A stretch of DNA of 64,000 bases from NCBI RefSeq assembly GCF_900104685.1, contig NZ_LT629755.1, forward strand, positions 372,001 to 436,000. Reading direction: 5' to 3'. The position numbers and the translations under genes are program-made. Source of the DNA: Agromyces flavus (lineage in GTDB: Bacteria > Actinomycetota > Actinomycetes > Actinomycetales > Microbacteriaceae). Below are positions 1 to 64,000 of the stretch, piece after piece (the first letter of the stretch is position 1; every line of letters starts with the position of its first letter). The notes under the pieces are model-generated. The model saw nothing but the letters and a program-made list of their open reading frames with translations, searched no databases and was not told the DNA's origin.

Positions 1-344
1 CGCTGGCGGCCCACCCGCGGATCGGGGAACGCGCCGCCGGCGACGGTGCCGCCGAGCGGTTCTCGCGGTCGGAGCAGGCTGCGGCGGCCGACGCCGACGA
101 TGCGCGGCTCGCCGCCGCCATCGCTCAGGGCAATCGCGACTACGAGGCGCGCTTCGGCCGGATCTTCCTGATCCGCGCCGCGGGGCGGACGCGCGCCGAG
201 ATCCTCGAAGAGCTGCACCGGCGGCTCGGCCTCGACGACGGCGCCGAACTCGCGGTCGTGGGCGAGCAGCTCCGAGAGATCGCTCTGCTGCGGCTCAGGT
301 CGCTGCACGCCGACGCAGCCGCGCCCATCGGGACGCCGTCGTGA
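1..344 (+). CDS. uraD: 2-oxo-4-hydroxy-4-carboxy-5-ureidoimidazoline (OHCU) decarboxylase, 5'-truncated by the window edge
   Basis: This enzyme decarboxylates OHCU to S-allantoin, the last step of urate breakdown. Only the C-terminal ~113 residues are present, read from position 3. They contain HPRIG near the start and the NRDYEARFGRIFLI stretch, both typical of OHCU decarboxylases, followed by the helical C-terminus. The stop (342-344) overlaps the GTG start of uraH by 3 nt, and uricase follows, so the three genes that turn urate into allantoin lie in one operon. The family assignment rests on these motifs plus the neighbours. The upstream part of the operon is outside the window. Confidence 0.9.
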   Translation, partial: LAAHPRIGERAAGDGAAERFSRSEQAAAADADDARLAAAIAQGNRDYEARFGRIFLIRAAGRTRAEILEELHRRLGLDDGAELAVVGEQLREIALLRLRSLHADAAAPIGTPS

Positions 345-679
345 CGACGCGCAGCCACGTCACCAGTCACGTGCTCGACGCCACGCTGGGTCGGCCGGCA
401 CAGGGCCTCTCGATCCGGCTCGACGCCCTCCACGATGGAACCTGGTCGACGCTCGCGGAGGCGAGCACCGACGCCGACGGTCGGGTCGCCGACCTCGGAC
501 CCGCGCAGCTGGGCGCGGGCGTCTACCGGGTCGTGTTCGACACCGCCGCCTACTTCGGCGATCGACCCTCGTTCTACCCCGAGGTGTCGGTCGCGTTCGA
601 GGTGGCCGACACCACGGAGCACTACCACATTCCACTGCTGCTGAGCCCGTTCGCGTACTCGACCTATCGCGGCAGCTGA
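341..679 (+). CDS. uraH: 5-hydroxyisourate hydrolase (transthyretin-like)
   Basis: This enzyme hydrolyses 5-hydroxyisourate, the product of uricase, to OHCU for UraD. The 112-residue length is normal for the family. The N-terminal SHVLDATLGRPA segment and the C-terminal HIPLLLSPFAYSTYRGS end are diagnostic; the final YRGS is the conserved tetrapeptide of HIU hydrolases. The GTG start is chosen because it overlaps the uraD stop (GTGA) and gives the conserved N-terminus, which suggests translational coupling. Uricase follows after 23 nt. Nothing in the sequence looks damaged. Confidence 0.95.
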   Translation: MTTRSHVTSHVLDATLGRPAQGLSIRLDALHDGTWSTLAEASTDADGRVADLGPAQLGAGVYRVVFDTAAYFGDRPSFYPEVSVAFEVADTTEHYHIPLLLSPFAYSTYRGS

Positions 680-702
680 GCATCGAGGCGCGAGGAGCGG
701 CG

Positions 703-1608
703 ATGGCGATCATCCTGGGCGACAACCGGTACGGCAAGGCCGAGAACCGCATCGTGCGCATCTTCCGGGACGAGTCGCGGCACGAGATCCGCGACCTCAA
801 CGTCTCGACGGCGCTGCGAGGCGACTTCGCGGCAGCGCACCTCGTGGGAGACCAGTCCAACGTGCTGCCGACCGACACCCAGAAGCAGACGGCGTACGCC
901 TTCGCCAAGCAGAAGCCCCTCGGAACGATCGAGTCGTACGGGCTCGACCTCGCACGCCATTTCGTCGACGACGTGCCCCCGGTCACGGGCGCGCGCGTGG
1001 AGATCGAGGAGTACGCGTGGGAGCGCGTGCGGGTCGGCGGCGTCGAGGCCGACCACACCTGGGTGCGGCGGGGCCAGGAGGTGCGCACCGCGTCGATCAC
1101 GGTCGAGGGCTCAGGCGATGACCGCCGGACGTGGGTGACGGGCGGACTCAAGGACCTCGTCATCCTGAAGTCGACCGGATCGGAGTTCCACGGCTTCCTC
1201 GTCGACCGGTACACCGTGCTGCAGCCCACGACCGACCGGATCATGGCGACCTCGCTCGTCGCCAAGTGGCGATTCGCGCATGCCGAGGTGGACTGGGACG
1301 CCGCGTACGCCGGGATCCGCCGGATACTCGTCGAGCAGTACGCCACCGTGCAGTCGCTCGCCCTGCAGCAGACGCTCTACGAGATGGGCCGCGCCGTGCT
1401 CGAGGCGTACGACGAGGTGGTCGAGGTGCGTCTGTCGGCGCCGAACAAGCACCACTTCCTCTACGACCTGTCACCGTTCGGCATCGAGAATCCGGGCGAG
1501 GTGTTCCACGCCGACGATCGCCCGTACGGGCTGATCCAGGCCAGCGTGCTGCGCGACGACGCGCCGGACCCCGGACCGGCTTGGGACGCCTACACGGGAC
1601 TGGTCTGA
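703..1608 (+). CDS. uox: Urate oxidase (uricase)
   Basis: This cofactor-free oxidase converts urate and O2 to 5-hydroxyisourate and H2O2. The 301-residue protein matches the family length. It starts with ILGDNRYGKAENRIVRI, which carries the catalytic-lysine region, and contains the TDTQKQTAYAFAK segment with the conserved threonine expected in the active site. The second tunnelling-fold half includes HHFLYDLSPFGIENPGEVF, another conserved stretch. A GAGGAG ribosome-binding site lies 6 nt before the ATG. It is the third gene of the urate operon and converges with the WXG100 gene, whose stop is only 6 nt away. Confidence 0.96.
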   Translation: MAIILGDNRYGKAENRIVRIFRDESRHEIRDLNVSTALRGDFAAAHLVGDQSNVLPTDTQKQTAYAFAKQKPLGTIESYGLDLARHFVDDVPPVTGARVEIEEYAWERVRVGGVEADHTWVRRGQEVRTASITVEGSGDDRRTWVTGGLKDLVILKSTGSEFHGFLVDRYTVLQPTTDRIMATSLVAKWRFAHAEVDWDAAYAGIRRILVEQYATVQSLALQQTLYEMGRAVLEAYDEVVEVRLSAPNKHHFLYDLSPFGIENPGEVFHADDRPYGLIQASVLRDDAPDPGPAWDAYTGLV

Positions 1609-1614
1609 GACCGC

Positions 1615-1905
1615 CTAGCGCAGGAACAGGCGCGCATTGGCCTGCTCGGCCTCGGCGTAGTGCGCGCCGGCGGCGCCGAGCGCCTGGCTCAGGCCCGACA
1701 GGCTCTCCTCGACGTGCTGCTGCGTCATCCGCCAGTCGTCGACTGCGGCCTGAAAGGCGGTGGACGCCTGACCGGTCCATGATCCCTGCAGTCCGCCGAG
1801 TTGCGCGAGCAGCGAGCCCACCTCGGAGCGGATCCGCCCGATGGTGCCCTGCACGCTCTGGGTGGCCATCTGCACCTGTTCGCTGTCGACCTGGTATCGC
1901 GTCAT
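1615..1905 (-). CDS. WXG100 (ESAT-6-like) family small secreted protein
   Basis: This 96-residue helical-hairpin protein has the SWTGQAS turn near residue 43, the Trp-X-Gly signature of the WXG100 family. Such proteins usually leave the cell as dimers through type VII secretion (EccC-dependent). A helix of Q/V/I residues precedes the WXG and a second helix follows it. No second WXG100 gene or secretion component is adjacent, so the partner and export machinery are elsewhere or absent. A GAAGGGA ribosome-binding site precedes the ATG, and a TAGCGT -10-like box lies about 35 nt upstream. The family call is firm; the function of this member is not known. Confidence 0.88.
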   Translation of the reverse strand: MTRYQVDSEQVQMATQSVQGTIGRIRSEVGSLLAQLGGLQGSWTGQASTAFQAAVDDWRMTQQHVEESLSGLSQALGAAGAHYAEAEQANARLFLR

Positions 1906-2051
1906 CGTGTTCCCTTCGCTCGGTGTACGTCGGCAACGCTAGGCCGGGGGAGTCGGCGGGCGGGTGCGGGGCGCGACATCCGTCGTGCCGTCTTCGCGGC
2001 GGGCCGCTGTGGAGGAGCGGTCCGGAACGGGCGTTCGGCGGCCTGCCCGGA

Positions 2052-3911
2052 TCAGGCCGGCACGACGGGCTGCGGCGCCGCCGCGGAGCCCGCCAGCGGC
2101 AGGGCCACTCGGAACGTCGCGCCGCCGCCGGGCGTCTCGACCACGTCGACGTGGCCGTTGTGGGCGGCGACGATCGACGAGACGATCGCGAGTCCGAGGC
2201 CCGAGCCGCCGGTCTCGCGCGTGCGCGAGGTGTCCGCGCGCCAGAAGCGCTGGAAGATCTTCTCCCTGATCTGGGCGGGCACGCCCTCGCCGTGGTCGAC
2301 GATCTCGAGCATGGCTCGCTCGGCGACGTCGTCGATCGACACGCGGATCTCGATCGGGCTGTCCTCGGGCGTGAAGCGCATCGCGTTGCCCATGAGGTTG
2401 GTGATCACCTGCCGGATCTTGTTCTCCTCGGCGAGCACCACGGCGCGCCGCACGGGCACCGTCGGCGGGTCTCCCGGCAGCGGGCCGGTCATCGCCGCGT
2501 CGTCGCCGCCGCCGACACCCGCGTTCGCATTCGCCGAGCGGCCGATCGCGGCGGCGGCGCGCGCCTCGGCGCGAGCCGCTCGCGTGCCGTTTGACGAGCC
2601 TCGCCCGCCGCGTCGTGCACGCGGTGTCGCGCCGCCCGCGACCGCGGCGTCGACGGCCGCGGGCGTCCGGCGACCCCGGAGTCGCGCCAGCGTGGCTCCG
2701 GCGAGCGCGATGGGCCCGGCCGTGCTGCGCGCCGGCGCCGCGTCGAGGTCGACCTCGACGTCGACGGGGACGACCTCGATCGAGTCGGTCCGCAGGTCCT
2801 CGGGCGCGATGACCGTCACCGTGCGGCCGGGGTTGGCCGCCATGGCGTCGAGCGCCGCGTCGCGGGCGAGCGGCACGAGGTCGACCTCGGCGAGGTCGAG
2901 GGGCTTCGCCTCATCGAGGCGCGCGAGCGCGAGCAGGTCCTCGACGAGGCCGCCCATCCGGATGGCCTCCTTCTCGATCCGGTCCATGGCCTGCGCCACG
3001 TCATCGGGGGACTGCAGGGCGCCCATGCGGTAGAGCTCGGCGTAGCCGCGCACCGAGACGAGCGGCGTGCGGAGCTCGTGCGAGGCATCCCCGACGAACC
3101 GGCGCATCTGGTCGATCGTGCGCGCGCGGTCGCGGAAGGCGCGGTCGATGCGGTTGAGCATCGTGTTGAGCGAGCGATTGAGGCGCCCGACCTCGGTGTT
3201 CGGCGTGGCGCCGCCGAGCCGCTGGCTGAAGTCGCCGTCGGCGATCGCCGCGGCCGTGCGCTCCACCTCGCGCAGCGGCATGAACGTCGAGGTGACCAGC
3301 ATGCGCGTGAGCAGCGCGCCCACGAGGACGACGCCCAGGCCGAAGCCGAGGAAGATCGTCAGGTACGCCGCGAGGAGCCGCTCGGTGTCCTGCGACGAGA
3401 TCGCGAGGATGATGGGCGCGAGACGGCCGCGCTCATCGGCCTCCATGAGTGCGTAGACGCCGCGGAAGGTGGGCTCCCCGTTGGCGTCCGACAGCGAGAA
3501 CACGCGGTAGTCGCCGCCGTTGTTCTGCCGGACGACGTCGGCCTGCGTGAGGTGCTCGGGCAGGTTCGGGTAGGTGGACCGATCGCGATTCGCCCAGTTG
3601 TGGCCGCGGAAGTCGCCCGTCTCGGGGTCGTACACCGCCACGAAGACGTCGTCGGAGGAGCTGAAGTCCAGGCCGCTGAGGTTGGCGTCGTCGTCGGGCT
3701 CGGCGCCGTCCTGCGTGAAGTACTTGTAGTAGTCGCCCGATGCGATCGCGCTGAGCTTCGATTCGAGTTGGCTCTCGACGTAGCTGCGCAGCATGGCCGC
3801 CGTGCCGATGCCGGACACGAGCAGGCCCAGCGTCAGCATGAGCACGGTGACGCCCGTGATCTTGGTCCGGAGCGAGATCCGGTTCCAGCGGTCGGCGAGG
3901 GTCTGGTGCAT
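2052..3911 (-). CDS. Membrane sensor histidine kinase (two-component system) with a long insert
   Basis: The 619-residue kinase is paired with the OmpR-type regulator encoded 41 nt upstream. In order it has a transmembrane helix (~20-40), an extracytoplasmic sensor region (~41-168), a second transmembrane helix (~180-205), a HAMP linker with a REVERTAAAIADGDFS segment, a HisKA domain with phospho-acceptor His278 in ASHELRTPL, and an HATPase domain with the N box (NKIRQVITNLMGNA), DHGEGVP and GLGLAIV. About 110 residues rich in Ala, Arg and Gly (~375-488) interrupt the start of the ATPase domain; normal kinases have nearly nothing there. A TAGACT box lies 9 nt before the ATG. The stimulus cannot be read from the sequence. 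Confidence 0.93.
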   Translation of the reverse strand: MHQTLADRWNRISLRTKITGVTVLMLTLGLLVSGIGTAAMLRSYVESQLESKLSAIASGDYYKYFTQDGAEPDDDANLSGLDFSSSDDVFVAVYDPETGDFRGHNWANRDRSTYPNLPEHLTQADVVRQNNGGDYRVFSLSDANGEPTFRGVYALMEADERGRLAPIILAISSQDTERLLAAYLTIFLGFGLGVVLVGALLTRMLVTSTFMPLREVERTAAAIADGDFSQRLGGATPNTEVGRLNRSLNTMLNRIDRAFRDRARTIDQMRRFVGDASHELRTPLVSVRGYAELYRMGALQSPDDVAQAMDRIEKEAIRMGGLVEDLLALARLDEAKPLDLAEVDLVPLARDAALDAMAANPGRTVTVIAPEDLRTDSIEVVPVDVEVDLDAAPARSTAGPIALAGATLARLRGRRTPAAVDAAVAGGATPRARRGGRGSSNGTRAARAEARAAAAIGRSANANAGVGGGDDAAMTGPLPGDPPTVPVRRAVVLAEENKIRQVITNLMGNAMRFTPEDSPIEIRVSIDDVAERAMLEIVDHGEGVPAQIREKIFQRFWRADTSRTRETGGSGLGLAIVSSIVAAHNGHVDVVETPGGGATFRVALPLAGSAAAPQPVVPA

Positions 3912-3952
3912 GGCGGGCCGAGTCTACGCAGGCACCCTGTACCGGGCCTGTG

Positions 3953-4645
3953 CTACGACTTCGACGACTTGAGCATGTAGCCGAAGCCGCGCTTGGTCTG
4001 GATGAGCGGCTCGGAGGAGTGCTGGTCGAGCTTGCGCCGGAGGTACGAGATGTAGCTCTCGACGATGCCGGCGTCGCCGTTGAAGTCGTACTCCCACACG
4101 TGGTCGAGGATCTGCGCCTTCGACAGCACGCGGTTGGGGTTGAGCATGAGGTAGCGCAGCAGCTTGAACTCGGTGGGCGAGAGCTCGACGGGCACGTCGC
4201 CGACGAGCACCTCGTGCGTGTCCTGGTCCATCGTCAGCTCGCCCGTGCGGATGACGGCGTCCTCTTCGGCGTGCATCGTGCGGCGCAGGATGGCGCGGAT
4301 TCGCGCCACGATCTCGTCGAGGCTGAAGGGCTTGGTGACGTAGTCGTCGCCGCCCACCGTCAGTCCCGTGATCTTGTCCTCGGTGTCGTCCTTCGCGGTG
4401 AGGAAGAGGATCGGCGCGGTGTAGCCCGCCGAGCGGAGGCGCTTGGTGACGCCGAAGCCGTTCATGTCGGGCAGCATCACGTCGAGGATGATGAGATCGG
4501 GTTCCTCCTCGAGCACCGCCGAGATGGTCTGGGCGCCATTGGCGACGGCGCGCACCGCGAAGCCCGCGAACCGCAAGCTGGTGGTGAGCAGGTCGCGGAT
4601 GTTGGGCTCGTCGTCGACGATCAGGATGCGGGGTCCGTCGCTCAT
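3953..4645 (-). CDS. OmpR/PhoB-family response regulator
   Basis: The 230-residue protein has a receiver domain (phospho-acceptor Asp55 in LIILDVMLPD, acidic pair in VDDEPN, Lys in LTAKDD) and a C-terminal winged-helix DNA-binding domain (~130-228, with ELSPTEFKLLRYLM and the recognition-helix SYISYLRRKLD). It is the partner of the adjacent kinase and probably activates or represses promoters as a dimer. The ATG at 4645 gives the conserved MSDGPRILIVDDEP start; the long in-frame extension upstream is rejected because it runs through the neighbouring regulator. Its target genes are not evident. Confidence 0.95.
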   Translation of the reverse strand: MSDGPRILIVDDEPNIRDLLTTSLRFAGFAVRAVANGAQTISAVLEEEPDLIILDVMLPDMNGFGVTKRLRSAGYTAPILFLTAKDDTEDKITGLTVGGDDYVTKPFSLDEIVARIRAILRRTMHAEEDAVIRTGELTMDQDTHEVLVGDVPVELSPTEFKLLRYLMLNPNRVLSKAQILDHVWEYDFNGDAGIVESYISYLRRKLDQHSSEPLIQTKRGFGYMLKSSKS

Positions 4646-4704
4646 ACCCACGATTCTGCTGCGCGTTGGCTGGAACCGGGCTGGGAATTCGTTGGGCCGG
4701 CGGG

Positions 4705-5376
4705 TCAGGCCCCCGCGATGCGGATGCAGCAGCGCCCCGCTCCGGGGTCCAGGTGCACGCGCGCGGGGTCGTCGCCGACGCCCGCCGCCATGCCGCAGAC
4801 GAGCGAGTGGTTGAGCGCGCAGACGACGTCCTGGTGCTCCTGCGCGAGCACGTGGAACGGGCAGACCCCCAGCACGACGTCGTCGCCCTCGGCGGTCGGC
4901 TCCATTCCCGCGCGCTCGAGCGCGTCGTCGAGATCGGCGGATGCCTCGGCCAGGCGTGCTCCCTCGCTGGCGGCGGCGGCCCGGAGTGCGGTCACGACCG
5001 CGTCGCGGGCCGGACGGGAGTCGGCGGTCGCGATGGCCTCGGCCATGATGCGGCCGGCGAGCTCGTATCGGCGCCGGGGCAGCTCGACGGAGAGATCGCC
5101 TGCCGCACGCCGGTAGAGCTTCGCCGGGCGGCCCTGACCCGGACCGGTGCGTGCGCCCAACCGCCGGGCCTCGACGTCGAGGAGGCCCTCGCCGGCCAGG
5201 CGCGTGAGGTGGAACGCGGCCGTGCTGCGAGGCACCTCGAGTGCGGCCGCCACGGCGTCGCGGCCGAGCGGCTCGGGGCTGCGAACCACGAGGTCGTAGA
5301 CGCGTCGGCGAAGCGGGTCGGCCAGTGCGGAGATCGCGCTGACGCGCCGTTCGAAGTCGCCTGCACTGGACGTCAT
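4705..5376 (-). CDS. HTH (ArsR/SufR-like) transcriptional regulator with a cysteine-rich C-terminal sensor domain
   Basis: The 223-residue protein has an N-terminal winged helix (~12-95; ALADPLRRRVYDLV, then the recognition region VPRSTAAFHLTRL). Its C-terminal domain carries five cysteines: C172 (in VCPFH), C186, C194 and the pair C216-C217 near the end. The layout resembles SufR-type repressors, which hold an Fe-S cluster through C-terminal cysteines, so a cluster or metal sensor is a reasonable inference, but cluster binding is not proven by sequence. The gene is divergent from folE with 84 nt between them. A TCAA-N6-TTGA palindrome overlapping the folE -35 box (5397-5410) is the obvious operator, so it probably controls the folE operon and perhaps itself. 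Confidence 0.85.
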   Translation of the reverse strand: MTSSAGDFERRVSAISALADPLRRRVYDLVVRSPEPLGRDAVAAALEVPRSTAAFHLTRLAGEGLLDVEARRLGARTGPGQGRPAKLYRRAAGDLSVELPRRRYELAGRIMAEAIATADSRPARDAVVTALRAAAASEGARLAEASADLDDALERAGMEPTAEGDDVVLGVCPFHVLAQEHQDVVCALNHSLVCGMAAGVGDDPARVHLDPGAGRCCIRIAGA

Positions 5377-5396
5377 CGGACACCCGCTCTCTAAAA

Positions 5397-5435
5397 TCAA
5401 TAACCCTTGACAAAAGAGTGGCACACGCCTAGCGT
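5397..5435 (+). promoter_or_regulatory. folE operon promoter with overlapping palindromic operator
   Basis: A -35 box TTGACA (5407-5412) and a -10 box TAGCGT (5430-5435) are separated by exactly 17 nt. The perfect inverted repeat TCAA-N6-TTGA (5397-5410) covers the -35 box, so a bound repressor would block RNA polymerase. The cyanobacterial SufR operator has the comparable CAAC-N6-GTTG form. The position between folE and the cysteine-rich HTH gene makes that regulator the likely ligand. Confidence 0.7.
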
Positions 5436-5460
5436 CGGGCACAAGGGAAGGGGGCGTGCG

Positions 5461-6114
5461 ATGACCTCGATCGAGCTCGTCGAGCCGGGTGCCGAGCGGC
5501 CGCGGCTCCACGCCGTCGAGGTCGCCGGCGGGTCCGAGACCGACCGTCCGCGGCCCGTCGACCGCGACCGCGCGGCGGCCGCCGTCGCCGACCTGCTCGA
5601 GGCGCTCGGTCGCGACATCCGCTCGCCGCATCTGGCCGACACGCCGCGCCGGGTCGCCGACGCGTTCGCCGAGATGCTCACGCCACGCCCGTTCGCCCCC
5701 ACCAGCTTCGCCAACGACGAGGGCTACGACGACCTCGTCGTGGTCGCCGGCATCCCGTTCGACTCGCTGTGCGAGCACCACCTTCTGCCGTTCAGCGGAG
5801 TCGCGCACGTGGGCTACGTTCCCGGCGATCGGCTGGTCGGGCTGTCGAAGCTCGCCCGCGTCGTCGAGCACTTCGCGCGCGACCTCCAGGTGCAGGAACG
5901 GCTCACCCGCCAGGTGGTCGGCTGGCTCGACGACGAGCTCGACCCGCGCGGCGTCGGAGTCGTGATCGAGGCCGAGCACCTGTGCATGTCGCTGCGCGGC
6001 GTGCAGGCGCGCGGCACGCGGACGGTGACCAGCGCCTACAGCGGAGTGGTCCACGACGATGCGCGCACTCGCGCCGAGTTCCTCGCGCGCTGTCGCGCGG
6101 GCGGCGCGGCCTGA
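5461..6114 (+). CDS. folE: GTP cyclohydrolase I
   Basis: The enzyme opens GTP to 7,8-dihydroneopterin triphosphate, the entry step to folate and other pterins. The 217-residue protein has zinc ligands C104 and H107 (in SLCEHHLLPF) and C175 (in EHLCMSLRG), with the same 3- and 71-residue spacing as in the E. coli enzyme. It also keeps the PGDRLVGLSKLARVV and QVQERLT segments. The ATG at 5461 is chosen because it follows a GGGAAGGGGG ribosome-binding site and a well-formed promoter; the in-frame upstream codons lie inside that promoter. It heads an operon with an FAD oxidoreductase, a FolP2-like protein and a RibD-like reductase, and not the usual ftsH-folE-folP-folB-folK order. Confidence 0.95.
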   Translation: MTSIELVEPGAERPRLHAVEVAGGSETDRPRPVDRDRAAAAVADLLEALGRDIRSPHLADTPRRVADAFAEMLTPRPFAPTSFANDEGYDDLVVVAGIPFDSLCEHHLLPFSGVAHVGYVPGDRLVGLSKLARVVEHFARDLQVQERLTRQVVGWLDDELDPRGVGVVIEAEHLCMSLRGVQARGTRTVTSAYSGVVHDDARTRAEFLARCRAGGAA

Positions 6115-6145
6115 GGTCGCGCCCGATCGGGAAGGGGTGGTTGCG

Positions 6146-7393
6146 ATGACGCAGACGGCGCGATCGCTGGTCATCATCGGTGGCGGACTCGCCGGGGCGC
6201 GGGCGGCCGAGGGGGTGCGCGAGGCCGGGTACGAAGGCCCGCTGGTGCTCGTAGGCGCCGAGGCGGTGCCGCCGTACATCCGTCCGCCGCTGTCCAAGGA
6301 GTTCCTGGCGGGCACGGACGACCGCGACGCGATCGACGTGCATCCGCGCGAGTGGTACGACGAGCATCGCGTGGAGCTGCGACTCGGCCGGCGCGCGGAG
6401 CGGCTCGATCCCCGGTCCCACCGGATCACGCTCGACGACGGGACCGGATTGCCGTACGAACGCGCGCTGCTCGCGACCGGCGCCGCGCCGAGACCGTTCG
6501 GTGGTCCGGGAGGCGACCTGGACGGCGTGCGCCTGCTGCGCACCGTCGACGATTCGATCGCACTCCGCGAGGCGCTCGAGCCGGGCGGTCGGCGCGTCGC
6601 GATCATCGGGGCCGGATGGATCGGGCTCGAGGTCGCCGCAGCGGCACGCGGCTACGGGAACGACGTGACGGTCATCGGGCTCGAGGCGGTCCCGCTCAAC
6701 GGCGCGATCGGCGACGACGCCGGCGAGGTCTTCGCGGCGCTGCACCGCGAGCACGGCGTCGACCTCCGCATGTCGACGAGCGTCGCCCGCATCGTCGGCG
6801 AGGAGGGGCGGGCGACGGGCATCGAGCTCGAGGGCGGCGACGTCGTCGCCGCCGACCTCGTGGTGGTCGGCATCGGCGCGATCCCGCGGACCGAGCTCGC
6901 CGAGGCCGCCGGCCTCGACGTCGGCCGGGGCGTCGTGGCCGATGCCGCGTTCCGCACGAGCGACCCCGACGTGCTCGCGGTCGGCGACGTCGCGAGCGTC
7001 TTCCTGCCCTTCCTCGGCACCCATCTCCGCACCGAGCATTGGGCCAACGCCGAGCACGCGGGCAAGGCCGCCGGGCGCTCGCTCGCGGGGGAGGCCGTCG
7101 AGTACGACGACATCCCGTACTTCTACACCGACCAGTACGATCTCGGCATGGAGTACTCCGGCTACGGACCGCTCGCGTCCGGTGTGGCGCCGATCTTCCG
7201 GGGCGACCGCGAGGGGCGGAAGTTCGTGGCGTTCTGGCTTCGCGACGAACGGGTCGTGGCCGGCATGAACGTGAACGTCTGGAAGGTGAACGACACGGTC
7301 CAGCAGCTGATCCGCTCGCGGGCCGTCGTGGATCCGGCGGCCCTCGCCGACCCCGCGGTACCGCTCGAGGCGCTCGCCGGCGTCGCCGGATGA
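6146..7393 (+). CDS. FAD-dependent NAD(P)H oxidoreductase, ferredoxin/rubredoxin reductase type
   Basis: The 415-residue flavoprotein has an N-terminal FAD-binding GGGLAG turn (~12-17), the YIRPPLSKEFL segment typical of ferredoxin reductases of oxygenase systems, an ATGAAPR motif, a second dinucleotide fold (IIGAGWIGLEVA, ~155) for NAD(P)H, and the AVGDVAS motif that contacts FAD. The C-terminal domain is of the reductase dimerisation type. It starts 32 nt after folE and overlaps folP2 (ATGA). In this operon it may supply electrons to a pterin-modifying step or to the cluster of the divergent regulator; both are inference. No ferredoxin gene is adjacent. Confidence 0.9.
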   Translation: MTQTARSLVIIGGGLAGARAAEGVREAGYEGPLVLVGAEAVPPYIRPPLSKEFLAGTDDRDAIDVHPREWYDEHRVELRLGRRAERLDPRSHRITLDDGTGLPYERALLATGAAPRPFGGPGGDLDGVRLLRTVDDSIALREALEPGGRRVAIIGAGWIGLEVAAAARGYGNDVTVIGLEAVPLNGAIGDDAGEVFAALHREHGVDLRMSTSVARIVGEEGRATGIELEGGDVVAADLVVVGIGAIPRTELAEAAGLDVGRGVVADAAFRTSDPDVLAVGDVASVFLPFLGTHLRTEHWANAEHAGKAAGRSLAGEAVEYDDIPYFYTDQYDLGMEYSGYGPLASGVAPIFRGDREGRKFVAFWLRDERVVAGMNVNVWKVNDTVQQLIRSRAVVDPAALADPAVPLEALAGVAG

Positions 7394-8289
7394 GCTCCGC
7401 CCCACCACCGCGCGCGCCGCGCCGCATCGGGCCGCGCACGTTCGACTTCTCGCGTCAGGTCGCCGTGATGGCCATCGTCAACCGCACGCCCGACTCGTTC
7501 TACGACCGGGGCGAGACCTTCGCACTCGACGCGGCCGTCGAGGCGGCGCACGCCGCGATCGAGGCCGGTGCCGACTGGATCGACATCGGCGGCGCGAAGT
7601 TCGCGCCCGGCCCGCCGATCCCCGTCGACGTTGAGGCCGACCGCGTGGTCCCCGTGGTCGCCGCGCTCGCCGGATCCGGCGCGGTCGTGTCGGTCGACAC
7701 GTTCCACCCCGAGGTCGCGCGGATGGCGATCCGGGCCGGCGCCCACGTGATCAACGACACCACCGGCATCCACGATCCCGCCATGGCCGATGTCGTGGCG
7801 GCGAGCGACGCGACGCTCGTCGTGACGCACAGCCTGGCCGAGCCGCGCACGGCCTTCCCGAACCCCGCGTACGGCGACGTGGTCGCCGAGGTCGCGGGCT
7901 TCCTGCGCGAGCGACTCGATGTCGCCCGCGCCCACGGCGTGCCCGACGAGCGACTCGTGATCGACCCCGGGCACGATCTCAACAAGAACACGCGGCACTC
8001 GCTCGAGCTCACCCGCCGGCTCGACGAGATCGCGGCGGTGGGTCCGCCGCTGCTCGTGGCGCTCTCGAACAAAGACTTCATCGGCGAGAGCCTCGGTCGT
8101 CGCGACCGCCGTGACCGCGTCGCGGGCTCGCTCGCGGCCGCCGTGTACTGCATCGGCAAGGGCGCGCGGATCCTGCGCGTGCACAACGTGCGCGAGACCG
8201 TCGACGCCGTCCGCATGGTCGAGGCGATCGAGGGATGGCGCGAGCCCGAGTTCCTCGAGCACAACATGCCGCCGGGGGGCGACGCATGA
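7390..8289 (+). CDS. folP2: Dihydropteroate synthase-like protein, FolP2 type
   Basis: This 299-residue TIM-barrel protein starts with MAIVNRTPDSFYDRG and continues with VSVDTFHPEVAR, HVINDTTG, VIDPGHDLNKNT and LVALSNKDFIG, a pattern matching mycobacterial FolP2 rather than FolP1. The phosphate/pterin loop that reads GGxSTRPG in true dihydropteroate synthases is GGAKFAPG here, so normal use of p-aminobenzoate is doubtful. M. leprae FolP2 is known to lack synthase activity. The gene overlaps both neighbours by 4 nt (ATGA), which implies coupled translation with the oxidoreductase and the RibD-like reductase. It probably works on the product of folE or a derivative, but the reaction is unknown. 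Confidence 0.88.
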   Translation: MSSAPPPRAPRRIGPRTFDFSRQVAVMAIVNRTPDSFYDRGETFALDAAVEAAHAAIEAGADWIDIGGAKFAPGPPIPVDVEADRVVPVVAALAGSGAVVSVDTFHPEVARMAIRAGAHVINDTTGIHDPAMADVVAASDATLVVTHSLAEPRTAFPNPAYGDVVAEVAGFLRERLDVARAHGVPDERLVIDPGHDLNKNTRHSLELTRRLDEIAAVGPPLLVALSNKDFIGESLGRRDRRDRVAGSLAAAVYCIGKGARILRVHNVRETVDAVRMVEAIEGWREPEFLEHNMPPGGDA

Positions 8290-9017
8290 GCGCGCCGTTC
8301 GACGCCGACCGCATGCACGCCGCGTACGCCGTCGACGTGGTCGACGCCGGCGGCAGGGCGGATGCCGCGTTCTGTCGCGTCAACATGGTCTCGAGCCTCG
8401 ACGGCGCGGCGACGCTCCGCGGGCGCAGCGGCACGCTCGGCGACGCGCAGGACCAACGGCTCATGTCGGTGCTGCGCTCGCACGCCGACGTCGTGCTCGT
8501 CGGGTCCGGCACGGTGTCCGCCGAGGGATACGGCGGAGCGGCCGTCCACGAGGCGGATGCCGCGTGGCGGGCGTCGCGCGGCCGGGACGCGCAGCCCCGG
8601 TTCGCGGTGGTGTCCTCGCGGCTCGAGCTCGAGCCGCGCCATCCGTTCTTCGCCGAGGCCGTGCGCCGGCCGCTCGTCGTGACGAGCGCCCGGGCGCCTC
8701 GCGGGCGACTCGAGGCGCTCGCCGAGGTCGCCGACGTCGTCGTGGCGGGCGCCGAGCGCGTCGACCTGCGCGTCGCGCTGGCCGAGCTCGCCGGGCGCGG
8801 GTTGCGCTCGGTGCTCTCCGAGGGCGGCCCCGGCCTGTTCGGTGCGCTCGCCGAGGCCGACCTCGTCGACGAGGTGTGCGTGACGCTGAGCCCCGTGCTC
8901 GTCGCGGGCGGAGCGTCGCGCATCGCGACCTCGTCACGCGAGGTGGAGCACCGCCTGCGCCTCGTCCACGCCATCCAGGGCGAGCGGATGCTGTTCCTGC
9001 GCTACGCGCGAGCGTGA
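8286..9017 (+). CDS. RibD C-terminal-domain / dihydrofolate-reductase-like pyrimidine or pterin reductase
   Basis: The 243-residue protein is a stand-alone RibD reductase domain. It has the RVNMVSSLDGAAT substrate segment, VVLVGSGTVSAEGYG for NADPH, LSEGGPGLFGALAEADLVDE, and the TLSPVLVAGG strand. M. tuberculosis Rv2671, of this same family, can act as a dihydrofolate reductase analogue. Placed after folE and folP2, with ATGA coupling to folP2, this gene is more likely a pterin reductase than a riboflavin enzyme; no riboflavin genes are near. It converges on the XPB helicase gene, with 31 nt between the stops and no clear terminator. Confidence 0.85.
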   Translation: MSAPFDADRMHAAYAVDVVDAGGRADAAFCRVNMVSSLDGAATLRGRSGTLGDAQDQRLMSVLRSHADVVLVGSGTVSAEGYGGAAVHEADAAWRASRGRDAQPRFAVVSSRLELEPRHPFFAEAVRRPLVVTSARAPRGRLEALAEVADVVVAGAERVDLRVALAELAGRGLRSVLSEGGPGLFGALAEADLVDEVCVTLSPVLVAGGASRIATSSREVEHRLRLVHAIQGERMLFLRYARA

Positions 9018-9048
9018 CCGCGTTCCCCGTGCGCCGCAACCACGCTGC

Positions 9049-10689
9049 TCAGGCCGCCAGGGCGTGCGCGTCGAGGATCGTGTACGAGTACCCCTGCTCG
9101 GCGAGGAACCGCTGGCGGTTCTGCGCGAAGTCCTGGTCGACCGTGTCGCGCGCGACGAGCGTGTAGAAATTCGCCGATAGCCCGGACTCCTTCGGCCGCA
9201 GCAGCCGGCCGAGGCGCTGCGCCTCCTCCTGCCGCGATCCGAACGAGCCCGACACCTGGATGGCGACGGTGGCCTCGGGCAGGTCGACCGAGAAGTTCGC
9301 GACCTTCGACACCACCAGCACGGGCGTCCGCCCGTCGCGGAACTCCTGGTAGAGCCGCTCGCGCTCATCGACCGGCGTGGAGCCGGTGAGCTGCGGCGCG
9401 CCGAGCGCGTCGGCGAGCTCGTCGATCTGGTCGAGGTACTGGCCGATCACGAGGATCCGCTCGCCCGCGTGCCGGGCGACGAGCTGCCGGACGACGTCGA
9501 GCTTGGCGGGAGCGGTGGCGGCGAGCCGGTAGCGCTCGTCGTCGGCGGATGCCGCGTAGGCGAGCCGTTCGGACTGCGGCAGGTCGATGCGCACCTCGTA
9601 GCAGGCCGCGGGGGAGATGAAGCCCTGCGCCTCGATCTCCTTCCACGGCGCGTCGAACCGCTTGGGTCCGATGAGGGAGAACACGTCGCCCTCGCGGCCG
9701 TCCTCGCGCACGAGCGTGGCCGTGAGGCCGAGTCGACGCCGCGCCTGCAGCTCTGCGGTGAGCTTGAACACCGGGGCCGGCAGCAGGTGCACCTCGTCGT
9801 AGACCACGAGGCCCCAGTCGAGCGCGTCGAGCAGCGCGAGGTGCGCGTACTCGCCCTTCCGCTTTGCCGTGAGGATCTGGTACGTCGCGATGGTGACGGG
9901 CTTGATCTCCTTCGACTGGCCGGAGTACTCGCCGATCTCCTCGGCGGTGAGGCTCGTGCGCTTGAGCAGCTCGTCGCGCCACTGCCGCGCCGAGACGGTG
10001 TTCGTGACGAGGATCAGCGTCGTCGTCTTCGCGGTGGCCATCGCGCCCGCGCCGACGAGGGTCTTGCCGGCGCCGCAGGGGAGCACCACGACGCCGGATC
10101 CGCCGTCGAAGAAGTTGTCGACGGCCTTCTGCTGGTAGTCGCGCAGGTGCCATCCGTTCTCCTGCAGGTCGATCTCGTGCGGCGTGCCCGGCGTGTACCC
10201 GGCCAGGTCCTCGGCGGGCCATCCGAGCTTGACGAGCTCCTGCTTGAGCTGCCCGCGAGCCCACGCCTCGACGAGGAAGCTGGACTCGTCGAGGCGTTCG
10301 GTGAGCAGCGGCGAGATGCGCTTCGCGCCGGCGACCTCGGTCAGCACCGCCATGTCGTCGCTGCGCAGCCGGAGCGCGCCGTCGTCGGTGCGGTCGACCA
10401 CGAGTCGGCCGTACCGTGCCACGGTCTCGCGCATGTCGACGGCGACGGTCTGCGGCACGGGGAACTTGGCGTACTGCTCGAGCGTGCCGAGCATGTCCTC
10501 GGCCGTGTGGCCGGCCGCCCGCGCGTTCCACAGGCCGAGCCGCGTGATGCGGTAGGTGTGGATGTGCTCGGGCGCGCGTTCGAGCTCGGCGAAGATGGCG
10601 AGGTCGTGCCGCGCATCCTCGGCGAGCGGGTGCGCGACCTCGAGGAGCACCGTTCGGTCGCTCTGGACGATCAGGGGGCCGTCTGACAT
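9049..10689 (-). CDS. XPB-type (Rad25/ERCC3-like) superfamily 2 DNA helicase
   Basis: The 546-residue helicase has an N-terminal XPB-specific domain (~1-180), then Walker A VLPCGAGKTL (~205), DEVH in VVYDEVHLLPA, LTATLVRED (motif III) and the C-terminal domain with VSKVANFSVDLPEA and the arginine-finger motif QRLGRLLRPK. Bacterial XPB proteins of this kind unwind DNA 3'-5' and are linked to repair. A TAGACT box lies 8 nt before the ATG, so the message is probably almost leaderless. The next gene upstream on the same strand (10755-12620) encodes its usual helicase-associated partner, with 65 nt between. Confidence 0.93.
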   Translation of the reverse strand: MSDGPLIVQSDRTVLLEVAHPLAEDARHDLAIFAELERAPEHIHTYRITRLGLWNARAAGHTAEDMLGTLEQYAKFPVPQTVAVDMRETVARYGRLVVDRTDDGALRLRSDDMAVLTEVAGAKRISPLLTERLDESSFLVEAWARGQLKQELVKLGWPAEDLAGYTPGTPHEIDLQENGWHLRDYQQKAVDNFFDGGSGVVVLPCGAGKTLVGAGAMATAKTTTLILVTNTVSARQWRDELLKRTSLTAEEIGEYSGQSKEIKPVTIATYQILTAKRKGEYAHLALLDALDWGLVVYDEVHLLPAPVFKLTAELQARRRLGLTATLVREDGREGDVFSLIGPKRFDAPWKEIEAQGFISPAACYEVRIDLPQSERLAYAASADDERYRLAATAPAKLDVVRQLVARHAGERILVIGQYLDQIDELADALGAPQLTGSTPVDERERLYQEFRDGRTPVLVVSKVANFSVDLPEATVAIQVSGSFGSRQEEAQRLGRLLRPKESGLSANFYTLVARDTVDQDFAQNRQRFLAEQGYSYTILDAHALAA

Positions 10690-10754
10690 AGCGGACCAGT
10701 CTAGGCCCGCTTCCTCCGAGGTCGCCCGATGCCCCGGGCCCGCGCGTCGGCGGG

Positions 10755-12620
10755 TCAGCTTCCGGCGGGCGCGGGCGAGACCGCCGCGATGGCCGAGATC
10801 GGCAGTGTGCGCTCGATGTCTGCCTTGCGATCGCGGGCGCGCAGGCGGCCGTTGGCCACGCTCGCGGGCGCGAGCAGGTAGTCGGCGGTGTCGCCGCCGG
10901 GCATGCGCACGGTGACGGTCAGCGTCTCCTTCGCGCGGGCCGCGGCCTCGAGCTGGCGCGCCAGCCAGGCCAACTCGGTGCCGCCGTCGGCGTCGGACGC
11001 GTCGAGGCGGTCGAGCATGGCCTCGATCGGGTCGACTCGAGGCGCTGCGGCGGGCACGTGCGCGACGTGCTGCCGGCGCAGTCGGATGATGCGACCCTCC
11101 GCATCTTCGGCGGCGACCGGGTAGCGGGCATCGCTCAGGCCCCAGAACACCACGTCGGGCGGGAAGCGCGAGAGCAGGCGGTGCGGACCGGCCTGCCGGA
11201 GGCCGAGCGAGGAGAGGCTCTGGTCGACCGCGAGCGTGCCGATGAGCTGGTCGTCGTCGCTGCGGACCGAGGACCTCGCCGGGGCGTCGGAGGGATCGGC
11301 CGCACTCACGCGGACGCTGCCGAACCGGGCGGCCGACTCGGCGAGGAGGTACTCGAGCGGCTGCGGGATGCCGGTCAGCGAGATCGTGGCGAGGAACGAA
11401 CGGATCGACTCCGCCGACTCGCCCGCTGCGAGGGCGCGGTTCACGGATGACGCGGTCACGCGGTAGCTCGACGCGAGGTCGCGCCCCTCGACCTCGGCGA
11501 ACTGGCGCAGGCGCGCGTCGAGCGCCGGTTCGAGCGGCCCCGGCGAGACGATCGTGAGGTCGTGCTGCACGTAGACCTTGTCGACCTGCGGCGGGAAGTG
11601 GCGGGCAAGGCGCTCCGCGGCGCCGGCCACGTCGCCGGCCAGGACGAGCGCTGTCGCCTCGACCGGTTCGCCGCCGACCGCGAGGCCGAGTGCCTCGGCG
11701 TCCTCGAGCAGCCGGTCGAGCCCGTCGCGCAGCCACGCGCCGCCGCCCGGGTAGTACCACGCCACGTCGTCGCGGATCGAGTTGGAGCTGATCGCATCGC
11801 TGCGACGCACGACGAGATCGCGGAGCGCCGGCGGGATGCGCTCGCGCCAGGCGTCCGCGAGACGCGTCCACCGGGCCTCCGTGCCCTGCAGCACCCACTG
11901 GGCGCCGGCATCGGACTCGAGCCAGACAGGCCCCTCCCGGACGACGAGCCCGGCCTCCACGGCGCGCCGCACGAGCCGGGGCAGTTCGGTGAGCTCGACG
12001 CCCGTGGCCTCGGCGAGCCGCTTGGCGTCGGGCAGCGCGAGCCCGCCCTTCGCCAGCTCGCGGGCCGGCTGCGCGGCGAAGCCGGCGAGCAGCTCGGCGG
12101 TCGCCGCGACGGTGGCGTACGCCGCCTCGGACGCGCGGCGCTCGAGGAGGCCGCGGTCGGCGTGCTCGAGGGCGACCGCGACGGGCGGGGCCGGGGCGGC
12201 GAGGGCCTCGGGATCGGGCAGGTCGACGCCGAGACGTGCGGAGAGGCGGGCATGCACCTCGGCGGGCACGTGCACGCGGGCGCCGTCGCGGACGACGAGG
12301 AAGCGGCCGTCGAGCCGGATCAGGGCGTCGGACGCGGAGGCCACGACGGGCTCGGCGGCGCCCAGCCGGGCGAGCTCGGCCCCGATGGCGTCGGCCTGGG
12401 TCCAGCCGACGTCGTCGGCGATCGCATGCGCCGCGGCGAGCGTGGCGAGCGTGGGCCGTTCGAGTCGGTCGATCGCGTGGTCGAGCGACTCGGGCGCGGT
12501 CAGCGCCTCGGCGAGGTCGAAGAGGTCGCGGACGCCCGAGTGGTCGAACTCGCGGGTCGACAGTGCGGCGGCGAGCCTCTCGCGCGGAACTGCGCGGAGC
12601 CTCGCGGCGAGCACCAGCAT
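10755..12620 (-). CDS. Helicase-associated (XPB subunit 3-type) domain protein
   Basis: The 621-residue protein has no Walker motifs. It is a chain of winged-helix-like and beta segments ending in a domain that resembles the XPB N-terminal fold (SLGLRQAGPHRLLSRFPPDVVFWGLS... and a C-terminal basic tail). Proteins of this kind lie next to XPB genes across Actinobacteria and are thought to be an accessory subunit. The ATG at 12620 (MLVLAARLRAV) is used; the long in-frame reading upstream crosses the csp gene on the other strand and is rejected. It sits between the XPB helicase and a small membrane protein, all on the minus strand. The function is not shown by the sequence alone. Confidence 0.8.
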   Translation of the reverse strand: MLVLAARLRAVPRERLAAALSTREFDHSGVRDLFDLAEALTAPESLDHAIDRLERPTLATLAAAHAIADDVGWTQADAIGAELARLGAAEPVVASASDALIRLDGRFLVVRDGARVHVPAEVHARLSARLGVDLPDPEALAAPAPPVAVALEHADRGLLERRASEAAYATVAATAELLAGFAAQPARELAKGGLALPDAKRLAEATGVELTELPRLVRRAVEAGLVVREGPVWLESDAGAQWVLQGTEARWTRLADAWRERIPPALRDLVVRRSDAISSNSIRDDVAWYYPGGGAWLRDGLDRLLEDAEALGLAVGGEPVEATALVLAGDVAGAAERLARHFPPQVDKVYVQHDLTIVSPGPLEPALDARLRQFAEVEGRDLASSYRVTASSVNRALAAGESAESIRSFLATISLTGIPQPLEYLLAESAARFGSVRVSAADPSDAPARSSVRSDDDQLIGTLAVDQSLSSLGLRQAGPHRLLSRFPPDVVFWGLSDARYPVAAEDAEGRIIRLRRQHVAHVPAAAPRVDPIEAMLDRLDASDADGGTELAWLARQLEAAARAKETLTVTVRMPGGDTADYLLAPASVANGRLRARDRKADIERTLPISAIAAVSPAPAGS

Positions 12621-12625
12621 GGCCG

Positions 12626-12901
12626 TCAGGCGGAGCCCTGCCGGGACTCCCGCGTGCGTCGCACGCCGTTGACGATGAGCAGGACGATGAGGAGGACGAA
12701 GCCGATCGGCAGGCCGATCAGCGGCAGCACGAGGATGACCGGCCAGATGCCCTGGCTGAACCCGTCGTTCGCGCCGACGCCCGCGAACGTGGCGATCATG
12801 ACCGCCAGGAACGAGAGGATCGAGAGCCCCACGGTGGCCGCGACCATGTAGGCGAGGACCCGCTCGGTGCGATGGTCGGTGACCGGAGGTTGGCTGCTCA
12901 C
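12626..12901 (-). CDS. Small two-helix membrane protein, function unknown
   Basis: The 91-residue protein has two hydrophobic helices (~17-40 and ~52-80) and short charged ends (ERV at the N-side, RRTRESRQ at the C-end), so both ends are probably cytoplasmic. The GTG start at 12901 is preferred to the longer in-frame ATG because a perfect TATTCT -10 box ends 6 nt before it, which fits a leaderless message, and because the longer form would cross the csp promoter and start. It ends 5 nt before the helicase-associated gene and may be its first operon member. I do not recognise a defined family. Confidence 0.7.
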   Translation of the reverse strand: MSSQPPVTDHRTERVLAYMVAATVGLSILSFLAVMIATFAGVGANDGFSQGIWPVILVLPLIGLPIGFVLLIVLLIVNGVRRTRESRQGSA

Positions 12902-13010
12902 TCGTCCAGAATAGCCAGCGGGCCGTCCGCGCGGGTGCCGGACCATAGACTTGACGGGACGTCGCCCGCGCATCCCGGCGACGCCGACGACGAGAGCGGG
13001 AGTTCCAACG

Positions 13011-13383
13011 ATGCCCACCGGCAAGGTCAAGTTCTACGACGAGGAGAAGGGGTTCGGCTTCATCAGCAGTGATGACGGCCAGGAGGTCTTCCTCCACGCC
13101 TCCGCGCTTCCCGCCGGCGCGACCGTGCGCGCGGGCACCCGCTTGGAGTTCGGTGTCGCCGAGGGCAAGCGAGGCGCTCAGGCGCTCTCGGTGCGCGTGC
13201 TCGACGCGCCGCCGAGCATGCAGCGCCTGCACCGCAAGCCCGCCGACGACATGGCGATCATCGTGGAAGACCTCGTGAAGGTGCTCGACGGCATCGGCGC
13301 CAACCTCAAGCGCGGCCGGTACCCCGACAACGCGCACAGCCGCAAGATCGCCGCGCTGCTGCGCAAGGTGGCGGACGAGCTGG

Positions 13384-13391
<8 letters not shown>
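13011..13391 (+). CDS. Cold shock domain protein with a C-terminal extension
   Basis: Residues 1-66 form a cold shock OB fold: KVKFYDEEKGFGFI is the first RNA-binding motif and EVFLHASAL corresponds to the second. Residues ~70-126 add a basic helical extension (LHRKPADDMAIIVEDLVKVLDGI, then KRGRYPDNAHSRKIAALLRK) that ordinary 67-residue CspA proteins lack. This longer form is common in Actinobacteria. It likely binds single-stranded RNA or DNA. The next gene starts 8 nt before the stop, so the two are translationally linked. The promoter region is shared with the small membrane protein gene in the opposite direction. Confidence 0.9.
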
Positions 13392-14070
<679 letters not shown>

Positions 14071-14082
14071 TCGCGCTCGGGG

Positions 14083-14337
14083 CTAGATCTTCGGATTCCG
14101 GTATCGCCGGCGCCGGAGCTGCACCACGACGAGGCCGATCAGCCCGAGCAGGACCCCGATCGCGGCCGCGGTCGTGAACCAGCCGAATCCGGCGGCGTCG
14201 AGGGGCCCCCTCAGGCCGATCGACACGATCAGCGCGACGATCCAGGCCGCGGTGCCGACCAGCAGCGCCTTGCGCGCATCGGTGCGGGCGGGCGCCGGGT
14301 CGGGGCGCCGCTCGGACTCGGAGAGCCACAGCCGCAT
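14083..14337 (-). CDS. DUF2530-like small membrane protein
   Basis: The 84-residue protein has two hydrophobic helices (~25-43 and ~50-72) between charged ends, followed by a basic RRRRYRNPK tail. The size and layout fit the DUF2530 family of actinobacterial membrane proteins. It is transcribed toward the DUF3027 gene, with 12 nt between stops, and its start lies 10 nt from the end of serC on the same strand, so it may be co-transcribed with serC. No function can be inferred. Confidence 0.65.
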   Translation of the reverse strand: MRLWLSESERRPDPAPARTDARKALLVGTAAWIVALIVSIGLRGPLDAAGFGWFTTAAAIGVLLGLIGLVVVQLRRRRYRNPKI

Positions 14338-14347
14338 GGCCGTCACC

Positions 14348-16316
<1,969 letters not shown>

Positions 16317-16328
16317 TTCCGCCGCTCC

Positions 16329-16368
16329 GTGATCGAAATGTGACAATCGGCGGAGTTTCGCCTATTGT
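16329..16368 (+). promoter_or_regulatory. Promoter of the NlpC/P60 gene with an 11-nt-spaced GTGAtc/GTGACa direct repeat
   Basis: GTGACA (16340-16345) and TATTGT (16363-16368) form -35/-10 boxes 17 nt apart. A second GTGATC lies 11 nt upstream (16329-16334), giving a direct repeat one helix turn apart. Direct repeats of this type are described for MtrA, the regulator of cell-wall hydrolase genes in Actinobacteria, so that regulator is a candidate. After the -10 box comes GAGTCCG at the same distance as in the CHAP gene promoter at 18259. A leader of about 139 nt follows. Confidence 0.5.
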
Positions 16369-16513
16369 CGTTCGAGTCCGCCGGCGACAAGCCATCCGGC
16401 GGAACAGGGTCGAGACGCCTCCGGCGCCCACCGCTCGGCCCCGATACCCGTGACGCGCCCGAGGGTGCAACCGGTGGGACGACGCTCAGGCGTCGTGGGG
16501 CGGAGGACACGTT

Positions 16514-17356
16514 TTGGCTCGATTCCCCCGGCGCCGTTCCGGCGCACCGATCGCCCCCAAGCCCACTACCCGAACCGCACTCGTCCGACGCGAGTCGCCT
16601 GCCGCGCCGTCGACGGCCGCGACGACGACCGCAGCCGCGCCGCCGCGCCGCACGGACTCGCTGGCTCGCCGACTTCGCCGCGGCGGCACCAAGAACGTCA
16701 TGGTGATGGCGGTCGCCGCCGGACTCGTCGGCACGCTCGCCATCCCGGCCTACGCGTTCGCGCCCGGCACCGACGGCGTCCAGTTCGGCGCGACCGCGCA
16801 GACCCGCCTCACCCAGGCCCAGGCGCAGGACGTCGAGGTCACCGAGGACGTCATCGCGGCCCCCGTCTCCGAGGACGCCTATGCGGCGACGACGGCCGCC
16901 GAGATCGAGGCCGCGCGGGCCGCGGCCGAGGCCGAGGCCGCTCGCCAGGCCGCCGCGGCCGCCATGACGTCCTACGCGGCATCCGCCGCCGAGTACTCCG
17001 CGCCGGCCGCCGTCTACGGGTCCGCCGACCCGGCGAGCGTGTTCGCCGTCGCCCAGCAGTACCTCGGCGTGCCCTACGTCTACGGCGGCGCGACCCCCGC
17101 CGGCTTCGACTGCTCTGGCCTCGTCATGTACGTGTACGCGCAGTTCGGCATCGACCTGCCGCACTCGTCGAGCGCGCAGGGCGCCGCGGGCACCCAGATC
17201 TCGATCGACCAGGCCGTGCCCGGCGACCTCGTGGTCATGTCCGGTCACATCGGCTTCTATGCGGGCAACGGGCAGATCCTGCACGCCCCGTACGAGGGAA
17301 CCGTGGTCCGGACCCAGCCGATCTGGACGAGCGACTACTGGATCGTGCGCATCTGA
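16514..17356 (+). CDS. NlpC/P60-family cell-wall peptidase, membrane-anchored or secreted
   Basis: The 280-residue protein has a basic, Pro/Ala-rich cytoplasmic part (~1-60), one hydrophobic helix (~62-82) ending in IPAYAFAP, an Ala/Glu-rich linker (~95-165) and a C-terminal NlpC/P60 domain (~170-280). The catalytic Cys is in GFDCSGL, with His in SGHIGFYAG and a third polar residue site in ILHAPYEG. Such domains cleave gamma-D-Glu-mDAP or similar bonds in peptidoglycan. The TTG start has a GGAGG site 7 nt upstream. It has the same build and the same type of promoter as the CHAP protein at 18383. A strong hairpin terminator follows at 17386. Confidence 0.88.
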   Translation: MARFPRRRSGAPIAPKPTTRTALVRRESPAAPSTAATTTAAAPPRRTDSLARRLRRGGTKNVMVMAVAAGLVGTLAIPAYAFAPGTDGVQFGATAQTRLTQAQAQDVEVTEDVIAAPVSEDAYAATTAAEIEAARAAAEAEAARQAAAAAMTSYAASAAEYSAPAAVYGSADPASVFAVAQQYLGVPYVYGGATPAGFDCSGLVMYVYAQFGIDLPHSSSAQGAAGTQISIDQAVPGDLVVMSGHIGFYAGNGQILHAPYEGTVVRTQPIWTSDYWIVRI

Positions 17357-17695
17357 CGCGTGAACACCGCGTGAAGCGTGTCCTGAATGGCGCGCCGGGG
17401 GAACCCGGCGCGCCATTCGTGTCGTACCCTTGACTCCTGACGATCCGAATACCGGGTAGGGGAAGTCCGATGGTCGGTCCGCGCAGCAGCACCCATTCCG
17501 CGGGTGCGCGCGCGCTCTACGACCAGCGGCGCAGCAGTCAGCCGAGTCGCGGCTGCGCCGGGATGCCGACGGGCACTGTCTTCACGACGGTGCCCGTTTC
17601 GCGTCTTCGGGGCCGTGGCCTCACCCTCCCGATGCACGGGTCGTCGATCCCTTCACGCGGCTGGAAGCCATCCAGCACCGATCGAAAGGCACCCC
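17357..17695. other. Intergenic region between the NlpC/P60 and HNH genes
   Basis: The first 60 nt hold the terminator of the NlpC/P60 gene. The remaining ~280 nt contain no convincing gene; one open frame (17470-17727) crosses the HNH start and has no recognisable product. A GAAAGG ribosome-binding site lies just before the HNH start. A TACCCT-like box near 17425 could be a -10, but I see no clear -35. Confidence 0.5.
17386..17417 (+). terminator. Hairpin terminator after the NlpC/P60 gene
   Basis: A perfect 14-bp inverted repeat, AATGGCGCGCCGGG paired with its complement, has a GGAA tetraloop. It starts 29 nt after the stop codon. There is no long T run, as is common in high-GC actinobacteria. 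Confidence 0.8.
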
Positions 17696-18193
17696 ATGCG
17701 CACCCTCGTGCTGAACGCCGGATATGAGCCCCTGGCAGTCGTCTCCTTCAAGCGGGCGCTGCTCCTCGTCATGAACGAGAAGGCGACCGTGATCCTGCAC
17801 GACGAAGGCAATCCGGTCCACGGCACGAGCCGCGAGTGGGTGCGGCCGAGCGTGATCCTCCTCACGAGATACGTCCGCACGCCGCACGTCCACCAGGTCC
17901 CGGTCAGCCGTCGCGGCGTGCTGCGACGCGACGAGCATCGCTGCGCCTACTGCGGCAAGTCCGCGGCGACGATCGACCACGTGCTGCCACGGTCGCGCGG
18001 CGGACGGGACACCTGGGAGAACCTCGTGGCGTGCTGCCTGCGATGCAACAACGCCAAGGGCGACCACACGCCCGCCGAGATGGGCTGGAACCTCCGCATC
18101 ACGCCGCGCATGCCGAACGGTCGCGGCTGGGTGGTCCGAGGCGTCGAGCGACCCCTGCCGCAGTGGAGCGACTTCCTCGAACGAGCGGCCTGA
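17696..18193 (+). CDS. HNH endonuclease
   Basis: The 165-residue protein has an N-terminal YEPLAVVSFKRALLLVM segment and an HNH nuclease core: the zinc-binding CAYCGKSAATIDHVLPRSRGG motif with the catalytic DH, then ENLVACCLRCNNAKGD containing the second CxxC and the terminal N. This is the widespread actinobacterial HNH protein of unknown target, not a mobile-element gene. The ATG at 17696 has a GAAAGG site 7 nt before it and gives the conserved MRTLVLNAGYEPL start. It lies alone between the two cell-wall hydrolase genes. Confidence 0.92.
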   Translation: MRTLVLNAGYEPLAVVSFKRALLLVMNEKATVILHDEGNPVHGTSREWVRPSVILLTRYVRTPHVHQVPVSRRGVLRRDEHRCAYCGKSAATIDHVLPRSRGGRDTWENLVACCLRCNNAKGDHTPAEMGWNLRITPRMPNGRGWVVRGVERPLPQWSDFLERAA

Positions 18194-18258
18194 ACAGGGC
18201 CCGACGGCCGCCCTGCGAGGACGACACGCTCGGGACGCGACGCGCCGGAACAGAGCCG

Positions 18259-18288
18259 GTGACAACGCGTCGGGGCGTGCCCTATGGT
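18259..18288 (+). promoter_or_regulatory. Promoter of the CHAP-domain gene
   Basis: GTGACA (18259-18264) and TATGGT (18283-18288) are separated by 18 nt, and GAGTCCG follows after the same 5-nt gap as in the NlpC/P60 promoter. An ATG inside the -10 box is therefore unlikely to be the translation start. The leader to the TTG start is about 88 nt. Confidence 0.5.
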
Positions 18289-18382
18289 GGTACGAGTCCG
18301 GAGCGCCCCTGAAGCTCCACGACCGCAGCAACCTGCGTCCCGGTTCCCCAGGCCGCGCGCAGGCCCCGGAGGTTCACGACCC

Positions 18383-19813
18383 TTGAACGGTGACGACACG
18401 CACGGCCGCCCACCGAGCCTGCGACCGCGGCGTGCCGCCGAACCGCCCGCCGAAGCGCGCTTCGCGCCGCCCCCAGTTCGGCGTCCCGCCCCCTCCGAGC
18501 CGTCGGCTCGCCCGCGTTCGCCGCAGCCCGCCGACGCCGACGGACGCCCCGTCGAGTACCGCGCGCCCGAGCCGCATCGTGCGCCGCCGCCATCGGGCCG
18601 GCGGGCGTCCGAGCCGCCGGCCCGTCGTGCCGAGCCGTCGGCGTATCGAGGCGAGCCGCCGTTGCGCCGTGCCGAGCCGTCGGCGTATCGAGCCGAGGCG
18701 CCGGTGCGCCGTGCCGAGCCGTCGGCGCATCGAGCCGAGCCGCCCGTCCGCCGTCCCGAGCCGTCGGCCCATCGACCCGATCCCGGTGTGCGCCGACCCG
18801 AGCCGCGGCCGCACCACTTCGACGCGCCGCCGATCCGCCGTCCCGAGCCGTCCGCACACCACCTCGACCGGTCGCCGGCTCGCACCGTTCCGCAGCCGAC
18901 GATGCGGCGCGCTCCCGAACCCGCCCCGCCCGAGCCGAGCCGGTCGGCTCCCGACGGTCCGGCACCGGTTCGGCGGCGACGTGCGCAGGCCGGCCCGCGT
19001 CGCGCGGTCCTCCTCGACCGCGTGCGAGCCGTGGCGGCGATCCCACGCGGGGCGTCGGCGCCCGCCAGCTCGCCGTCTCGTCGGCGCAACGGCCCGGCGC
19101 GCGTGGCTGCCGCACTCCTCATCGTGCCTGCGCTCGTCAGCACCGTCGCGTTGCCGGCGTACGCGTTCCTCCCGGGCGGGCAGCTTCCCGGAGTGCAGAC
19201 GAAGTTCAGCCTCTCCGTCGCCGGCGCCCAGGGCCTCAGCGTCTCCGACCAGGCCGGCGGCGCCGCCGTCTCGGCCGACAGCTTCTCGGTCACCACCAAG
19301 GCCGAGATCGACGCCGCCGCCGCGGAGGCCGCCGCAGCCGAGCAGGCGGCGCGCGAGGCCGAGCTCGCGTCGCGCGGCGACGGCGCGTACGCGCAGGTCA
19401 CCCAGCAGGCCGAGGGTGACGACTACCCGTGGTGGTACGAGACGCCCGACGACTACGGCGGCGGCCTCTCGCCGCTGCGGTACTACTACCGCGAGTGCGT
19501 GGACTTCGTCGCGTGGCGTCTGAACCGCGATGCCGGCGTCACGAGCGCACCGTGGAAGTGGGACTGGGGCAATCTCGCATCGGGCAGTGCCTGGGTGTGG
19601 GCCGACGAGTGGCAGGCCAAGGGCTGGCCCACGAGCAGCGAGCCGGTGGTCGGCTCGGTCGCATGGTTCCCGTACAACCACGTGGCCTATGTGCAGTCGG
19701 TGAACGGCGACGGCACGGTCACGATCGAGGAGTACAACCAGAACTCCGACCACTCGTACCACGTCCGCACCATCCCGGTGGGCGACGCCCTCTATCTCTA
19801 CCCGCCGGTCTGA
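18383..19813 (+). CDS. CHAP-domain cell-wall hydrolase with a long Arg/Pro-rich cytoplasmic repeat region
   Basis: The TTG start (18383) has GGAGG 10 nt upstream and lies after the promoter; the earlier ATG at 18284 is inside the -10 box. The 476-residue protein begins with ~240 residues rich in R, P, A, E and S, including six ~14-residue repeats of the RRAEPSAYRAEAPV type (18623-18877). A hydrophobic helix ends in LPAYAFLPGG, then a linker carries TTKAEIDAAAAEAAAAEQAA, close to that of the NlpC/P60 protein. The C-terminal CHAP domain has the catalytic Cys in YYYRECVDFVAWRLN and His in NHVAYVQSV. It probably cleaves peptidoglycan at the cell surface; the repeats would stay inside the cell or span the septum machinery. 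Confidence 0.85.
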   Translation: MNGDDTHGRPPSLRPRRAAEPPAEARFAPPPVRRPAPSEPSARPRSPQPADADGRPVEYRAPEPHRAPPPSGRRASEPPARRAEPSAYRGEPPLRRAEPSAYRAEAPVRRAEPSAHRAEPPVRRPEPSAHRPDPGVRRPEPRPHHFDAPPIRRPEPSAHHLDRSPARTVPQPTMRRAPEPAPPEPSRSAPDGPAPVRRRRAQAGPRRAVLLDRVRAVAAIPRGASAPASSPSRRRNGPARVAAALLIVPALVSTVALPAYAFLPGGQLPGVQTKFSLSVAGAQGLSVSDQAGGAAVSADSFSVTTKAEIDAAAAEAAAAEQAAREAELASRGDGAYAQVTQQAEGDDYPWWYETPDDYGGGLSPLRYYYRECVDFVAWRLNRDAGVTSAPWKWDWGNLASGSAWVWADEWQAKGWPTSSEPVVGSVAWFPYNHVAYVQSVNGDGTVTIEEYNQNSDHSYHVRTIPVGDALYLYPPV

Positions 19814-19929
19814 CCGGCGCCGACACGACGGCGATCACATCGCATGAGGTTCGACACGGCGGCAGGTAGGCACGATGCGCTCCACGGGCTACCGTGGGCG
19901 GACGATCACGCAGGAAGCAGGTGACCGCG

Positions 19930-20028
19930 ATGACGCAGCCATCCGACCAGGGGCGGCCCGATGAGACCGGGTTCGTCGACGAACTCGCCCCGGCGACCTC
20001 GGCGATCGTCGTCCTGGGCTACAACTGA
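19930..20028 (+). CDS. Possible 32-residue peptide, unknown
   Basis: A short open frame reads MTQPSDQGRPDETG, then FVDELAPATSAIVVLGYN and stops 24 nt before tRNA-Arg. A GGAAG site lies upstream; an in-frame GTG at 19921 is closer to it. The first half is polar and acidic, and the second half is hydrophobic with an aromatic end, a profile seen in some precursor peptides, but no modifying enzyme is adjacent. It is too short for any statistical support, so it may be chance. Confidence 0.35.
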   Translation: MTQPSDQGRPDETGFVDELAPATSAIVVLGYN

Positions 20029-20052
20029 CCGCCCGGTAGACTCGTCCGGTCA

Positions 20053-20124
20053 GCCTCTGTAGCTCAATGGAAGAGCAGCTCCGTCCTAAGGAGAGGGTTG
20101 GGGGTTCGAGTCCCTCCAGGGGCA
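20053..20124 (+). tRNA. tRNA-Arg (anticodon CCU)
   Basis: The acceptor stem GCCTCTG pairs with CAGGGGC, the T loop is TTCGAGT, and the anticodon loop GTCCTAA holds CCT, which reads AGG. The D arm (GCTC...GAGC) and variable loop fit. The 3' CC is followed by G, so the final CCA is added after transcription. A TAGACT box 10 nt upstream is a likely -10. Confidence 0.93.
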
Positions 20125-20208
20125 CCGCGCGGTCACGCAACCCCCTTGCACGCGCTCGGCGTCTCACGGCTACGCTGATGCCGATTGGGTCCTGCCCGGA
20201 GGTGGCCT

Positions 20209-20547
20209 GTGGGAAAGCTCACGTACGATTCGTCGCTCGGCGTCGACTTCGATGATCGCGTGCTCGCGCACCTGCAGCTGGTGATCGGGGCGAAGCTGCG
20301 GCGCGGCGAGTCCTTCTACTTCAGCTGGCGCGATGATCCGTCGATCGGCGACGGCCGCAGCACCATCTGGATGCACCCGCGCGTCTCGCTCATCTTCAAG
20401 TACGCGGGCGGGCGGCAGCCCGCGATCAACCGGCTCTGGGTCGACGCGCTCATGGCGACGGCGAACTCGCCCGGTGGGCTCGTGCTCGTGCCCGAGCCCG
20501 AGGGTCGTGTCGAGGGCGAGAACCATGTCCGTGAGCACGAGTCATGA
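20209..20547 (+). CDS. Conserved small protein of the MGKLTYDSS type, unknown function
   Basis: The 112-residue protein starts at GTG 20209, with GGAGG 4 nt upstream, and reads MGKLTYDSSLGVDFDDRVLAHLQLVI. It has the core FYFSWRDDPSIGDGRSTIWMHPRVSLIFKY and ends in LVPEPEG plus an acidic tail. Proteins like this are common in Microbacteriaceae and are often labelled as ligase-related in databases, although they have no KxDG motif; I take that label to be a carry-over. A TACGCT box stands about 35 nt before the start. The next gene starts inside its stop codon (ATGA), so both belong to one transcript. Confidence 0.75.
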   Translation: MGKLTYDSSLGVDFDDRVLAHLQLVIGAKLRRGESFYFSWRDDPSIGDGRSTIWMHPRVSLIFKYAGGRQPAINRLWVDALMATANSPGGLVLVPEPEGRVEGENHVREHES

Positions 20548-20816
20548 AGCGCGTCAACATCCTCTACGACGGTCTCCAGTACTCGGTCGGGCACGCCGAC
20601 CTCGAGGCCATCAAGGCGACGATCGAGCAGGCGCATGCGACCGGCACGGCTCGCTGGATCACGGTGAACTTCGGCGAGGGGCGCCCGCAACCTGCCGACC
20701 TGCTCGTGGGCCCCGGCATCCCCATCAGCGTCATCCCGATCCCGCCCGATGACGATCTCGGTGGAACCGACGATGCGTCGGAGTCGGAGCGGGTGGTCGC
20801 AGAGGACCTCGGCTGA
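20544..20816 (+). CDS. Small conserved protein, paralogue of the 20818-21177 product, unknown
   Basis: The 90-residue protein begins MKRVNILYDGLQYSVG, has a central amphipathic helix (EAIKATIEQAHATG), a strand (ARWITVNFGEG) and a DLLVGPGIPISVIPI end before an acidic tail. The order strand-helix-strand-LLVGP also occurs in the convergent neighbour, so the two look like distant paralogues. It is coupled by ATGA to the upstream gene. The stops of the two convergent genes are 1 nt apart (20816/20818). No function is assigned. Confidence 0.7.
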   Translation: MKRVNILYDGLQYSVGHADLEAIKATIEQAHATGTARWITVNFGEGRPQPADLLVGPGIPISVIPIPPDDDLGGTDDASESERVVAEDLG

Positions 20817-20817
20817 C

Positions 20818-21177
20818 TCAGCGGATCGGCGGCCACTCGAGGTCGTCGGTGTCGGCGTCGTCGATCTCCTCGTACGGGGCGGCGCCGCCGACGAGCGGGC
20901 GCGTCGATGAGAGTCCGGTCGTGGCGCTGCGCAGCCGTTCGACGAGCGCCTCGTCGACGAGCTCCTCGAACTCCGACTCGACCGGTTCGGTCACCAGTTG
21001 GCTCGCCGGGCCGACGAGCAGATGGGCACGTCCGACGCCGCCGTCAGCGGTGCGGACGGGTATGTCGACGGATGCCGCGTTGTGGCCGGTGGCGAGGGCC
21101 GCCGCGTAGTCGACGATCGCGTCCGCGATGTCGCTCCCGGTGAGCAGCACGCCCCCGGCGTAATGGATCCGCTGCAT
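20818..21177 (-). CDS. Small conserved protein with an LLVGP motif, unknown
   Basis: The 119-residue protein starts MQRIHYAGGVLLTGSDIADAIVDYAAAL and continues with VDIPVRTADGG, then AHLLVGPASQLVTEPV and an acidic tail ending in DDLEWPPIR. It shares the strand-helix-strand-LLVGP order with the 20544 product. A TAGACC box ends 6 nt before the ATG, so the message is probably leaderless. It lies alone on the minus strand between two small-gene pairs. The fold is likely alpha/beta; the function is unknown. Confidence 0.7.
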   Translation of the reverse strand: MQRIHYAGGVLLTGSDIADAIVDYAAALATGHNAASVDIPVRTADGGVGRAHLLVGPASQLVTEPVESEFEELVDEALVERLRSATTGLSSTRPLVGGAAPYEEIDDADTDDLEWPPIR

Positions 21178-21272
21178 GGTGCAGGTCTACCGGTTGCACC
21201 GGATCGGCTCAAGATCTTGCGCCGGACCGGCATGCCGTGATCTCATGTGCGTCTCTCACCCGGCCAACCGGG

Positions 21273-21542
21273 TCAGATCCAGTCGACGGCGTGCACCCAG
21301 CCGGCGATGTAGGCACGCTCGTTCGGACCGAGACGGACGCCGGAGCGCGGAACCGGCTGGTCCTCGAGGTCGCACAGCTCGAAGATGCGTCGCACGACCA
21401 GTCCGCGCAGTGGCGCGGTCGGGTGCTCCAGGATCTCGAGCTGGAGCGGACTCTCGAGCATCGGCCACCAGATGCCGATCGAGGGCAGGGGCCCTTCCGC
21501 GGCCGGCGCCTCCTGGCCCGGTTCGTCGAGCAGCGAGGTCAT
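21273..21542 (-). CDS. Small protein, unknown
   Basis: The 89-residue protein has a GIWWPMLESPLQLEILEHP segment, a helix with VVRRIFELCDLE, and a LGPNERAYIAGWVHAVDWI end. The Trp-rich start and end suggest a compact fold rather than a membrane protein. The start ATG at 21542 overlaps the stop of the 54-residue upstream gene (ATGA), which supports both as real. I do not recognise the family. Confidence 0.6.
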   Translation of the reverse strand: MTSLLDEPGQEAPAAEGPLPSIGIWWPMLESPLQLEILEHPTAPLRGLVVRRIFELCDLEDQPVPRSGVRLGPNERAYIAGWVHAVDWI

Positions 21543-21703
21543 TGCGCACGCTCCTCGGTGATCCCGCCCGTGTCGTCGTCGCGCACGGCGACGCGTTCCT
21601 CCGGGTCGGCGTCCTCCTCGGCGCGTGCCTTGCGCTCGGCTTCCTCGAGCGCGGCGTCCATCTCGCGATCCGTCGTGGGATCGTCGCTCTGCGGGTCGGA
21701 CAT
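21539..21703 (-). CDS. 54-residue highly charged protein, unknown
   Basis: This open frame encodes MSDPQSDDPTTDREMDAALE, a helical EEAERKARAEEDADPEE stretch and a short GGITEERAQ end. It is strongly acidic and probably helical or disordered. Its TGA overlaps the ATG of the next gene by 4 nt, and a GATGGGGG site precedes the start, so it is likely translated in an operon with 21273-21542. It has no recognisable domain. Confidence 0.6.
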   Translation of the reverse strand: MSDPQSDDPTTDREMDAALEEAERKARAEEDADPEERVAVRDDDTGGITEERAQ

Positions 21704-21883
21704 GGTCATCCCCCATCTCGTCTGGTCGCGGCGCGCACCCCAGCGTGCACGGTCAGGTCGGCGACCGCTTCCGAAGCTACGCGGTCCGTGGGGGGCGGGG
21801 CAGGGACTTGACCGTCCCGCAACCCGGTGCTACCCGGACGGGGGGTGTCTTCGATCGTCGGTGCCAGGGAGCATGATGGTCGC

Positions 21884-22951
21884 ATGGACCTGCCGGTGAT
21901 GCCGCCCGTCGCTCCCATGCTCGCCAAGTCCGTGAAGGACATCCCCGATGTGGGGCACGTCGAGCCCAAGTGGGACGGATTCCGCACGATCGTCTTCCGC
22001 GACGGCGACGAGGTCGAGCTCGGCAGCCGCAACGAACGACCGATGACCCGCTACTTCCCCGAACTCGTCGAGGCGCTCCGGCACAACCTTCCGGAGCGAT
22101 GCGTCGTCGACGGCGAGATCATCCTCGCCCGCGACGGTCGGCTCGACTTCGACGCGCTGCAGCAGCGCATCCATCCGGCCGCGAGCCGGGTCCGGCTGCT
22201 CGCCGAGCAGACACCGGTCTCGTTCGTGGCGTTCGACCTGCTCGCGCTCGGCGACGACGACCTGACGAGCCACCCCTTCGCCGAACGACGCGCGCGGCTC
22301 GAGCAGGCGCTCGCGAACGCATCCGACCCGGTCTTCGTGACGCCGGCCACGGCCGACCCGGCCGTGGCGCGGGAGTGGTTCGAGCGGTTCGAGGGCGCCG
22401 GGCTCGACGGCGTCGTGGCCAAGCCGCTCGACGGCACGTACCAGCCCGACAAGCGCACCATGTTCAAGATCAAGCACGAGCGCACCGCAGACTGCGTCGT
22501 CGCGGGCTACCGATGGCACAAGAGCGGCGACGTGATCGGGTCCCTCCTGCTCGGGCTGTACGACGACGACGGCCGCCTCCAGCACGTGGGCGTCTCGGCG
22601 TCCTTCTCGATGGCACGACGTCGGGCATTGGTCGACGAGCTCGCGCCATACGTCGAAGCCGACCTGGCGCGCCATCCGTGGGGGGAGTGGGCGGGCCAGG
22701 AGGCCCAACGCACCGGCCGGATGCCCGGGGCGGTCAGCCGATGGAGCGCCGGCAAGGACCTCTCGTTCGTGCCGCTGCGTCCCGAGCTCGTCGTCGAGGT
22801 CGCCTACGACCACATGGAGGGCGATCGCTTCCGGCATACCGCGCAGTTCCGGCGTTGGCGCGCCGACCGCACACCCGAGAGCTGCACGTATGCGCAGCTC
22901 GAGGCCCCGGCCGGTCTCGACCTCGGCGAGATCCTGCCGGTTCGGGGCTGA
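21884..22951 (+). CDS. ligC: ATP-dependent DNA ligase, LigC type
   Basis: This enzyme seals nicks using ATP. The 355-residue protein is the short actinobacterial LigC form: adenylation domain (~1-215) with nucleophile Lys29 in EPKWDGFR, followed by GSRNERPMTRYFPEL, DGEIILARD, FVAFDLLALG, GVVAKPLDG and the FKIKHERTADCV motif, then a C-terminal OB fold (~220-340). It lacks the primase and nuclease domains of LigD. The ATG 21884 is preceded by CATGAT and 6 nt, a leaderless arrangement. LigC proteins take part in repair or minor end-joining; no Ku gene is adjacent. Confidence 0.93.
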   Translation: MDLPVMPPVAPMLAKSVKDIPDVGHVEPKWDGFRTIVFRDGDEVELGSRNERPMTRYFPELVEALRHNLPERCVVDGEIILARDGRLDFDALQQRIHPAASRVRLLAEQTPVSFVAFDLLALGDDDLTSHPFAERRARLEQALANASDPVFVTPATADPAVAREWFERFEGAGLDGVVAKPLDGTYQPDKRTMFKIKHERTADCVVAGYRWHKSGDVIGSLLLGLYDDDGRLQHVGVSASFSMARRRALVDELAPYVEADLARHPWGEWAGQEAQRTGRMPGAVSRWSAGKDLSFVPLRPELVVEVAYDHMEGDRFRHTAQFRRWRADRTPESCTYAQLEAPAGLDLGEILPVRG

Positions 22952-22978
22952 CGCCCCATCCGCGTCATCCGGGCAGGG

Positions 22979-23482
22979 TCAGAGCACCGTGCGCAGTCCC
23001 GCGGAGTTGGCGGTGTGGTGCTCGAACACGAGGTTGGTCTCGGTGAGCGCCACGGCGGGGTTGGCCGAGAGGTTCTTCAGCACGAACTGCCGCACGTGCT
23101 CGCTGTCGCGCACGCGGACGTGGATGAGGAAGTCCTCACTGCCGCCGAGGAAGAACAGCTGCGCCACCTCGGGCTCGCGGCGCAGCTCGTCGGAGATCTG
23201 CTCCATGAGGTGCCGCGCGCCGGGCCGGATGCGCACGGAGACGAGCGCCTGGAGGGTGTAGCCGAGCGCCGCAGGATTGATCTCGGCGGTGTACCGCGTG
23301 ATGACGCCGCGCTCCCGGAGCGAGCGCACGCGCGCGAGGCAGGTGGACGGCGAGACGCCCACTTCGCGTGCGAGCTCGACGTTCGGGATGCGCGCGTTCT
23401 CATGCAGTCGGGCGATGATCTGCCGGTCGATCGCGTCGAGGGCCACGCGGGCGGGTTCGCTGAACTGCGGCAGATCGGTCAC
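22979..23482 (-). CDS. aldR: Lrp/AsnC-family regulator, AldR-like
   Basis: The 167-residue protein has an N-terminal HTH (~18-70; LDAIDRQIIARLHENARIPNVELAREVGVSPSTCLARV) and a C-terminal ligand-binding RAM domain (~80-150; LVSVRIRPG, FFLGGSEDFLIHVRV). AldR homologues sense amino acids and control alanine dehydrogenase. It is divergent from ald, with 131 nt between, and the interval holds repeated ATTCGGAxCGA elements that are the likely binding sites. The GTG start has a GAAGGGA site upstream. Confidence 0.9.
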   Translation of the reverse strand: MTDLPQFSEPARVALDAIDRQIIARLHENARIPNVELAREVGVSPSTCLARVRSLRERGVITRYTAEINPAALGYTLQALVSVRIRPGARHLMEQISDELRREPEVAQLFFLGGSEDFLIHVRVRDSEHVRQFVLKNLSANPAVALTETNLVFEHHTANSAGLRTVL

Positions 23483-23502
23483 GGCGACGATTCCCTTCGA
23501 AC

Positions 23503-23610
23503 ATTCGGAACGGATGCGACCAGTCTACCGAACAGAATGCGGAGCGACTTCCGCTCTGACGAACAACAGGCGACCATGGAGGTACACACCAACACAGCAT
23601 TCGGAGCGAA
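23503..23610. promoter_or_regulatory. Three ATTCGGAxCGA-type repeats between aldR and ald
   Basis: Copies lie at 23503-23514 (ATTCGGAACGGA), 23536-23547 (AATGCGGAGCGA) and 23599-23610 (ATTCGGAGCGAA). They share a core and sit in the divergent promoter region; the third overlaps the ald ribosome-binding site. Lrp-family regulators bind several spaced sites and wrap the DNA, so these fit AldR operators. Confidence 0.55.
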
Positions 23611-23613
23611 CAC

Positions 23614-24714
23614 ATGCACATCGGCGTGCCCGCTGAGGTCAAGAACAACGAATTCCGCGTCGCCATGACGCCCGCGGGGGCGAACGCGCTCTCGCTGCGC
23701 GGCCACCGCGTCGACATCCAGACCGGCGCCGGCGAGGGCGCGGGCTACCACGACGACGAGTACCGCGCCGCCGGCGCGCACATCGTCGCGACCGCCGAGG
23801 AGGCCTGGGCGGCCGAGCTCGTGCTCAAGGTCAAGGAGCCCATCGAGCAGGAGTACCGCTTCCTGCGCGAGGACCTCACGCTCTTCACCTACCTGCACCT
23901 CGCGGCCGACCTGCCCCTGACGCGCGCCATCCTCGACTCGGGCGTCACCGCCATCGCGTACGAGACGGTCCAGCTCGCCGACCGCTCCCTGCCGCTGCTC
24001 ACTCCCATGAGCGAGGTCGCGGGCCGACTCGCCCCGCAGGTCGGCGCGGCCGAGCTGCACGCGTCGAAGGGCGGCCGAGGCGTGCTGCTGGCCGGCGTGC
24101 CCGGCACGGCACCCGCCAAGGTGCTCGTCATCGGCGGTGGCGTCGCCGGCGAGCAGGCCGCGGCGACCGCGCTCGGCCTCGGCGCCGACGTGACCGTCAT
24201 GGACATCTCGCTGCCCAAGTTGCGCGAGCTCGACGCGCGCTACGATCACCGCATCAAGACGCTCGCCTCGTCGCCGTACGAGACGGCGCGCCAGGTGCGC
24301 GACGCCGACCTCGTGATCGGCGCGGTGCTCGTACCCGGCGCCGCGGCCCCCAAGGTCGTCACCGACGAGATGGTCGCCACCATGAAGCGCGGCGCCGTGC
24401 TCGTCGACATCGCGATCGACCAGGGCGGCTGCTTCGAGGGGTCCCGCGCCACGACCCACGCAGAGCCGACCTTCCGCGTGCACGACGCCATCTTCTACTG
24501 CGTCGCCAACATGCCGGGCGCCGTGCCCGCGACCTCGACGCCCGCGCTCACGAACGCCACGCTGCCGTACGTGCTGAAGGTCGCCGACCTCGGCTGGCAG
24601 GCCGCGCTCGCCGAGGACGCGGCGCTGGCCAAGGGCCTGAACGCCACGGGCGGCAAGCTGACCAACGAGGGCGTCGCGAAGGCCCACGGACTGGAGCTCG
24701 CCTCCCTCGCCTGA
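23614..24714 (+). CDS. ald: Alanine dehydrogenase
   Basis: This NAD-dependent enzyme interconverts L-alanine and pyruvate plus ammonia. The 366-residue length and the motifs are standard: MHIGVPAEVKNNEFRVAMTP at the start with the pyruvate-binding Arg, LVLKVKEP with the catalytic Lys, LFTYLHLA with the catalytic His, VLVIGGGVAGEQAA for NAD, and DIAIDQGGCFEG near the active site. The ATG has GGAG 9 nt upstream inside a repeat element. AldR is divergent and probably activates it with alanine. A strong terminator follows at 24751. Confidence 0.96.
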   Translation: MHIGVPAEVKNNEFRVAMTPAGANALSLRGHRVDIQTGAGEGAGYHDDEYRAAGAHIVATAEEAWAAELVLKVKEPIEQEYRFLREDLTLFTYLHLAADLPLTRAILDSGVTAIAYETVQLADRSLPLLTPMSEVAGRLAPQVGAAELHASKGGRGVLLAGVPGTAPAKVLVIGGGVAGEQAAATALGLGADVTVMDISLPKLRELDARYDHRIKTLASSPYETARQVRDADLVIGAVLVPGAAAPKVVTDEMVATMKRGAVLVDIAIDQGGCFEGSRATTHAEPTFRVHDAIFYCVANMPGAVPATSTPALTNATLPYVLKVADLGWQAALAEDAALAKGLNATGGKLTNEGVAKAHGLELASLA

Positions 24715-24750
24715 CGCCGGGGCGCCCGAACCGGCGTTCCGTGAGCGGAC

Positions 24751-24786
24751 GACGGCGCCGACCGGTTGCGACCGGTCGGCGCCGTC
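24751..24786 (+). terminator. Hairpin terminator after ald
   Basis: A perfect 16-bp stem, GACGGCGCCGACCGGT with its complement, encloses a TGCG loop. It begins 37 nt after the ald stop. No T run follows. Confidence 0.8.
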
Positions 24787-24881
24787 ATGTCGATGCGAAC
24801 CCGTTCACGGCAGCGGCGTCGGATGCCACGCCAGCCCGGTGAAGAGGCCGCTCCCCATATCGTCGACGAGGACTCCTCGGC

Positions 24882-25169
24882 TCAGGAGAGCGAGAGGAAG
24901 AGCTTCTCGAGTTCGTCGAAGTCGAGTCGATCGCCGTCGGCGGCACCTTCGGGGTCGGTGGCGCAGTCCCGCATCGCGGTCGAGATGACCGCGAACCCGG
25001 CACGATCGAGCGCGCTCGACACCGCGGCGAGCTGCGTCACGACGGTGCGGCAGTCGGCTCCCGACTCCACGGCGTCGATCACCGCGTTGAGCTGACCGCG
25101 AGCCCGCTTGAGGCGGTTGGCGATGCGCCGCTGCGCGTCGGACTTCGAGGCGGTCGTCGTGGTGCTCAT
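24882..25169 (-). CDS. cstR: CsoR/RcnR-family repressor of the CstR (persulfide-sensing) subtype
   Basis: This 95-residue all-helical repressor has the DUF156 pattern RRIANRLKRARGQLNAVIDAVESGADC followed by VVTQLAAVSSALDRAGF. It has Cys40 and Cys69, 29 residues apart as in CsoR and CstR, but position 65, where copper-sensing CsoR has the ligand His, is Ala. Two cysteines without that His is the CstR signature, and CstR forms interprotein di- to tetrasulfide links in response to persulfide. It is coupled by ATGA to a rhodanese gene, and two palindromes lie before that gene. The subtype call is inference from these three points. Confidence 0.78.
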   Translation of the reverse strand: MSTTTTASKSDAQRRIANRLKRARGQLNAVIDAVESGADCRTVVTQLAAVSSALDRAGFAVISTAMRDCATDPEGAADGDRLDFDELEKLFLSLS

Positions 25170-25474
25170 GCCGCGCCTCCGACCGTGACGGGCAGCCCGG
25201 CCCGGTGCCACTCGGCGATGCCGCCGTCGATGTTGACCGCGTCGACGCCCTGCTGCTCGAGGTACTGCGTCGCCCTGGCACTGCGCCCGCCGACCGCGCA
25301 CATCACGTACACGGTGCGATCGCGCGGCACCTCGTCGAGGCGCTCGACCAAGGAGCCGAGGGGGATGTGGTGCGTGCCCTCGACGCGGGCCTGCACGAGC
25401 TCCTCGGGCTCGCGCACGTCGAGGATGAAGGCGCCGCTCGTCGCGTGCGCCTCTGCGGGGGTGATCGACTTCAT
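25166..25474 (-). CDS. Single-domain rhodanese (thiosulfate or persulfide sulfurtransferase)
   Basis: The 102-residue protein is a single rhodanese fold with ILDVREPEE at the start, HIPLGSL, and the active-site loop from Cys59 in VMCAVGGRSARAT, then VNIDGGIAEWHRAGLPV. The cysteine carries a persulfide in the reaction. In the loop the usual CRSGxRS form is replaced by CAVGGRS, which keeps the final Arg and Ser but could shift substrate choice. It is the first gene of the operon with the CstR-type repressor, and the double palindrome at 25501 lies 27 nt upstream, so expression probably rises when persulfide is high. Confidence 0.93.
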   Translation of the reverse strand: MKSITPAEAHATSGAFILDVREPEELVQARVEGTHHIPLGSLVERLDEVPRDRTVYVMCAVGGRSARATQYLEQQGVDAVNIDGGIAEWHRAGLPVTVGGAA

Positions 25475-25500
25475 GGGGGCTCCTCGGGGACGGTCATCCG

Positions 25501-25533
25501 GATACCCCTATGGTATCAATACCCGCGGGGTAT
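25501..25533. promoter_or_regulatory. Two tandem palindromes, likely CstR/CsoR operators
   Basis: GATACC-N5-GGTATC (25501-25517) and ATACCC-GCG-GGGTAT (25519-25533) are perfect inverted repeats with centres 17 bp apart. G/C-tract palindromes of this form are typical operators of the CsoR/CstR family. They lie upstream of the rhodanese-cstR operon and ~65 bp before the divergent helicase-like gene, so one repressor might affect both. Confidence 0.75.
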
Positions 25534-25596
25534 CCAAATCTGCGCGCGCGCGGCGATGCTCCGGGCGAACGGCCGAGCGCGCCGTATGGTGTCGGT

Positions 25597-28500
25597 GTGC
25601 AACGGCTCGATCGGGATGACGACGAGGACGATTTCCTCGAGGACGAGCCCGAGACCCGTGCTCCCGCGCCGGCCGGATCCTCGGGCCGACGACGCGACCC
25701 CGCAGCGCCCCAGGCCGTCACCGTCGGCGACCCGGGCGTGGTCGCCGCGAATGTCGCGGAGCCCAGCTGGCGCCGCTGGCACGCCGAACTCCGCGAGCTC
25801 GGCGGACGCTCGCCGCTCGTCCACTTCGAGGACTCGTCGCGCACACGAATCGAGCTGTCGACCACGCACCCCGGAGGCCTGCCGCAGTTCATCACGGGTC
25901 ATTCGACGCTGCTGTCCAGCCTCATCCGCGACGAGCTCGCCCTGAGGAATGCGCGACTGGCGGCCGCGGAGATCACGCAGAAGGGCATCGAGCTCCGCTC
26001 GGTGCGCGGCATCGACGCCGTGCATCTCGCGATCGGACTGGCATCGTGGCATCAGGGCGGTGAGGAGTTCCTGGCGCCCGTGCTGCTCCGGCCCCTCGCC
26101 ATCCGCCGCTACGGCCGCGACTTCGAGCTGAAGCTGAAGGGCCAGCCGTACCTCAATCCCGCGCTCGCGCGCGAGCTGCACCAACAGTTCCAGATCACGC
26201 TCGACGCCGACGCCTTCGTCGCCCTCGCGATCAGCAACGGCGTGTTCAAGCCGCAGCCCGTGATCGACCGGCTCCGCGGGCTCACGTCCCACCTCCCGTC
26301 GTTCCAGGTCGCCCCGCGCCTCGTGGTGTCCTCGTTCGCCGAGGTCGGTCCCGCGATGGGGGCGGATGCCGCGCGCCTCGAGCACCCGGTCATCGACGCC
26401 ATCGCCGGCAACCCGTCCGCCCGCGCCGCGTACGCGACGCCGCCCGACCCGCCGAGGACCGTGCCCCAGGACGAGCGGCCGCCCTCGACGGACCGGCTGC
26501 TGCTCGACGCCGACTCCGAGCAGGAGCAGGTGATCGCGCGGATCGAGCAGGGCGCTTCGGTCGTCGTGAAGACGCTGCCCGGAACCGGTGGTACGCAGAC
26601 GATCGTGAACGCCATCGGCGCACTCGTCGCGAACGAGAAGCGCGTGCTCGTCGTCGGGGCGCGTCGTTCGAGCCTCGACGGCATCGGCCACCGCCTCGGC
26701 CAGGTGGGCCTCGGCGGCCTCGCGGTGACGACCGAGCGCCTCCGCCGCGACCTCATCCAGTCGATCAACCGCAACGAGAAGGCCGAGCAGCCGCGCGTCG
26801 CCGACGTCGACGACGCGCTCGTCCGGCTGCGCAAGGTCCTGCTCGACTACCGGCACGCACTCACGCGGCGCGACCCCGAGTTGCAGGCGTCGGTGCTCGA
26901 CGCGCTCACCGCGCTGGCCGGCCTCGCGGCGATGCCCTCACCCCCCGACACCACGGCGCGACTCGATCGCGGCTCGCTCGTCGGCCTCGCGACGGGCCGC
27001 GACGTCGTGGCCGCCGACCTCGTACGGGCGGCCGCCCTCGGCGAGTTCCGGTACGGACCGGGCGACTCGCCGTGGTACGGCGCGGCCTTCGCGACCTCCG
27101 AGGAGGCGTCGGCAGCGCACGGGCTCGCCAAGCGCCTGAGCGGCACCGACGTGCCGCGGCTGCTCGAGCGCGCCCGGTCGCTGATCGCGCAGACTCGTCT
27201 CCGCCAGTTCGAGTCGATCGCCGAGCTCGGCGTGTTCCTGCGCCTCCTGCACGACGTGCGCGACACGCTCGACAAGTTCCTGCCGGCGGTCTACGACCGT
27301 CCGCTCGGCGAACTCATCGCGGCGACCGCGCCGCGCCGCGAGACGGGGATGTCGGGCGCGAACCGGCGACGCCTCAAGCGACTCGCGCTCGAGTACGTGC
27401 GGCCGGGCGTGCACGTCGGCGACCTGAATGCGGCGCTCCGCGGCATCCAGCAGCAGCGCACCCTGTGGCATCGGTACTCCGAGGCGGGCGCGGTACCCAG
27501 TGTGCCGGTCGGCCTCGACGACGTCCACGTCGGCTACCACACGGTCTCCTCCGACCTGCAGTCGCTCGACGGCCCGCTGGGCATCGAGGGGTCGCCGCGG
27601 CGCCTCGCCGCGCGCCCCCTGCGCGAACTCGAGGCCACGCTCACCGGACTCGCCGCCGACTCCGAGGTGCTGCACAACCTGCAGGAGCGCACCGCGCTGC
27701 TCCAGAAGCTGCGGGGACTGGGCCTGGACCCGCTGCTGGTCGACCTGGCCGAGCGTCACGTGCCCGAGCAGCAGGTCGCGGCCGAACTCGAGCTCGCGTG
27801 GTGGCAGTCGGTGCTGGAGACGATGCTGGCGGGCGATCCGGCGCTGCTCGGGGCCAACACGACGGTGCTCGACCGGCTCGAGGCCGACTTCCGGCTGGTC
27901 GATGACGCGCATGCGTCGGCCGCCGGCCCGCTCCTGGCCTGGCGGCTCGCCGAGGCCTGGCGCGTCGCGATCGTCGACCACCACGAAGAGGCCGAACGGC
28001 TGAGGCGGATGCTGCGGGGCGACCGCGTGCGTCCCGACCGCCTGCACCGCGAGGCCCCGCACCTCTTCCGGGCCCTCGCGCCGGTCTGGCTGGCGTCGCC
28101 CTACGAGGTACCGCTCATCGACGACGCGATCCCGTTCGACACCGTGCTGCTGGTCGACGCGGGTGCGACGACGATCGCCGAGAACCTCGGCGCGATCCGG
28201 CGCGCCCGGCAGGTCGTCGCCTTCGGCGACCCCGTCACCCAGACGCCGACGCGGTTCGAGACCGCCGTCCGCGCCGAACCCGACGAGCCGGCCGCCGCCG
28301 AGCACAGCGTCGACGCGCTGCACGCGGACTCTGCTCTCGCGCGCCTGTCCGACCTGCTGCCGACCATGACGCTCACCCGCAGCTACCGTGCCGGCGGCGA
28401 GGACCTCGCCGAGCTCGTCAACCGCCGGTTCTACGGCGGGCGGATCGTCTCGATGCCCTGGGCGGGCAGCTTCCTCGGTCACGGCAGCCTCGGGTTGCAC

Positions 28501-29364
28501 TACGTGCGCGGCAACGGCCTGCCCGATCCGGTGACCGGCACGGTCGAGAGCCTCGACGCCGAGGTGGCGAAGGTCGTCGAGCTCGTGATGGAGCATGCGG
28601 TGAAGCGCCCGCGCGAATCACTCATGGTCATCACCGCGAGCGCCCGGCACTCGGCGCGCGTGCACCAGGCCGTCCTCGCCGCGTTCGCCAAGCGCACCGA
28701 CCTGTCGGACTTCATCCTGCGAGACCGCGCCGAGCCGTTCACGGTGCTCACGCTCGAGCAGGCCGTCGCGCAGAGCAGGGACCGCGTGATCTTCTCGATC
28801 GGCTTCGGGCGCACCCCCCACGGGCGCCTCCTGTCGAACTTCGGCTCGCTCGGCGAGCCGGGCGGTGAACGACTCCTCGCGGTGGCCATGACGCGGGCCC
28901 GACGATCGATGGACATCGTGTCGGCGTTCCGGCCCGACGACATCGACGAGGACCGGCAGCGCCACGGCGTGATCGCGCTCGCGAACGTCCTGTCCGAGAC
29001 CGAGGAGCAGCAGTCCTCGCCACGCGTCGCGCAGGGCGTGGGCGACCCGATGCTCGTCGATCTCGCGCGGCGACTGGAGCGACGCGGCATCCGGACCAGC
29101 GTCGGTCATCGCGGCACGCTCTCGCTCGCGGCCGCGCACGCCGGCAAGGCGGTCGTCGTCGAGACCGACCCGGCGCTCGCCGGATGGAGCCTCCGCGAGT
29201 CGCTTCGCCTTCGGCCCGACGTGCTGCGGCGACTCGGATGGCACCACCTGCGCGTGCACAGCTTCGAGCTGTTCGGGGATCCGGAATCGGTCGCCGAACG
29301 CGTCGCCGCGGTGCTCGGAAAGGGGCAGCCGGGGGAGCCGGCCGAGGAGTCGCCGGCCTCATGA
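25597..29364 (+). CDS. Large superfamily 1 helicase-like protein with degenerate ATPase motifs and a C-terminal nuclease-like domain
   Basis: The GTG at 25597 follows TATGGT after 6 nt, so the message is probably leaderless; an earlier in-frame start would overlap the operator. The 1255-residue protein has an acidic start, a conserved N-domain (~30-300), and an Upf1/DNA2-type helicase core. The Walker A loop reads PGTGGTQT with Gly332 where Lys is needed. The Walker B strand LLVDAGA has Ala855 where Glu is needed; motif III is GDPVTQTPT. Motifs IV-VI look intact (SYRAGGEDL, AMTRARRS). The C-terminus (~1150-1240) resembles the MTES_1575-type restriction-endonuclease fold, with VVVETD but without the first acidic residue. 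ATP hydrolysis is unlikely. A 66-residue gene is coupled behind it. Confidence 0.85.
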   Translation: MQRLDRDDDEDDFLEDEPETRAPAPAGSSGRRRDPAAPQAVTVGDPGVVAANVAEPSWRRWHAELRELGGRSPLVHFEDSSRTRIELSTTHPGGLPQFITGHSTLLSSLIRDELALRNARLAAAEITQKGIELRSVRGIDAVHLAIGLASWHQGGEEFLAPVLLRPLAIRRYGRDFELKLKGQPYLNPALARELHQQFQITLDADAFVALAISNGVFKPQPVIDRLRGLTSHLPSFQVAPRLVVSSFAEVGPAMGADAARLEHPVIDAIAGNPSARAAYATPPDPPRTVPQDERPPSTDRLLLDADSEQEQVIARIEQGASVVVKTLPGTGGTQTIVNAIGALVANEKRVLVVGARRSSLDGIGHRLGQVGLGGLAVTTERLRRDLIQSINRNEKAEQPRVADVDDALVRLRKVLLDYRHALTRRDPELQASVLDALTALAGLAAMPSPPDTTARLDRGSLVGLATGRDVVAADLVRAAALGEFRYGPGDSPWYGAAFATSEEASAAHGLAKRLSGTDVPRLLERARSLIAQTRLRQFESIAELGVFLRLLHDVRDTLDKFLPAVYDRPLGELIAATAPRRETGMSGANRRRLKRLALEYVRPGVHVGDLNAALRGIQQQRTLWHRYSEAGAVPSVPVGLDDVHVGYHTVSSDLQSLDGPLGIEGSPRRLAARPLRELEATLTGLAADSEVLHNLQERTALLQKLRGLGLDPLLVDLAERHVPEQQVAAELELAWWQSVLETMLAGDPALLGANTTVLDRLEADFRLVDDAHASAAGPLLAWRLAEAWRVAIVDHHEEAERLRRMLRGDRVRPDRLHREAPHLFRALAPVWLASPYEVPLIDDAIPFDTVLLVDAGATTIAENLGAIRRARQVVAFGDPVTQTPTRFETAVRAEPDEPAAAEHSVDALHADSALARLSDLLPTMTLTRSYRAGGEDLAELVNRRFYGGRIVSMPWAGSFLGHGSLGLHYVRGNGLPDPVTGTVESLDAEVAKVVELVMEHAVKRPRESLMVITASARHSARVHQAVLAAFAKRTDLSDFILRDRAEPFTVLTLEQAVAQSRDRVIFSIGFGRTPHGRLLSNFGSLGEPGGERLLAVAMTRARRSMDIVSAFRPDDIDEDRQRHGVIALANVLSETEEQQSSPRVAQGVGDPMLVDLARRLERRGIRTSVGHRGTLSLAAAHAGKAVVVETDPALAGWSLRESLRLRPDVLRRLGWHHLRVHSFELFGDPESVAERVAAVLGKGQPGEPAEESPAS

Positions 29365-29561
29365 CCGACGAGGAGGAGCCCCGTCAGCGGGTCGAGCGGG
29401 CGCGCCGCGGGCGGCGGGCGAAGCTGACGCCGGCTCCCGGGTCCGATCCGGCGCCCGAGTCGGCGGTGCCCGGTGCGCACGAGGCCGATGACGAGGGCGC
29501 GCCGCAGCCCGCCCGGCCAGACGACGAGCGGATCACGCGCGAGCGCCCGCCGCACTGGTGA
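29361..29561 (+). CDS. 66-residue charged protein coupled to the helicase-like gene
   Basis: This small protein starts MTDEEEPRQRVERARRGRRAK, has a disordered middle and ends DDERITRERPPHW. The start overlaps the helicase-like stop (ATGA), which strongly suggests a common message and perhaps a complex. The composition (Arg-rich first half, acidic second half) gives no fold prediction. No family is recognised. Confidence 0.65.
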   Translation: MTDEEEPRQRVERARRGRRAKLTPAPGSDPAPESAVPGAHEADDEGAPQPARPDDERITRERPPHW

Positions 29562-29585
29562 GTCGCGGTCGGGCGCCGTAGGCGG

Positions 29586-30023
29586 CTACTCGGCCCGATG
29601 CGCTCCGGATCCGGCGCGCTCGGCCGCGAGCAGGTCGCGGATCTCGCTCAGCAGCGTGAGCTCGGTCTCGGGATCCTCGGGCTTGGGCTCGCCGGCCTTC
29701 CGACGCGCTTCGGCATGCTCCTTGAGGACGTTCATCGGCAGGACGAACACGAAGTACACGACGGCCGCCACGATGAGGAACGTGAGGATGGCGCCGATCA
29801 CCGCGCCGAACTTCACCTCGGCGACGGCCCCATCGGTCGTCGGGATCCGGAGGATCATCGCGGAGTCGAGGCTGTCGGCCCGGAACAGCGCACCGATCAG
29901 CGGGTTGAAGACGTTGTCGACGATCGAGTTCACGACGGCGGTGAACGCCGCGCCGATGACGACGGCGACCGCGAGGTCGATGACGTTCCCCCTGAGGATG
30001 AACTCCCTGAATCCCTTGAGCAC
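29586..30023 (-). CDS. mscL: Large-conductance mechanosensitive channel
   Basis: The 145-residue protein opens under membrane tension to release osmolytes. It has the N-terminal amphipathic helix KGFREFILRGN, TM1 with VIDLAVAVVIGAAFTAVVNSIV (the pore-lining Gly/Ala pattern), a periplasmic loop, TM2 (~68-95, GAVIGAILTFLIVAAVVYFVFV) and a cytoplasmic helix ending in LLSEIRDLL. The GTG at 30023 gives the canonical VLKGFREF start. Thirty base pairs of GTTC tandem repeat stand 18 nt upstream of the start, within the probable leader. Confidence 0.95.
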   Translation of the reverse strand: MLKGFREFILRGNVIDLAVAVVIGAAFTAVVNSIVDNVFNPLIGALFRADSLDSAMILRIPTTDGAVAEVKFGAVIGAILTFLIVAAVVYFVFVLPMNVLKEHAEARRKAGEPKPEDPETELTLLSEIRDLLAAERAGSGAHRAE

Positions 30024-30040
30024 GCGGCGGATCCCTTCCC

Positions 30041-30070
30041 GTTCGTTCGTTCGTTCGTTCGTTCGTTCGT
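30041..30070. repeat. GTTC tetranucleotide tandem repeat, 7.5 copies
   Basis: The unit GTTC is repeated without interruption over 30 bp. It lies between the fmdB-like stop (30097) and the mscL start (30023), all transcribed leftward, so it is in the mscL leader or between the two genes. Long perfect tetranucleotide repeats are prone to slip during replication. Confidence 0.95.
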
Positions 30071-30096
30071 GTGCGTCGTCCGGAGTCGAGCGCGGG

Positions 30097-30411
30097 CTAC
30101 GCGGCGCTGCTCGAACTGCTCGACGAGGAGCCGCCCGAGTTCGTGCCGCTCGACGCACCGGCGGACGTCGCCGAACCCGTCGCGCCCGACGAGGAGGACG
30201 TCTCACCGGTCGAACTGCCGGACTTGGCGGAGCCGGCCCGCGAGTCCGTGCGGTAGAACCCGGAGCCGTTGAAGGTGACCCCCACCGCGCTGAAGAGCTT
30301 GCGGAGCGCGCCGTGGCAGGCGGGGCACTCGGTCAGGCTGTCGTCGGTGAAGGACTGCTGGATGTCGAAGGCGTGGCCGCACTCGGTGCAGCGGTACGAA
30401 TAGGTGGGCAT
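30097..30411 (-). CDS. FmdB-type zinc-ribbon protein with a Ser-rich disordered tail (Ruc-like)
   Basis: The 104-residue protein has a small zinc ribbon in its first ~50 residues (CTECGHAFDI and CPACHGALRKLF, two CxxC pairs) and a low-complexity tail of S, G, A and T (~60-104). The order next to 5-FCL and galU matches M. tuberculosis Rv0991c, described as the redox-regulated chaperone Ruc, whose cysteines and disordered tail are used for activation. The same role here is inference from domain layout and synteny. It ends 74 nt before the mscL start. Confidence 0.85.
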   Translation of the reverse strand: MPTYSYRCTECGHAFDIQQSFTDDSLTECPACHGALRKLFSAVGVTFNGSGFYRTDSRAGSAKSGSSTGETSSSSGATGSATSAGASSGTNSGGSSSSSSSSAA

Positions 30412-30462
30412 CGGCGTGGTGGCTTTCGGGTTTCGGTGCGGATTGAGGGGTGCACGCCCGGG

Positions 30463-31041
30463 TCAGAACGCCACGATGCGCGTGGGCGTCACGACGCCGT
30501 TCACCGGCTGGTCGTGGACCTCGCGCGGAACCTCCTCGACGAACTCGGTGTCGAAGACGATGGCGTACACCGGAGGACATTTTCCCATCGACCCGAGGGT
30601 CTTGTCGAAATAGCCTCGCCCCCAGCCGAGGCGCATGCCCGTGGCATCCACCGCCGCGGCCGGCACGAGGATGAGGTCGACGTCGTTGATCGCCATCGGA
30701 CCGAGGAGCTCGCCGACCGGTTCGGGCATGCCGTGCAGGCCCTTCACCTCGTCCTCCTCCTCGCCGACGGTCCAGTCGAGCAGGCCGTCCTCGCGCGTGA
30801 CGGGGAAGAGCACCCGGATGCCGTTCGACTCGGCCCAGCGCACGAACGGCCGCGTGTCGGGCTCGGTCGGCATCGAGAGGTAGCAGGAGAGCGACTCGGC
30901 GCCGGTCGATCCGACGAGCTCCTGGAGGCGCGACGTGAACCCCTCGCTCGCCTGCTCGCGCTCGTGCGCCGGCATGTTCTGCCGTCGCTCGCGCAGCTCG
31001 GCGCGGAGGATCCGCTTCACCACCGTCGGATCGTCGCGCAT
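30463..31041 (-). CDS. 5-formyltetrahydrofolate cyclo-ligase
   Basis: The enzyme converts 5-formyl-THF to 5,10-methenyl-THF with ATP. The 192-residue protein has the N-terminal KRILRAELRERRQNM helix, YLSMPTEPDTRPFV for folate binding, and the LILVPAAAVDATGMRLGWGRGYFDK loop that holds the phosphate and ATP contacts. The ATG at 31041 is preceded by TAGGAT after 7 nt; a second ATG at 31050 falls inside that box, so it is not the start. It is divergent from galU with 74 nt between and in line with the fmdB-like gene. Confidence 0.93.
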   Translation of the reverse strand: MRDDPTVVKRILRAELRERRQNMPAHEREQASEGFTSRLQELVGSTGAESLSCYLSMPTEPDTRPFVRWAESNGIRVLFPVTREDGLLDWTVGEEEDEVKGLHGMPEPVGELLGPMAINDVDLILVPAAAVDATGMRLGWGRGYFDKTLGSMGKCPPVYAIVFDTEFVEEVPREVHDQPVNGVVTPTRIVAF

Positions 31042-31115
31042 GCGAGCCATCCTAGGACGCGATGTCGCCGGGGCCGGCGCCGGCGGGGGCACCAGGTACG
31101 GCTACGCTGAAGCCC

Positions 31116-32015
31116 ATGACCGAACGGATCACGAAGGCCGTCATCCCTGCCGCCGGCCTGGGAACTCGCTTCCTGCCCGCGACGAAGGCAATGCCGAAGG
31201 AGATGCTGCCGGTCGTCGACAAGCCTGCCATCCAGTACGTCGTCGAGGAGGCGGTCGACGCCGGCCTCACCGACGTGCTCATGATCACCGGCCGCAACAA
31301 GAACGCGCTCGAGAACCACTTCGACCGGGTGGCCGAGCTCGAGGCCACGCTCGAGGCGAAGGGCGACACCGCCAAGCTCGAGAAGGTGAACCAGTCGACC
31401 GACCTCGCGCAGATGCACTACGTCCGCCAGGGCGATCCCAAGGGCCTGGGCCACGCGGTGCTGCGGGCCGAGATGCACGTCGGCGACGAGCCGTTCGCCG
31501 TGCTGCTCGGCGACGACATCATCGATGCGCGCGACGTCCTGCTGACCCGCATGCTCGACGAGCAGGTGCGACGGGATGCCTCGATCGTCGCCCTCCTCGA
31601 GGTCGACCCCGACAGCATCCACCTCTACGGCGCTGCCCAGATCGAGACCACCGACGACGCCGACGTCGTGCGCATCACCGGCCTCGTCGAGAAGCCGGCG
31701 AAGGAGGTCGCGCCGTCCAACTACGCCGTGATCGGCCGGTACGTGCTCAAGCCCGAGGTGTTCGAGGTGCTGCACCGCACCGAGCCGGGCAAGGGCGGCG
31801 AGATCCAGCTGACCGACGCGCTCATGGAGATGGCGAACGACGTCGAGGCCACCGGCGGCGTGTACGGTGTCGTGTTCCGGGGCCGCCGCTACGACACGGG
31901 CGACAAGCTCGACTACATCAAGGCGGTCGTGCAGCTGGCCGCCGAACGCGACGACCTCGGCCCCGAGCTGCGTCCGTGGCTGGTCGAGTACTCGGCCGGG
32001 CTCGAGCGAGGCTGA
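31116..32015 (+). CDS. galU: UTP-glucose-1-phosphate uridylyltransferase
   Basis: This enzyme makes UDP-glucose for glycan and cell-wall synthesis. The 299-residue protein has AAGLGTRFLPATKAMPKEMLP for nucleotide binding, ENHFDRVAELE, RQGDPKGLGHAV and LLGDDI, and GLVEKPAKEVAPSNYAVIGRY. A TACGCT box and a 7-nt spacer precede the ATG, so it is probably leaderless. In mycobacteria moeA1/glp stands between galU and rimJ; here rimJ starts 1 nt after the galU stop, so that gene is missing from the locus. Confidence 0.96.
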   Translation: MTERITKAVIPAAGLGTRFLPATKAMPKEMLPVVDKPAIQYVVEEAVDAGLTDVLMITGRNKNALENHFDRVAELEATLEAKGDTAKLEKVNQSTDLAQMHYVRQGDPKGLGHAVLRAEMHVGDEPFAVLLGDDIIDARDVLLTRMLDEQVRRDASIVALLEVDPDSIHLYGAAQIETTDDADVVRITGLVEKPAKEVAPSNYAVIGRYVLKPEVFEVLHRTEPGKGGEIQLTDALMEMANDVEATGGVYGVVFRGRRYDTGDKLDYIKAVVQLAAERDDLGPELRPWLVEYSAGLERG

Positions 32016-32016
32016 G

Positions 32017-32679
32017 GTGCCTGCGGCATCCGTTCCGACCCTCACCGACGGGTCGCTGACGCTCCGGCCGGTTCGCGCTCGCGACGCCAGGCCGTTGGAA
32101 CGGGTGCTTCTCGACAACCGCGGCTGGCTGCGGCGGTGGGAGGCGACGTACCCGGGCGGCGGTTCCGTCATCGACACGCGGGCCACGATCCGCAACCTGA
32201 CCGCGCACGCGAGGGCCGGCACGGCGCTGCCCTTCGTGATGGAGTGGGACGGCGAGCTCGTCGGCCAGCTCAACGTGTCGTCCATCACGCACGGCTCGCT
32301 GTCGTCGGCGACGATCGGCTACTGGGTCGCGAAGGACATGGCCGGCCGAGGCCTCACCCCGACGGCCGTCGCGCTCGCGACCGACCACTGCTTCCTCGCG
32401 CTGCGGCTGCACCGCATGGAGATCTGCATCCGCCCCGAGAACGGCCCGTCACTGCGCGTGGTCGAGAAGCTCGGATTCCGCTACGAGGGGCTCCGGCGCC
32501 GCTTCATCCACATCGACGGCGACTGGCGCGACCACTTCGCGTTCGCGCTCGTCGCCGAGGAAGTGCCGGGCGGCGTGCTGCGTCGTTGGCGCGAGGGGCG
32601 TGCGCCGACCGACGCCGCGACCATCCCCGCGGCCGACCGCGAGGCGGCGCTCACCCCCCTTCGGGTGCGGGATCGCTGA
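32017..32679 (+). CDS. rimJ: RimJ/RimL-type GNAT N-acetyltransferase
   Basis: The 220-residue protein has the GNAT fold with TLRPVRARDARPLERVL at the N-terminus, the acetyl-CoA site around AKDMAGRGLTPTAVAL (residues ~110-125) and the RPENGPSLRVVEKLGFRYEG C-terminal motif that is typical of RimJ/RimL. It may acetylate the N-terminus of a ribosomal or other protein; the substrate is not known. The GTG start at 32017 is 1 nt after galU. It corresponds to Rv0995 in the mycobacterial gene order. Confidence 0.85.
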   Translation: MPAASVPTLTDGSLTLRPVRARDARPLERVLLDNRGWLRRWEATYPGGGSVIDTRATIRNLTAHARAGTALPFVMEWDGELVGQLNVSSITHGSLSSATIGYWVAKDMAGRGLTPTAVALATDHCFLALRLHRMEICIRPENGPSLRVVEKLGFRYEGLRRRFIHIDGDWRDHFAFALVAEEVPGGVLRRWREGRAPTDAATIPAADREAALTPLRVRDR

Positions 32680-32730
32680 CACGCCCGCGGTGAGCGGATC
32701 GGGCGCTGGCGCGTGACCTAGCGTTGACCC

Positions 32731-33786
32731 ATGGACGCGCTCGGCGGTGGGGTGCTCGTGGCTGTGGCCGCGACGCTCTGGATCGCGTACCTCCTGCCGA
32801 GCTGGCTTCGCCGGCGCCAGTACCTCGCGACGGAGCGCAACGCCGTCCGCCTCCAGCAGACGCTGCGCATCCTCGCCGAGACGGCCGAGACGCCCGATGA
32901 GGTGCGCGTCGAGATGACGACCCGCGACGTCGCCGCACAGGAGCGCATCCTCCACGAGCATGAACTCGCGGCCCGCCTCGAGGCCCAGGCGGCCGAGAAC
33001 CTCGCGATCGCCGAGCGGATCGCCGCCGAGGAGGCGGCGGCCGCGGCCGAGCGCGAACTCGCCGAGCGCGCCGAGCACGCGCAGCAGGCCGCCCGATCCG
33101 CGGTGACCGCGCCGGTTCCGGTGGTGCCGTCGATGGCGGATGCCGCGGTGCGGGTGCCCGCTCGCGCGAGCGGTACGCGCCGCGGCCTGCGGCGGCGCCG
33201 CGCGACGTGCTCCCTTCTGCTGCTGGCGTCCCTCCTCACCGTCGTCGGCGGGCTGGTCGCGCTGCCCTTCGGCGCCACGCCGCTCATCGCCCTCGGCGGT
33301 GCCGCCGGGATCCTGGTCGCCCTCACCGGATTGGTGATACTCGCACGCCGCCGCGCGACCCCGACCGCCGCCCCGGCGACGGTGGTCGCCCCACCCGTCG
33401 CCGAGCCGTTCGAGCCCATCGACGTCGAAGCCGAGCCCGAGGCATCCAGCGGCTGGACGCCCCAGCCGTTGCCCAAGCCGCTGCACCTCTCGCGCGGCAC
33501 GATCGCGGCGAGCGTCATGGCCTCGATCGAGGAGGCCGAGCAGCTCAAGCGCGCCGCCGCCGAGGCCGAGATGGTCGAGCGCGCCGAACGCCGCGAACCG
33601 AAGCTGCCCGTGCTGCGGCCGTCCGCAGCGGCCTCCCCGTCACCCGCACCCGGGCGCCCCGCGGCGCCGGAGTCGCCGGACCCCGAGCCGGCGAACCCGT
33701 ACGCGAGCATGGGCATCGTCGACGCGACCGAGCCGGGCATCGGCGACCTCGACCTCGTGCTCCGTCGTCGGCGCACCGCCGTCTGA
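32731..33786 (+). CDS. GlpR/SepX-like membrane protein (Rv0996 type)
   Basis: The 351-residue protein has an N-terminal membrane helix (~3-20), a long Ala/Glu-rich coiled-coil (~30-130), two hydrophobic helices (~165-210, RRRRATCSLLLLASLLTVVGGL and PLIALGGAAGILVALTGLVI) and a Pro/Ala-rich cytoplasmic tail ending in LDLVLRRRRTAV. Size and place match Rv0996, whose relatives GlpR (Corynebacterium) and SepX (Streptomyces) act in cell division together with a gephyrin-like Glp protein. The glp gene is not in this locus. TAGCGT and a 6-nt spacer precede the ATG. Confidence 0.7.
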   Translation: MDALGGGVLVAVAATLWIAYLLPSWLRRRQYLATERNAVRLQQTLRILAETAETPDEVRVEMTTRDVAAQERILHEHELAARLEAQAAENLAIAERIAAEEAAAAAERELAERAEHAQQAARSAVTAPVPVVPSMADAAVRVPARASGTRRGLRRRRATCSLLLLASLLTVVGGLVALPFGATPLIALGGAAGILVALTGLVILARRRATPTAAPATVVAPPVAEPFEPIDVEAEPEASSGWTPQPLPKPLHLSRGTIAASVMASIEEAEQLKRAAAEAEMVERAERREPKLPVLRPSAAASPSPAPGRPAAPESPDPEPANPYASMGIVDATEPGIGDLDLVLRRRRTAV

Positions 33787-33845
33787 TCCGCCACCGAGGG
33801 TGGTCAGGACCACCCGCACGGGGATGATAGAGTCGTTCACGGCTC

Positions 33846-33921
33846 GGGCCCATGGCGCAGTTGGTAGCGCGTCTCGTTCGCAATGAGAAGGTCGGGGGTT
33901 CGAATCCCCCTGGGTCCACCA
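33846..33921 (+). tRNA. tRNA-Ala (anticodon CGC), CCA encoded
   Basis: The acceptor arm GGGCCCA pairs with TGGGTCC, the anticodon loop TTCGCAA holds CGC, which reads GCG, and the T loop is TTCGAAT. The discriminator base A is followed by CCA at 33919-33921. The 3' end is part of the 16-bp duplication made by the insertion sequence to its right, but the gene is complete. A TAGAGT box upstream is a possible -10, and a GGGTGGTC/GACCACCC palindrome lies at 33798-33815. Confidence 0.95.
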
Positions 33922-33944
33922 TTGTGATGTCTCAGGACATTGTG

Positions 33945-33983
33945 AACGGCTGAACCCGCGGAAACGCGGGTTCAGCCGTTTTT
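33945..33983 (+). terminator. Hairpin with T run inside the left end of the insertion sequence
   Basis: A perfect 16-bp stem, AACGGCTGAACCCGCG with its complement, encloses a GAAA loop and is followed by TTT. The T run is on the plus strand, so it stops transcripts arriving from tRNA-Ala before they run antisense into the transposase gene. The transposase stop codon lies inside the stem. Confidence 0.75.
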
Positions 33984-35135
33984 CGTTTGTGGCTGGTAGG
34001 TCCGTTCCGGGTCGATTTCGTGTTCGCTGAGCACGGTCCCGTCGGCGTCGATCACGGTCGCGTCGGTGTTGTGGATCAGGACGATGACGTCGGTGCCGGC
34101 GTGGGGTCGTCCGATGCCCAGGTGCATCATCCGGTTGGCGTAGCGGAGTGAGATCTTCCCGCCGGGGTCGACGCGGTCGTAGCGGACCCGCCACAGGTTC
34201 GGGTCGTCCGGCGCGGTCGGGGATGCTTTGGGGATGAGCTCGTACGCGAACGCGGGGGTGCGCCGGTTGATCGACCGGTGCGGGCGCTGGGTGTTGTAGT
34301 AGTCGCGGAACCCGTCGAGCACGACCTGCAGCTCCTCGATCGTCGTGGCGGGGTGGGCGTGCAGGTGTTTCTTCAACGTCTGCCAGAGCCGCTCGATCTT
34401 GCCCTGGGTGGTGGGCTTGTATGGCAGCCCGTTCTTCTGCGCGATGCCGTACAGCGCCAGCAGGGTCTCGAACGCGTTCGGGTTCCCGGTCCCGGTGATC
34501 GTGCCGGCGTACCGGGTGGTGTAGACCATTCCGTTGTCCGTCAGCGTCGACGCCGGATACCCGTGCTTGTCCGCGGCGGCGGTGAAGGTGTCGGTCACCG
34601 TCCGCCCCGACACGCGGCGGTGCGCGCTCAGGTGCAGCAGGTAGCGGGAGTGGTCGTCGAGCCAGCCGATGATCTCCACCCCGGCCCCGGTGCTGAGGGT
34701 CCAGTGCGTGAAGTCGGACTGCCACATCTGGTTCGGCCGGTCCGCCGCGAACCGCAGCAGCGAGCTCTTGGGCCGTTTCTGGCGTTGCGGGGTGACCTTT
34801 CCGGCCCGGGTCAGGATCCGCCACACCGTCGTCCGGCCGATCCGGTGCCCCTCACCGAGCAGGTGGGTGTGGATCGTGTCCGGCCCCGCGTCCAGGCCGT
34901 CCGCAGTGAGCTGGTCGCGCAACTCGAGCACTCGCGCCTGAAGCGGTCCCGGCACGCGGTTCGGGTTCGAGTGCGGCGCTGACGATCGCGGCCGGAACGC
35001 GGCATCGCCCTCCTCGAGCCAGCGGTGATGCAGCCGATGCACCAGCGTCTTGGACACCCCGTACCGGCGGGCGACCTGCCCGTAGGAGAGCTTCTGCACG
35101 GTCACGGCCTTGATCAGCACCTCGGGCTTGCTCAC
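33972..35135 (-). CDS. IS481-family DDE transposase
   Basis: The 387-residue protein has an N-terminal HTH (~15-55, LSYGQVARRYGVSKTLVHRLHHRW), a second helical region (VWRILTRAGK), and an RNase H-type catalytic core with D in WQSDFTHW, D in LTDNGM and E in GKIERLWQTLKKHL, as in IS481 (D-D-35-E). The reading frame is complete with no stop or shift, so the element may be active. It is transcribed away from the right end. The stop lies in the left-end hairpin. Confidence 0.95.
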   Translation of the reverse strand: MSKPEVLIKAVTVQKLSYGQVARRYGVSKTLVHRLHHRWLEEGDAAFRPRSSAPHSNPNRVPGPLQARVLELRDQLTADGLDAGPDTIHTHLLGEGHRIGRTTVWRILTRAGKVTPQRQKRPKSSLLRFAADRPNQMWQSDFTHWTLSTGAGVEIIGWLDDHSRYLLHLSAHRRVSGRTVTDTFTAAADKHGYPASTLTDNGMVYTTRYAGTITGTGNPNAFETLLALYGIAQKNGLPYKPTTQGKIERLWQTLKKHLHAHPATTIEELQVVLDGFRDYYNTQRPHRSINRRTPAFAYELIPKASPTAPDDPNLWRVRYDRVDPGGKISLRYANRMMHLGIGRPHAGTDVIVLIHNTDATVIDADGTVLSEHEIDPERTYQPQTKNG

Positions 35136-35157
35136 CCTCCGACCGTGCCGCGAAGCC

Positions 35158-35240
35158 GTTCACAATGTCGCGGGACATCCCAGCCCCGATGCGGCGACCG
35201 TTCACAATGTCGCGGGACACCCGTTCACAAGGTCGTGGAA
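35158..35240. repeat. Tandem subterminal repeats in the right end of the insertion sequence
   Basis: GTTCACAATGTCGCGGGACA occurs near 35158 and again near 35208, and a related GTTCACAAGGTCGTGGAAC near 35223 is part of the terminal repeat. The left end carries one related copy in opposite orientation. Extra inner copies may be binding sites for the transposase and may repress its promoter. Confidence 0.7.
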
Positions 35241-35267
35241 CCAGACACCCCTGGGTCCACCATCGTC

Positions 35268-35305
35268 GCGACGCCCCCGGTTTCCTCGGAATCCGGGGGC
35301 GTCGC
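35268..35305 (+). terminator. GC-rich terminator, originally of tRNA-Ala
   Basis: A 13-bp perfect stem, GCGACGCCCCCGG with its complement, has a 12-nt loop. It stands directly after the second copy of the tRNA 3' end. Before the insertion it would have followed tRNA-Ala, so the element separated the tRNA from its terminator; the hairpin inside the element may replace it. Confidence 0.75.
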
Positions 35306-35341
35306 TGCATTGCGGGGAAGTCCGGCTCGTACGCTGGAGCC

Positions 35342-36034
35342 ATGAGCGATGCCGTCGACGCCGAGCGACTGGACCGCGGGATCGAGCACGCACTGCACCG
35401 GCACAGCGACTACGGCGCCGAGGTGCTCGACGAGGAGCACGTGGCATCCGACCCGCTCGTGCAGTTCGACCGATGGCTCGCCGAGGCCGACGCGCGCGGC
35501 GTGTACGAGGCGAACGCCATGGTGCTCGCCACGGTCGATCCCGACGGCACGCCGTCGAGCCGCACGGTGCTGCTGCGCGGCGTCGACGACCGCGGGTTCG
35601 TGTTCTACACCGATCGCGAGTCGCGCAAGGGGCGGGCGCTCGCCGCGCATCCGACGGCCACGCTCCTCTTCCCCTGGTACGCGTTGCATCGGCAGGTGAT
35701 CGTCACGGGCGACGTCGACCTGGTCGACGACGAGGAGTCCGACGCGTACTGGGCGGGTCGGCCGTACGGCTCCCGGATCTCGGCGAGCGCGAGTCGGCAG
35801 TCGCAGCCGATCGGCTCCCGCGCCGAGCTCGAGGCCGCCGTCGCGGCGCTCGAGGAGCAGTACGCCGGCGTCGACGAGGTCGGCCGGCCCGAACGCTGGG
35901 GCGGGTACCGCCTTCGCCCGTGGCGCGTCGAGTTCTGGCAGGGGCGCACGTCGAGGCTGCACGATCGGCTGGTGTTCGCGCGCGAGCCGGGGGCGGATGC
36001 CGCGGGCTGGCGCCTCGAGCGACTGCAGCCCTAG
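35342..36034 (+). CDS. pdxH: Pyridoxamine 5'-phosphate oxidase
   Basis: This FMN enzyme oxidises PNP or PMP to pyridoxal 5'-phosphate. The 230-residue protein has the FMN-binding LATVDPDGTPSSRTVLLRGVDDRGFVFYTD stretch, SRKGRALAAHPTATLLFPW, and the C-terminal PLP-site residues in WGGYRLRPWRVEFWQGRTSRLHDRLVF. All are standard for the family. TACGCT and a 6-nt spacer come before the ATG (leaderless). The gene lies directly right of the insertion sequence and the terminator. Confidence 0.95.
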   Translation: MSDAVDAERLDRGIEHALHRHSDYGAEVLDEEHVASDPLVQFDRWLAEADARGVYEANAMVLATVDPDGTPSSRTVLLRGVDDRGFVFYTDRESRKGRALAAHPTATLLFPWYALHRQVIVTGDVDLVDDEESDAYWAGRPYGSRISASASRQSQPIGSRAELEAAVAALEEQYAGVDEVGRPERWGGYRLRPWRVEFWQGRTSRLHDRLVFAREPGADAAGWRLERLQP

Positions 36035-36075
36035 CCTGCGAGAGCGGCGGCGACCCCGGGCGTAGGGTGGAACGG

Positions 36076-37542
36076 ATGCCGCAGCAGCCTGGTTCCGCCG
36101 CCCCGATCGCGAACGACAAGCGCTGGCGCGCATACTGGGTCTGCGTCGGCGTCGCGGCGATCACGATCGTCGACCTCACCAAGGTGAACGTCGCCCTCCC
36201 GTCCATCGAGGAGGCGCTGGGCGCGGGCTCGACCGAGCTGCAGCTCCTCGTCGCGGGCTTCGTGCTCACCTTCGGGCTCACGCTCGTTCCGGCTGGGCGA
36301 CTCGGCGACCAGGGCTCGCGCAAGGTGATGTTCCTGATCGGCCTGTCGCTGTTCACGCTCACCAGCCTGGTGTGCGCGCTCGCGCCGACCACCGGGGTCC
36401 TGCTCGTGGGCCGCCTCCTGCAGGGTGTCGCCGCCGGCATCCAGATGCCGCAGGTGCTCGGCCTGGTGCAGCAGCTCTTCCAGGGCGCCGAGCGCGGTGC
36501 CGCGTTCGGCCTGTTCGGGGCGACGATCGGGATCGCGACCGCGTTCGGGCCGACGCTCGGAGGGCTGGCGATCGCGATCGGCGGTCCGGTCGACGGATGG
36601 CGCGGCATCTTCTGGATGAACGTGCCGCTCGCGCTGGTCGCCATCGTCTTCGCGGCCTGGCTGCTGCCCGGTCGACCGCCGGGCGATCGAGCCCGCATCT
36701 CGCTGGACCCCGTCGGCGTCCTCATCTTCGGCGTGGTCGTCGTGGCGCTCATGTGGCCGTTCCTGTTCACGACCGGTTCGCCCGACGACGACCCTGCGCG
36801 TTGGTGGACGCTCGTCGCGTTCGTCGTCGCGACCGTGGCGTTCATCTGGTGGGAACGGCGCTACGCGGCATCCGGTCATGCGCCCCTCGTGCCGCTCGGT
36901 CTCTTCTCACTTCGCTCGTACCGGAACGGCACGCTGCTGTCGACCGCGTACTTCGCCGCGACGCCGGCGTCGTTCCTGCTGACGAACCTGTTCCTGCAGC
37001 AGGGCCTCGGCCTCGCCCCCGTCTATGCGGGCATGGTCACGATCGGCTTCGCGCTCACGAGCGCGGTCACGTCGTGGATCGGCGGGCGCCTGGTCAACCG
37101 GATCGGACGCCCGCTGGTCGTCCTGGGCGTTGCGCTGCTGCTCGTGGGCCAGGGGCTGCTCGTGCTCGTCGCGGTCGGGACCCCGCCCGAGCTGACACCG
37201 TGGATCATGGCGGCCGTGATGCTGATCGGCGGCACCGGCGGCGGGTTCGTCATCGCGCCGAACCAGGTGCTCGCACTCGCCGACGTCCCCGTCGTACAGG
37301 GCGGCCTCGCCGGATCGGTCGGCCAGCTCGGACAACGCATCGGCACCGCGATCGGCACGGCCGTCGCGCTCTCGCTCTTCTACTCGACGATCTACGGCGA
37401 GGAGGGCCAGGCGGCGCGCATCGACGTGTTCCACGCGGCGTACGCGGCGGGCATGGCGGCGGTGGGCGGACTCCTCGTCGTGGCGCTGGTCGTCGGCCTC
37501 GTCGACCTTCGGCAGCGTCTCGCCGACCGGCGGGGGACCTGA
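36076..37542 (+). CDS. MFS drug/proton antiporter, DHA2 (EmrB/QacA) type
   Basis: The 488-residue protein has 14 predicted membrane helices. Residues ~30-50 give ITIVDLTKVNVALPSIEEAL, the DHA2 motif with the Asp in helix 1, then LVPAGRLGDQGSRK (motif A) and LLQGVAAGIQMPQVLGL (motif C region). A TAGGGT box and a 7-nt spacer precede the ATG. It likely exports a hydrophobic drug or cation using the proton gradient; the substrate is unknown. It starts 41 nt after pdxH but has its own promoter-like box. Confidence 0.9.
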   Translation: MPQQPGSAAPIANDKRWRAYWVCVGVAAITIVDLTKVNVALPSIEEALGAGSTELQLLVAGFVLTFGLTLVPAGRLGDQGSRKVMFLIGLSLFTLTSLVCALAPTTGVLLVGRLLQGVAAGIQMPQVLGLVQQLFQGAERGAAFGLFGATIGIATAFGPTLGGLAIAIGGPVDGWRGIFWMNVPLALVAIVFAAWLLPGRPPGDRARISLDPVGVLIFGVVVVALMWPFLFTTGSPDDDPARWWTLVAFVVATVAFIWWERRYAASGHAPLVPLGLFSLRSYRNGTLLSTAYFAATPASFLLTNLFLQQGLGLAPVYAGMVTIGFALTSAVTSWIGGRLVNRIGRPLVVLGVALLLVGQGLLVLVAVGTPPELTPWIMAAVMLIGGTGGGFVIAPNQVLALADVPVVQGGLAGSVGQLGQRIGTAIGTAVALSLFYSTIYGEEGQAARIDVFHAAYAAGMAAVGGLLVVALVVGLVDLRQRLADRRGT

Positions 37543-37572
37543 CCGACCCGAGCCGGCGCACGTGCGAGCCGA

Positions 37573-38226
37573 TCAGGCGGCGAGCACGCGCTCCGCGTCG
37601 AGGAGCGCCGCGAGTTCGGACGCCGAATGCTCGCGGCCGAACGCAGGGTGGCCCGGCTCGAGCGCGCGTCCGTTCGCGAGTCCGCCCCCGTCGACCGGAT
37701 CGAAGCCGAGGTCGTCGATGAGGCGCGCCACGACCTCGCGAGCGCCCTCGTCGTCGCCGACGACCGCGAGCGCGCGCCGCAGGGGCGAGCCCGCCGGCAT
37801 GGCGTCGTCCTCCATGTCGTGGTAGCCGAGGTGATTGAGCGACTTCACCACCCGGGCGCGCGGATTCAGCGCCGCGTGGATCTCGCTGGTCGAGCGCTCG
37901 TCGGCGTCGATCTCGGCGATGTGCCCGTCGACCGGCGGCCAGTAGTTGGTGGCGTCGACGACGACCTTGCCGTCGAAGGCCTCCCACGGCACGGTGGCGG
38001 CCTTGCCGAACGGAACCGCGACGATGATGACGTCGGATCGCTCGACCAGCTCGGCCGGCGTCGCGACCCGGGCCCCCGGTGCCACGACCGAGACGAGCAG
38101 GTCGAGCGCGGTCTGGCGCGGCGAACCCGTGAGCGCGACCTCGTAGCCGCCGTCGACCAGCAGCCGGGCCAGCGCAGTGCCCACCTTGCCGGCTCCGAAG
38201 ATGCCGATCACCGGTCGGTCCGCCAC
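37573..38226 (-). CDS. NADP-binding F420-reductase-like (NPDX/FNO-type) oxidoreductase
   Basis: The 217-residue protein has a Rossmann start (VIGIFGAGKVGTALARLLVDGGYEV), an IIVAVPFG strand and the DATNYW motif with NHLGYHDME that occurs in coenzyme F420-dependent NADP reductases and related small dehydrogenases. Whether F420 is used here cannot be seen. The GTG start at 38226 follows a GAGGAGGGAC site. It converges on the MFS transporter gene, with 30 nt between stops. Confidence 0.75.
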   Translation of the reverse strand: MADRPVIGIFGAGKVGTALARLLVDGGYEVALTGSPRQTALDLLVSVVAPGARVATPAELVERSDVIIVAVPFGKAATVPWEAFDGKVVVDATNYWPPVDGHIAEIDADERSTSEIHAALNPRARVVKSLNHLGYHDMEDDAMPAGSPLRRALAVVGDDEGAREVVARLIDDLGFDPVDGGGLANGRALEPGHPAFGREHSASELAALLDAERVLAA

Positions 38227-38413
38227 GTGTCCCTCCTCGTCTGCGGGCAGCCGGAAGGCGCAACCCGCCGCAGCGCCTCGCGACGCCGTCACCCGTGGCA
38301 ACGCCCCACCGCATGCGGGCATTCCCGGAGGGACCGGCCCGGAATAGTCTCGGGGTGGACGGGGTTCCGTCCGATGCCGGCAGGCGCATCGACCACGGAC
38401 GGGGAGCAGGCGG

Positions 38414-39511
38414 ATGACGCGACACCACGAATTCGGGCTGGACACGTTCGGCGACGTCACGGTCGGGCCCGACGGCGACCTGCTCTCCCAGGCGCAGGTG
38501 CTGCGCAACGTCGTGGCCGAGGCCGAGCTCGCGGATCGTCTCGGCCTGGACTTCTTCGGCGTCGGCGAGCATCACCGTCACGAATTCGCGATCTCGGCGC
38601 CCGAGGTCGTGCTCGCCGCGATCGCGGGCCGCACCGAGCGCATCCACCTCGGATCGGCCGTCACCGTCCTGAGCTCGGACGATCCCATCCGCGTGTACCA
38701 GCGCTTCGCCTCCCTCGACGCGCTCTCGAACGGTCGCGCCGAGGTGATCCTCGGCCGCGGATCGTTCATCGAGTCGTTCCCGTTGTTCGGCTACGAGCTC
38801 AGCCAGTACCAGGACCTGTTCGAGGAGAAGCTCAACCTCTTCGCGGCACTCCTGCCGCAGGAGCCGGTCACCTGGGAGGGCAAGCTGCGACCGCCGCTGA
38901 CCGACCAGCTCGTCTACCCGCGGATCGAGCAGCGCACGCTGAAGACGTGGGTCGGCGTGGGCGGCAGTCCCGAATCGGTCGTCCGCGCCGCGAACTACGG
39001 GCTGCCGCTCGTGCTCGCGATCATCGGGGGGAGCCCGGTTCGCTTCGCGCCGCTCGCCGAGCTGTATCGCAAGGCGCTCACGCAGTTCGGCCACGACCCG
39101 CAGCCCATCGCCGTGCACTCGCCCGGCATCATCGCCGACTCCGACCAGGAGGCGCTCGACATCCTCTGGCCGCACTACGAGACGATCATGAATCGCATCG
39201 GTCGCGAGCGCGGTTGGGGCGCGGTGACCCGCGAGCACTTCGAGGGCGAGTCGAGCCCGCACGGGGCCCTGTACGCCGGATCGCCCGAGACCGTCGCGCA
39301 GAAGATCGCCGCGGCGCTCCGCACGCTCGGCGCCGACCGGTTCGACCTGAAGTACTCCAACGGCACGCTGCCGCACGAGGTCATGATGCGCAGCATCGAG
39401 CTGTACGCGACGAAGGTCGTGCCGCGCGTGCGCGAGCTTCTCGCCGAAACCGACGGCGCGGACGGCGCTGCGGCGGCCGACGAGCCGGCCGACACCCCGA
39501 CGAAGGCCTGA
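38414..39511 (+). CDS. LLM-class flavin-dependent oxidoreductase
   Basis: The 365-residue protein is a luciferase-like TIM barrel: GVGEHHRHEFAISAPEVVLAAIAGRT, HLGSAVTVLSSDDPIRVYQRFASLDALSNGRAEVILGRGSF and GVGGSPESVVRAANYGLPLVLAIIGG are the usual LLM segments. It uses FMN or F420 to oxidise or reduce an unknown substrate. The C-terminal ~25 residues are low-complexity D/A/E. A GGGGAGCAGG site precedes the ATG, and a TAGTCT box lies ~65 nt upstream. Confidence 0.88.
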   Translation: MTRHHEFGLDTFGDVTVGPDGDLLSQAQVLRNVVAEAELADRLGLDFFGVGEHHRHEFAISAPEVVLAAIAGRTERIHLGSAVTVLSSDDPIRVYQRFASLDALSNGRAEVILGRGSFIESFPLFGYELSQYQDLFEEKLNLFAALLPQEPVTWEGKLRPPLTDQLVYPRIEQRTLKTWVGVGGSPESVVRAANYGLPLVLAIIGGSPVRFAPLAELYRKALTQFGHDPQPIAVHSPGIIADSDQEALDILWPHYETIMNRIGRERGWGAVTREHFEGESSPHGALYAGSPETVAQKIAAALRTLGADRFDLKYSNGTLPHEVMMRSIELYATKVVPRVRELLAETDGADGAAAADEPADTPTKA

Positions 39512-39538
39512 TCCCGACGCGCGCGGTCGGGCGCGGAC

Positions 39539-40744
39539 TCAGGGCGCGGCGCTGGCCGTGCCGGCCTGACCGGACGCCGCGCGGCGCCGGCGCACCGCGG
39601 CGCGGAACCACGCGGCATCCGGCAGCCTCGACAGGAACGTGCCGGCCAGGATCGTGACGAGCACGTACCCCGTGGCGAGGGGCGCGAGCGCCGGCTCGAC
39701 GCCCGCGCCGACCGCGAGTCCTGCGATGACGATCGAGAACTCGCCGCGCGGCGCGAGCACGAGCCCGGCGCGCCATTGGCCGAGCGTGCCGACGCCCGCC
39801 TGGCGTGCCGCGTAGGAGCCCGACACGAGCTTGGTCAGGATCGTGATCGCCGCGAGCAGCGTCGCCGGCAGCAGCATCGTGAGCAAGGCCGCCGAATCGG
39901 TCGTGAGCCCGAAGAAGACGAAGAACGTGGCCGCGAACAGGTCGCGCAGCGGCGTGAGCACCGCGCTCGCGTTCGCGGCGACGCGACCCGAGAGGGCGAT
40001 GCCCACGAGGAACGCCCCGACGGCCGCCGAGACGCTGACCTCCTGCGCGATGCCGGCGACGAGCATGACGAGTCCGAGGACGCCGAGGAGGAGCGGCTCG
40101 GCGTGCTCGGCCGGGAACAGCCGCGAGATCACGTGGCCGTGCCGGAGCGCCACGAACAGGATGAGGGCCACCACGCCCACCGCGACGGCGACGGCGATCG
40201 CGCCCTGCACGAGGCTCACGCCGACGACGATCGCCGAGAGCACGGGCAGGTAGAAGGCCATCGCGAGGTCTTCGATCACGAGCACCGCGAGCACCGACGG
40301 CGTCTCGCGGTTGGACAGGCGCCCGAGGTCGCGCAGGAGCTTGGCGATCACGCCCGAGGAGGACACCCACGTCACGCCCGCGAGGGCGACCGCGGCGACC
40401 GGACCCCAGCCGAGCAGGAGCGCGAGCGCGGCACCCGGCAGCGCGTTGAGGACGGCATCGACGATGCCGGCCCGCCGCGAGGTCAGGAGGCTCGAGAAGA
40501 GCTCGGGCGCGGTGTACTCGAGTCCGAGCAGCGCGAGCAGCAGGATGATGCCGATCTCGGACGCGGTCGCGAGGAACTCCTCGCTCGCCTGCAACGGCAG
40601 GAGGCCGCCCTCGCCGAACGCGAGGCCGAGTACGAGGTAGAACGGGATGGGGGAGATGCCGAGGCGGAGGGCGAGTCGACCGAGCAGGCTCATCGCGAGG
40701 AGCAGCGCGCCGACCTCGACGAGGAGCAGCGTGGTCTCGTGCAT
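39539..40744 (-). CDS. CPA2-type potassium/proton antiporter, KhtU-like
   Basis: The 401-residue protein has about 12 membrane helices, starting with LLVEVGALLLAMSLLGRLALRLG and including the LVIEDLAMAFYLPVLSA stretch with the conserved ED pair of the CPA2 family. There is no C-terminal TrkA-N domain, so it is the short form that needs a separate regulatory subunit. The gene upstream (40758-41261) supplies such a TrkA-C subunit, 13 nt away. Together they resemble B. subtilis KhtTU, a K+ efflux system at high pH. Confidence 0.88.
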   Translation of the reverse strand: MHETTLLLVEVGALLLAMSLLGRLALRLGISPIPFYLVLGLAFGEGGLLPLQASEEFLATASEIGIILLLALLGLEYTAPELFSSLLTSRRAGIVDAVLNALPGAALALLLGWGPVAAVALAGVTWVSSSGVIAKLLRDLGRLSNRETPSVLAVLVIEDLAMAFYLPVLSAIVVGVSLVQGAIAVAVAVGVVALILFVALRHGHVISRLFPAEHAEPLLLGVLGLVMLVAGIAQEVSVSAAVGAFLVGIALSGRVAANASAVLTPLRDLFAATFFVFFGLTTDSAALLTMLLPATLLAAITILTKLVSGSYAARQAGVGTLGQWRAGLVLAPRGEFSIVIAGLAVGAGVEPALAPLATGYVLVTILAGTFLSRLPDAAWFRAAVRRRRAASGQAGTASAAP

Positions 40745-40757
40745 CGCGGGCCCCGGA

Positions 40758-41261
40758 TCAGTCGGGGCCGTGTGCGAGCAGGTTGGCCACTCCGTCGAGG
40801 CCGTGCCGGGTTCCGACGGCCACGATCACGTCGCCGGCGCGCAGTACGTCGGCGGGCGTGGGCGACGGGATCACCTGGCCGTCGCGCACGATCGCGACGA
40901 TCGACGCGTGCGTGCGCGTGCGGGCCTTGGTGTCGCCGAGCGGCCGGTTGAGGTAGGGCGAATCCGTCGGCAGCGCGAGCTGCTCGGTGAAGAGCCCCGC
41001 GGTCTCGTCGGAGAGGCTGGTGAGCCGGGACATCATCACCGAGGCGCCGAGCACGTCGGCGAGCGCTGCGGCCTCGTCGTCGCTGAGCGGGATGGAATCG
41101 CGGCAGGCGTCGGGGTCGTCGTCGTCGAAGACGCCGAGATCGCGCTCGCCGTCTCGGTGCGACACGACGCTGATGCGCCGCCCGCCCTCGGTCACGAGGT
41201 CGTGGCGGAAGCCGATCCCGGGCAGATCGACCTTCTCGATGCGAATACCCACGCCCGACAT
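40758..41261 (-). CDS. TrkA-C domain regulatory subunit (KhtT-like) of the antiporter
   Basis: The 167-residue soluble protein has an N-terminal domain (~1-75, VGIRIEKVDLPGIGFRHDLVTEGG) and a C-terminal TrkA-C (RCK_C) domain (~85-165; HASIVAIVRDGQVIPSPTPADVLRAGDVIVAVG). It would bind the antiporter from the cytoplasm and open it. KhtT of B. subtilis binds c-di-AMP; the ligand here is not known. It is the first gene of the pair, and the start ATG lies ~40 nt from the alaX stop. Confidence 0.88.
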   Translation of the reverse strand: MSGVGIRIEKVDLPGIGFRHDLVTEGGRRISVVSHRDGERDLGVFDDDDPDACRDSIPLSDDEAAALADVLGASVMMSRLTSLSDETAGLFTEQLALPTDSPYLNRPLGDTKARTRTHASIVAIVRDGQVIPSPTPADVLRAGDVIVAVGTRHGLDGVANLLAHGPD

Positions 41262-41298
41262 GCTAACCCCGCCGGGCGACGTCGGTGCTGAGCGGCGC

Positions 41299-42174
41299 TC
41301 AGTCGCGGGCGGGGGCCGCGGTCGTCGTCATCTCGAGCACGGGCGTCCCGCCGTCGTCGACGAGCTCGAAGGCGACGCGCACGGTGCCGAGCTCGCCGAG
41401 CGAGCCCGCATGGGTCCCTCCGCAGGGGATCCGAGCCGACCCCTCGGGCAGCTCGCAGACCCAGGTGCGCCGGTCGGTGAGGTGCTCGCCCACGCGCTCC
41501 ACCCGGACGACCGCGTCGGCGGCGACCCACTCGGCGAGGGTGGCGTCGACGGACGCCGCGAGCGCGTCGAGCCCGTCGGCGAGCCCGCTCGGGTCGAAGC
41601 CGGCCCGGCGCAGCGACTTGTTGAGCCGGTAGCGGTCGACCGACCCCTCGGGGTGGATGCGCGAGGACGCGATCGCGATTCCGTCGAAGTCGGGCGAGCC
41701 GAGCGCGTCCTCGCGTGCGGCTTTGCTCCAGCGGCCGGCGAGCGCGCGATTCAGGGCGAGGGATGCCGCGTGGCAGGCCGTGTGGCCGATCGAGAGCGAG
41801 CGGCGCGTCGCGGCATCGGCCTCGACCTCGACCTCGTCGCCCTCGGCGATCGCCGCGTCGGCGTCGATCAGGTGCGCCACGAGGAAGGCCCAGCCGTCGG
41901 TGCCCGTGCGCACGGGGAGGTCGCCGATATGCAGTTCGGTCCCGTCGGTCGCGGCCACGACCGCATCGCGGACGGCGAACTCGCGGTCGCCCCTGCGCAG
42001 CACGCCGCGGTCGGCGGGCTGGTCGGGCCACGCGTGGTCGACGGGGTGGATGCTCGTGCGCTCGGTGATGACCGCGAGCCGCTCACCGTGCGGGGCGACG
42101 TGGACGACGCTCGCGGTGGCCCGCAGGTCGCCGGTCGGGAACGTGACGACGGTATCGATGCCCGGCAGGGCCAT
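41299..42174 (-). CDS. Alanyl-tRNA editing protein, AlaX-like
   Basis: The protein removes serine or glycine from mischarged tRNA-Ala. The 291 residues include an N-terminal OB-like part (~1-100, with HPVDHAWPDQPADRG) and the editing domain with the zinc-binding pair of motifs HTACH (~residue 130) and CGGTH (~260), the last two of which are the AlaX signature. The ATG at 42174 gives MALPGIDTVVTFPTG; the longer in-frame start runs into the next gene. Its start overlaps the stop of the 59-residue membrane protein gene (TGATG), so translation is coupled. Confidence 0.88.
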   Translation of the reverse strand: MALPGIDTVVTFPTGDLRATASVVHVAPHGERLAVITERTSIHPVDHAWPDQPADRGVLRRGDREFAVRDAVVAATDGTELHIGDLPVRTGTDGWAFLVAHLIDADAAIAEGDEVEVEADAATRRSLSIGHTACHAASLALNRALAGRWSKAAREDALGSPDFDGIAIASSRIHPEGSVDRYRLNKSLRRAGFDPSGLADGLDALAASVDATLAEWVAADAVVRVERVGEHLTDRRTWVCELPEGSARIPCGGTHAGSLGELGTVRVAFELVDDGGTPVLEMTTTAAPARD

Positions 42175-42353
42175 CAGATGCCGGACTCGCGGCGCCCGAG
42201 CACGTTGATCGGGATCGCGAGGGCGGCCGAAGCGCACAGGATGCCGCCGAAGAAGACGATCGCCTCGAAGCCGGCCACCACGTCGGCGACGCTCATCAGC
42301 CAGAGGCCGAAGACGAAGAGGGCCATGGCGATGAGGAAGGGGAACAGGCTCAC
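42174..42353 (-). CDS. 59-residue membrane protein coupled to alaX
   Basis: This short gene encodes MSLFPFLIAMALFVFGLW, a short polar turn, FEAIVFFGGILCASAALAIP and a basic NVLGRRESGI tail, so it has two membrane helices and a basic cytoplasmic end. The start is GTG with a perfect AAAGGAG site 7 nt upstream (42361-42367). Its TGA overlaps the alaX ATG. The good ribosome-binding site and coupling make it a real gene; the function is unknown. Confidence 0.75.
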   Translation of the reverse strand: MSLFPFLIAMALFVFGLWLMSVADVVAGFEAIVFFGGILCASAALAIPINVLGRRESGI

Positions 42354-42417
42354 GACGGACTCCTTTGCACGGGCGGCACGCGCCGCGGCGCCAGTCTATC
42401 GAGGGGCCGTGCCGCCG

Positions 42418-43581
42418 TCAGTCCGTCACCGGTCCGAGCCATGCGTTCGCGATGGTCGTGAGCGCGGCGTCCTCGCTCGAGGGATGGAACACGCCCGCGA
42501 GGACGTCGCGCTGGAGCCGCCCCAGCTCGTCGCCCGCGAAGTACGTGCCTCCGCCGGAGACCTGCACGGCGCGCTCGACGACCTCGCGCGCGGTCTGGAC
42601 GGTGCGCACCTTCACGCCCGAGAGCTTCGCGAACCAGAACGGACCATGGTCGACGCCGTCGCGGACGTCGCGTGCCAGGGACAGGAGCTGGGGCGGGACG
42701 GCGTCGAGCGCGAGCGCGGCCGACGCGATCCGGCGCCGCGCGTCGGGATCCTCCGAGCGCGGCTTGCCCGTCTTCTTCGAGACACGTGCCCTCGCCGACT
42801 CGATCGCGAGGTCGAGCGCCCGCGCAGCCAGCCCCGCGTAGACCGAGCTGAGGAAGAGCTCGAAGCACGCGAAGATCGCGAACACGAACGGGTCGGGGTT
42901 CGGGCCCGGGTCGAGCCGGCGCACGACGCGGTCGGGTGCGGCGACCGCGCCGTCGAGCACGGTCGTGCGGCTCTGCGTCGCGCGCATCCCGATCGTGTCC
43001 CAGTCGTCGAGCACTCGGACGTCGGGGTCCTCGCGGTCGATGAACCCGTACACGAGCTTGGGCGCGTCGTCGGACCGCGTGTCGAGCCCGTGGACCCCGA
43101 GTCGCGTCCATGCGGGCGAGAGCGACGTGAAGATCTTGCGGCCCGTGTAGCGCACGCTCCCATCGCGCTGGGGATCGGCGACCGTGCCGGAGCCGAAGAG
43201 CATGAGGTCGTTGCCGGCCTCGCTGATGCCGAATGCGAACACCTCGCCGTCGGCCGCCTCGCGCAGCACGAAGTCGAGCGAGTCGTCGCCCCGGTCGTGC
43301 AGCACCCGAGCGACACCGGTCCAGACGAGGTGCATGTTCACGCCGAGCGCGGTCGCGGGCGCCGCGCCGGCCAGGCGCATCTGCGCGCGCACGACCTCGT
43401 CGAGGTTCCATCCGAGCCCACCGAAGTCGACGGGCACGAGGGCGCGGAGGTAGCCGCGCTCGCCGAGGTCGGCGAGGTCCTCGGTGAAGAACGCGTTGCG
43501 CCGGTCGTACTCGGCGGCCCGGGCGCGCAGGCGCTCGAGCAGGTCGTCGTCGAGCAGGGAGTCCGGGGTGGGCGCGCTCAC
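42418..43581 (-). CDS. Acyl-CoA dehydrogenase family flavoprotein
   Basis: The 387-residue protein has the N-terminal helical domain (~1-115), a middle domain with VFAFGISEAGNDLMLFGSG near residue 135 (typical FAD contact region), and a C-terminal helical domain (~230-380) with LARDVRDGVDHGPFWFAKLSG. The catalytic Glu position cannot be placed with confidence, so it may belong to the broader family that includes monooxygenases and dibenzothiophene-type oxygenases. The substrate is unknown. It ends 64 nt before the small membrane protein gene. Confidence 0.78.
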   Translation of the reverse strand: MSAPTPDSLLDDDLLERLRARAAEYDRRNAFFTEDLADLGERGYLRALVPVDFGGLGWNLDEVVRAQMRLAGAAPATALGVNMHLVWTGVARVLHDRGDDSLDFVLREAADGEVFAFGISEAGNDLMLFGSGTVADPQRDGSVRYTGRKIFTSLSPAWTRLGVHGLDTRSDDAPKLVYGFIDREDPDVRVLDDWDTIGMRATQSRTTVLDGAVAAPDRVVRRLDPGPNPDPFVFAIFACFELFLSSVYAGLAARALDLAIESARARVSKKTGKPRSEDPDARRRIASAALALDAVPPQLLSLARDVRDGVDHGPFWFAKLSGVKVRTVQTAREVVERAVQVSGGGTYFAGDELGRLQRDVLAGVFHPSSEDAALTTIANAWLGPVTD

Positions 43582-43590
43582 GTCGACAGC

Positions 43591-44511
43591 CTACGCCGGG
43601 CGATCGCCGTCGGTCCGGGCCGCCTCCTGGCCGCCGTCGGGATGGTGGCGGCGGCGGGTCGCGAGGATCACGACGGCGGCGATGATCGCCGCGACGACGA
43701 GGAGCACGGCGAGCCAGGGCAGGAGCACGCCCGCGACCACGAGCAGCCCGGAGGCGAAGGCGACGAGCGCCTCCCACCCCGTCACGAGTCCGCTCCAGAA
43801 GTCGTCGGGTCCGGCGTCGGGGGCGATGCCCTCCGACAGCAGCTCGACCGTGAGCGTCGAGTAGTCGACCTGGTCTGCGAGGTAGTCGCGCTGCGCGACG
43901 AGGCTGTCGAGCTCGGCCTGCCGCGACGAGAGCTCGGATTCGATCGCGATGAGGTCGGCCGTGGTGTCGGCATCGGCGAGCAATGCGAGCAGTCGGTCGA
44001 CGGAGGCCTCGAGCGCTTCGATGCGGGCGTCCAGGTCCTGTCGCTGCTGCGTCACGTCGGACGCCTCGAGCTGCACCGAATCCACCTCGCCGAGTTCGCG
44101 GAGGTCCGCGAGCACGCGCTCGAACTCGTCCGCGGGGATCCGCACCACGAGTGTGGCGCGCGCCTGCTGGCTGTCGGTTCCGGGCGTCTCGCTGCGGCTC
44201 TCGATACGACCGTCCGCGGCGTCGACGAGGTCGGTCACCTGCGCCGCGGCATCCGTCGGGTCGTCGACCGTCATCGCCAGCCGGCCCGTCGTGATGACGC
44301 TGCGATCGTCGTCGACCGGCTGCTCGGGCGCGAACTCCTCGCCGCTCGCGTCGCCGCCGTCGGCCGGTTCCTCGACCCCGACATCGGGCTGAGGTGCCAC
44401 GCCGGAGTCGCCGCCGCTCTCGGAGCTGCCCTGGCCCATGCTGCAGCCGGAGAGGAGGAGTGCGGCGATCGCGGCGATGGCCGCGGCATGATGAGCGCGT
44501 CGGCGGGTCAT
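43591..44511 (-). CDS. DUF4349-domain lipoprotein
   Basis: The 306-residue protein has a signal peptide ending in the lipobox LLLSGC (~20-24), an acidic linker (~30-75), a DUF4349 core (~80-230; RSVITTGRLAMTVDDP, LVVRIPADEFERVLADLRELGEVD, then a coiled coil LDARIEALEASVDRLLALL and SELSSRQAELDSLVAQRDYL), and a C-terminal membrane helix (~250-285) with a basic tail. It would be held to the membrane at both ends, with the coiled coil outside. No function is known. It lies 9 nt after the acyl-CoA dehydrogenase start on the same strand. Confidence 0.85.
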   Translation of the reverse strand: MTRRRAHHAAAIAAIAALLLSGCSMGQGSSESGGDSGVAPQPDVGVEEPADGGDASGEEFAPEQPVDDDRSVITTGRLAMTVDDPTDAAAQVTDLVDAADGRIESRSETPGTDSQQARATLVVRIPADEFERVLADLRELGEVDSVQLEASDVTQQRQDLDARIEALEASVDRLLALLADADTTADLIAIESELSSRQAELDSLVAQRDYLADQVDYSTLTVELLSEGIAPDAGPDDFWSGLVTGWEALVAFASGLLVVAGVLLPWLAVLLVVAAIIAAVVILATRRRHHPDGGQEAARTDGDRPA

Positions 44512-44600
44512 GCCGTCAAGGTACTGCCGGGGCGCGAGTCCATGTCTGGAGGCCCGCTGGGAGTCGGGTCACGATCGGGTTGCGGTCGGCTGGGAGCGCG

Positions 44601-45431
44601 TCAGTCGTGGTCGGGGTCGCGCCCGGTGCGGACGCCGCTCTCGAGCGTCGCGATCACCGCGACATCCGCGTCGTCGAGGTCGAACGAGAACACGTCGAGG
44701 TTCTCGGCGATGCGTTCGGGGCTCGATGCCTTGGGGATCACGATCGTGCCCTGCCGCACATGCCACGCCAGAACGATCTGGGCGACCGATCGCCCGTGCT
44801 TCGCGGCGATCGGCTCGAGCACCGGATCGCCGAGCAGGCGCCCGCGGGCGAGCGGCGACCACGCCTCGGTGCGGATGCCGAGGCGCTCGTGCTCGGCGCG
44901 CAGCTCGTGCTGCGGCAACCACGGGTGCAGCTCGACCTGGTTGACCACAGGCGCGACACCGGTCGCGTCGATGATGCGCTCGAGGTGGTGCGCGTGGAAG
45001 TTCGAGACGCCGATCGAGCTCACCCGCCCCTCCTCGCGGAGGCGCACGAGCGCGCGCCACGTGTCGACGTAGCGGTCGCGCGACGGCACGGGCCAGTGGA
45101 TGAGGTAGAGATCGAGCCGGTCGAGGCCGAAGGCCCGCATCGCCGCGTCGAACGCGCGGAGCGTCCGGTCGTACCCGTGGTCGTCGTTCCAGACCTTGCT
45201 CGTGACGAAGACCTCATCGCGCGGCAGCCCGCACTCGCGCACCGCCGCACCGGCCTCGGCCTCGTTGCCGTACAGCGCCGCGGTGTCCAGGTGGCGGTAC
45301 CCGAGCTCGATCGCGGTGCGCGCGAGCCGGGTGGCGTCGGTGCGGGGCACCTTGTACATGCCGTATCCCACCTGCGGGATGGCGCGGCCGTCGGCGAGCG
45401 GGATCATGGGAGCCAGTGGGGGATGTGCCAT
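44601..45431 (-). CDS. Aldo/keto reductase (AKR5-like)
   Basis: The 276-residue NADPH enzyme has the catalytic set of the family: Asp and Tyr in YRHLDTAALYGNE, Lys in FVTSKVWNDDHG and His in [21 protein letters not shown] and IPKASSPERIAENLDVF close the cofactor site. It probably reduces a 2,5-diketogluconate-like or other carbonyl substrate. The 54642-55493 product is closely similar, so they are paralogues 10 kb apart. The start ATG at 45431 lies 34 nt from the MFS gene stop. Confidence 0.92.
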   Translation of the reverse strand: MAHPPLAPMIPLADGRAIPQVGYGMYKVPRTDATRLARTAIELGYRHLDTAALYGNEAEAGAAVRECGLPRDEVFVTSKVWNDDHGYDRTLRAFDAAMRAFGLDRLDLYLIHWPVPSRDRYVDTWRALVRLREEGRVSSIGVSNFHAHHLERIIDATGVAPVVNQVELHPWLPQHELRAEHERLGIRTEAWSPLARGRLLGDPVLEPIAAKHGRSVAQIVLAWHVRQGTIVIPKASSPERIAENLDVFSFDLDDADVAVIATLESGVRTGRDPDHD

Positions 45432-45465
45432 CCGTACGCCTCTCTCGAAGGGGAGTCGGTCGGGG

Positions 45466-46674
45466 TCAGCTGGGAGTGACCGGGACCGGCTCGGTGTCGG
45501 GGATGGGGCTCGCGTCGCGCCCGCGGAGGTCGGGATGCCAGCGCCGCGCGAGCGCCGGCACGACGACGCCGAGGAATGCGAGCACCGAGGCGGCCCAGAA
45601 CGCGCCGACCGCCTCGTACCCGTCGATGAGGAAGCCGGCCGCCGCCGAGCCGAGTGCCGCGCCGATGAGCTGCCCCGTGCCGACCCAGCCGTACGCCTCG
45701 GCCGTGTCCGAGAACTTGACGCTCACCGAGACGATCGAGAAGAGCACGGCGAGTGCCGGTGCGATGCCGATGCCGGCGATGAAGAGCGTGACGGCGAGCC
45801 ACCAGAACTCCATCGCGAACGCCGCGAGCGAGACGCCCACGAACACGATGAGCATGCGACGTGCGGTTGACCAGGGGCTGATCGGGACGTGCCCGAGCGT
45901 GAGTCCGCCCGCGAGGCTTCCGATCGAGAAGATCGCGAGCACGATGCCGGCTTCGGCGCCGTCGTGCCCGAACGCCGCGACGACCCCGGCCTCGACCGCG
46001 GCGCACGCGCCGATGAGGAGGAAGCCGACGACCGTCGCGAGGAGCACCGCGGGTCGTGCGAGCACCGTGCCGAACCTCCGCTTGGACCGCGGGATGCGGA
46101 CGCGCCCGAGCTCGGGCGACGCGATGAACCAGGTCGTGCCGCCGATCATCATCACGGCGGCGAGCAGGATGCCCCAGACCGTGCCGATCTGCGTCGAGAC
46201 GAACGTCGTGACCACCGGTCCGACGACCCAGATGATCTCCTGCGCGGAGGCATCGAGGGAGAACAGCGGCGTGAGCTGGCGCGAGTTGACCATCTTGGGG
46301 TAGATGGTCCGCACCGCGGGCTGCACGGGCGGGGTCGCGAGCCCGCACAGCAGGCCGACCGCCATGTAGAGCGGCACGGTGAGCGGCAGCACGCCGATCG
46401 CGATGACCGAGCTCGCGCACACGACGAGCGTCGCGGTGAGTACGGGGCGCATGCCGAGCCGGCCCATGAGGCGGCTGGTGAGCGGGCCGGCGATCGCCTG
46501 CCCGATCGAGGTCGCGGCGAGCACGAGTCCGGCCGCGCCGTACGAACCGGTCTGCTGTTCGACGTGCAGCAGGAACGCCAGCGAGAGCATGCCCGACGGG
46601 AACCGTGCCGTGAGCTGGGCGGCGATGATGCGAGCGACGCCCGAGGTCTTGAGCAGTTCGGTGTAGCTTCCCAC
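45466..46674 (-). CDS. MFS transporter
   Basis: The 402-residue protein has 12 predicted membrane helices. GAAGLVLAATSIGQAIAGPLTSRLMGRLGMR covers helix 2 and motif A, and SQEIIW... FVSTQIGTVWGI and TAEAYGWVGTGQLIGAALG follow. It looks like a DHA1-type exporter of unknown substrate. The GTG start is preceded by TAGGAT after 9 nt. It lies divergent from the ABC importer genes. Confidence 0.85.
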   Translation of the reverse strand: MGSYTELLKTSGVARIIAAQLTARFPSGMLSLAFLLHVEQQTGSYGAAGLVLAATSIGQAIAGPLTSRLMGRLGMRPVLTATLVVCASSVIAIGVLPLTVPLYMAVGLLCGLATPPVQPAVRTIYPKMVNSRQLTPLFSLDASAQEIIWVVGPVVTTFVSTQIGTVWGILLAAVMMIGGTTWFIASPELGRVRIPRSKRRFGTVLARPAVLLATVVGFLLIGACAAVEAGVVAAFGHDGAEAGIVLAIFSIGSLAGGLTLGHVPISPWSTARRMLIVFVGVSLAAFAMEFWWLAVTLFIAGIGIAPALAVLFSIVSVSVKFSDTAEAYGWVGTGQLIGAALGSAAAGFLIDGYEAVGAFWAASVLAFLGVVVPALARRWHPDLRGRDASPIPDTEPVPVTPS

Positions 46675-46854
46675 GGTGGCTCGATCCTATCGGCGGGGTT
46701 CCGGCGGCCCAGGGCGCCCGGGTGGCGAAGAGCGGACGGTCGCTCGACACGGCGGCGAGCGCCATCCGTCTCCGGCTGTATTAGGGTCTCCCGTGTCGAC
46801 GACGACCGGCTGGGCCGTCGTGCCGACCATTCACCCGAACCCAGAGGACATGAA

Positions 46855-47754
46855 ATGCGCACTCGACTCGTCGCCGTTCCCGCCGCGTTCGCGGCCGCGG
46901 CCCTGCTGCTGACCGGCTGCGTCGACAACTCGTCGACCGGCGGCACCGGCTCCACTTCTGCACCCGAGGCCTCCATCGCCGCCGACGACGCGGCCGTCGC
47001 GCTCCTGCCCGACGACGTCGCCGAGTCCGGCACGCTCATCGTCGGCATCGACCCGACGTACCCGCCGAACGAGTTCAAGGACGCCGACGGCAACCCCACC
47101 GGCTGGGGCGCCGAGCTCGCCGAGGCCGTCGCCGCCAAGCTCGGCCTCGAGGCCGAGTTCCAGGTCGCGAAGTTCGACAACATCATCCCGAGCATCAAGG
47201 GCGGCAAGGCCGACATCGGCGTCTCGTCGTTCACCGACACGGTCGAGCGCGAGGAGCAGGTCGACTTCGTCAACTACTACGAGGCCGGCATCATGTGGGC
47301 CTCGGCCAAGGGCAACGAGGTCGACCCCGACAACGCGTGCGGCCTCAAGGTCGCCGTCCAGGCCACGACCTACGAGGACACCGACGAGGTCCCCGCCAAG
47401 TCCGACGCGTGCGTCGCCGCCGGCAAGGACCCGATCGAGAAGGTGCCGTTCGACACGCAGGACGCCGCGACCAACGCCGTGGCGCTCGGCCAGGCCGACG
47501 CGCTCAGCGCCGACTCGCCCGTGACCCTGTACGCGATCCAGCAGACCGGCGACAAGCTGCAGGCCGCCGGCGAGTCGTTCGACGTCGCGCCCTACGGCAT
47601 CGCCGTCGGCAAGGACCGCGGCCTGACCGAGGCGATCCAGGCGGCGATGCAGTCGCTCGTCGACGACGGCACCTACGGCGACATCCTCGAGGAGTGGGGC
47701 GTCGCCGACGGCGGCATCGACGAGATCACGATCAACGCGGCCGGGCAGGGCTGA
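46855..47754 (+). CDS. Polar amino acid ABC transporter, substrate-binding lipoprotein
   Basis: The 299-residue protein has a signal peptide with the lipobox LLTGC (~19-23), so it is anchored outside. The two-lobe SBP-bac-3 fold shows SGTLIVGIDPTYPPNEF, GWGAELAEAVAAKLGL, FDNIIPSIKGGKADIGVSSF, and GIAVGKDRGLTEAIQAAMQSL, all typical for basic or polar amino acid receptors. The ATG has an AGAGGAC site upstream. The permease follows after 2 nt and the ATPase after that. A TAGGGT box near 46785 may be the operon promoter. Confidence 0.93.
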   Translation: MRTRLVAVPAAFAAAALLLTGCVDNSSTGGTGSTSAPEASIAADDAAVALLPDDVAESGTLIVGIDPTYPPNEFKDADGNPTGWGAELAEAVAAKLGLEAEFQVAKFDNIIPSIKGGKADIGVSSFTDTVEREEQVDFVNYYEAGIMWASAKGNEVDPDNACGLKVAVQATTYEDTDEVPAKSDACVAAGKDPIEKVPFDTQDAATNAVALGQADALSADSPVTLYAIQQTGDKLQAAGESFDVAPYGIAVGKDRGLTEAIQAAMQSLVDDGTYGDILEEWGVADGGIDEITINAAGQG

Positions 47755-47756
47755 TC

Positions 47757-48770
47757 ATGTCCGCAACCGGATCGGGCCGGCCGGCGAGCGGGGACACCCG
47801 CGCGCCGGCCGGCGCCGCCGCCGGGCGCGCGCCGATCAAGGCGGTCAAGCTGCGGCACCCCTGGCGGAACGTCTTCGCCGTGGTGCTCGTGCTGCTCTTC
47901 GCGCTGTTCGTCATCGACGCCGCGCAGCGCCCCGCGTACGACTGGCCCGTCGTCGGCCAATACCTCTTCGACCGTCGCGTCTCGGCAGCGGCCCTCGTCA
48001 CCCTCGAACTGACCGTGCTGTCGATGATCATCGCGATCATCCTCGGCGTCGTGCTCGCGGTGATGCGGCTCTCGCCGAACCCGGTCGTGAAGTCGGTGGC
48101 GTGGTTCTACCTCTGGATCTTCCGCGGGACCCCGGTGTACGTGCAGCTCGTGTTCTGGGGCCTCATCGCGATCATCTACCAGACGATCGACATCGGCCTC
48201 CCGTTCACCGAGCCGTGGGCGTCCTTCGAGACCAAGGAGGTGCTCGGCCCGTTCTGGCTCGCGGTCATCGGGCTCGCGCTCAACGAGGCCGCGTACATGG
48301 CCGAGATCGTGCGCGCCGGCCTCCTGTCGGTCGACAAGGGCCAGGACGAGGCCGCGACGGCGCTCGGCATGGGCTGGTTCCAGACCATGCGCCGCGTCAT
48401 CCTGCCGCAGGCGATGCGGGTGATCATCCCGCCGACCGGCAACGAGGTCATCTCGATGCTGAAGACCACGTCGCTCGTGACGGCGGTGCCGTTCACGCTC
48501 GAGCTCTACACGCGTACGCGCGACATCTCGGCCGAGACGTTCAACCCGATCCCGCTGCTCATCGTGGCGTCGATCTGGTACCTCTTCTTCACGTCCGTGC
48601 TCATGGTCGGCCAGTACTTCCTCGAGAAGCGGTTCGCGCGCGGCATCGGCGCGCGCCCGAACACGGTCGCGGGCACGGTGCCGACCGGCGTGGTGCCCGC
48701 GGTCGCGGGCGACGAGTCGTCGCCGGAGCTGCCGCCCATCGCAGACAAGCACGGAGGTGACGCGCGATGA
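47757..48770 (+). CDS. Polar amino acid ABC transporter permease
   Basis: The 337-residue protein has a long cytoplasmic N-terminus (~45 residues), about five membrane helices and the EAA loop [37 protein letters not shown] that docks on the ATPase. It is the HisM/GlnP type. The C-terminal ~35 residues are disordered and rich in P, G and V. The start overlaps the 2-nt gap after the binding protein gene, and the stop overlaps the ATPase start by 4 nt (ATGA). Confidence 0.93.
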
Positions 48771-49579
48771 GCGACGTCCACGAGAGCGGCACGTCCGCGG
48801 CCACCGGAAGCACCGGCACGACGCCCATGGTGCTCGCCGAGGGCGTCTCGAAGAGCTACGGCTCGCACGAGGTGCTCAAGGACATCACGCTCGAGGTCAA
48901 GCGAGGCGAGGTGCTCTGCCTCGTCGGGCCGAGCGGGTCGGGCAAGTCGACGTTCCTCCGCTGCATCAACCACCTCGAGAACGTCTCGGCCGGACGGCTG
49001 TCGGTCGACGGCCACCTGGTCGGCTATCGCGAGGCGGGCGGCAAGCTCTACGAGCTCAACCCGAAGGAGGCCGCGAAGCAGCGACGCGACATCGGCATGG
49101 TCTTCCAGCGGTTCAACCTGTTCCCGCACATGACGGCGATCGAGAACGTCATGGAGGCACCGGTCACCGTCAAGGGCGTGCCCAAGGCGAAGGCGAAGGC
49201 GCGCGCGCTCGAACTGCTCGCCCGCGTCGGCCTCGCCGAGCGCGCCGACTACTATCCGGCGCACCTGTCGGGCGGGCAGCAGCAGCGCGTCGCGATCGCG
49301 CGAGCGCTCGCGATGGACCCGAAGCTCATGCTGTTCGACGAGCCGACGTCCGCGCTCGACCCCGAGCTGGTCGGCGAGGTGCTCGACGTCATGAAGGGCC
49401 TCGCGAAGAGCGGCATGACCATGATCGTCGTGACGCACGAGATGGGCTTCGCCCGCGAGGTGGCCGACACGCTCGTGTTCATGGACGAGGGCATCGTGAT
49501 GGAGTCGGGCGATCCGCGCGAGGTGCTCGCGAACCCGCGGCACGAGCGCACGCAGGCGTTCCTATCGAAGGTGCTGTGA
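48767..49579 (+). CDS. Polar amino acid ABC transporter ATP-binding protein
   Basis: The 270-residue ATPase shows Walker [10 protein letters not shown], the Q loop ([17 protein letters not shown]), the signature LSGGQQQR, Walker [13 protein letters not shown] and the H-loop His in [11 protein letters not shown]. It starts with a short disordered tail before [19 protein letters not shown]. It closes the SBP-permease-ATPase operon of the HisP/GlnQ type. Confidence 0.95.
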
Positions 49580-49676
49580 CCGAGGCGGATGGCGCGGCCG
49601 CGGTCGCGTCATCCGCTGCTCCGGCCCGCGCGAATCAGGCTGTGCATATATAACGCGAGACTGATAGGATGTCGTC

Positions 49677-50012
49677 GTGCACGCGTTCGACGTCCTCGGC
49701 GACCCGGTGCGCCGCCGCATCCTCGACCTGCTCGCCGACGGCGAGCGGCCCGCCGGCGCGGTGGTCGACGTCGTGGCGAGCGAGTTCGGCATCACGCAGC
49801 CCGCGGTCTCGCGGCAGCTTCGGATCCTGCGCGAGCACGGGTTCGCGAGCGTCCGCGCCGACGGCGCGCGCCGCATCTACGCGCTCGAGCGCGCGGGCGT
49901 CGACGAGGCGGCCGCCGAACTCGACCGCTACCGGCGCTTCTGGCGACAGCGGCTCGATGCGCTGCACACCGAGGTCGCGCGCGGCACGCGCGCCCGACGG
50001 AAGGACGCATGA
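49677..50012 (+). CDS. ArsR-family HTH regulator
   Basis: The 111-residue protein begins HAFDVLGDPVRRRILDLLADGERPAGAVVDVV and has the recognition helix ITQPAVSRQLRILREHGF, the ArsR winged helix, then a C-terminal helix (FWRQRLDALHTEV). It lacks the CxC metal motif. With the following SRPBCC gene it forms the common ArsR-AHSA1 pair, in which the regulator controls the activator-like protein. TAGGAT and 6 nt stand before the GTG, so the message is leaderless. An AT-rich stretch TGCATATATAACG lies 20 nt upstream. Confidence 0.88.
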   Translation: MHAFDVLGDPVRRRILDLLADGERPAGAVVDVVASEFGITQPAVSRQLRILREHGFASVRADGARRIYALERAGVDEAAAELDRYRRFWRQRLDALHTEVARGTRARRKDA

Positions 50013-50501
50013 TGAGCGTGACCGGCGAGATCCTGCCCGATGACCCGGGTGTCGTGCTCGAATTCGAGGAGGTGTACGACACCGACCCCGACGACCTGTG
50101 GGAGGCACTCACGACGCCCGAGCGGCTCGCGCGATGGATGGCGACCTATCAGGGCGAGTTCCGCCTGGGCGGGCACTGGCAGGCGATGCAGCGCGACGGC
50201 GGCGTCTACTGCGACGGCGAGGTCACCTCGTGCGAACGGCCCGTCGGGTTCACGACGACCTGGACCGTGGTCGGCGAGCAGCCCACGCTCGTGACCGTGC
50301 AGCTCGAACCCGAGGGGGCGCGCACGCGGCTGCGGTTGCGGCACGAGCACGTGACCCGCCTCGAGTACGGGCCGGGATGGCATTCGCACCTCGAGGGACT
50401 GACGCGCCACGTCGCCGATCCCGCCGCCGAACGCGACCGCGACGAGTGGGTCCGGCGGATCGCCGAGCTCGAGCCGTCGTACGCCGAGCGGTTCGCGGCG
50501 C

Positions 50502-50521
<20 letters not shown>
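50009..50521 (+). CDS. SRPBCC/AHSA1-domain protein
   Basis: The 170-residue protein has the START-like fold with VVLEFEEVYDTDPDDLWEALTTPERLARWM, GGHWQAMQRDGGVYCDGEV and a long C-terminal helix (HLEGLTRHVADPAAERDRDEWVRRI). Such proteins bind hydrophobic ligands; the role here is not known. The ATG at 50009 or 50012 overlaps the ArsR stop. The gene end overlaps the hrpA stop by 20 nt on the opposite strand. Confidence 0.85.
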
Positions 50522-55493
<4,972 letters not shown>

Positions 55494-56056
55494 TCGATTC
55501 GCTGCGCGACCGGGGGTTCGGCGCAGGTCGCCGGCTCCCGGTCGCCAGCTCGCGGTCGCGCGACACGCCCGGGATGCACGCTCGATTTGTCGCCGCGGCC
55601 GGGGCCACGTAGATTTCTTCTTGTCGCCGCGGCGGCCGGGAGCGAGAAGCCCTGGCAGACCGGGCGAAGATCTTAGCCAAACAGCCTCGAAGGCGCACAT
55701 TGCGACTCGGTTGCTTCAAGCCTAAGATTATCTAGTTGCACTCCAACACGAACCGCACCTCTCGAGGTGCATCCGGCCGCGGATCCCGCTGTCGGAGGAT
55801 GGCTCGCGGGGTGCTACAGTAGAGAGGTTGCCCTGGGGGCAGGCCGCGAGGCTGCAACCCGGGTGCGTCCGTTTCTTGAGAACTCAACAGCGTGCACTAT
55901 GTTCAATGCCAATTTTTTGAACCCCGTGTTTCTTGCCTCGTTTTTGGGGTGGGGGATGGGTTTCCTTTGATTGATGGACAATTTGATTTTCGAGTCAGTT
56001 GTTTCTCTGTCAGTGATTGAACTTGACCTTCCTTTCGGGGTTGGTTGAACCATTTT
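55494..56056 (+). other. rRNA operon promoter and leader region
   Basis: These ~560 nt contain no gene. A TACAGT box (55814-55819) is a likely -10 for the rrn promoter, followed by an AT-rich leader. A TTGAGAACTCAACAGC element (55875-55890) resembles a boxA-type antitermination site; a related TTGAGAACTACATAGTG occurs in the 16S-23S spacer. The open frames here are chance. Confidence 0.65.
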
Positions 56057-61172
<5,116 letters not shown>

Positions 61173-61363
61173 TATCCACACCATCGTTGTAAGGCAGCGG
61201 TGTGGAGCCTGATGTACTCGCGTCCACTCTGTGGTTCCCAACAGACGGAAACACACTCAACAGAACAGAGCACCCCACCACCCCACCACACACGTGGGGC
61301 GTGGTGGGCACCGAAACCACCAACCCCCGCACCCCCCCGGGTGCGGGACACGTTGGTCCTAGA

Positions 61364-61482
61364 GTTTCGGCGGCCATAGCGCGAGGGAAACGCCCGGACA
61401 CATTCCGAACCCGGAAGCTAAGACTCGCAGCGCCGATGGTACTGCAGGGGCGACCCTGTGGGAGAGTAGGACACCGCCGGAC
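61364..61482 (+). rRNA. rrf: 5S ribosomal RNA
   Basis: The ~119-nt gene starts GTTTCGGCGGCCATAGCG and ends GACACCGCCGGAC. The loop CCGAACCCGGAAGCTAAG is the usual 5S core. It is separated from 23S by ~190 nt of GC-rich spacer with a CCGCACCC...GGGTGCGG stem. Confidence 0.95.
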
Positions 61483-61492
61483 ATTCTTCACT

Positions 61493-61522
61493 GAAGAGCC
61501 GCCCAATGCTGGGCGGCTCTTC
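61493..61522 (+). terminator. Terminator of the rRNA operon
   Basis: A perfect 13-bp stem, GAAGAGCCGCCCA with its complement, has an ATGC loop and lies 10 nt after 5S. The sequence after it is TGCATTTA. Confidence 0.85.
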
Positions 61523-61576
61523 TGCATTTAAGCCGCTTCCCGTGCCGCTCCGGACGCGCGGGCCTAGGCTTGGGCG

Positions 61577-63484
61577 ATGGGCAACCGCCTCGCCGACGCG
61601 CTCAGTCCGTACCTGCGCGCACACGCCGACAACCCCGTGGACTGGTATCCGTGGGGCGAGGAGGCGTTCGCGGAGGCGGCACGTCGTGACATCCCCGTGC
61701 TCGTCTCGATCGGCTACGCCACGTGCCACTGGTGCCACGTCATGGCGCGCGAGAGTTTCAGCGATCCCGAGGTCGCCGCGATCCTCAGCGAGGGATACGT
61801 GGCGATCAAGGTCGACCGCGAGGAGCACCCCGACGTGGACGCCAGCTACCTCGCCGCCGCGTCCGCCTTCACTCGCGAGCTCGGCTGGCCGCTCACCGTG
61901 TTCACCCGGCCCGATGGGCGTGCGTTCTACGCGGGGACCTACTTCCCGCCGCGACCCGTGCGTGGCGTGCCGTCCTTCCGCGAGGTGCTCGCGGCGGTCG
62001 GCGAGGCCTGGCGTGACGGACGGGACGACCTCGACCGCACCGCCGACGCGATCGGCGAGGCCATCGCCGCAGCATCCGCATCGCGTACCGAAGGCGAACT
62101 TCCGACCTCGTCCCGGCTGCAGGATGCCGTAACCGAGCTCGCCGCCCAGGAGGACCCGGTGCACGGCGGCTTCGGCACCGCGCCGAAGTTCCCCGTCGCG
62201 CCGGTCCTCGCCTTCCTCGCGCGATCCGGAACGGCCGGCCGCGAACTCGCCGCGCGCACGTTCCTCGCCATGGCCGCGTCACCGCTCCGCGACCCCGTCG
62301 AGGGTGGCTTCTTCCGGTACGCGACACGGGCCGACTGGAGCGAGCCGCACTACGAGCGGATGCTCACCGACAATGCGCTCCTGCTCTCCGTCGCCGCCGA
62401 CCTGGCGAGCGAGCCTGCACGATCCGACGCGGTCGTCCCGGTCGCGCGCGGGCTCATCGCCTTCCTCACCGGGCGCATGCGCGTGCCCTCTGGCGGCTTC
62501 GCGAGCGCGCAGGACTCGGAGAGCGTCATCGACGGCATGCGCAGCGAGGGCGGGTACTACCTGCGCGACGCCGCCGGCCGAGCCGACCTCGAGCCGCCCG
62601 CGCTCGACGCCAAGGTGCTCACCGGATGGAACGGCCTCGCGATCGGGGCACTGGCGCACGCGGGCCAGGTGCTCGCCGACGAGGCCGCACAGCGCACTGC
62701 GCGCGGCGCGGCCGACCTGCTGCTCGAACAGCACGTTCGCGCGGACGGCACGCTCGTCCGCGCGTCGCTCGACGGCGTCGCGTCGCCGGCACGCGCCACG
62801 CTCGAGGACACCGGCATGTTCGCCGGCGGACTCGTGCAGCTCGCGACGGCGACCGGCGAGGTGTCCTACGCGGTCGCCGCGCGCGCGCTCATCGACGCCG
62901 CGGCATCCGACGACGACGGCGTCCCCACCGGCGAGGGCCAGTCGTCGCCGTTCCGCGCTCCGGGCGGCGCGGATCCCGTGCTCGTCGCCCGCGGCCTCGC
63001 GATGCCCGAGGACCCCGCCGAGGGCGCGACGCCGGCAGGAGCCACCGCGTGTGCGGACGCGGCCTGGCGGCTGTACGCCCTCGGGGCCGGCGACCGGTAC
63101 CGCGAGCTGGCCGAGCGCGCCATGCGTGCGGTCGCGGGCATCGCGGTCGAGCGGCCGATCGCGTTCGGCGGTGCCCTCGAGCTCATGGCGCGCATGGCCG
63201 CACCGCTCGTGCAGCTCGTGACGGTCGTGCCCGACGGTGAACGCGGCGGCGGGGGCGGTGCCGACGAGGATCCACTCGTCCACGCGACGCGCGGCCACGC
63301 GGCATCCGTCTCGACCGTCGTCACCGAGGGTGAGGCCCGAGCGTTCGCCGCCGCGGGATTCGAGCTCTTCGAGGGCCGGACGGCACGAGGCGCGCGCCCT
63401 GCCGCATACCGCTGCCATGAGTTCGTGTGCGCGCTTCCCGTCGGAACCGCCGACGAGCTCGCGGCGCTCGTCACGGACGCCTGA
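61577..63484 (+). CDS. YyaL-type thioredoxin-domain protein (DUF255, SPATA20-like)
   Basis: The 635-residue protein starts [29 protein letters not shown], followed by a thioredoxin-like domain with the CHWCH motif in [15 protein letters not shown] (~residue 50), then [15 protein letters not shown]. The rest is an (alpha/alpha)6 barrel of glycoside-hydrolase or epimerase type (~200-600). It is a conserved family in bacteria and humans with unclear function, perhaps a disulfide or sugar enzyme. TAGGCT and a 6-nt spacer stand before the ATG. Confidence 0.92.
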
Positions 63485-63506
63485 CGGGCCGCCCTACGAT
63501 GGACGC

Positions 63507-63917
63507 ATGACCCGTGCGCGCCCCCGCAGCCTCGGCGCGATCGTCGGTGCCGCCGCAGCCGACGCCATCCTGATCGCCGCGTTCGCCGTGACCGGACGCG
63601 GCAGCCACGACGAGCGGCTCGACCTCCTGGGCGTCGTCGGCACGGCGTGGCCGTTCCTGGCCGGGGCCGCGATCGGATGGGTCGCCATCCGCGCATGGCG
63701 GCGGCCGCTGGCGGTGTGGCCGACGGGCGTCGTCGTCTGGGCGTGCGCGCTGGTCGGAGGAATGCTGCTGCGCGTCCTGACCGGGCAGGGCACGGCGACG
63801 GCGTTCATCATCGTGGCGGCCCTCACGCTCGCGCTGTTCCTCATCGGATGGCGCGCTGCCGTCGCCGCCGCGCTCGAGTTCCGTACGCGCCGACGCACCG
63901 GGGCGGCCGCGCGGTGA
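63507..63917 (+). CDS. DUF3054-type membrane protein
   Basis: The 136-residue protein has four hydrophobic helices (~8-30, ~45-65, ~75-95, ~100-125) and a basic tail RTRRRTG. The pattern WPFLAGAAIGWV, RRPLAVWPTGVVVW and GMLLRVLTGQGTATAFI fits DUF3054. A TACGAT box and 6 nt precede the ATG (leaderless). The stop overlaps the pnuC start by 4 nt (GTGA), so they share a message. Confidence 0.85.
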   Translation: MTRARPRSLGAIVGAAAADAILIAAFAVTGRGSHDERLDLLGVVGTAWPFLAGAAIGWVAIRAWRRPLAVWPTGVVVWACALVGGMLLRVLTGQGTATAFIIVAALTLALFLIGWRAAVAAALEFRTRRRTGAAAR

Positions 63918-64000
63918 ACCCGATCGAGTGGCTGTTCGACGCGCAACTGGTGATCGGCGACCAGGTGATCCTGTGGCGCGAGATCGTCGGCAACGCGTTC
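63914..64000 (+). CDS. pnuC: Nicotinamide mononucleotide/riboside transporter PnuC, 3'-truncated by the window edge
   Basis: Only 29 residues are present: MNPIEWLFDAQLVIGD and VILWREIVGNAF. The segment matches the start of actinobacterial PnuC proteins, which import nicotinamide riboside for NAD synthesis. It is coupled to the DUF3054 gene. The assignment depends on this short stretch and on memory of the family. Confidence 0.75.
   Translation, partial: MNPIEWLFDAQLVIGDQVILWREIVGNAF

What the first reader, a model, noticed from the sequence alone, without database searches (positions are those of the whole stretch)
4705..9017. Second pterin operon (FolE, FAD oxidoreductase, FolP2-like, RibD-like) under a cysteine-rich repressor
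All four genes are tightly coupled with 4-nt overlaps except folE, and the divergent HTH regulator carries five C-terminal cysteines. The operator TCAA-N6-TTGA covers the -35 box. FolP2 has lost the STRPG loop (GGAKFAPG), so the pathway may make a pterin that is not folate. The RibD-like partner belongs to the family that replaces dihydrofolate reductase in mycobacteria. A redox- or Fe-S-controlled pterin pathway of this composition is, to my knowledge, not described.
Basis: partly seen in the sequence, partly recalled or inferred. Interest (0 to 1): 0.75.

Follow-up and report, generated by a model that had tools for sequence, protein, structure and literature searches.

The report
Second pterin operon with own regulator
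Besides its normal folate genes, this actinobacterium carries a second small operon whose enzymes look set to build and reduce a folate-like molecule that is probably not folate, next to its own cysteine-bearing control protein; it ties together two enzymes whose mycobacterial relatives have no settled task.

Summary
The operon is real: folE, FAD reductase, folP2 and ribD with a divergent HTH regulator (4705-9017). (1) FolP2 and the Rv2671-type RibD form a two-gene module: of 150 Microbacteriaceae genomes 79 have both, adjacent each time, one has FolP2 alone, none RibD alone. (2) The 93 FolP2 proteins compared, one mycobacterial included, keep the pterin pocket but lose the pABA side (no T-R-P loop in 93; SRKR becomes SNKD in 90), so a non-pABA acceptor is likely. 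The regulator family's site is TTCTAA-N17/18-TTAGAA; a divergent form lies at 5389-5418 over the -35 box. In one genome such a site precedes FAD-folP2-ribD although the regulator gene is 412 kb away. The regulator has four invariant C-terminal cysteines, not five; its sensor domain is predicted to resemble V4R/Bet3/H-NOX folds, so it may work like the archaeal redox repressor MsvR without being a sequence member. Product, acceptor, repression and signal are inferred. The main rival is an antifolate-tolerant second folate route.

The parts
4705..5376 (-). Regulator (REG): ArsR-type winged HTH plus C-terminal domain with C172-x13-C186-x29-C216-C217
   Evidence: PF12840 E 7e-9; four Cys invariant in 38 sequences; spacing C-x13-C-x28..30-CC in 38 of 38; models pLDDT 91.9 and 92.7
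5389..5418 (.). Proposed operator CTCTAA-N18-AAAGAG spanning the folE -35 box (TTGACA 5407-5412); right arm differs from the family consensus TTAGAA at three bases
   Evidence: Family motif TTCTAA-N17/18-TTAGAA in 22 of 60 REG upstream regions, the window not among them; the window's form, YTCTAA-N17/18-VAAGAR, in 11 of 13 folE promoters of this operon type. Pattern YTCTAA-N17/18-WWAGAR occurs once in the whole genome, here, reversed control 0, and CTCTAA-N18-AAAGAG once in the window with 0.01 expected; both patterns were written after seeing this site, so these two counts show rarity, not an independent hit
5407..5435 (+). Likely folE promoter: TTGACA, then TAGCGT after 17 nt (by eye; the consensus scan found none)
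   Evidence: TTGAC present in all 13 promoters laid together
5461..6114 (+). folE copy 2, GTP cyclohydrolase I
   Evidence: TIGR00063 188.9 bits against a cut-off of 181.6
6146..7393 (+). FAD/NAD(P)H oxidoreductase of ferredoxin-reductase type
   Evidence: Pyr_redox_2 E 4e-60 and Reductase_C E 1e-14; no NCBIfam model among the 25 shown reaches its cut-off
7390..8289 (+). folP2, Pterin_bind protein with the FolP2 signature NRTPDSFYD / GGAKFAPG / DPGHD / SNKD
   Evidence: PF00809 E 4e-67; best PDB match 2vp8, M. tuberculosis FolP2; signature counts; tree
8286..9017 (+). ribD-like reductase, Rv2671 type
   Evidence: PF01872 E 1e-32; 4xrb E 1.1e-38; NCBIfam PRK14059.1-1 186.9 bits against a cut-off of 184

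Best explanation
The operon is a switchable side branch of pterin metabolism. FolE raises dihydroneopterin triphosphate; the housekeeping FolB and FolK turn it into dihydropterin-CH2-OPP; FolP2 joins that to a nucleophile other than para-aminobenzoate; the Rv2671-type RibD reduces the product to the tetrahydro form; the FAD enzyme supplies or recovers electrons. REG, an HTH protein with a four-cysteine sensor domain, sits on the two-part site 5389-5418 over the -35 box and represses; oxidation, or loss of a metal or cluster, at C172/C186/C216/C217 releases it. Shown by sequence: gene make-up, FolP2-RibD pairing, loss of the pABA side with the pterin side kept, a conserved two-armed site in REG-linked promoters. 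Inferred: the acceptor, the reduced product, DNA binding and repression, the redox signal.
For: FolP2-RibD pairing: 79 both, 1 FolP2 only, 0 RibD only, 70 neither of 150 family genomes, adjacent and on one strand in 79 of 79; in 246 class genomes 174/17/18/37, or 161/30/12/43 with a stricter RibD cut (FolP2 there = best E below 1e-50, my cut). The pairing is also seen beside mycobacterial-type FolP2 in two other families: L145 (REG / folE-90aa-SDR-ribD-folP2) and L176 (REG / folP2-ribD). FolP2 residues: six of the seven pterin/diphosphate-side positions kept in all 93, the seventh (D103) D in 89 and E in 4; T-R-P of loop 2 in 0 of 93 against 9 of 9 FolP1; SNKD 90 of 93 against SRKR 9 of 9. Own full folate set and DHFR. 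Site: 22 of 60 REG upstream regions at gaps 17-18, at most 1 at every other gap from 0 to 40; 30 of 60 with either right-arm form. L215: site just upstream of FAD-folP2-ribD with the only REG match (a partial one, E 3.6e-25) 412 kb away; L213: sites before REG and before the folE operon. Literature: M. leprae folP2 does not complement an E. coli folP mutant (PMC1971073, passages); M. tuberculosis FolP2 is cited as predicted defective in dihydropteroate synthesis (PMC7809127, passages); Rv2671's DHFR activity is called quite low (PMC10812664, passages).
Against: FolP2 still scores above the DHPS model cut-off (TIGR01496 270.5 against 162.6). Deleting folP2 makes M. tuberculosis H37Ra, and as cited there M. 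smegmatis, more sulfamethoxazole-sensitive (PMC7809127, passages), which fits a folate role. 22 of 79 RibD-bearing family genomes show no PF00186 DHFR, so RibD might be their DHFR. In 22 of 80 FolP2 loci neither RibD nor FAD is adjacent, mostly Actinoplanes relatives. No acceptor-making gene is in the operon. 30 of 60 REG upstream regions show neither form of the site, and a relaxed site pattern is not enriched over its reversed control across whole family genomes. Redox sensing rests on conserved cysteines and a moderate fold match alone.
Confidence: 0.5

Rival explanations
1. Antifolate-tolerant second folate route: FolP2 is a dihydropteroate synthase with a changed pABA pocket that sulfonamide-like inhibitors do not fit, RibD a DHFR that antifolates do not hit, and FolE lifts flux. 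The product is ordinary tetrahydrofolate made under stress.
For: FolP2 above the DHPS cut-off; folP2 deletion raises sulfamethoxazole sensitivity (PMC7809127, passages); ribD over-expression gives para-aminosalicylate resistance (PMC10812664, passages); 22 of 79 RibD genomes lack a recognisable PF00186 DHFR.
Against: T-R-P of loop 2 absent in 93 of 93 and SRKR replaced by SNKD in 90 of 93; M. leprae folP2 does not complement an E. coli folP mutant; 57 of 79 RibD genomes also hold DHFR.
Confidence: 0.25
2. REG is a plain metal sensor (for example zinc) that swaps in a second folE when the first is short of its metal; FolP2 and RibD are carried along.
For: ArsR-type HTH, four invariant Cys; FolE is a zinc enzyme (recalled).
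Against: Both folE copies are of the FolE-I type (the housekeeping one matched by tblastn with the window copy); FolP2-RibD without FolE or REG is the commoner form (37 loci FAD-folP2-ribD or folP2-ribD, 14 with FolE, of 80).
Confidence: 0.1
3. Light or photo-oxidative stress cassette: the extra pterin is a photolyase/cryptochrome antenna or a quencher, as in the light-induced folM-folE-folX and SDR/FAD genes of Pseudomonas mendocina.
For: Similar gene mix under a light regulator (PMC9758184, passages).
Against: No photolyase recognised by eye among the gene clusters recurring near REG in 60 loci (no photolyase model was run); the regulator is not of the LitR type; FolP2 and RibD have no place in that cassette.
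Confidence: 0.08

Closest known systems
Mycobacterial FolP2 (Rv1207; PDB 2vp8)
   Same: Best PDB match; same signature NRTPDSFYD, GGxK..PG, DPxHD, SNKD; on the FolP2 side of a 100/100 split from FolP1
   Different: Class-level relatives of that type are about 43-51% identical to the window protein and form their own group (98/100); here folP2 is in an operon with ribD
Rv2671 (mycobacterial RibD, weak DHFR analogue; PDB 4xrb)
   Same: Best PDB match over residues 26-242 of 243, 37% identity
   Different: Here paired with folP2 and behind a REG-linked promoter
Dihydropteroate synthase FolP1
   Same: Same family, pterin and diphosphate residues kept
   Different: T-R-P loop and SRKR replaced in all or nearly all FolP2
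MsvR, methanogen HTH + V4R redox repressor
   Same: HTH plus a C-terminal cysteine domain of V4R-like predicted fold; promoter with inverted-repeat boxes starting TTC (PMC3729527, passages)
   Different: No V4R (PF02830) match for 38 members; four invariant Cys against three conserved in MsvR; site TTCTAA-N17/18-TTAGAA instead of TTCGTA-N4-TACGAA
SufR (HTH + Fe-S sensor)
   Same: HTH plus C-terminal cysteines (SufR side recalled)
   Different: No TIGR02702 match for the window protein at E 1e-3; a paralogue beside a ferredoxin gene matches it only over the HTH, far below the cut-off
Light-induced folM-folE-folX set of Pseudomonas mendocina
   Same: Regulated extra pterin genes with SDR and FAD enzymes
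   Different: FolM and FolX instead of FolP2 and RibD; LitR regulator

Membership tests
Dihydropteroate synthase | Family model score | tested here: met
   TIGR01496 270.5 bits, cut-off 162.6
Dihydropteroate synthase | Pterin/diphosphate residues (N31, D103, N122, D192, K228, R263, H265; roles recalled) | tested here: met
   All seven in the window protein; D103 is E in 4 of 93, the others kept in 93 of 93
Dihydropteroate synthase | pABA side: STRPG loop 2 and SRK[SR] (role recalled) | tested here: not met
   T-R-P 0 of 93; SNKD 90 of 93
Dihydropteroate synthase | Makes dihydropteroate from pABA | not testable with these tools
   Needs enzyme assay
FolP2 (mycobacterial type, wide sense) | Signature motifs and the same side of the split from FolP1 | tested here: met
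   split 100/100. The window type itself is not resolved as one clade (two changes; one clade in 73% of bootstraps)
Rv2671-type RibD | Closest solved structure and family model | tested here: met
   4xrb E 1.1e-38; PRK14059.1-1 186.9 against 184, but below the cut-offs of PRK14059.1-2 (193.5 of 226) and .1-4 (159.3 of 274)
Rv2671-type RibD | Reduces dihydrofolate | not testable with these tools
   Needs enzyme assay
GTP cyclohydrolase I | Family model score | tested here: met
   TIGR00063 188.9 against 181.6
MsvR | ArsR-type HTH | tested here: met
MsvR | V4R domain by sequence model | tested here: not met
   PF02830 not among the 12 families matched by any of 38 members at E 1
MsvR | V4R-like fold | tested here: inconclusive
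MsvR | Redox-dependent DNA binding | not testable with these tools
   Needs gel shifts
SufR | Family model TIGR02702 | tested here: not met
   Not among matches at E 1e-3 for the window regulator
SufR | Binds an Fe-S cluster | not testable with these tools
   Needs spectroscopy

The most novel reading that the evidence does not exclude
Actinobacteria widely hold a second pteroate-like cofactor: FolP2 conjugates dihydropterin to an unknown non-benzoate amine or other nucleophile and the Rv2671-type RibD is its dedicated reductase. The orphan mycobacterial enzymes FolP2 and Rv2671 would be two steps of this one pathway, and in some lineages a V4R-like cysteine-sensor repressor turns it on with folE when the cell's redox or metal state shifts.
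Probability: 0.35. Interest if true: 0.9.

Novelty: new variant of a known kind. Interest (0 to 1): 0.62.

Why it matters
FolP2 and Rv2671 have each been studied as odd folate enzymes and neither has a settled task in the papers I saw. Linking them as a pair, with a signature that points away from pABA, gives a concrete test of what they make and would change how antifolate resistance in actinobacteria is read. The regulator family with its site gives a ready reporter and a list of likely co-regulated genes (folE, FAD reductase, DoxX-like, transaldolase).

Tried and rejected

Rows dropped and biases: 9 of 80 named FolP2 loci (L027, L030, L048, L057, L087, L088, L091, L092, L095) were left out because the aligned piece was short or broken; the tree used 45 of 102 rows. 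The regulator alignment used the window and 37 of the 52 other REG proteins listed. The 60 REG loci are a biased set: 10 (window and nine loci) were picked because FolP2 is beside REG, nine (L126-L134) because it is not, and L145 because RibD and FolP2 are adjacent; of the 12 loci with FolP2 near REG only L176 came without such a choice. No tree-corrected test of the FolP2-RibD pairing was made. The gene caller is a home-made codon-bias script; some genes were missed or misframed.

Full report
Observation. Pfam and NCBIfam call them HTH_20, GTP cyclohydrolase I, Pyr_redox_2 + Reductase_C, Pterin_bind and RibD_C. FAD/folP2 and folP2/ribD overlap by four bases; folE ends 31 nt before the FAD gene. 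The window is part of one 3.69-Mb contig; the closest named FolP2 loci are from Agromyces. The genome holds a second folate locus (L135: FtsH, FolE, FolP, FolB, FolK, named from the translations; FolE 39% and FolP 37% identical to the window copies) and a DHFR gene. It has 14 matches to RibD_C, the window's included, so the window RibD is not the only such reductase.

Pairing. In an even sample of 150 genomes of the family, FolP2 (E below 1e-80) was found in 80 and RibD in 79; 79 genomes have both, one has FolP2 only, 70 neither, and in 79 of 79 the two are adjacent on one strand, RibD downstream in 78. The genomes are related and no tree-corrected test was made. Among 80 named loci: folP2 alone 22, FAD-folP2-ribD 20, folP2-ribD 17, REG/folE-FAD-folP2-ribD 11, folP2 with opposing ribD 4, ribD-folP2 2, folE-folP2-ribD 2, REG/folE-folP2-ribD 1, FAD-folP2 1. 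The query for these was FolP2, and they are the best 80 of at least 565. In 246 genomes of the class, FolP2 of either type (best E below 1e-50, my cut) and RibD (E up to 1e-15) go together in 174, apart in 17 and 18, both absent in 37; here relatedness may explain much. Two distant loci repeat the link with mycobacterial-type FolP2: L145 (folE-90aa-SDR-ribD-folP2 with REG beside) and L176 (REG beside folP2-ribD).

FolP2. Its best PDB match is M. tuberculosis FolP2, 2vp8. A tree of 45 proteins splits FolP1 from FolP2 at 100/100; the mycobacterial-type group is 98/100; the window type is not resolved as one clade. In 72 window-type, 5 further, 15 mycobacterial-type and 1 M. tuberculosis sequence, the residues that hold pterin and diphosphate are kept (D103 is E in 4), while T-R-P of the pABA loop is absent in 93 of 93, SRKR of FolP1 is SNKD in 90 of 93, and the FolP1 position L/I/F is H in 90 of 93. 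That these positions face pABA in DHPS is recalled from published structures, not measured here. A basic-to-acid change where the benzoate carboxylate should lie argues against pABA as partner. In print: folP2 of M. leprae does not complement an E. coli folP mutant and was thought to serve another pathway (PMC1971073, passages); M. tuberculosis FolP2 is cited as predicted defective in dihydropteroate synthesis, yet deletion of folP2 makes H37Ra more sensitive to sulfamethoxazole (PMC7809127, passages). For Rv2671, DHFR activity is described as quite low (PMC10812664, passages).

Regulator and site. The regulator occurs in 22 of 150 family genomes, all 22 with FolP2; 14 of its 23 copies lie within 3 kb of FolP2. 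Other copies stand near folE, FAD, DoxX-like (below Pfam's cut-off) or transaldolase genes. The upstream regions of 60 REG loci show TTCTAA...TTAGAA (one mismatch per arm) at gap 18 in 18 loci and at gap 17 in 4, and in at most one locus at any other gap from 0 to 40. The window is not among these 22: its right arm has three mismatches. Its form, YTCTAA-N17/18-VAAGAR, is kept in 11 of the 13 folE promoters of this operon type; the other two (L071, L101) have the TTCTAA/TTTAGA repeat further down, at the -10 box. Either form is present in 30 of the 60 upstream regions. YTCTAA-N17/18-WWAGAR is met once in the own genome, at 5389-5418; the pattern was written with that site in view. Two cases test the link apart from divergence: L213 (G016) has sites before REG and before folE-FAD-folP2-ribD although REG is at the far end; L215 (G049) has one just upstream of FAD-folP2-ribD with the only REG match, a partial one, 412 kb off. 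A wider pattern over 150 genomes is not specific.

Mechanism and doubt. I think most likely a repressible side pathway that makes a tetrahydropterin conjugate other than folate (0.5). The main rival is a drug-tolerant second folate route (0.25). Nothing here shows the acceptor, the product, repression or the signal. Searches of the open-licence PMC library found no paper holding both Rv2671 and FolP2, and none of the papers listed for FolP2 with dihydropteroate synthase and mycobacterium (13), FolP2 with pterin (3) or three of FolP2, RibD, pterin, operon and actinobacteria (12 of 77) describes this operon by title or abstract start; subscription papers and preprints were not searched.

Noticed in passing
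L163:3047-3742 and L174:9978-10733: Paralogues of the regulator stand directly beside a ferredoxin gene (4Fe-4S model matched for the L174 copy) in two genomes, hinting that the wider family is tied to Fe-S or electron-transfer genes.
   Followed up: partly
L126, L128, L130, L132, L151: A transaldolase gene sits with REG and folE; transaldolase-family proteins were once predicted to replace FolB (PMC1971073, passage), so it could be a pterin aldolase.
   Followed up: partly
L155, L160, L164, L165, L167, L171, L173, L175, L177-L180: A second REG subgroup lies next to a gene of about 171 aa (labelled DUF3291 by me from memory, not checked) in 12 of 60 loci; only L179 and L180 of these show the TTCTAA site. 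It probably has another task.
   Followed up: no
window 2052-3911 (-): The histidine kinase (named by eye) next to the operon carries an Ala/Arg-rich stretch between its kinase parts that looks like a low-complexity insert.
   Followed up: no
G016:C1:1921468-1921496 (L214) and G125:C29:59887-59915 (L216): Further copies of the regulator site in stretches where none of the operon's five genes or the DoxX-like gene was found; possible extra targets or chance.
   Followed up: partly
family sample: 50 of 150 Microbacteriaceae genomes have neither a PF00186 DHFR match nor the Rv2671-type RibD; how they reduce dihydrofolate is not clear from this.
   Followed up: no
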